NCBI GenBank assembly: GCA_018818235.1
Contig: JAHISE010000036.1
Coordinates: 1 to 33,568 of the forward strand
DNA length: 33,568 nucleotides
Direction: 5' to 3'
Source of the DNA: Patescibacteria group bacterium
GTDB lineage: Bacteria; Patescibacteriota; Gracilibacteria; Peribacterales; Peribacteraceae
Positions within the stretch are counted from its first letter, which is position 1. Each line of letters starts with the position of its first letter. Under the pieces are notes generated by a model. That model was not told the origin of the DNA. It saw only the letters and a list, made by a program, of their open reading frames with translations, and searched no databases. The position numbers were made by a program, and so were the translations under genes. This document shows, piece by piece, positions 1-33,568 of the stretch.

Positions 1-1
1 A

Positions 2-1246
2 TACATCGGCGATATCAATGGCAATGGTGATGCATCACCTGTTCCATTTAGGGTTGCAACTCCTGACGGCATCGATGATGATGCACAGGAATATTTACTT
101 TCTCATGACGGAATCGAAATGTCAGATCTGACAAATGCACAAGGAGCAATTATCAGAAGTGCAACAAAGCTAAAAGATGCTGCTGCATTCGAAGCAGCTC
201 CTAACTTGGCTTACGTAGTAAGAAGTGGCGACGGACATGATAATATAGATAAACCTGAGGCTTCGGCACACGGAGTAGCAACAGTGAACACTCCGGGGGT
301 CAGCAGCAGAGATGTTGCATTACATGCAAATGCATTTATTACATCGTGGGCAAGAAGACTTATGGAAGGTTCTGCAAGTTTAAGAAGAGGACAATGGGCT
401 AAAAAAGAACTTAAACCACGCGAACTTAACACGCTTGGAATAATCGGATACGGAAACATAGGAAAACAAGCTGAAAAGATAAGCGGTCCTCTGTTTGAAA
501 AAGTATTACGATTTGATGCACTCCCTGATCGAAATAATGTGAAAAACATAGATGAGTTATTGGAAACTTCAACTGTTATTTGTATTCACGCAGCCGGTAA
601 ACAAGAAATACTTACTCCTGAGCTACTTAATAAAATTGGTCCGGGAACACTCCTGGTAAACACTTCAAGAGGTTCTAATGTAAATATAAATGGATTACTT
701 GCAAGACTTAGTGCAGATGATGACTTTAGCTATGCAACCGATGTATTCTGGGGAGAGCCACCTAATCCAAGGGGTCAAGTATATGAGCAAATAAGAAGAC
801 ACCCCAACTTCATGGGAACCCCACACATAGCCGCATCCAGAATTGGTAATCAGAAAGATCTGGGCAGAACTGCAGTTGCACGAATTCTTGAATTCGCACA
901 ACACGGAACAGTTAATCCTGATGACATTCAGGGGCATACTCTTCCAAAGATTGAACTAAGGCCAAGAGAAGAAGTCGGAGGACGTGTGGTTCTGCTACAT
1001 GAAAGTAAACCAGGAAAGCTTGAAACTATTTTTGACGGTACCGGAGATAAGCAAATGAATATTCAACGTAATACAAATGACCAAGGAGCTAAGTTTAGTG
1101 GGCACAGACTTGCACAAACTGTATTTGACTTTGAATCTGACGTTGTCCCCGAAAGTGCACTTAAAATAATGCGAAGAATTGAATCAGAACTTGATGCTTA
1201 CCATACCAGACTTCTTTGGTATGCACAAAAGCCCCCTACCGCTTAA
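2..1246 (+). CDS. D-3-phosphoglycerate dehydrogenase-like 2-hydroxyacid dehydrogenase, 5' truncated by window edge
   Basis: The ORF track starts at Met 119, but the frame stays open to base 2 (YIGDINGNGDASPVPFRVATPDGIDDDAQEYLLSHDGIEMSDL...). NAD-binding motif LGIIGYGNIGKQAEKI and LLVNTSRGSNVN, TPHIAAS motifs. Confidence 0.88.
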   Translation, partial: YIGDINGNGDASPVPFRVATPDGIDDDAQEYLLSHDGIEMSDLTNAQGAIIRSATKLKDAAAFEAAPNLAYVVRSGDGHDNIDKPEASAHGVATVNTPGVSSRDVALHANAFITSWARRLMEGSASLRRGQWAKKELKPRELNTLGIIGYGNIGKQAEKISGPLFEKVLRFDALPDRNNVKNIDELLETSTVICIHAAGKQEILTPELLNKIGPGTLLVNTSRGSNVNINGLLARLSADDDFSYATDVFWGEPPNPRGQVYEQIRRHPNFMGTPHIAASRIGNQKDLGRTAVARILEFAQHGTVNPDDIQGHTLPKIELRPREEVGGRVVLLHESKPGKLETIFDGTGDKQMNIQRNTNDQGAKFSGHRLAQTVFDFESDVVPESALKIMRRIESELDAYHTRLLWYAQKPPTA

Positions 1247-1748
1247 CCACTTTTAGCGTCCCCTTCGCAACCAGATTTTCTGAGGGATCCGGGTTACCAT
1301 CATCAGATTCCAGAGTAACCATTACAAATGGTTTGCTCTGGATATCTGTGTCCGCCTCAAAACTTAGCTGATGACGCGAATCTCCGAAGTAATTTGTTAA
1401 ATGCCCGATCGAAATAATTTCATCCGGTTCTTCTGCAGTCAACCATGCCTCGTAAAATGATCCTTCCTCTGTCGGATTAATATTCAATTGCATTGTTACA
1501 GCCGAAGTTCCATCTTCATACTTATAACCCTGCACAACTCCGTTTGCAGGAGTGTCTCCTACTCCACTCATTGCACCATAGGCAAACCATTCTTCCTTGC
1601 CGTGTTTTGGATGCTCAAATTTTCCATCTTTTGGCATCGCGTAATTATAAGCCTCCTCTCCGATCACATCGTCCTCAATCTTGACTTTGTCATTGCAAGC
1701 CGTTAATGTTAATGGCAACAAAATTGCTAATATAATAAATCTAAACAT
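1236..1748 (-). CDS. Small secreted lipoprotein of unknown function
   Basis: Signal peptide with lipobox-like LTLTAC at N-terminus; 170 aa; convergent 11-bp overlap with the upstream dehydrogenase. Confidence 0.7.
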   Translation of the reverse strand: MFRFIILAILLPLTLTACNDKVKIEDDVIGEEAYNYAMPKDGKFEHPKHGKEEWFAYGAMSGVGDTPANGVVQGYKYEDGTSAVTMQLNINPTEEGSFYEAWLTAEEPDEIISIGHLTNYFGDSRHQLSFEADTDIQSKPFVMVTLESDDGNPDPSENLVAKGTLKVVKR

Positions 1749-1810
1749 AGTAATTATTGGAAAGGACTGAAATATTATACAAGAGCCAATAAATAGGAAA
1801 GAAGAAATTC

Positions 1811-1853
1811 AATAAACGAGTAAACGAGATAACGAGCTAACGAATAAACGATT
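1811..1853. repeat. Octamer array (aaacgagt)n overlapping the stop codon of the O-antigen ligase-like gene
   Basis: aaacgagt aaacgaga taacgagc taacgaat aaacgatt. Confidence 0.8.
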
Positions 1854-3864
1854 ACCAAAGGTACCCCGGCGCCCTCCCCTTTATCTTCTCCCTCTCCACC
1901 TGAGAATGATGATCCGCACGGGCAGCAAGAACCTCATATAAAGGCTTTTCTCTGTTCGGTAACGTATTTACATACATATTGGCAAGAGCAATTACTTCCT
2001 CAGCATTAGGAGAAAGAGCTATAAAATGGGTATTATGCTCAATGGCATCTACAAACTTTTCGAGATCTTCAGTTACCTGAGACCTCATATCTTTGACGTC
2101 ATTCCACTGTCCGGCTGCCATCATTAACTTAACTTTGGCCCGCATAATGCCAAAGTCATTATATTTACCTCCCAGATCATATGCCTTTTCATATGCATCA
2201 AGAGCACCTTTTGCGTCCAGATCTGACCTTAATGTATCACCTAGCAGCTTATATCCCCTGAAGTCCTCAGCATTCTCCTCCATATAATCCTCAACAGCAC
2301 TTTTTGCTTCTGTGTAGCGCTTTAGTTCGTACAATATTTTTGCACAACTAAGGTGCATATCACGACTGAATATTTGCGGCATCGCATAGTCATACCAAAC
2401 CAATGCTCTCTCCCCTTCTCCTGCAGCCTCCAGATGTCTTCCAACCGAAGAAAGCAGTATACCTCTGGCTTCTGTTATTGCCACTATCAGTAAGATTGTG
2501 GCTAGCCCTACCTCAATAAACCGTACTATTTTGTTGTTCAACTTCGGCATTTTTCCCCACTTAATTTCCGGAACCAAAAGAGAGAGCATTACCCAAAACA
2601 TCAAGCTTACAGATACAAATTGCAGATTATAGTCGATAAGGCTGTGTGCCATAAGACCTGCAATTCCAAGAACAATAAACATTGATTTATCATTCAAGCC
2701 TCCGATTATGGACTTAACAAGTATCACTGTAATTATTACAAGCAAAAGAATTGCAGCTATCCATCCCCTCTCTGATGCCATCTTCAGAAAGAAATTATGC
2801 GGATGATCCGAAGTTGCGAGCACAGCATTTTGAAGACGAGGCTGCACAAACCTGAAGCTATACGGTCCCCAACCAAGCAAAGGCTTTTGAACCGAAAGAA
2901 CCCATGCCTGATTCCAGAATGAGGATCGCTCTGATACTGATGATGCTCCTTCGTCCGCTGTGAATGTTGCTTTTTGTGATATCGATTGAACCGGAAATAG
3001 TTGAGATCTGATCAGATTAGAACTGGAAAATAACAGACCTGATACAACAAATACAATTCCGATTTTTACCAGAACATTTTTGTAAGGAAAAACATCCTTC
3101 TTCCAATATTTATTAAACACAATAACCGCCCACAGAATTAATTGACCGACAAATGAAATCAAAGCACCTCGCGAAAAGCTCAGATACAGGAATCCGACAA
3201 ATAAACCAACAACCAGAAACCTAAGAATCATATTCTGCAATCGCTTTTCTTTGAGTGCCCATAACATTACGAGTGGCCACGTTACAAGAAGTAAATCCGC
3301 CCATGCATTGGGCCAGTAATCGGTATGAAATCTGTAATCGAAGAAAGTGCCGACAAATCTGTTTACCGGCTGAAAAATGTAAACAAAAAGTCCGATTATT
3401 CCTGCAATTAGCATAGTAACCACTACAACATTAACCAATCGATTAAACCAATCTGCCCCACTCCCATTCCGGATCACCCAGAAAAATATAAGAGCCAACG
3501 AACCTGTCCTCAGGACTTCATCCAATCCATAGTTAGCAGTTGAAGAATTTAAGAAGCTGGCAATTGTTAAAAATACAAACAAAACAATTCCTATCCATAA
3601 ATAAGAAGGCACTGATTCTTCATCCGGCTTCTTTTTCCAGTAAACAAACGTTAGCATCCATGCCAGTAACGTGAGCAACCAAGTAGTTTCCAGCCCCTTA
3701 CCTCCTTTCCATAAGATTGCAAAAACAAGGAACCACGGGATGCTCTTGAAGCATAATTCAGGCCAAGGTAGTGCAATGAACTTCTTGTACTTATTCAACC
3801 ACCAAGTTCTTTTAAGAAAATACTTCATGCGGTGCATTATTGCATAAATCAGCTTAAATAGCAC
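1852..3864 (-). CDS. O-antigen ligase/polymerase-like (Wzy_C) membrane protein with C-terminal TPR-like region
   Basis: Multiple TM segments; motif PLLGWGPYSFRFVQPRL...SDHPHNFFLKMASERGWIA typical of the Wzy_C/WaaL superfamily; C-terminal helical repeats. Confidence 0.82.
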   Translation of the reverse strand: MLFKLIYAIMHRMKYFLKRTWWLNKYKKFIALPWPELCFKSIPWFLVFAILWKGGKGLETTWLLTLLAWMLTFVYWKKKPDEESVPSYLWIGIVLFVFLTIASFLNSSTANYGLDEVLRTGSLALIFFWVIRNGSGADWFNRLVNVVVVTMLIAGIIGLFVYIFQPVNRFVGTFFDYRFHTDYWPNAWADLLLVTWPLVMLWALKEKRLQNMILRFLVVGLFVGFLYLSFSRGALISFVGQLILWAVIVFNKYWKKDVFPYKNVLVKIGIVFVVSGLLFSSSNLIRSQLFPVQSISQKATFTADEGASSVSERSSFWNQAWVLSVQKPLLGWGPYSFRFVQPRLQNAVLATSDHPHNFFLKMASERGWIAAILLLVIITVILVKSIIGGLNDKSMFIVLGIAGLMAHSLIDYNLQFVSVSLMFWVMLSLLVPEIKWGKMPKLNNKIVRFIEVGLATILLIVAITEARGILLSSVGRHLEAAGEGERALVWYDYAMPQIFSRDMHLSCAKILYELKRYTEAKSAVEDYMEENAEDFRGYKLLGDTLRSDLDAKGALDAYEKAYDLGGKYNDFGIMRAKVKLMMAAGQWNDVKDMRSQVTEDLEKFVDAIEHNTHFIALSPNAEEVIALANMYVNTLPNREKPLYEVLAARADHHSQVEREKIKGRAPGYLW

Positions 3865-3875
3865 TTACTTATGAA

Positions 3876-4124
3876 TTATAAATTCTTATATGTTTTCTCA
3901 TTTCTTCTTGCCACTTTCCTAATCTCAATCTCATTTGTTTTGGAATGCACCTCAAAAACAATTCTGTATTTTCCAATTCGAACTTTAAATAATCTCCTCT
4001 TGCCTTTAACCGAACTAATACCCGGTACTTTCTTGTAATCACGTTTTAACTGATCCATTAGAAGCATAATGGCTTCCTGCTCTTTTGCAGTTAATGCTCT
4101 AAGTAGCTTTTCTATCTTATCCAT
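3876..4124 (-). CDS. RelE/ParE-family toxin-like protein
   Basis: 82 aa with KGKRRLFKVRIGKYRIVFEVHSKTNEIEIRKVARRNEKTY, a RelE-like core; overlaps the AbrB-like gene by 8 bp. Confidence 0.75.
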   Translation of the reverse strand: MDKIEKLLRALTAKEQEAIMLLMDQLKRDYKKVPGISSVKGKRRLFKVRIGKYRIVFEVHSKTNEIEIRKVARRNEKTYKNL

Positions 4125-4407
4125 TCTTTATCTTCTTTAAGCATTTAATAATTTCTTCAGGGCTAATTCCTTTCCCTGAATTATCACGATCAGCGTCAAA
4201 CAAAACCTCTTCTTCTGCAACTTCTTCTATATTTATCGGCATAATAATGAGTTTGTTACCGTGCATTTCCAGTATGAAATTATCGGTATCAAAGTTTTTA
4301 CGCCAGTTTTTTGGAAGAGTTATTTGACCCCTTTCGGTGCTTTTTACGACTTTACTTGTCATAATAATAGAAGTAAGTAAATACGTAAATAAGTATATCT
4401 TATTCAA
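4117..4407 (-). CDS. AbrB/SpoVT-type antitoxin-like DNA-binding protein
   Basis: KVVKSTERGQITLPKNWRKNFDTDNFILEMHGNKLIIMPI swapped-hairpin motif; probable start at an internal Met (MTSKVVKSTERG). Confidence 0.75.
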   Translation of the reverse strand: MNKIYLFTYLLTSIIMTSKVVKSTERGQITLPKNWRKNFDTDNFILEMHGNKLIIMPINIEEVAEEEVLFDADRDNSGKGISPEEIIKCLKKIKNG

Positions 4408-4416
4408 TAGAAGAAA

Positions 4417-5214
4417 TCAATAGCTTCTAGGCAAAAACAAGGTACTTATCCTTTCTCTATACAAAAGAACTCTTGTTAATACACTTTGTTCAGTGCCATT
4501 TAGAATATGAACACAACGACCTTGATCCTGCATCTCAAATCCAACATCCAATTTAATGCCCATTCCACCCGTTCCGTTTTGTGATTTTGATGGAACAATT
4601 AATTCCCTTTTTGATGTGTCGCCATATTCAATAACCGGTACAACAGAATTTGGATCATCTATGTCCTCCAGCAGTCCATTCACACAAGTGGCAAAAACAA
4701 GCGCATCTGCCTCAATAATTTTTGCTACAGCGCCCGCCAGTCGATCATTATCCGATATTTTTAATTCATCTATTTCAACAGTATCATTTGCATTAAAGAT
4801 AGGTATCGTATCCTGCTCCTCTGCAAATATTTCATCTAGAACTGCCAATAGTTCCTCTGAATCAATATCATTCTTTGTAGGTAGAATCTGTGCAACATGA
4901 CATGCATTATCCTTGAAAAATTGTCTATACATTTCCATTAGTATTGGCTGCCCAACCGAAGCATATTTCTGTTTTTCTGCTACAGTTTCTCCTTTAGTTT
5001 TAACTCTTCCAAACTCTGCACGTCCGAATGGTACAGCTCCAGATGTAATCAATACAATATCTTTAATTCTTCTTTTCAAAATCAATAACTGCTCAACAAT
5101 ATTTCTAAATACTTCAATTTTTGGTTGGCCATTATCTGTAGATAAAACGTCAGATCCTACTTTTATCACAACCCGTTTGTATAGTTGTTCCAATGATGAA
5201 CGGTGAGAAATCAT
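4417..5214 (-). CDS. proB: Glutamate 5-kinase
   Basis: RVVIKVGSDVLS, VLITSGAVPFGRAEF, IPIFNANDTVEIDELKISDNDRLAGAVA, GTGGMGIKLD motifs; no PUA domain (265 aa). Confidence 0.88.
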   Translation of the reverse strand: MISHRSSLEQLYKRVVIKVGSDVLSTDNGQPKIEVFRNIVEQLLILKRRIKDIVLITSGAVPFGRAEFGRVKTKGETVAEKQKYASVGQPILMEMYRQFFKDNACHVAQILPTKNDIDSEELLAVLDEIFAEEQDTIPIFNANDTVEIDELKISDNDRLAGAVAKIIEADALVFATCVNGLLEDIDDPNSVVPVIEYGDTSKRELIVPSKSQNGTGGMGIKLDVGFEMQDQGRCVHILNGTEQSVLTRVLLYRERISTLFLPRSY

Positions 5215-5234
5215 TTTAAAATAGAGTAAATATA

Positions 5235-5264
5235 CAAAAACACCTCCACTGCGTGAGGGAGGAT
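5235..5264 (-). terminator. Terminator-like hairpin plus T-run in the proB leader
   Basis: Minus strand reads CATCCTCCCTCACGCAGTGGAGGTGTTTTTG: CCTCC/GGAGG stem followed by TGTTTTTG, 21 nt before the proB ATG. Confidence 0.4.
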
Positions 5265-5291
5265 GCTATCCGGATTTATGAGTATTTAAAC

Positions 5292-5369
5292 TTAGATCTC
5301 AAACACGGCACCATCCCTCGCAATTGGCGGGGTCGGGGTTATTGCCGGAGTCTGAGGTAGCAAGTTCAT
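5292..5369 (-). CDS. Possible Pro-rich leader peptide upstream of proB (MNLLPQTPAITPTPPIARDGAVFEI)
   Basis: 25-codon ORF, 5 Pro codons, directly upstream of the terminator-like hairpin and proB; no strong RBS seen. Confidence 0.35.
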   Translation of the reverse strand: MNLLPQTPAITPTPPIARDGAVFEI

Positions 5370-5412
5370 TATGAGAAGTAATTTAGCAAGTATATATTAT
5401 TAGTCAAGTCAC

Positions 5413-5499
5413 TGGTGCCGATGGAGAGACTCGAACTCTCACAGGATTGCTCCTACACGCTCCTGAAGCGTGCGCGTCTACCAATTCCGCCACATCGGC
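5413..5499 (-). tRNA. tRNA-Leu(CAG), CCA encoded
   Basis: Minus strand GCCGATGTGGCGGAATTGGTAGACGCGCACGCTTCAGGAGCGTG...GAGTTCGAGTCTCTCCATCGGCACCA; 7-bp acceptor stem, anticodon loop TTCAGGA. Confidence 0.95.
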
Positions 5500-5672
5500 A
5501 TGTGATCCAACCAATCCTACCCTATTCAATAGTTTATGTTAAAGGGATATTATTGAAATTTCCAAATGCATCATAGAACAGCTATTACGCCCTTCGTCTT
5601 CGCTCAGGATTACAATCACTGCTGCGAATATTAATGGAGCAATTGCGGAGTTGCCGCTGCGTGTAACCTTGC

Positions 5673-5718
5673 TAACGAACAACGAACAACGAGCAACGAT
5701 CAACGCATTAACGAATCA
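5673..5718. repeat. Heptamer array (aacgaac)n
   Basis: aacgaac aacgaac aacgagc aacgatc aacgcat t aacgaatc. Confidence 0.85.
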
Positions 5719-5749
5719 GCCAAAAACCCTAAGGATACTCAAATCAACC

Positions 5750-6862
5750 TCAATCCTCACAGAACAAATGCACCTCCTCCCAAACAAACCTAACTCTCTT
5801 TCCATTCTTTGCAACAACAATGATTTGCTGAGTGTCGGGTGGCTCTCCTGTTCTGCATTGATTGAATGTCGCAAGCACATCAACACGCAAAGTATCATAC
5901 AACTCCATAACCCTGCGAACATCAACCGAAGCACCCTTACCTCCGGATACATATACTACTTGTTCATTCTCGTCATCTATATCCGGTGATACGGGTCTAT
6001 CATTATCACCCATAAAACTAAACCACTCATCCCATGCATTATTAAGAGCCTCTGCTCCGGACGGAACTGCATAAGCAGCAGGCATCAAAGAGGTAGTCGG
6101 ATGAATGAAACTATGCAATGGCCGGAATTCATTATTCTTTGCAAGTCCGGTTACTTTTGGAGGCTCCCTCCAATCAGAACTCCTCCTCTCTGCATCCTCA
6201 TTACAAAAACTATATGTGTCTGTAAACCTTACACGCACTGCTTTTGCACCAACACGGGGAATAGCTATTATATTGTGCTGAGATTCAACTGCAGGGGTCA
6301 CTCCGCATCTCCATGGAATAACGTTGTTAACATCTATAACAACCTCTTGTGGCATTTCTATAATTGAATCAATCTCGATTGAATGTCCTCCGGTTGAACT
6401 GTTCCCAAATATTGCAACAACCATCTCGCTTGCAAAATTTATTGGAGGAAGTTGCACACCTTCACCTATTGCATTTTCCCAAAGCTTTCTCCACTGCGTC
6501 TCGCTTTTCGCAAACTGCACACGACGAGTCTGACGATCCTGCAATACAGAGTTCTTATCCAGTGTTCTGTACTCAACTTCTTTTCCGGTAAGCTTTGCTT
6601 CCTCTACCCAACGCGGTGGATTGCTCCAAAGCGGCAACTGGCATCTGTAACCGAATCTGTTTTCTACACGTTCATTTACTCGTTCCCACATTTTCTGATC
6701 ATCACTAAAACGACGAACAACTCGTTCGCATAAACGATCTTTGAAGTTGTCACCGGAAGTTCCTACAGCCAGAACATTATCAATGGAATTAAATACAAAA
6801 AGAATGACAAACAAGAGGCCGATGGTGGTATATGCGATTTTCATAAGGGCTATTTTATACAA
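5750..6862 (-). CDS. Secreted protein with two PrcB_C-like domains
   Basis: N-terminal hydrophobic signal; domain 1 SETQWRKLWENA...FASEMVVAIFGNSSTGGHSIEID...AVRVRFTDTYSFCNED; domain 2 NNAWDEWFSF...EQVVYVSGGKGASVDV...KRVRFVWEEVHLFCED. Confidence 0.7.
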   Translation of the reverse strand: MYKIALMKIAYTTIGLLFVILFVFNSIDNVLAVGTSGDNFKDRLCERVVRRFSDDQKMWERVNERVENRFGYRCQLPLWSNPPRWVEEAKLTGKEVEYRTLDKNSVLQDRQTRRVQFAKSETQWRKLWENAIGEGVQLPPINFASEMVVAIFGNSSTGGHSIEIDSIIEMPQEVVIDVNNVIPWRCGVTPAVESQHNIIAIPRVGAKAVRVRFTDTYSFCNEDAERRSSDWREPPKVTGLAKNNEFRPLHSFIHPTTSLMPAAYAVPSGAEALNNAWDEWFSFMGDNDRPVSPDIDDENEQVVYVSGGKGASVDVRRVMELYDTLRVDVLATFNQCRTGEPPDTQQIIVVAKNGKRVRFVWEEVHLFCED

Positions 6863-6929
6863 TTAATAACAAATTAGGAACACATTATTTATTTATCCAA
6901 TAAAAAACCAATCTTTTCTATTTAATAAC

Positions 6930-6957
6930 TTGACTCCCACAATTAGCACTCTAAAAT
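6930..6957 (+). promoter_or_regulatory. Putative sigma70-type promoter of groESL
   Basis: TTGACT, 16-bp spacer, TAAAAT; the -10 lies inside the CIRCE spacer. Confidence 0.65.
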
Positions 6958-6969
6958 GGCGACTGCTAA
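6943..6969 (+). promoter_or_regulatory. CIRCE element (HrcA operator)
   Basis: TTAGCACTC-N9-GACTGCTAA, one mismatch from the consensus TTAGCACTC-N9-GAGTGCTAA, upstream of groES. Confidence 0.9.
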
Positions 6970-6971
6970 TA

Positions 6972-7006
6972 TGACTATTGACTATTGACCAGTGACTAGT
7001 GACACC
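6972..7006. repeat. Heptamer array in the groES 5' leader
   Basis: tgactat tgactat tgaccag tgactag tgacacc. Confidence 0.88.
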
Positions 7007-7049
7007 CAACATTCCAATTGCTTTCTATACTCCACTACCCCCTTACCCA

Positions 7050-7379
7050 ATGACCGACATCCCCGAACTAGCCGTAAAAATTGAACCGTTAGGCGACCGC
7101 GTGGTAGTTATGCCACTCGAAAAAGAAGATGTTACAGCTTCCGGAATAGTAATTCCGGATACAGCCAACAAGGAAAAACCATCCGAAGGCATTGTAATCG
7201 CTATCGGTAAAGGAGGAGTTGGAAAAGACTGCTCTGATCCTTCCGCATTCCTTAAAATCGGTGACAAAGTCCTGTTTGGCAAATATGCCGGCGATGATGT
7301 GAAGCTTAAGGACAAGGAGGGCAAAGAAGTCGAAGTCAAAGTACTACACTTAGAATCCGTCCTTGGAAAAGTGGTATGA
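7050..7379 (+). CDS. groES: Co-chaperonin GroES
   Basis: MTDIPELAVKIEPLGDRVVVMPLEKEDVTASGIVIPDTA...KVLFGKYAGDDVK; start placed at 7050 rather than the 6999 ORF start, which lies in the repeat array. Confidence 0.95.
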   Translation: MTDIPELAVKIEPLGDRVVVMPLEKEDVTASGIVIPDTANKEKPSEGIVIAIGKGGVGKDCSDPSAFLKIGDKVLFGKYAGDDVKLKDKEGKEVEVKVLHLESVLGKVV

Positions 7380-7397
7380 CAATTGACAATTGACATT
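7377..7397. repeat. Heptamer array (tgacaat)n beginning at the groES stop codon
   Basis: tgacaat tgacaat tgacatt; first TGA is the groES stop. Confidence 0.85.
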
Positions 7398-7450
7398 CAG
7401 CTTTCCCAACTTTCCCAACCTAATTTAAAACTATTTCCCCCTTATAAACC

Positions 7451-9085
7451 ATGGCCAAACAACTACTATTCTCCAAAGAAGCCCGCGAAAAAGTTCTCTC
7501 AGGCGTTGCACAGCTTACTCGCGCTGTTAAATCCACAATGGGCCCCAAGGGTCGTAATGCAGTTATAGAAAAGAAATACGGAGGTCCAACTGTTACAAAA
7601 GACGGTGTTTCCGTTGCAAAAGAAATCGAATTGGAAGATCCGTTCGAAAACATTGGCGCACAATTGGTACGCGAAGCGGCAACAAAGACAAACGACGCAG
7701 CCGGTGACGGAACAACAACCGCAACCGTACTTGCATATGCGATTATGGAGGAAGGAATCAAGCATATAGGTTCGGGGGCCAATGCAATTGCAATTAAAAG
7801 AGGAATAGAAAAAGCAGTAGCAGCAATTTCTGAAAAGCTGGAAGAGTTGAAGAAAGATGTTTCTAAAAAGGAAGAGTACGCGGCTGTGGCAAATATTTCC
7901 GCTCAGGATCCGGAAGTGGGAGATGTGATTGCGGAGGTTATCGATCAGGTCGGAAAAGACGGAGTAGTTACGGTGGAAGCAGGCCAAACCCTGGGATTAG
8001 AGAAAGAATATGTGGAGGGAATGCAGTTTGATAACGGATATATTTCACCTTACTTTGTAACTGACACACAGAAGATGGAGGCAATTTTCGAAAATCCTTC
8101 CATCCTGATTACCGACAAAAAAATCGGTTCGATTCAGGAAATTCTTCCCCTTCTTGAATCACTGGCACAATCGGGAAAGAAAGAGATTGTAATTATTGCG
8201 GAAAGCGTGGATGGAGAAGCACTGGCTACGCTGGTTGTAAATAAACTGAGAGGAACATTCACGGCGCTCGCAGTAAAAGCTCCCGCATTCGGAGACAGAA
8301 GAAAGGAAATGCTAAAAGATATCGCAGCGTTGACGGGAGGTAGAGTAATATCCGAAGAAATCGGACTTAAACTGGAAAATGCAACAGTTGAAGATTTGGG
8401 AACGGCAAGAAGAGTGGTTGCGGACAAAGATAATACTTTGATAGTTGATGGCGGAGGTAAGAAAGAAGACATAGACGCCAGAATTAATCAAATCAAAGCA
8501 GCTCTGGAAACAAGCAGCTCAGATTTTGATAAAGAGAAATATCAGGAACGCCTTGCAAAACTTTCCGGTGGAGTTGCGGTTATCAAAGTAGGTGCGGCTA
8601 CGGAAGTTGAACAAAAAGAAAAACAGCACAGAGTGGAAGATGCCCTTCAGGCAACACGCGCAGCAGCAGAAGAAGGAATTGTCCCCGGTGGTGGTACTGC
8701 ATACATCCGCGCTCTCGTAGCATTGGATGACGTTAAAACAGACAATGAAGACGAAGCAGTGGGAGTTGATATCATTCGCAACGCACTTACCGCACCCGCA
8801 AAAACAATAGCAGAGAACGCAGGAATAGCCGGTGAAGTAGTTCTGGAGAAAGTTAAAAAGGAATCCGGGAATGTGGGTTACAACGTACTAACCGATAAAT
8901 ATGAAGATCTGGTTAAGGCAATGGTAATAGATCCAAAGAAGGTTACACGCGTGGCATTGGAAAACGCAGCATCAGTTGCATCCATGTTCCTAACGTTGGA
9001 AGTTGCAATTACAGAGATTCCAAAAGAGGAACCTGCAATGGCCGGAATGCCGGATGGAGGAATGGGTGGTATGGGGATGATGTAG
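7451..9085 (+). CDS. groEL: Chaperonin GroEL
   Basis: [52 protein letters not shown]...[15 protein letters not shown]-rich C-terminus. Confidence 0.98.
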
Positions 9086-9139
9086 GGGACATGCAATAAT
9101 AAGGAATTGTATGCTGCAATGAATTAGATCAACAAACTG

Positions 9140-9192
9140 TCGCTGGTCACTGGTCACTGGTCAAATAGTGAAAGACAAGTGACCAGTGACAC
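9140..9192. repeat. Inverted pair of heptamer arrays downstream of groEL
   Basis: tcgctgg tcactgg tcactgg tca... facing ...tgaccag tgacac; GTCACTGGTCA/TGACCAGTGAC are complementary. Confidence 0.85.
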
Positions 9193-9307
9193 TTCGATCT
9201 ACCATATACGAAACTTACTTCAAGCTTGTGACTCACCACTCGATATGAATGACATCATCTTTCGGGCAACTGACCTTCAACAATACTAATAATCTTCAAA
9301 CACCCAA

Positions 9308-11716
9308 CTACTCCTCTTTCCTAATAACTATCTCCTCCCCTCTCCTAACATCATTCTTAAGCATATATGTCGCCAAACGATTCTCGATAGTTTCTACAAT
9401 TACTCTGCGCATTTCGCGTGCACCAAACTCTCTGCTGTAACCTTTTTCAACAATTGAATTAAGAACCTCTTCCTCAACTTTAATATCAATCCCCTTCTTA
9501 TCTTTAAGATCACTGACAATGTCGGTAAGCATAAGAATGGCAACTTGCTTTGCTTCGTCCATTGTTAACGCATGATATAGAACTACATTATCAAAACGAT
9601 TTACAAACTCAGGCGAAAAGGATCCTTCCTTGATAATATGATCAAGAAGTTGAGATTTGAATGCATCATGATCTGCACTTGATTTGTCTTTAAAGTAATC
9701 CCTTACAAACAAAGCTCCTGCATTTGAAGTTGCAATAATAATGGTATTCCTGAAATCAGTTTTGGACCCGTTGCTGTCAACCAAGAATCCTTCGTCCAAT
9801 ATCTGAAGGAAAAGATTGAGTACCCTTGGATGAGCCTTTTCTATTTCATCCAAAAGAACCAACGAAAACGGTTGGTCATGCACACTCCGTGCAAGAAAAC
9901 TTCCGGAAGATCCTTCACCGGTAATTCCGGAAACCGAAGATTCTGTTCCGTATTCATTCATATCCAACCTGATCATTCTGTCCTCAGATCCAAAATACAC
10001 ATCTGCCAGAACCTTTGCAGTATGCGTTTTGCCAACCCCTGTGGGGCCAAGGAACAGAAACGTACCAAGCGGGCGATTCTCTTCATGTAGCTCCAATGCG
10101 GCTCTTTTAAGAGTTCCCACAAGAGCATCAATCGCCCGTTCCTGTCCAACAATTCGCTTTCTGAGAACTCCATCAAGCTTAAGTATTTTGTCTTTGTCTC
10201 CCTCAGATAAAGAAGTGATATCTATATGTCCTTTTTGAGATACAATCTCACGTATGTGTTTTTCCGTTACAAAACTATCCTTTGCTTCCTTTGCCAACAT
10301 CATTGCATCTTCCATAACGGCAATTGCCTTTCCGGGGAAAGCCAAATTTGCCATATACCTACGCGAAAGAGTCAAGATGCTTCTGAGTGCTTTGTATGTA
10401 ACCTTCACAGTAATTTTCTTCTGAAATTTATACGCATGTTCCATCATAACTTCCATAGTTTCTTCATCCGTTGGCTCATCTATATTTAACTTCTCAAAAA
10501 ACTGATCCAGTGCGGGATCTCTTTTGATCAAAGAATGATAATCTTCGGTATTTATTATGCCAACAAGCTGAATATTTTTTTCACGAATAAACTTCATCAG
10601 TATCCCTTTGATATTCTCACCACCGGACTTTAACATCAAAGCCAGATCTTCTATCACAAGTATAAATCTTCCTGACTCTTGTGCTTTTTTAAGTGCCTGA
10701 AGCAGAAACTTATCGGGGCTTGCTGTACCGGATAAAAGTTCCGCAGTTTTTAGAACCAGAACTCTGGTATAAGCACGAAACTTGGAACGCTCTTGTGTTC
10801 TGATTGTATATACGATGTTTTCAATCAGAGTTTTTTTGCCAACACCCGGATCTCCGATTATCAGCAAATCATGCAGAGAAGATTTTTCCAATATGCGCAC
10901 TGCATTTTTTTGCTTAGATTCATGAATCTTTACTTTGCGATCCGCTACCCAAAAGATGTGTGCGCTCAGATCATAAGTCAACATATCCAATGCATCCGTA
11001 TATCCCATAATCCATGAACGTCCAAACCCACCAAATATCTTCAAAAGTGTTTTTGGGGATAAGTATGGTTCATTTGCATTGAATAACTCATTGAATGATT
11101 CAAGTCTGAGTATTGATTCCATATCTTCTATTGCAAGATCGCATTCGTGTAACACATCTCTGAAGACCTCATTATCACGAAAGTGCGTATAAAGAATAAC
11201 TCCCGCATCTATTCTACTGCGACCCAATTGAATCATTGTTTTTTTTGCATTTGTGATAAATTCATTTACACCGACAACTTTTGCCTGCTCAAGCACGTGA
11301 TGAGCATGTGCAATAAAATCTTTTGGCTCCCTGCCCATTTCTCTTATTATAAAAGTCCCCTTGCGCGTTCTTAGAGCCGCATCAATCAAATTGAAAGTTG
11401 TTATATTATCCAAAGATTTTATATTACTGAGAACATTGAAAGAAATAAGTTCCCTGTCTTCATCCTGCCACTTTTTATTTTTATCAGAATTAAATTCGTA
11501 AGATAAGTAACTGTGGAAAACTGCCAACGGAAACAAGAAAAGAGCAAGTGCAATTATCAACGGCGGAAGTCCTCCGGTAAGCCATATAGTGATCAGCAAG
11601 AAAACAACCACAGTTCCATACAGCGAAAATGCAATATTCCCATAAAAGATCCTTGCAAGGCTTACTCCCAATGCAATGTTTGTGCCGGAAAGGTCAAGAT
11701 TATTATTATCCATCAT
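9308..11716 (-). CDS. Membrane-anchored Clp-like AAA+ ATPase (two AAA domains)
   Basis: Two N-terminal TM segments; Walker A GDPGVGKKT and GPTGVGKTH; D2 Walker B LVLLDEIEKAHPRV and FVNRFDNVV. Confidence 0.88.
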   Translation of the reverse strand: MMDNNNLDLSGTNIALGVSLARIFYGNIAFSLYGTVVVFLLITIWLTGGLPPLIIALALFLFPLAVFHSYLSYEFNSDKNKKWQDEDRELISFNVLSNIKSLDNITTFNLIDAALRTRKGTFIIREMGREPKDFIAHAHHVLEQAKVVGVNEFITNAKKTMIQLGRSRIDAGVILYTHFRDNEVFRDVLHECDLAIEDMESILRLESFNELFNANEPYLSPKTLLKIFGGFGRSWIMGYTDALDMLTYDLSAHIFWVADRKVKIHESKQKNAVRILEKSSLHDLLIIGDPGVGKKTLIENIVYTIRTQERSKFRAYTRVLVLKTAELLSGTASPDKFLLQALKKAQESGRFILVIEDLALMLKSGGENIKGILMKFIREKNIQLVGIINTEDYHSLIKRDPALDQFFEKLNIDEPTDEETMEVMMEHAYKFQKKITVKVTYKALRSILTLSRRYMANLAFPGKAIAVMEDAMMLAKEAKDSFVTEKHIREIVSQKGHIDITSLSEGDKDKILKLDGVLRKRIVGQERAIDALVGTLKRAALELHEENRPLGTFLFLGPTGVGKTHTAKVLADVYFGSEDRMIRLDMNEYGTESSVSGITGEGSSGSFLARSVHDQPFSLVLLDEIEKAHPRVLNLFLQILDEGFLVDSNGSKTDFRNTIIIATSNAGALFVRDYFKDKSSADHDAFKSQLLDHIIKEGSFSPEFVNRFDNVVLYHALTMDEAKQVAILMLTDIVSDLKDKKGIDIKVEEEVLNSIVEKGYSREFGAREMRRVIVETIENRLATYMLKNDVRRGEEIVIRKEE

Positions 11717-12156
11717 GACAAACTACCAACCAAATAAAACACGTCCATTGCTATTAGAATTGGAAAGAAGAACCAAACAATTAAGACCGAAACGAATATA
11801 GCAAGAACAACAAGCTCCATAGCCACTCCGATTACAAATGCAACCGTCCTGAATATCATTCCGATAATCCTTGACGTACAATTGAGAGTAAACGCCTGAG
11901 CTATTAATCCGATATTTAAGCCTTTACTTGGATATTTATCCGTGATGCTCTTCCATGGCTTAAAAAATGTCCTAATCAGGAACAAAAATGAAAATATTTC
12001 ATTTACAGTCCACAAAAACCTTAGTCCCCCTCTGATAATAATAACTGGCATCTGCAGGAAGTACCAATGAAGGAACCTGAGGCAAGTTACGCCGAGTAGA
12101 TGTGAGGACATTAGAATCAAAAATGGATATGGATGCAGATGATATAGATTATTCAT
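11713..12156 (-). CDS. Conserved membrane protein, translationally coupled to the Clp-like ATPase
   Basis: Several TM segments; 4-bp overlap with the ATPase start. The ORF runs to 12225, but the extra N-terminus reads through repeat-derived sequence, so the start is uncertain. Confidence 0.65.
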   Translation of the reverse strand: MNNLYHLHPYPFLILMSSHLLGVTCLRFLHWYFLQMPVIIIRGGLRFLWTVNEIFSFLFLIRTFFKPWKSITDKYPSKGLNIGLIAQAFTLNCTSRIIGMIFRTVAFVIGVAMELVVLAIFVSVLIVWFFFPILIAMDVFYLVGSLS

Positions 12157-12199
12157 CTGATTATACCAGAAAAGTGGGGGTAATTGAACCGACTTTATA

Positions 12200-12294
12200 G
12201 CAATTGGCTTATTGGCTATTGGCAATTCGCTTACTATCTCTATTAATGGAGAAAACTAGCCAATATGCTAATTGCTAAATGACAATTGCCATTG
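12200..12294. repeat. Facing heptamer arrays (attggct / agccaat) between divergent genes
   Basis: ttggctt attggct attggca attcgct ... agccaat atgctaa ttgctaa atgacaa ttgccat. Confidence 0.75.
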
Positions 12295-12343
12295 TAAAAA
12301 CTTCTACTTGGCTTTTAACAACTCTGATGTAAAGTACCATTCA

Positions 12344-12937
12344 ATGTCAGGTACATTTATAGTACTCGAAGGCCCTGATGGATGCGGAACCACATTGCAT
12401 GCTCGCCTTCTTTACGAGCGTTTGAAAAACGAAGGTATGAATGTTGTACCCACTTTTGAACCTTCGAACGGCCCGATAGGAAATGAAATAAGAGATATAC
12501 TTCATAGCCACAAAGAGATATCACCAATGGAACTTCAACAGATGTTTTGCGATGATCGTAAATGGCATGTTGAAAATGTTATTGAACCGGCTCTGGATAA
12601 AGGAAAAATTGTTATCAGTGACAGATTTTTCTGTTCCACTATTTGCTATGGCACAGCACTTGGTTTAAGCAAGGATAAGATGAAAGATTTGAATAAAGAT
12701 TTTATACAACCTGATCAGGTATTTTTCCTATTGCCACCTTTTGAAGTCTGCAGAAAACGCATGGGGAAACGTGATAAGCATGACTCTCTGGAAGATGATT
12801 CCCTCCAACAAAAAGTCTACAAGGAGTATCAGGAGCTAGCTCGTGAGCACGATTTCATTAAAGTTATTGATTCATCGGGGGAGAAGGAGGAAGTTGCCTC
12901 GAAGATATATGAGGTCATTACTAAAATGATAAAGTAA
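12344..12937 (+). CDS. tmk: Thymidylate kinase
   Basis: MSGTFIVLEGPDGCGTTLHARLLYERL, P-loop variant GPDGCGTT; DRFFCSTICYGTALG. Start moved from 12272 (inside repeats) to 12344. Confidence 0.88.
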   Translation: MSGTFIVLEGPDGCGTTLHARLLYERLKNEGMNVVPTFEPSNGPIGNEIRDILHSHKEISPMELQQMFCDDRKWHVENVIEPALDKGKIVISDRFFCSTICYGTALGLSKDKMKDLNKDFIQPDQVFFLLPPFEVCRKRMGKRDKHDSLEDDSLQQKVYKEYQELAREHDFIKVIDSSGEKEEVASKIYEVITKMIK

Positions 12938-13028
12938 ATAGTTTATAGTGAAAAATGAATAGTGTTTTATCCCTAAAGACACCTACTGTATTCTCACTTT
13001 TAACTATTCACTTTTAACTTTTAACTTA
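12935..13028. repeat. Facing heptamer arrays between tmk and folD
   Basis: actttta actattc actttta actttta actta, with a reverse-complement-like arm tagtgaaaaatgaatagtg. Confidence 0.75.
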
Positions 13029-13068
13029 TTTCTGGCTATCAACCCCAAAGTACCACTATCATATATCC

Positions 13069-13914
13069 ATGCCAGCCACCCTCCTCTCCGGTCGTGAAGC
13101 AGCAGGCGCTCTGCTTGAAGGTCTGAAATCAAAAGTTAAAGAGCTGGATCCTAAGCTTGTGATCGTTCAGGTGGGTGAAGATCCCGCTAGTTCCAGTTAC
13201 ATTAAACAGAAGTTTAAGAGTTGCGAGAAGGTAGGCATGAGAAGCGAACACATGCACCTTCCACCAGATACTTCGCTTGATGATCTGATGAATGTTATCG
13301 ATAAACTTAATACCGATGCCGATGTATCCGGCTTTATAGTACAGCTACCATTACCAAAGCAACTTGAAGACAAGGTTCCTGAAATAATCCGAGCAATTGA
13401 TCCCAAGAAAGATGTTGATGGATTCGGAGCATATAACCTTGGCAAAACATTTCTTTCGACTGAATTTGAACACCTGCCACCGGCAACACCATCGGGAATT
13501 ATCGCAATGCTTGAACATTACAAAATTCAAATAGAAGGCAAGCATGCTGTGATTGTTGGAAGAAGTAATATCGTTGGCAAGCCACTTTCCATAATGCTTC
13601 TGAACCGAAATGCAACGGTTACCGTATGCCATAGCAGAACAAAAGACCTTGCATCTTTAACAAGACTCGGAGACATTCTGATCTGCGCCGTTGGTAAAGC
13701 CAAAATGATTACAAGAGATATGGTAAAAGAAGGAGCAATTGTAATAGATGTTGGAATGAACAAAACCGAATATGGACTGGTGGGTGACGTAGATTTTGAA
13801 GAAGTTAAAGAAATTGCATCTGCAATAACACCGGTACCGGGAGGTGTGGGTCCTATGACAGTTGCAAGCCTAATAAGAAACTGTGTTAGGGCTAAAGAAA
13901 GACAAACTAATTAA
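13069..13914 (+). CDS. folD: Bifunctional methylenetetrahydrofolate dehydrogenase/cyclohydrolase
   Basis: VQVGEDPASSSYIKQKFKSCEKVGM, GFIVQLPLPKQL, PKKDVDGF, VIVGRSNIVGKPL, TPVPGGVGPMTVASL. Confidence 0.96.
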   Translation: MPATLLSGREAAGALLEGLKSKVKELDPKLVIVQVGEDPASSSYIKQKFKSCEKVGMRSEHMHLPPDTSLDDLMNVIDKLNTDADVSGFIVQLPLPKQLEDKVPEIIRAIDPKKDVDGFGAYNLGKTFLSTEFEHLPPATPSGIIAMLEHYKIQIEGKHAVIVGRSNIVGKPLSIMLLNRNATVTVCHSRTKDLASLTRLGDILICAVGKAKMITRDMVKEGAIVIDVGMNKTEYGLVGDVDFEEVKEIASAITPVPGGVGPMTVASLIRNCVRAKERQTN

Positions 13915-14414
13915 CCCGCTCTCCTTCTGCGTTGTTCAATTCTATCTTTTTTTGCAATTATATGTGAACCAGATTTCTTACCACCCTTTTTTCCATACTG
14001 ATGACTTCTGAATCTCATTTGATCGTGTCCGGCATCTGATCTGTGTTTAATAGCATCATGTAAATCATCCTGCATTAATCTAATTCTATTCAATACATCT
14101 AGTTCCGGAGACAGTGACTCTGCACTTTTGATAGATGCTATTTGGAATTCGTATCCCTTAATTCTATGTAATACTTCTTTCCTTACTTCCAATGGCATTC
14201 TTCCTTTTACACTCGCATTAATACTATCGATCTCCATTACAATATTGATTGAATCTGATCTCCCAGTATTATCCAATTCATATTTCAATTCCGCTAACAA
14301 CTGAGCCAGATCATATTTTTCTTCATCATGAATTTCATCTGTCAAACGACTCTTAATCGCCTCGATTTCATCTGAATTCATCAAATATATGTCACTATCT
14401 AATTTTTGTATCAT
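13911..14414 (-). CDS. Hypothetical protein with strongly basic C-terminus
   Basis: 167 aa ORF ending KKGGKKSGSHIIAKKDRIEQRRRRAG; convergent 4-bp overlap with folD. Confidence 0.6.
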   Translation of the reverse strand: MIQKLDSDIYLMNSDEIEAIKSRLTDEIHDEEKYDLAQLLAELKYELDNTGRSDSINIVMEIDSINASVKGRMPLEVRKEVLHRIKGYEFQIASIKSAESLSPELDVLNRIRLMQDDLHDAIKHRSDAGHDQMRFRSHQYGKKGGKKSGSHIIAKKDRIEQRRRRAG

Positions 14415-14537
14415 ATTGATATTATATCATTTATTTATAGTTTAGTCAATCTTCAATGAATCAAGTATATTACCAAATATTTGTTTATGCTTAGGCTTAT
14501 AATCCGTTCTAATTATTTATTCAGTTACGCAAAAACT

Positions 14538-14570
14538 CGATTGTTGATTGTTGATTGTTGATTGTCGAAT
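14538..14570. repeat. Heptamer array (tgattgt)n
   Basis: cgattgt tgattgt tgattgt tgattgt cgaat. Confidence 0.88.
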
Positions 14571-14620
14571 GCCTGACGGCCGTAGCTCCGCCGAGGCGGA
14601 CGAAGGCTGGTCGATTGCCA

Positions 14621-15103
14621 TCACGGGCATATCCTCGAAATCCTCTGCTTACAAGTTACCGACGAAAAGAATTCATCACCATTCTCAATCATATTACAAA
14701 CAGCCGGATCACAAAGCTTTAAAGCCACCATAGAGATACATTTGTTCTTTGGCGGACTGGTTTCGGAATATCTGAAACTCTCACCTTGAATTTTATCACA
14801 AAATCTTACCTCACCATTATCCCAAGCAGTTTCCTGATAGCAATGATCTTGTGGAAGTCCCAATAAATCCTCACATGGATCTCCCAAAACATCCTGAATC
14901 TCTTCCATCGGTACTTCCTGTACTGTCGTACCCGTTTCCGACTCTAAATTGGTATAGACCAATTCTGGTTCTTCTGTTATTGGATCCTCTATAACAATAG
15001 AATCCCTATCCCCCACGTCATTAATCATCCTAATGACTGCATCCCTATTCAGATAAGCCAAATAAAGTGCTGCAGCCAAAAGAAGAATAATAAAGTATTT
15101 CAT
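14621..15103 (-). CDS. Hypothetical membrane-anchored, Cys-containing extracytoplasmic protein
   Basis: N-terminal TM MKYFIILLLAAALYLAYL; acidic linker; multiple Cys. Confidence 0.55.
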   Translation of the reverse strand: MKYFIILLLAAALYLAYLNRDAVIRMINDVGDRDSIVIEDPITEEPELVYTNLESETGTTVQEVPMEEIQDVLGDPCEDLLGLPQDHCYQETAWDNGEVRFCDKIQGESFRYSETSPPKNKCISMVALKLCDPAVCNMIENGDEFFSSVTCKQRISRICP

Positions 15104-15176
15104 GTTACTATTCTACCTCAAAACAAAATAAAACCCAATTTTGATTGATTCTCTATATTTCTGAGATCCAATTTCG

Positions 15177-15284
15177 ACCGGAATACGGAATATGATTACA
15201 TGATGCTATCACATATCGCATAGAAAGCTTTCCAATTACTCATAAATAGCTTACGGATTCCGGATTCCGGATTCCGAATATCCG
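15177..15284. repeat. Facing heptamer arrays (ccggaat / attccgg)
   Basis: ccggaatacggaatat ... cggattc cggattc cggattc cgaatatccg. Confidence 0.75.
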
Positions 15285-15466
15285 AAACAAATTTAGTGCC
15301 TGCAGAATTATTAAAATATTCGTAAAATATTCGAATATCATGTTGCTAACTTCAAATCTATCTGTAGAATATCTCCGTGGAAGATGACAATTCCCTCAAA
15401 TTTGGCTCTCAAGAGTTCGCTCCTGCAGGCCTTAGTTTTTGTATCTTAATTTTTCCCTCTTAATAT

Positions 15467-16978
15467 ATGTGTGGAGTAATTGCTGTCTCAGCCTACCGCA
15501 ATGTTATTCAAGATCTTTATGACGGTCTGATAATGCTACAACACAGAGGACAAGATGCAGCAGGTATAATAACTTATAATTCCCAGTTCCATCTTAAAAA
15601 AGCAAACGGGATGGTACGCGACGTTTTTCATGCAAAATCTATTGGAAGGTTAACCGGAACGGTGGGAATAGGACATGTCCGATATCCTACAGCGGGATGT
15701 TCCAGTGAGTTTGAGGCACAGCCCTTCTTCGTATCAACACCATTCGGAATTGCACTGGCACATAACGGCAACCTAACAAACACCGATGAACTCAGGAAAA
15801 AACTTATAGAAAAGGAATACCGCCATCTTAATACCAACTCAGATTCGGAAGTTCTGCTAAATATTTTTTCAGTGGCACTAAGAAACCAGAAACCTAAAGG
15901 AAAACTGAGTCCTGATCACGTGTTCGGTGCAATAAGCTCGGTTTTTAGGCAATGCAAAGGCGCATATTCCAGTGTCGCTCTGATCGGAGGTCAGGGAATT
16001 GTGGGATTCAGAGACCCACATGGAATCAGACCTTTGCAATTGGGTAGACGTAAATTCGGAATGAAGGAGGAATATATTATTGCATCCGAAAATACCGCAT
16101 TCAAAGCACTTGATTTTGAATTTATAAGGGACGTCAACCCTGGAGAGGCAATATTCATTGATACAAAGAATAAACTGCACACAAAACAAATTGTTAAGGG
16201 CGAACTTAACCCTTGTATATTCGAATGGGTGTATCTGGCAGCTCCGGATTCGACCCTTGACGGAGTGAATGTATATAAAGCACGAGTTAGAATGGGAGAA
16301 TATCTTGCTGAGAAAATTAAAAAAGCAAATATAAAAATCGATACAGTTATACCTGTTCCGGACACAGGCAGACCAATAGCCGCCGGACTCGCCGATAAAC
16401 TAAAGATACGTTATCGCGAAGGACTGATTAAAAACAGATATATTACACGCACATTTATAATGCCAGGGCAGGAAGTTCGTAAACGCAATCTTCACTTTAA
16501 GCTTCATCCGATTGAACTTGAATTCAAAAACAAAAGAGTTTTGCTGGTTGATGACTCTATTGTACGTGGAAATACAAGTAAAAAAATTGTTGAGCTTGTT
16601 CGCCAAGCCGGAGCAAAGAAAGTGTATTTCGCATCGGCAGCAGCTCCTATTGTATGTCCAGATCCTTATGGCATAGATCTGCCCACCAAAACTGAATTGA
16701 TAGCAGCAAACTACACAGTTGAAGAGATCAGGAAACATATTGGAGCTGACGGTTTGTTCTACGGATCAGTTGAAGATCTTGAAAAATCAATCAAGTATGG
16801 TAATAACAATATTAAAGAATTTTCAGAAGGATGCTTTACCTGCAAGTATCCCACTCCTGAAGTTTCACTTAAAAAACTGCAAGCAATGGGAGTAAAAAGA
16901 AATCGCACACGTGATTCGTATGAATTCGAATCATTTGATGAGGATGAGGACTCAACTAAAACGATGACTTTGGTTTGA
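15467..16978 (+). CDS. purF: Amidophosphoribosyltransferase
   Basis: MCGVIAV N-terminal Cys nucleophile; VPDTGRPIAAGLA; RVLLVDDSIVRGNTSKKIV PRPP motif. Confidence 0.97.
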   Translation: MCGVIAVSAYRNVIQDLYDGLIMLQHRGQDAAGIITYNSQFHLKKANGMVRDVFHAKSIGRLTGTVGIGHVRYPTAGCSSEFEAQPFFVSTPFGIALAHNGNLTNTDELRKKLIEKEYRHLNTNSDSEVLLNIFSVALRNQKPKGKLSPDHVFGAISSVFRQCKGAYSSVALIGGQGIVGFRDPHGIRPLQLGRRKFGMKEEYIIASENTAFKALDFEFIRDVNPGEAIFIDTKNKLHTKQIVKGELNPCIFEWVYLAAPDSTLDGVNVYKARVRMGEYLAEKIKKANIKIDTVIPVPDTGRPIAAGLADKLKIRYREGLIKNRYITRTFIMPGQEVRKRNLHFKLHPIELEFKNKRVLLVDDSIVRGNTSKKIVELVRQAGAKKVYFASAAAPIVCPDPYGIDLPTKTELIAANYTVEEIRKHIGADGLFYGSVEDLEKSIKYGNNNIKEFSEGCFTCKYPTPEVSLKKLQAMGVKRNRTRDSYEFESFDEDEDSTKTMTLV

Positions 16979-17010
16979 CAATCGACATTCGACAATCGAC
17001 AATCGACATA
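16976..17010. repeat. Heptamer array forming the whole purF-purD spacer
   Basis: tgacaat cgacatt cgacaat cgacaat cgacata; TGA is the purF stop and the last base is the A of the purD ATG. Confidence 0.9.
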
Positions 17011-18335
17011 TGAAAGTATTATTAATATCATCGTCAGCGAGGGGACATGCGATCGCTGATGCATTTGCCAGAAGCCCACAAAAGCCTGATTTGATATCCA
17101 TTTGCTCATCTAATAATCCTGGTATTAAGAAACTTTCATCAAGATTTGATGTTGGAGACATAATGGATTTTGGTTTTATTGCTTCTATTGCAAAAGAGAC
17201 TAAGCCTGATTTTGCCTTTATAGGACCGGAAGATCCTATGGGAGCAGGACTTGCTGATGTTCTGGAGGAAATAAATATTCCAACAGTCGCACCAAAAAAA
17301 TCCCTAGCCAGAATAGAATCATCAAAAGGATTTACCCGTGATCTGCTTGATAAACATGACATAAAAGCTAATCCTAAATTCAAAGTCTTTGGCTCTACTG
17401 AGAGCTCTGCTATGTACACTTTTATTGATCAAGAATTGAGAGGAGAATTCGTAATCAAATACGACGCACTTAAAGGAGGTAAAGGAGTAAAAGTAAGTGG
17501 CGAACACGTTCACTCAATCGAAGAAGGAGTTGAGTATGCTCAAAGATGTATAGAAGAATGCGGCAAAGTTGTAATAGAAGAAAAACTTGTAGGTCAGGAA
17601 TTCAGCTTACTTAGTTTTACATCAGGAATAACTACAATTAACATGCCTGCTGTTCAGGACCATAAGAGAGCATTCGAAGGTGATACGGGACCAAATACGG
17701 GTGGAATGGGAACTTATAGTGACACAAATCATTCACTCCCCTTCCTGACCGAAAATGACATCAAAAGAGCAAGTGAAATCAACGCACTAACAGCCAAAGC
17801 TCTTCAAGAAGAATGTGGTGAACCATATAAGGGAATATTATATGGTGGATTTATAGCAGTGAAAGACGGTGTAAGAGTTATTGAATATAACTCCAGATTT
17901 GGTGATCCGGAAGCATTGAATATTCTTCCGTTACTGAGATCCGACTTTGTAGATATTTGCAAAGGAATAATCACAGAGTCACTTGATCAAAGTATGGTCA
18001 CATTCGAAAATAAAGCTACCGTATGCAAGTACATAACACCGGAAGGTTACCCTATCAACAAAGACCAACAAGGTGAGATAGTATCATTTCCAGAAATTTC
18101 CGAAGATGCTCGAATTTTCTATGGAGATATATCTGAAGATGACGATGGAACCTTGCACTTAGGAGGCTCCAGAACAGCTGGAATAGTTGGTATAGGAGAT
18201 AGTATAGAAGAAGCAGAAGCAATTGCTCAAAAGCTATGCGAAGAAGTCCGTGGTCCGGTTAGATATAGAAAAGATATAGGAACATCTGAAATAGTATTAA
18301 AACGTATTGAGATGTTAGATGAACTGAGAAAATAA
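17010..18335 (+). CDS. purD: Phosphoribosylamine--glycine ligase
   Basis: MKVLLISSSARGHAIADAFARSP; AVQDHKRAFEGDTGPNTGGMGTYS; EYNSRFGDPEALNILPLL. Confidence 0.94.
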   Translation: MKVLLISSSARGHAIADAFARSPQKPDLISICSSNNPGIKKLSSRFDVGDIMDFGFIASIAKETKPDFAFIGPEDPMGAGLADVLEEINIPTVAPKKSLARIESSKGFTRDLLDKHDIKANPKFKVFGSTESSAMYTFIDQELRGEFVIKYDALKGGKGVKVSGEHVHSIEEGVEYAQRCIEECGKVVIEEKLVGQEFSLLSFTSGITTINMPAVQDHKRAFEGDTGPNTGGMGTYSDTNHSLPFLTENDIKRASEINALTAKALQEECGEPYKGILYGGFIAVKDGVRVIEYNSRFGDPEALNILPLLRSDFVDICKGIITESLDQSMVTFENKATVCKYITPEGYPINKDQQGEIVSFPEISEDARIFYGDISEDDDGTLHLGGSRTAGIVGIGDSIEEAEAIAQKLCEEVRGPVRYRKDIGTSEIVLKRIEMLDELRK

Positions 18336-18452
18336 ATAGTTCGAGTGATTTACCAAAGGCAAGACCTGCTCTGGTCATTTATTATATAAACTAAAGCATA
18401 AACCAGAGCACCTCTCTCGCCTTCGCGTAGCAGTATCGAAGTCTCGTATGTT

Positions 18453-18589
18453 ATACTGCTTTTAGTTAATAATTCCGAAAAATTTACTGTGCTTTTATTA
18501 TGCAATCTCGTACTCCATAGCCATTAGAAATAGATTTGTTAATAATTAATGAGTCCTCAAGAACCGGAATTATTTAGACGAAGGAGTAT
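18453..18589. mobile_element. MITE-like dispersed repeat, copy 1
   Basis: 137 bp, near-identical to 33431-33568; ends are imperfect inverted repeats (ATACTGCTTTTAGTTAATAATTCCG / CGGAATTATTTAGACGAAGGAGTAT). Confidence 0.8.
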
Positions 18590-18682
18590 AATAGCGATAT
18601 TGAGCTTTTGTAAAAACGCTACGGCGTAGCGAGGTCGAGATGCGAGGACAATCAAAAAATTGTATAACTTATTTATTCAAAT

Positions 18683-19744
18683 TTATTCCCCTCCACTAGC
18701 CAATAACTCCTCCTGATGCTTAACCTGTAACGCCTCTATAATTTGTCCCAAATCCCCTTCTAAAATCCCCGGAAGATTGGAAAAATTCTGACCTAATCTA
18801 TGATCCGTTACTCGATCCTGAGGATAATTGTAAGTACGGATCTTTTCGCTACGATCACCGGAACCAACCTGTCCGTGACGCATATCTCCTCTTTCTTTCG
18901 CAAGACGCTCTTGCTCAAGCGCATATAAACGACTACGAAGAATACTCATGGCACGAACCTTATTCTTAAGCTGACTTTTTTCATCCTGACAGGAAACCGT
19001 AATACCGGTTGGTTCATGAGTTATGCGAACTGCCGAGTCAGTTGTATTTACAGATTGACCACCCGGACCACTGGATCTAAACACATCAACTCTGATATCT
19101 TCCGGCTTAATCTCCAAATCTACTTCCTCGACCTCCGGAAGTATTGCAACTGTTGCAGCTGAGGTATGTAGCCTACCCTTGCTTTCCGTAACAGGAACTC
19201 TTTGAACTCGATGTACACCGGATTCAAACCTTAGCTTACCATAGGCACCCGATCCTTTAATCTTACATATTGCCTCTTTGATTCCACCACCTTCCGCATC
19301 TGTTTTGCTCATAATTTCAATTTTCCACCCTTGTTCCTCTGTATATCGCATATACATTCTAAGCAATTCACCTGCAAATAATGCAGCCTCATCACCCCCT
19401 GTCCCAGCTCGAACTTCAAGAATTACATTCTTATCATCATCAGGATCTTTTGGAATCAAATATACCTTCATCTCCTCTTCAAGTTCTATGATTCTACTCC
19501 TCGCCCCAACCGCCTCTTCTTCCGCCAATCCCTCAAGTTCAGGATCCCCTTTTACCTCCTCAACCGAATCGATTACCTTTTTGCATTTATCATATTCATT
19601 AATGAGTACTATCAAAGGTTCCAGATCGGATAGTCTTTTTCCTATCTTTGCAATCTTCTTGGAATCAGAATATATATCCGGATCCTGCATCTGCTTCTGA
19701 AGATCTTCATATTCTCTTGCCAGTGCTCGAGCTTTTTCGATCAT
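18683..19744 (-). CDS. prfA: Peptide chain release factor 1
   Basis: FRSSGPGGQSVNTTDSAVRITHEPTGI; HRVQRVPVTESKGRLHTSAATVAILPE. Confidence 0.97.
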   Translation of the reverse strand: MIEKARALAREYEDLQKQMQDPDIYSDSKKIAKIGKRLSDLEPLIVLINEYDKCKKVIDSVEEVKGDPELEGLAEEEAVGARSRIIELEEEMKVYLIPKDPDDDKNVILEVRAGTGGDEAALFAGELLRMYMRYTEEQGWKIEIMSKTDAEGGGIKEAICKIKGSGAYGKLRFESGVHRVQRVPVTESKGRLHTSAATVAILPEVEEVDLEIKPEDIRVDVFRSSGPGGQSVNTTDSAVRITHEPTGITVSCQDEKSQLKNKVRAMSILRSRLYALEQERLAKERGDMRHGQVGSGDRSEKIRTYNYPQDRVTDHRLGQNFSNLPGILEGDLGQIIEALQVKHQEELLASGGE

Positions 19745-19838
19745 ATTGACTCAAATGATACAGAAATATCTCATACAATTCACTTTTAACTTATATCTTT
19801 CTTGAGACACGCAACCTATAAATTGGATTTACTTTTAG

Positions 19839-20360
19839 CTATCTTAGTTCCATTCCGACCAACTGAGCATTACAACCTCCTGTAACTTTGACTTTAGCAA
19901 GCAGATCCTCGCCTCGTGCACTTTCCACTGCCTGAGCCTCCTCCTTTGAAGTAAAATATTGAGCTATTTGAGGAAAGTCGACCGATTCATTGTCAAGTAG
20001 AGGGCTAAAAGCACCAAACCCTTCATGCCCACGTGCTCTACCTATAATACAAATAGTATTTTCCGATAATTTAGGCTTTTTAATCCCCACACTAACAAAC
20101 TTTGCCGGACGATCAGTTGTGAACTGTACATATACAGGCTTACCGGTTCTCCTTGATTCATCTGCTATTTCTTTCGATAAAACATCCTGCGCTTCCAGAT
20201 AACCAAGTATTGCAAAATGACCACGGAACATCGAGCGAGGATCCATTTTATCAGTTTCCAGATACACAACTTTACCTGTCGCCATTACCAGAAGCGGTGG
20301 TATTAGCACAAGCACCATAATGGCGAGTTGAATCCCGATGGCAATATACGTTTTCTTCAT
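19839..20360 (-). CDS. GDYXXLXY-family protein
   Basis: N-terminal TM; DPRSMFRGHFAILGY motif; 4-bp overlap with the DUF2157 gene. Confidence 0.75.
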   Translation of the reverse strand: MKKTYIAIGIQLAIMVLVLIPPLLVMATGKVVYLETDKMDPRSMFRGHFAILGYLEAQDVLSKEIADESRRTGKPVYVQFTTDRPAKFVSVGIKKPKLSENTICIIGRARGHEGFGAFSPLLDNESVDFPQIAQYFTSKEEAQAVESARGEDLLAKVKVTGGCNAQLVGMELR

Positions 20361-21556
20361 GAAGTAGCAATTGAAGCAAGTAACTTTCTCCTTGTTCGTT
20401 CCATAAATACGGAAAGCCCTATAAGAACAATCCCGCCGATAATAAATGCCATGGAACTGTGCAGCATATCAAACGTCCAAGAAAAATACTGGATAATTAT
20501 AATTACTGAACTTGAAAGTATGCCTGCGTTCACCAAATGTCTGTTTGCAGATTGGACACCAAACCATATTGAAAGCAAAGTTAGACCGAATACCAGCAGT
20601 ATGTGCACAACAAAAGCCGGCGTGCTTTTGCTAATAACTTCTCCTATAAACGAATCACCACCAACATGTATTGTTGGTATTAAAAGAAGAATTGTTACAA
20701 GAATAAGTGCGTAACGCGATAAATCGCTCCTCATCTTACCCTTCATTACTGCAAAAATAATCAAAAGAAATACACCCAGCATTATAAAAATTTGCTTAAG
20801 GGTAAATGCAGCTTCGAAAATTTCCTTGATCATGTTCTCTTCCGCAGTGGAAATAATCAAAGGCACTGCAATAAGAAAAGCACCCCATTTAAACAAGCTT
20901 TCTTCCGCCCATTCAATTCCATTCCTTACCATTGTCCCGAGAGCAATGAGCCCCACTCCGATCAGTGGCAGAAACGATCTTAGACCTTCTTCATCAACCA
21001 GAAACTGCATCTGATCATCCATGAACCATCCCTTCCCGCCTCCCAACCATCCGAGTGCAAGCAAGCCAAGAGGGACTGCAAGATAAGCATAAACACTTTG
21101 TCTTCTTGCCCACCCCATGACCAGTACGCCAACCATCCAAAGGAAAGGCCCCTGCCAAAAAGTAAGAGAATAATGAAAAATCTGCGCAAGAAGAAAAATA
21201 CTTGCACCAAGTAAAAGTGAACAAAGGAACCAAAGTGATTCTGCAACCCTTTCAAATCCCCTGCTCTCGCAAATATATGCACTAAGAGTGGCAACAATGT
21301 ATCCTGCGAATATTGTAAGAATTCTTTGTGATGGTCCCATGTTCTGCCAGTTGCTTCCTATAAACAACAATACTCCCAGCCCGATAAGAATCGCTCCGAT
21401 TGTTGCAAATATCACAATCCCCTTTCCTATCCCGTCATGCGCATCTTCACCCTCAAGTGCAGCCTCAAGCTTCGCAGCTTGATCAGCATTGATCGTTCCT
21501 TTCTTTTGCCAGATGGATAGAGCTTCTTTGGCGGATAGATGGATCACGACAGACAT
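20357..21556 (-). CDS. DUF2157-like multi-pass membrane protein
   Basis: N-terminal AKEALSIWQKKGTINADQAAKLEAALE followed by many TM helices; paired with GDYXXLXY. Confidence 0.8.
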   Translation of the reverse strand: MSVVIHLSAKEALSIWQKKGTINADQAAKLEAALEGEDAHDGIGKGIVIFATIGAILIGLGVLLFIGSNWQNMGPSQRILTIFAGYIVATLSAYICESRGFERVAESLWFLCSLLLGASIFLLAQIFHYSLTFWQGPFLWMVGVLVMGWARRQSVYAYLAVPLGLLALGWLGGGKGWFMDDQMQFLVDEEGLRSFLPLIGVGLIALGTMVRNGIEWAEESLFKWGAFLIAVPLIISTAEENMIKEIFEAAFTLKQIFIMLGVFLLIIFAVMKGKMRSDLSRYALILVTILLLIPTIHVGGDSFIGEVISKSTPAFVVHILLVFGLTLLSIWFGVQSANRHLVNAGILSSSVIIIIQYFSWTFDMLHSSMAFIIGGIVLIGLSVFMERTRRKLLASIATS

Positions 21557-21593
21557 GATAACAATATAGGCTATATAAAGCCAGTCCTAAAAA

Positions 21594-21653
21594 GATACGT
21601 TGATACGTTGACATGTACTTATAACGTAGCAACCTAGCAACATAGCAACGAGA
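21594..21653. repeat. Octamer arrays upstream of mnmA
   Basis: gatacgtt gatacgtt gacatg and gtagcaac ctagcaac atagcaac. Confidence 0.75.
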
Positions 21654-21710
21654 TAATTATCCTTGATTGCTTTAGTTGCCTTTATCCACTCAATTACCTT
21701 TAATACCCCT

Positions 21711-22814
21711 ATGAAGATACTAATTGCCATGTCCGGCGGCATCGACTCATCTGTAATAGCATACCTACTTAAAGAGCAAGGCCATAAACTCGTAGGCGTC
21801 AGGTTTCTACTTTGGAATGATCCACTGGCTCCGGCCGAAGCACAGATACTTTCCAATAAATGTTGTGATGCACAAAGTGCTGCACGCGCCAAACATATAT
21901 CCGAAGAACTCGACTTTCCACTACACACAATCGATCTTTCCGAAAAGTTTAAACGCGAAGTTGTGGATTACTATCTGGAAGGATGTAAAAAAGGAATCAC
22001 TCCAAACCCATGTGTTGTTTGTAATAAAGTTGTGAGATTCGAAGCGCTGCTTGATCTACTGGAAGACTTTGATTGCGAGAAACTTGCAACAGGTCATTTC
22101 GCACGTATCGAAGAGAGACCTGACTACTTTGCATTGTTACAAGGAGTTGACGAAGAAAAAGATCAAAGTTATTTCCTTTACCGCCTGACTCAAGAACACT
22201 TGAGCAAACTAATATTTCCACTGGGTGAAACTAAGAAGAGTGAAGTTTATGAACTTGCAAAGAAATTTAATATTCCACTCAACGCAGAGCGTTACCGAGA
22301 AAGTCAGAACCTGTGCTTTTTCCCCGAAAAGGAACCGACTGAATTCTTAAAAAGATACTTAGATGATTCAATGAAAGAAGGAGAGATCGTCAAACGTGAC
22401 GGAACAAAAGTCGGAACTCATAAAGGACTCCCCCTCTATACAATCGGTCAAAGAAGAATTGGAGTTGGAGGTTTGGCCTCTCCACTGGAAGTCGTGGAAA
22501 AAGATATTGAAGGAAACAGATTGATTGTAGATGATCAAAATACTGAGTTTGTGAATAAAGTTTGTGTTCGGGATTTATCCTTTATTAATGCGGTTCCTGA
22601 CGATAATAAACCTATAACATGTGAGTGTATGACAAGGTCACTATCTAAGAAGAAAGCAGGGAGATTTTTATTTAATGGAGGTAAAGGAGATAAAGGAGTC
22701 AAAAGAGAAAAAGGAGAATTTATATTCTCAGAGCCTCAATCGCCACAGGCTGAAGGGCAATCATTGGTGTTATATGAAGGGAATGAGGTAATTGGGGGAG
22801 GGATAATTGTCTGA
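21711..22814 (+). CDS. mnmA: tRNA-specific 2-thiouridylase
   Basis: MKILIAMSGGIDSSVIAYLLKEQGH; GITPNPCVVCNKVVRF; LATGHFARIE; DQSYFLYRLTQEHL. Start 21711 preferred over 21663. Confidence 0.95.
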   Translation: MKILIAMSGGIDSSVIAYLLKEQGHKLVGVRFLLWNDPLAPAEAQILSNKCCDAQSAARAKHISEELDFPLHTIDLSEKFKREVVDYYLEGCKKGITPNPCVVCNKVVRFEALLDLLEDFDCEKLATGHFARIEERPDYFALLQGVDEEKDQSYFLYRLTQEHLSKLIFPLGETKKSEVYELAKKFNIPLNAERYRESQNLCFFPEKEPTEFLKRYLDDSMKEGEIVKRDGTKVGTHKGLPLYTIGQRRIGVGGLASPLEVVEKDIEGNRLIVDDQNTEFVNKVCVRDLSFINAVPDDNKPITCECMTRSLSKKKAGRFLFNGGKGDKGVKREKGEFIFSEPQSPQAEGQSLVLYEGNEVIGGGIIV

Positions 22815-22915
22815 ACCTAGATTTTCATGATTTAGGGATTACCTTGATTATTAACCTGATTTTGCATTTGCATAATCATGAAAATCCAATAATCAGGTGA
22901 ATCATGGTTCAGACA
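22808..22915. repeat. Imperfect long inverted repeat, mnmA stop inside left arm
   Basis: TGTCTGAACC...GGTTCAGACA termini; internal GATTTTCATGAT / ATCATGAAAATC. Confidence 0.8.
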
Positions 22916-22980
22916 TGCTACAATCCTCTCCACTCAAACGTGCTTAATCCCCTTCTTTCTGCTATAATAACCTGAATACT

Positions 22981-24264
22981 ATGAATCCGAATTTCCACAA
23001 AGCACAGTATGACGAAAACGGTAACATCATTCTTCCATCGGAAGATAGTGGTCCTACGGGCGAATATTCAAACGAAGGTGAATGGAATTGGTCGAAAAAT
23101 AAAACAGTCTGGAACACAATAGAAGAAGAAAAACCTGAACTGATCAAGAAAGAGGCAAATCATGGAATATTTGAATCAAAACCTGCAAAAACCAGATTGT
23201 CACGATCAGTCAATAAACCCAAACAACAAAAATCAAAGAAAGAAATCAAAAATCCTTTTCCTCATATCAAAAAGAAAATTAAAAGTTCGACAAAAGATAT
23301 TATCTCGGAAGGTGCACACCAATATAAATTCAGCCTAAAAAGTGCGGGTAAATCCATATTGAACAGCAAAAAGCATATCAAGCACGGAGCTAAGCATACA
23401 TGGATATTTATGATGCAACCCGTATGGGTACCGCGCAGAAACAAAGATCTAAAGGAGTACAGCAGACTTTCTTTGTTCCTTGTAGATACAGTCAAATTCG
23501 GAGGAACATTTGCGGCAATCTTTGTTGCTTTGTTCGTAAGTCTTAATTACCAAAGCTTCTGGAGCATTGTTACAACGCATTTAAATCCTGTTGAATATGT
23601 ACGCAATGTCCATGCTTTAACTGCTTCTGTGGATTCAACACTCAGGGAAAAGTTGCTCAAGAGCCCCTCGCTTGCAGTGTCCGGCAGTAATGATGGCAAT
23701 CTTCTCAGTTTCCTGCCCAGTATCGGCCCTCCCGAAAACAGGATAATCATTCCAAAAATGGGACTGAATATTCCATTGGTTACACCGGCATATGATTCGC
23801 TACTCAGGGAAGATTGGGAACAAGTTGAAACAGATATACAGGATGCGTTGCAAATGGGAGTGGTTCACTATCCGGGAACAGCCAAGCCGGGACAAGCAGG
23901 AAACTTCTTTGTAACAGGCCATAGCTCATATTACCCTTGGGCTCCCGGCAAATATAAGAATATTTTCGCACGACTGCATGAACTGGTACCGGGTGATGAG
24001 TATTGGGTTTATTACGGAGGAGATAAACACAGATACATTGTTCGATCCAAACGTGAAGTTAAACCTTCTGATGTTACGGTTCTGGATCAGCCAATTGATC
24101 GCAGAGTTGCAACACTTATGACATGTACTCCCGTTGGAACAACCCTCAGGCGTCTGGTAATTGCATCAGAAGAAGTAGATCCTCAGACAGGAATTGTAAT
24201 GCAGGTGGGCGCAAAGGTTCACAATACGATGCCTGCTATGAAGGCGGGGGCGTTGCCGATTTAG
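22981..24264 (+). CDS. Sortase family transpeptidase with long N-terminal cytoplasmic region
   Basis: TGHSSYYPWAPGKYKNIFARLHELVPGDEYWVYY and TLMTCTPVGTTLRRLVI (TLxTC motif); TM near residues 165-190. Confidence 0.88.
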   Translation: MNPNFHKAQYDENGNIILPSEDSGPTGEYSNEGEWNWSKNKTVWNTIEEEKPELIKKEANHGIFESKPAKTRLSRSVNKPKQQKSKKEIKNPFPHIKKKIKSSTKDIISEGAHQYKFSLKSAGKSILNSKKHIKHGAKHTWIFMMQPVWVPRRNKDLKEYSRLSLFLVDTVKFGGTFAAIFVALFVSLNYQSFWSIVTTHLNPVEYVRNVHALTASVDSTLREKLLKSPSLAVSGSNDGNLLSFLPSIGPPENRIIIPKMGLNIPLVTPAYDSLLREDWEQVETDIQDALQMGVVHYPGTAKPGQAGNFFVTGHSSYYPWAPGKYKNIFARLHELVPGDEYWVYYGGDKHRYIVRSKREVKPSDVTVLDQPIDRRVATLMTCTPVGTTLRRLVIASEEVDPQTGIVMQVGAKVHNTMPAMKAGALPI

Positions 24265-24315
24265 TTAAATTTAAGCCAAATATCTGAACTTGTATTTACA
24301 TGAATATTTTGATAA

Positions 24316-24351
24316 AGTAATACCGTATTACGTATTACCCCATTACCAATG
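24316..24351. repeat. Heptamer array (cgtatta)n
   Basis: gtaatac cgtatta cgtatta ccccatta ccaatg directly upstream of the AbrB/MazE start. Confidence 0.75.
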
Positions 24352-24576
24352 CCAAGATCCCGACTTACCAAAAAAGGACAGGCAACCATTCCCGCAGAAA
24401 TACGTGCTTTTTTGGATGTAGATTCAGGAGATATGATCTCTTTTTCGGTCGAAGATGATTCAGTCGTAATAAGTAAAATGAATGAAGCAGAAGACGAATA
24501 TCTTAGATCTGTAGAAAGCTCACTTGCAAGCGAATGGCTGTCTCAAGAAGATTCCAATGCTTACGATGATTTGTAA
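24349..24576 (+). CDS. AbrB/MazE-type antitoxin
   Basis: MPRSRLTKKGQATIPAEIRAFLDVDSGDMISFSVEDDSVVISKM. Confidence 0.85.
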   Translation: MPRSRLTKKGQATIPAEIRAFLDVDSGDMISFSVEDDSVVISKMNEAEDEYLRSVESSLASEWLSQEDSNAYDDL

Positions 24577-24910
24577 TTCAGGTACAATCGTTATTGTCCC
24601 TTTTCCTTTTGTGGACGCGCCGCAAACAAAGCGACGCCCTGCGCTGGTTCTTTCAGGACATTCTTTCAATAAAGAACATAAAAACACATTGCTGGCCATG
24701 ATAACAACAGGAGGGAATAAACCATGGAAAAGTGACATTTGCATTTCTGATTGCAAAGAACAAGGGCTCTACCCTAAATCCGTTATTCGAATGAAGATTT
24801 TTACATTGGATAATCGTTTTATCCTCAAACGCATTGGTGATGCAAACAGTAAAGACTGGGGGAAAGTGAAGGACGTTATACTTAGAGAGGTATTAGAAAT
24901 TGAGAATTGA
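24566..24910 (+). CDS. MazF/PemK-like toxin
   Basis: GTIVIVPFPFVDAPQTKRRPALVLSGHSFNKE...LLAMITTGG...SVIRMKIFTLDNRFILKRIG; starts at 24557 or 24566, overlapping the antitoxin. Confidence 0.85.
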   Translation: MICNSGTIVIVPFPFVDAPQTKRRPALVLSGHSFNKEHKNTLLAMITTGGNKPWKSDICISDCKEQGLYPKSVIRMKIFTLDNRFILKRIGDANSKDWGKVKDVILREVLEIEN

Positions 24911-24996
24911 GAATAATTTTTGATTTTTATTGGTGTTGATGATGTTTCTGGTTATATCTTATAATGGTGAATTTGTTATGAATCTGAACTGTTCAA

Positions 24997-25407
24997 TCAT
25001 TCTAGCTGAAGAAATGTTTTCATTGCATATCGTAATTTAGATATTTCATCTTCAATACTTGAAGTATTAATTCGATGAACTATAAAATCATTACTAAGCA
25101 AATTATCCACAATCGGATGAAACCCCTCTCTTTTTAATTTACCTCTAATCATGTCTATAAGTATCAGCAAAACAACAGGTGTTCCATTTCGCCCAAGAGA
25201 TCTCCTAAAAGCATAATCAATTGCTGAACTTGTATGATGTGTTAAATATATAGGTATAGATATTCCATTACGATCTTCATGAGAATAACAATTTGCAACT
25301 TGAATTCTTGTTTCAAGATACTCCATGTTAGTGCCATGCAATAATACTGGAATATTGGCATATTTTTTTTCAAATCGACCATCTAACCACTTATCTAATA
25401 TTCCCAT
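24997..25407 (-). CDS. Uncharacterised protein, possible ADP-ribosyltransferase-like fold
   Basis: VLLHGTNMEYLETRIQ...IYLTHHTSSAIDYAFRRSLGRNGTPVVLLILID resembles HGT / YLT / A..YA patterns of ART-fold proteins. Confidence 0.45.
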   Translation of the reverse strand: MGILDKWLDGRFEKKYANIPVLLHGTNMEYLETRIQVANCYSHEDRNGISIPIYLTHHTSSAIDYAFRRSLGRNGTPVVLLILIDMIRGKLKREGFHPIVDNLLSNDFIVHRINTSSIEDEISKLRYAMKTFLQLE

Positions 25408-25495
25408 ATCCTACATTGTAGAATTTATTTCCATTCTCCACGAATTAACTTTTCGCTATACTGGCAACGGTAAAATCGTTCATTCTTCAAAATAT

Positions 25496-25583
25496 GCCGC
25501 TGTGGTGGAATGGTAGACACGAGGGACTTAAAATCCCTTGGCCAATTACGGTCGTGCTGGTTCGATTCCAGCCAGCGGCACCA
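25496..25583 (+). tRNA. tRNA-Leu(UAA), CCA encoded
   Basis: GCCGCTGTGGTGGAATGGTAGACACGAGGGACTTAAAATCCCTTG...GGTTCGATTCCAGCCAGCGGCACCA; anticodon loop CTTAAAA. Confidence 0.96.
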
Positions 25584-25667
25584 GCCTACGCGTAGCGTAG
25601 GCTGTCGAGCGTAGCCTCCTGAACTCATTTGTATAATTTTCAACAGAGTCGCTACGGCTACGGCTGG

Positions 25668-25761
25668 CAGGCCACGTCACTCGTGAGTGACCGTGGCAGG
25701 CCACGTCACTCGTGAGTGACCGTGGCAGGCCACGTCACTCGTGAGTGACCGTGGCAGGCCA
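25668..25761. repeat. 29-bp palindromic tandem repeat, 3.2 identical copies
   Basis: CAGGCCACGTCACTCGTGAGTGACCGTGG x3 plus CAGGCCA; each unit folds GCCACG-TCACT/AGTGA-CGTGGC. Confidence 0.95.
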
Positions 25762-25874
25762 TCAGGAGCAAAGGTTGACTTCCAAAAACAAGTAGTATCC
25801 TGAAAACCCCTCGCTACCAGAATTAACACAACCAATACCATTGCAATTAATACAAAGACAAGTATAACACTTTT

Positions 25875-26297
25875 ATGACCAGCGAAAACAGGCATGAGGC
25901 CACTAAACACGTAGAAGATTTATTGGAATATGCTTTTGGAGAAGCTTTGGCAAGATTATTTCCAACAGGATCTAATGCTGTAGTAATTAGACATCATTTG
26001 CGTGCAGTACTTAATGGAACTGTTCTTAGAACCATCGAACTTGCAATGCTACACAAAGATTTACAGGAAGATGAACTATTCGAACTTGTATTACGACATC
26101 TAACTTCCGATCCCGACTATTTACGAACAGGCAATCTGCCTCTCACTTCGCAAGAAGCCGAATCAGATGAAAATGACCCATATCTCATTAATCAGGTATT
26201 ACACGAACTACATGATTCCAGAGCACAAATTGCACAAAGGTTTCCAAAATTAGCTAGTATTATCGAAGGTACAGATTTCAAAAAATTGGGACAGTAA
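25875..26297 (+). CDS. Hypothetical protein, predicted helical
   Basis: 140 aa ORF MTSENRHEATKHVEDLLEYAFGEALARLF...; TTGCAA-16-TATAAC promoter-like sequence just upstream. Confidence 0.6.
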   Translation: MTSENRHEATKHVEDLLEYAFGEALARLFPTGSNAVVIRHHLRAVLNGTVLRTIELAMLHKDLQEDELFELVLRHLTSDPDYLRTGNLPLTSQEAESDENDPYLINQVLHELHDSRAQIAQRFPKLASIIEGTDFKKLGQ

Positions 26298-26328
26298 TCA
26301 AGTCACTGCGGCCACTATCTGAATTACA

Positions 26329-26411
26329 TAACGCAGATGGCGCAGATAACGCAAATCCCCCCCCAGACAAAGCAGTAGGTTGATATTACAAATCCACGTA
26401 ATCCGTGCCTG
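26329..26411. repeat. Nonamer arrays (taacgcaga / aatccgtgc)
   Basis: taacgcaga tggcgcaga taacgcaaa tcc ... aatccacgt aatccgtgc. Confidence 0.75.
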
Positions 26412-26507
26412 TCGACCGTAGCCAAGCCTGCCGGCCATCCGTCGAGGCGCGGCCTCGCCGCGACTGATAGCCAAGAGGCGAAGGTTGATAATCTGTAGTT
26501 CAGACAA

Positions 26508-27998
26508 TCACTGTATCTCCAAAGTAGCCGCCGTAGGACTGATTAGCACAGCACCTCCGGTCGGGTTCAAAAGTTTAAGATTAACCTTTTCCCCGGAATC
26601 ATTTAAGTCATCATTCACCAAAGGAATTACAAATGATTTTTTAGACTCACCGGTTCTAAATGTAAGAGTACCGGAAGTAACAGTGTAATCCTGAGTCGCA
26701 ACAGCCGTACCTCCGTCAGTGGAATATCCAACTGTTACAATCCCATCGGTTCCACCAACCCGACTTACTTCTATCACAGCTTCTTCTTTGGACTCCAATG
26801 CTTCGTAATTTAATCTTGAGAATTTGATGGAACCTGATCCAAAGGATGTGACTTCGTCATCCATGATTGTAAGAACCACAGATTTATTGCTTCCCAAAAC
26901 GCCACCACCGGGTTCACTCAAGCTCAGATTGACTGTCTTGTTACCATTGATATTTTGATTATCTTTTAGGGTAATTGAAAAAGATGTCCGGATTTCTCCT
27001 GCATTGAATGTCAGAGATCCACTTGTCGGCTCATAATTCGAATTGCTGGCAGTACCGTTATTCGTAGAATATTTAACAGTTGCTTTGGCAGAAGAGTCAC
27101 CGATTCGTTCAACCAATATATCAATGCTACCTCCTGCTTCGGAGGCCTGATATTCAAGAGCGCTGAATTCTATTAACTTATCACCCTGTTCTTCTTCTCC
27201 CTCCTCATTATCCTTAATTGTAAGTTCCGCGGCACTTGGTGTTGTAAGCTGCGCCCCTCCGGAAGGATCACCAAGAGTGATATTTACAGTTTGATCTTCC
27301 TCGGCCACTTCATCATCAATAATATTTATTATAAAAGTAGAACTGGTCTCCCTATCGGCAAATCTGATGGTACCTGAAGTAAGCTCATAATCTTCACCTG
27401 ATTTTGCCGTCCCATCGGTTACCACATAATCAACTGTAATCGCACCACGATTTCCTCCCGTTCTTACAACACTTATTGTTGCAACACCTTCATTTTCATC
27501 CACACTGTATTTATTAATTGTAAACCTTACCAAGCCTGCAGTATTTGTATTGGGTGGTTCTATATCGTCATCAGAAGTATCTGAGGTGTCTGAGGTGTCT
27601 GAAGTATCTGAAACATCAGTATCATCTGTAGTTTCAGTATCATCCGTCTGGGAAGTAACCGATGCAGCCAAAGCACTGGCAGCGGCAGCTCTTGCCTGCT
27701 GTCTCTCCTGCGATGAAGTACTTTGCGAAACCTGAACTTCATTTATTTCATCTCGCAACCTCTTCATAAGAACTGCAATTTGACCTCGGGTAACATAATC
27801 ATCCGGTCCAAATTTACCACTATCATACCCATTGATTATTCCCAGTGAATTAAGTTCACCGATCGCCTCATCGTAATACATTCCATAAGGCACATCAGTA
27901 AATACGCCCGAACCAAGCTGAGATGCCACAGAAGTACCTGCAATTCCAAACAATATACCTGATAAAACAAGAATAGAAGATTTAATTCGAGTGCCCAT
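26508..27998 (-). CDS. SLH + Calx-beta repeat surface protein
   Basis: Signal peptide; one SLH-like domain (FTDVPYGMYYDEAIGELNSLGIINGYDSGKFGPDDYVTRGQIAVLMKRL); Ser/Asp/Thr linker; three Calx-beta-like repeats (VDENEG...DGTAKSGEDYELTSGTIRFADRET). Confidence 0.85.
   Translation of the reverse strand: MGTRIKSSILVLSGILFGIAGTSVASQLGSGVFTDVPYGMYYDEAIGELNSLGIINGYDSGKFGPDDYVTRGQIAVLMKRLRDEINEVQVSQSTSSQERQQARAAAASALAASVTSQTDDTETTDDTDVSDTSDTSDTSDTSDDDIEPPNTNTAGLVRFTINKYSVDENEGVATISVVRTGGNRGAITVDYVVTDGTAKSGEDYELTSGTIRFADRETSSTFIINIIDDEVAEEDQTVNITLGDPSGGAQLTTPSAAELTIKDNEEGEEEQGDKLIEFSALEYQASEAGGSIDILVERIGDSSAKATVKYSTNNGTASNSNYEPTSGSLTFNAGEIRTSFSITLKDNQNINGNKTVNLSLSEPGGGVLGSNKSVVLTIMDDEVTSFGSGSIKFSRLNYEALESKEEAVIEVSRVGGTDGIVTVGYSTDGGTAVATQDYTVTSGTLTFRTGESKKSFVIPLVNDDLNDSGEKVNLKLLNPTGGAVLISPTAATLEIQ
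27574..27609. repeat. 9-bp coding tandem repeat in the linker of the Calx-beta protein
   Basis: gaagtatct gaggtgtct gaggtgtct gaagtatct, encoding SDT repeats on the minus strand. Confidence 0.85.
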
Positions 27999-28161
27999 AG
28001 TAGTAAGGGGAAGGAATGCGAAAAATATAGTACTTTTCGGCTTATGATGCAATATCTACCTCCAACCCTCTAAGATGCCCTTTGGGTATAGCCACTCCTC
28101 CTAAGAAGGATGGAGCTTCAGTATTGGAGAGAACAAACTTTGAATTCTATAATAACGAGGC

Positions 28162-28199
28162 CCCCCTCTCCATACAGGGAGATGGCCGGGGAGAGGGGG
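28162..28199. repeat. GC-rich hairpin CCCCCTCTCC/GGAGAGGGGG between SLH genes
   Basis: 10-bp perfect inverted repeat with 18-nt loop. Confidence 0.6.
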
Positions 28200-28259
28200 T
28201 ATAACACATCCAATAAACTCAAAAAACAAAGAGACAGGGCACACCTCAATGCCCTCCAA

Positions 28260-29111
28260 CTAATATATCCTCATCCCCATCCCAACAATCTTAGCAATCT
28301 CCGCTCGTGTAACCGGATCTGATGGACCAAACAAACCGGTAAGATTCCCATCTTCATCAGCAAAGCCTGATACCAAACCATCACGTGCTGCTGTTTCTAT
28401 TGCAACCGCAAATTCTGTGGCAGCAGTGACATCCGAAAAAACAGTCCCTGTTAATTCTTTGAAATTGGCTTCGAATGCCTGAAGAACTGTAACTATAACT
28501 TCATTTCGCAGTGCGGGACGAGTTACGTCCACGGAGCCATCACTAAATACAGCCCATCCCAAATATTCCGCACACTTAATATAATCTTCCGACCACCTTC
28601 CGATTGCCGTCTCGCTCTTCATGCTATCGCCACACTCATCATATCGTGCATCAGAAGCTTCCATTGCGATTTTCGCCAGCTGCTCAATTGTCACATTATC
28701 AGCAGGTCCAAAAAATCCGGTTGGCTTTCCGGTTGAATCACGATAGCCGGAGATTACACCTTTCTCTGCAATCTCTTGAATGTAAGGAGCAAACCATGCA
28801 GATCCCAAAACATCTGATAATTCAACTTCCTGCCCATCTATTGTTATTGAGAGATTTTCATCAGAATCTGCAGGTGCTGAACCTTTTAAAGTGTCTCCAC
28901 CACTGCCATAAACAAGCTTTGGAAAAAGCTCATCCCCAAATTCATATTCCTTATCCTCAGTATCACGTTGATGCTTACTCTGGAAAAAGTTTAAATCCAG
29001 TTTTAGATATGGAAAGTCAGATTTGATCTGACTAAAAACTCCTGCATGGGTTAGGATTGGAGATAGAAGGAAGGTGCAGAATATGACAGATGATATTGAA
29101 CGGTTGAGCAT
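28260..29111 (-). CDS. S-layer homology (SLH) domain protein
   Basis: Signal peptide; SLH-like motifs APYIQEIAEKGVISGYRDSTGKPTGFFGPADNVTIEQLAKI and AIETAARDGLVSGFADEDGNLTGLFGPSDPVTRAEIAKI. Confidence 0.85.
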   Translation of the reverse strand: MLNRSISSVIFCTFLLSPILTHAGVFSQIKSDFPYLKLDLNFFQSKHQRDTEDKEYEFGDELFPKLVYGSGGDTLKGSAPADSDENLSITIDGQEVELSDVLGSAWFAPYIQEIAEKGVISGYRDSTGKPTGFFGPADNVTIEQLAKIAMEASDARYDECGDSMKSETAIGRWSEDYIKCAEYLGWAVFSDGSVDVTRPALRNEVIVTVLQAFEANFKELTGTVFSDVTAATEFAVAIETAARDGLVSGFADEDGNLTGLFGPSDPVTRAEIAKIVGMGMRIY

Positions 29112-29135
29112 TGTGATGATTTTAGCAAGATAATG

Positions 29136-29294
29136 GTTAAAATTCCAAATTCCAAACTCCGAAATTCACAAATAAATTCCAATAATCAAAATTCTAAAAT
29201 TTTTAAGATTGCTATTGCCTCCTTGGATCCTTGAAATATTGGAATTTTGGATTCTTTTTGCAAATTTGTGGATTTGCGAATTTGGAATTTTAAC
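29136..29294. repeat. Long inverted repeat upstream of carB built of 7-9 bp units
   Basis: 17-bp perfect termini GTTAAAATTCCAAATTC / GAATTTGGAATTTTAAC; internal aaattcc aaattcc aaactcc units. Confidence 0.85.
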
Positions 29295-29346
29295 TCTTGA
29301 AGAAACGCTTGCAATCCACCCCCAAACCCATTAGGCTGCATCGGAA

Positions 29347-32300
29347 ATGACATCAAAGATAACGCAGGGAACCTCCAAATCCGCCCAGGCGGAGGAAGGG
29401 GGTCTTTTTTTTAAATCCGCAAAAGATAAGACTATTTTACTTCTTGGCTCAGGAGCTCTGAAAATAGGAGAAGCGGGCGAATTCGATTATTCCGGAAGCC
29501 AAGCAATAAAAGCTTTTAAGGAAGAAGGCGCACGAGTAGTACTTGTTAACCCGAATATCGCAACCAACCAAACCAGCTGGAATGTCGCAGATACTGTGTA
29601 TTTCCTTCCTGTTAACCCTCAATTCGTCAAGAGAGTGATAGAGAAGGAGAAACCGGATGTAATATCGCTGAGTTTCGGAGGACAGACCGCACTTAATTGT
29701 GGACTTGAGCTTAATGATTCGGAAATTCTGAAAAAAAATGGAATTGCAGTACTGGGAACTCCGGTAGAAAGTATCAGAAATACGGAAGATCGAGCCTTGT
29801 TTAATGCACAATTAAAAAGTATCGATGTTAATGTTCCCGCATCCCATGCCTGCGAAGATATAAGCGAAGCATTCAAAGCCGCAGAAGACATCGGATTTCC
29901 CGTAATTGTTAGAGGAGCATTCGCGCTTGGAGGAAAGGGCAGCGGAAGAGCCAATGATGAAAGTGAGTTGAAAGAAGTGTGCAAAGTTGCTTTTGTTGAA
30001 TCACCTCAGATATTGGTCGAAGAAGACTTGACCGGATGGAAGGAAATTGAATATGAAGTGGTACGTGACAGAGCAGACAACTGTATTACGGTTTGTAATA
30101 TGGAAAACATAGATCCGCTCGGAATACATACGGGTGAATCAATTGTCATAGCTCCAAGCCAGACCTTGGATAATACCGATTACCAAATGCTCAGATCAAT
30201 TTCGCTTAAGGTGATCCGGCATCTTGGAATTATTGGGGAGTGCAACATACAGTTCGCACTCGATCCTGATTCGCGAGATTACCGTGTTATAGAAGTGAAT
30301 GCTCGTCTAAGCAGAAGTTCCGCATTGGCATCCAAAGCTACCGGCTACCCACTGGCATTTATTGCAGCAAAGCTTTCCATGGACTACACCCTTCCAGAAT
30401 TATCAAATGCAATAACTCATGTAACCTGTGCGGACTTTGAACCGTCACTAGATTACGTCGCCATAAAAATGCCCCGATGGGATATGCAGAAATTCAGAAT
30501 GGTTTCCAATCAGGTTACAAGTGAAATGAAATCTGTCGGTGAAGTTATGGCACTTGGTAAAACATTCGAAGAAGCAATGCAAAAAGCGATTCGAATGCTT
30601 AATATTGGTGCAGAAGGTCTTTTCCCAACTCCATTTGAATTTAATAATCTGGGAGAAGAAGCAATACTGCCAACTCCCAGACGCATATTTGCAATTGCAG
30701 AAGCACTCAAGGGAAAAATTGAGATGCATGAAATTCACGAAAAAACCAAAATGGATATGTGGTTTCTGGAACGTATTCGCTCATGCGCACTGATAGCAGA
30801 ACGACTCAAAAAGAATAGCTTACCTTCACCCGAACTTCTGAAAGAAGCCAAGCGTTCAGGATTTTCCGATAGATCTATCGCAATGATTTCGGAATCTGAT
30901 GCCGAAATTATCCGCAAGAAACGCATTGAAAATAATATCACTCCAGTAATTAAGCAGGTTGATACGTTGGCTGGGGAGTTTCCCGCACAGACGAATTATC
31001 TTTATATGACGTATCATGGAACTGAGCACGATATAATTATTAAGAACACGGATGGGTCACTAGTCACTAGTCACTCGTCACTCGTCGAGGGTCCAGTGAC
31101 CAGTGACCAGCGACTAGCGACCCCCAACTCAACCAATCAACATAGAATTATCGTCCTCGGCGGCGGACCCTACTCCATCGGCTCCTCAGTTGAATTCGAC
31201 TGGTGTTGTGTACAGGCAGTTCATGAACTGCAGAAAAATGATTTCGAAGTTGCGATGATTAATAGTAATCCCGAAACCGTAAGTACGGATTACGATGAAT
31301 GTGATCTGCTCTTCTTTGAAGAGCTTTCCGAAGAACGTGTTCGAGATATCGCAGATCTTATTAACCCATATGGAATTGTTGTTTCTATGGGAGGACAAAT
31401 TCCAAATTCACTTGCTCCAAAAATACACAAGGCTGGACTACCAATTTTAGGAACCGCACCCGAAGATATAGATCGGGCGGAAGATCGACATAAATTCAGC
31501 ACCCTTCTGGATGAACTTAAGATTGATCAACCGGAATGGAAAGAATTTTCGGACATCAAATCTGCAAAAGATTTTGCACAAAAAGTGGCATATCCCGTAA
31601 TTGTCAGACCAAGTTATGTGCTTTCGGGTGCTTCTATGGCTGTGGTTCACTCCGATGATGATTTGGAAGATTACGTTGGCGGATCAGCTTTTGTAAATAA
31701 AGAAGCTCCTATTGTGGTTTCCAAATTCGAGATTGGTGCAAAAGAAATTGAATTTGATGGAGTTGCTCAAGACGGAAAATTACTTTTATATGCGATTTCG
31801 GAACATATCGAGAATGCCGGAGTACATTCCGGTGACGCCACCATTGTTCTTCCTCCTCAAAGAGTTAATCTGGAAACATTGCGTCGCGTTAAAAGCATAG
31901 CCAAACATATTGCAAAGGGATTGAATATTTCCGGACCATTTAACATTCAACTTCTTGCAAGAAGTAACAAATTGAAGGTAATTGAATGTAATCTGCGTGC
32001 AAGCAGAAGCTTCCCATTTGCAAGTAAAGTTACGGGAGAAAACTTTATTACACTCGCAACTCAGGCTTTACTGCACAAAGCTCCACCAGACAAAAGATAT
32101 CAAACCGTAGATCTGGATCATGTGGGAGTTAAGGCTGCACAATTCAGTTTTAATAGACTAAAGGGTGCAGACCCACGTCTTGGAGTAGAAATGGCAAGTA
32201 CGGGTGAAGTGGCTTGTTTTGGTAACAACGCGGAAGAAGCATTGCTTACGGCATTGATAGCAATTGGATTTAAAATTCCAAAGAAAAACATTTTGGTAAC

Positions 32301-32697
32301 TGTAGGACGACTGGAAGAGAAGATTGACCTCTTTCCGGAAATTAAAAATATGCATAAGAGAGGCTACGCATTTTATGCAACCAAAAATACTCACTCATTC
32401 CTTGAATCACGCGGTGTACCATCGGTTTTGTTGCATAAAGTATCCGAACCACGAAGCCCGAATATAAAAGAATATCTGGAAAAAAAGCGCATCGATCTGG
32501 TAATAAACATCCCGACTCATTCAAGCAGTGATGAGCAGACAGACGGATATTATATTCGCCGTATATCCATTGATCACGGGATTCCTCTTATAACCAATGT
32601 TCAACTGGCAAAAAGAATCATCGAATCAATAATACAAATTGAAGATATAGATAATATGCCATTGATTGGATGGCCGGAAGTGGTGGGACGTCGATGA
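29347..32697 (+). CDS. carB: Carbamoyl-phosphate synthase large subunit
   Basis: LLLGSGALKIGEAGEFDYSGSQAIKAF; NMENIDPLGIHTGESIVIAPSQTL; second half IIVLGGGPYSIGSSVEFDWCCVQAVHEL; repeat-derived insert between the halves. Confidence 0.96.
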   Translation: MTSKITQGTSKSAQAEEGGLFFKSAKDKTILLLGSGALKIGEAGEFDYSGSQAIKAFKEEGARVVLVNPNIATNQTSWNVADTVYFLPVNPQFVKRVIEKEKPDVISLSFGGQTALNCGLELNDSEILKKNGIAVLGTPVESIRNTEDRALFNAQLKSIDVNVPASHACEDISEAFKAAEDIGFPVIVRGAFALGGKGSGRANDESELKEVCKVAFVESPQILVEEDLTGWKEIEYEVVRDRADNCITVCNMENIDPLGIHTGESIVIAPSQTLDNTDYQMLRSISLKVIRHLGIIGECNIQFALDPDSRDYRVIEVNARLSRSSALASKATGYPLAFIAAKLSMDYTLPELSNAITHVTCADFEPSLDYVAIKMPRWDMQKFRMVSNQVTSEMKSVGEVMALGKTFEEAMQKAIRMLNIGAEGLFPTPFEFNNLGEEAILPTPRRIFAIAEALKGKIEMHEIHEKTKMDMWFLERIRSCALIAERLKKNSLPSPELLKEAKRSGFSDRSIAMISESDAEIIRKKRIENNITPVIKQVDTLAGEFPAQTNYLYMTYHGTEHDIIIKNTDGSLVTSHSSLVEGPVTSDQRLATPNSTNQHRIIVLGGGPYSIGSSVEFDWCCVQAVHELQKNDFEVAMINSNPETVSTDYDECDLLFFEELSEERVRDIADLINPYGIVVSMGGQIPNSLAPKIHKAGLPILGTAPEDIDRAEDRHKFSTLLDELKIDQPEWKEFSDIKSAKDFAQKVAYPVIVRPSYVLSGASMAVVHSDDDLEDYVGGSAFVNKEAPIVVSKFEIGAKEIEFDGVAQDGKLLLYAISEHIENAGVHSGDATIVLPPQRVNLETLRRVKSIAKHIAKGLNISGPFNIQLLARSNKLKVIECNLRASRSFPFASKVTGENFITLATQALLHKAPPDKRYQTVDLDHVGVKAAQFSFNRLKGADPRLGVEMASTGEVACFGNNAEEALLTALIAIGFKIPKKNILVTVGRLEEKIDLFPEIKNMHKRGYAFYATKNTHSFLESRGVPSVLLHKVSEPRSPNIKEYLEKKRIDLVINIPTHSSSDEQTDGYYIRRISIDHGIPLITNVQLAKRIIESIIQIEDIDNMPLIGWPEVVGRR
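31054..31123. repeat. Inverted heptamer array pair inside the carB reading frame
   Basis: tcactag tcactag tcactcg tcactcg ... tgaccag tgaccag cgactag cgac; arms complementary over about 30 bp with mismatches. Confidence 0.92.
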
Positions 32698-32743
32698 TAT
32701 AGCTATAAAGGGTTAAATAATCTTCGTAATAAAAGTCTGATAC

Positions 32744-32818
32744 GTCACTAGTCGCTGGTCACTAGTCGCTGGTCAGAACACACATGGGACTAGTGACTAG
32801 TGACCAGTGACAAGCGAC
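32744..32818. repeat. Inverted heptamer array pair between carB and greA
   Basis: tcactag tcgctgg tcactag tcgctgg tca ... gactag tgactag tgaccag tgacaag cgac. Confidence 0.9.
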
Positions 32819-32902
32819 TATAAACTTCTTCAAATAATATCCCTCATCTTATTGCTTTGCTGACAAAAACAACTTAGAATCCCCCCACATTCCCCTTTTA
32901 CT

Positions 32903-33421
32903 ATGCCCAAATCCTCCAAAATTACAGATGACGATCTGGTAACCGGCGATGAGATTCTGGTAACCAAAGAAGGCCTAAAAAGGCTGAAAGATGAACTGGA
33001 TCACCTTAAAACCACAAGACGACAGGAGGTCGCTCAAAGGCTAAAAGAAGCCATTTCTTATGGAGACCTTTCGGAAAATGCGGAATATGAGGAAGCCAAA
33101 AATGAGCAGGCGTTCATAGAAGGACGAATCATAGAATTGGAGCAAAAAATTAAGAATGCAAAAATAATTGCAGACAAAAAAATGATAATGTCCGGCAAGG
33201 CTGCAGATATCGGATCTACCGTAACAGTCAGAAATAAAACTGATCGTGATGAACCGCAGGAATTTACAATAGTCGGATCAACGGAGGCAGATCCTGTTGA
33301 GCATAAAATTAGCAACGAATCACCAATTGGCAAAGCTCTTCTTGGCGCACAAAAAGGTGATAATCTGGATGTGGATACGCCATCGGGGATTATTAAGTAT
33401 GAGGTGTTGAAAGTTGCATAA
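32903..33421 (+). CDS. greA: Transcription elongation factor GreA
   Basis: VTKEGLKRLKDELDHLKTTRRQEVAQRLKEAISYGDLSENAEYEEAKNEQAFIEGRI; C-terminal ESPIGKALLGAQKGD. Confidence 0.96.
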   Translation: MPKSSKITDDDLVTGDEILVTKEGLKRLKDELDHLKTTRRQEVAQRLKEAISYGDLSENAEYEEAKNEQAFIEGRIIELEQKIKNAKIIADKKMIMSGKAADIGSTVTVRNKTDRDEPQEFTIVGSTEADPVEHKISNESPIGKALLGAQKGDNLDVDTPSGIIKYEVLKVA

Positions 33422-33430
33422 TTCAAAGTT

Positions 33431-33568
33431 ATACTGCTTTTAGTTAATAATTCCGAAAAATTCACTGTGCTTTTGTTATGCAATCTCGTACTCCATAGCC
33501 ATTAGAAATAGATTTGTTAATAATTTAATGAATCCTCAAGAATCGGAATTATTTAGGCGAAGGAGTAT
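33431..33568. mobile_element. MITE-like dispersed repeat, copy 2 (reaches window end)
   Basis: Near-identical to 18453-18589 with about 7 substitutions and 1 indel; AATAATTCCGA/TCGGAATTATT inner inverted repeat is perfect here. Confidence 0.8.

Follow-up and report, generated by a model that had tools for sequence, protein, structure and literature searches.

Repeat arrays and genes of the window

The stretch of DNA analyzed here (33,568 nucleotides, hereafter the window) is one contig of a Peribacteraceae genome of 1.58 Mb in 164 contigs. The relatives of its PurF and the identities of contigs assign it to Candidatus Peribacteraceae: every 50-mer sampled from the congener G003 was also present in a contig of Ca. 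Peribacter sp. UBA2144, and the congener G001 matched JAHIYH010000018. A preliminary description had listed five genes whose ends lie inside repeat units. The first, groES (Cpn10; 7050–7379, plus strand), encodes the C-terminus LESVLGKVV, which is conserved in congeners, and is followed on the same strand by the heptamer array TGACAATTGACAATTGACA (7377–7395). The first triplet of this array is the groES stop codon, and the array starts exactly there, as described. The groES–groEL spacer also carries a 9-nt array, (CTTTCCCAA)2, at 7401–7419 on the plus strand, which is unrelated to the heptamer array.

Two further examples were borne out. The Wzy_C O-antigen ligase-like gene (1852–3828, minus strand, stop codon at 1852–1854) is abutted by an imperfect octamer array (TCGTTTAY; 1811–1851, minus strand) directly past its stop, and the PemK/MazF-like gene (24524–24910, plus strand) ends in an AATTGAG array (24898–24914, plus strand) that encodes its final codons and its stop, the latter sitting in the second unit. 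The purF example held in part. This gene (15467–16978, plus strand), whose C-terminus TMTLV is conserved in Peribacteraceae, has an array abutting its stop codon (16976–16978), and this array (16977–17008, plus strand) occupies the entire 31-nt purF–purD spacer. However, the gene end reads TGA-CAATCGACATTCGACAATCGACAATCGACA, in which TGACAAT is the first copy only, while the repeated unit CGACAAT contains no stop and provides no later stop in any frame.

The fifth example is of another kind. The TGTCTGAACC at the mnmA stop codon (22812–22814) is not a tandem unit but a terminal inverted repeat of a palindromic, MITE-like element of 108 nt (22808–22915; fold z = −4.8), whose left terminal repeat provides the mnmA stop codon. 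The sequence TGTCTGAAC had 39 matches in 630 kb, part of them chance matches within genes, and several occurred as facing pairs ~100 nt apart, so that the mnmA element has the dispersed, multi-copy terminal inverted repeats of a MITE. The TGA of the element was the exact stop of a gene at three places. The window also contains a perfect 29-nt tandem repeat of 3.3 copies (TGGCAGGCCACGTCACTCGTGAGTGACCG; 25665–25761). A search of the window against Rfam matched two tRNAs and nothing else.

Abundance and placement of the arrays

Arrays were tabulated in the window and 60 further contig stretches of the same genome (630 kb in total), and the pooled tests used three congeneric genomes, with 325 kb and 248 kb added from two of them. 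Gene calling relied on a hexamer-based caller made in-house, which gave 502 genes and a coding fraction of 77%; its stops are reliable and its starts less so (the purD start was called at 17163, while 17010 fits the Pfam domain). The 630-kb sample was partly chosen for TGACAAT-like hits, and the tests were rerun leaving out the window and the contigs chosen in this way.

In the 630 kb there were 140 exact period-7 arrays with a length of 17 nt or more, compared to ~1 expected in order-2 Markov sequence, and exact arrays of periods 8 and 9 numbered 39 and 18, respectively. The sample contained 45 distinct heptamer units, of which AATCCGG, ACCAGTG, and AAATCCC were the commonest and most were not G-rich. 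Although 77% of the sequence codes, 79% of the period-7 arrays were located outside genes. The autocorrelation of intergenic sequence was maximal at lag 7 in the three sampled genomes of the genus, and was weak or absent in the other sampled genera.

The edges of the arrays were not randomly placed relative to stop codons; random placement would have spoken against the preliminary description. In the three congeneric genomes, 22 array edges were within 3 nt of a stop codon, where 9.3 would be expected if arrays were placed uniformly in the same gaps. The excess persisted when the window was left out (20 vs 8.9, P = 0.0005), and when the hit-chosen contigs were left out as well (16 vs 7.3). Arrays that straddled a stop codon numbered 30, while a single array straddled a start codon, and replacing the called starts with the furthest ATG added no further start-straddling array. 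Array edges on the start side were depleted between −20 and +10 nt (11 vs 27 expected) and at 4–10 nt (2 vs 7.8 expected), with a slight pile-up at 0–3 nt from starts (8 vs 4.6). The claim that arrays repeatedly begin at or contain the upstream stop codon was therefore correct in that this occurs more often than under uniform placement, but the stop-straddling arrays made up only ~10% of all arrays. In the 630-kb sample, 42 of 186 arrays lay wholly within called genes, and most of the others were away from stops. The association between stops and arrays is genuine but modest, and most arrays are elsewhere.

A preference for TGA was considered and rejected: the stop codons overlapped by arrays in the 630-kb sample (seven TGA, seven TAA, and one TAG) did not differ in composition from those of the genome (P = 0.26 for TGA).

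Between congeners, the units of the arrays were replaced. In four congeners, the groES–groEL spacer contained period-7 arrays of other units (ACTTTTA, CATTTTT, and TTTTCAA types), and the groES stop codon was TAA, compared to TGA in the window. At other orthologous spacers, the two genomes compared likewise each had arrays, or palindromes made of arrays, with unit families that were often different. In two genomes of the same class (G034 and G036), GroEL reads through 48 and 11 TGA codons, which is consistent with TGA recoding among relatives of this TGA-as-stop lineage.

Origin of the association with stop codons

We consider it probable, at roughly 0.7, that the arrays are born by slippage and that selection on the coding end determines where their edges lie, so that a role in termination is unnecessary. 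Replication slippage would create and turn over repeats with a period of 7 nt, and in some cases of 8 or 9 nt, and purifying selection would determine where arrays survive. A heptamer duplication within a gene would cause a frameshift and usually be lost, and a duplication across the start codon, or in the bases just 5' of it, would harm initiation. The protein would stay intact if the duplication took in the stop codon or fell 3' of it. Since duplications on the stop side would be harmless, arrays would extend through spacers as far as the coding boundary and accumulate at stops, and where the stop codon falls within a unit the array would seem to start with it. The slight pile-up of array edges at starts and the completely filled purF–purD spacer are the picture expected of a boundary set by coding constraint. 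The preliminary description had proposed that arrays are tolerated at gene ends, which agrees with the gathering of edges at stops, the near absence of arrays across starts, and the unaltered proteins.

The permissive background for slippage may include the absence of the repair genes MutS and SbcD, neither of which was found in the lineage: MutS domain V had no match in 15 of 15 family genomes tested, and SbcD had none in 24 of 24 genomes tested. Their loss was rejected as the cause of array richness, as both are also lacking from genera of the family that are poor in arrays, and their absence fails to explain why this genus is array-rich.

Plain tolerance does not account for all of the observations. 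A coding-avoidance null, with the tolerated interval built in, removed about half of the stop-edge excess; under this null, which permitted 3 nt of overlap with the stop and required 10 nt of clearance from the start, a stop excess was left over (20 vs 14, P = 0.04). Moreover, arrays of the TGACAAT family, which was picked post hoc, lay no more than 3 nt from a stop for 10 of the 17 in the sense orientation and for none of the 10 in the antisense orientation (P = 0.003), and this sense-only occurrence is not predicted by plain tolerance. It may reflect seeding by the stop codon, in which a stop-bearing heptamer such as TGACAAT favors slippage, the first unit being ancestral and the later units copies. 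Such seeding would fit alongside slippage with selection on the coding end and would cover the leftover excess. The stop was in register with the array as its first unit at several genes, groES and purF among them, where TGACAAT or TAACAAT was followed by CGACAAT or CAACAAT. The stop was in register with at most one mismatch in 11 of 25 arrays, compared to 15.5% in shifted register, a comparison that is partly circular where the array call includes the stop. However, for arrays that started 1–4 nt past the stop, the stop was mostly out of register, with 2–3 mismatches, and we regard seeding as a tentative addition that is somewhat less probable than its absence.

Mosaics like ACAATCGACAATCGACACGCTNCGC were observed past stops at L009 11999, L054 19063, L063 13413, and L211 4755 and 10628, which suggests a dispersed repeat ending in a TGACAAT-type array.

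Hairpins in the 3' untranslated region, acting through REP-like protection, ribosome stalling, or termination, could also underlie the stop association. Within 100 nt, an inverted partner was present for 92 of 170 intergenic arrays, compared to 330 of 2669 (12%) array-free intergenic pieces, and palindromic arrays were denser between convergent genes than between divergent genes (0.93 vs 0.38 per kb, P = 0.017). Strong stems were predicted within the window for the GTCACTG heptamers and their inverse at 9139–9190, in the convergent gap that follows groEL (fold z = −6.1), and for the GTCACTA/GTCGCTG heptamers and their inverse at 32744–32820, downstream of carB (z = −8.7). Palindromes were also retained in orthologous spacers despite the change of units. 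On the other hand, the groES and purF arrays folded poorly against shuffles, unlike these two stems; the RNA fold of the groES array was no better than that of its shuffles (z = 0.73). As read by eye, the T-run of an intrinsic terminator (a U-tract in the transcript) was as a rule missing past the listed palindromes. The stop-edge excess was equally strong in arrays with and without an inverted partner, indicating that palindromes do not account for it. We thus find it doubtful that hairpins explain the stop association. At L005 4577–4650 and L008 1193–1298, array palindromes occupy convergent spacers nearly from stop to stop.

Palindromes were found within genes too, which also counts against hairpins as the basis of the stop association. 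One lies inside carB (29347–32697) at 31056–31121 on the plus strand, where it is read in frame (z = −5.2). This region, of about 27 residues (approximately residues 566–592), was missing in several relatives, whose alignments break at residues 565 and 593, indicating that the palindrome is absent there; the carB of the congener G001 has a comparable stretch. Other in-gene heptamer palindromes were located at L008 10150–10253, L063 6555–6620, and L016 1774–1831, and such elements are reminiscent of the Rickettsia palindromic elements. At L009 10303–10333, the middle copies carry GGA and only the outer copies carry TGA, so no in-frame stop arises.

A related reading is that spacers of this genus are selected for a 3' palindrome with arms made of 7- to 9-nt arrays, in which the unit sequence is freely replaceable; we think this unlikely. 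It would have slippage and template switching rebuild both arms, with the arrays at stops being one-armed or decaying members, and to this part we likewise give only a small chance. We found no exact precedent for a selected structure with little constraint on its sequence in the same orthologous spacer.

That the arrays are frame-independent translation stoppers maintained by selection, as the preliminary description had suggested, is very improbable. Its arithmetic was right: a single TGA that recurs at 7-nt intervals reaches all three frames, and the TGA units of the groES array do so. All three frames were also closed sooner after array-ended genes than after other genes (61 vs 88 nt, P = 0.003), a result that is at least partly built in because the selected arrays include the stop as a repeated unit. 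However, of the 28 heptamer arrays lying no more than 3 nt from a stop, 10, the purF array among them, had no further sense stop downstream (14 in antisense), and all three frames were closed in 8 of 28 in sense and 6 of 28 in antisense. The stop content of the arrays is similar on both strands. Nor was the next in-frame stop closer, with a median distance of 24 nt compared to 27 nt in other genes (P about 0.7).

Least credible of all is that array birth trimmed or rewrote C-termini: although arrays enter some genes by 5–20 nt and encode the last residues (the PemK-like gene ends in EIEN and a gene of G001 in TTVNS), the proteins for which a full-length orthologue was available were within a few residues of its length, several being identical in length. 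GroES, PurF, the sortase, and MnmA ended at the same residue as their orthologues or within 1–2 residues. GroES ended at an identical position in LGKVV here and in G003 and G004 and in LGKVA in G001 and G002, PurF ended in MTLV or a near variant across the family, and the lengths of MnmA and its orthologue were one residue apart. Where arrays reached 5–20 nt into genes with full-length orthologues, the tail was altered by 0–6 residues.

For one bacterium, these observations map where selection lets short tandem repeats persist (permitted up to the stop codon, kept clear of starts, and tolerated in some genes), and they remove the tempting story of a built-in stop signal. With palindromic arrays, fast replacement of units, and MutS and SbcD not found, this genus is a natural system for studying slippage and hairpins in small genomes.

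Comparison with known repeat systems

Our literature search found no description of repeats in Peribacteria. Heptamer arrays near or over stop codons have already been published for other bacteria. By the account given in PMC4679880, Mrazek et al. (2007) reported 7 nt as the commonest long repeat unit in most genomes and proposed slippage. With tandem units far above chance, the arrays described here probably belong among such long simple sequence repeats, in the class of 5–11 nt, which is a general statistical class with nothing specific to stops.

The TAACTGA direct repeats of Beggiatoaceae, Cyanobacteria, and Bacteroidetes are intergenic, and 13 sets of them overlap the upstream stop; forward repeats carry stops in all three frames and are hence confined to the ends of open reading frames (PMC4679880). 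They consist of one dominant unit that lies mainly just 5' of start codons, whereas the arrays described here have other units and tend to shun those bases, the start-side edges being depleted. REPs and other extragenic palindromes lie soon after stops and have conserved motifs in common (PMC12306157). The palindromes described here are like REPs in lying shortly past stops, but their arms consist of tandem arrays whose sequence changes, varying among loci and congeners, with no shared conserved motif.

The GGGAATC and GGGGA(C/T)T heptamers of Xanthomonas and Nostoc are dispersed and intergenic, at mean distances of 28 nt from the upstream gene and 160 nt from the downstream gene; some overlap the stop, inverted pairs are frequent in Xanthomonas, and convergent gaps are favored over divergent ones (PMC4692102). 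Shared spacers with variable arrays have also been reported between two species (PMC4692102). We found no earlier description of a comparable diversity of units or of their replacement within conserved spacers. The arrays described here resemble the Xanthomonas and Nostoc repeats in lying near the upstream stop and in forming inverted pairs. They differ in that those genomes each have one G-rich unit type, while here, in place of a single G-rich, G-quadruplex-capable unit, there are 45 units whose families are replaced between congeners.
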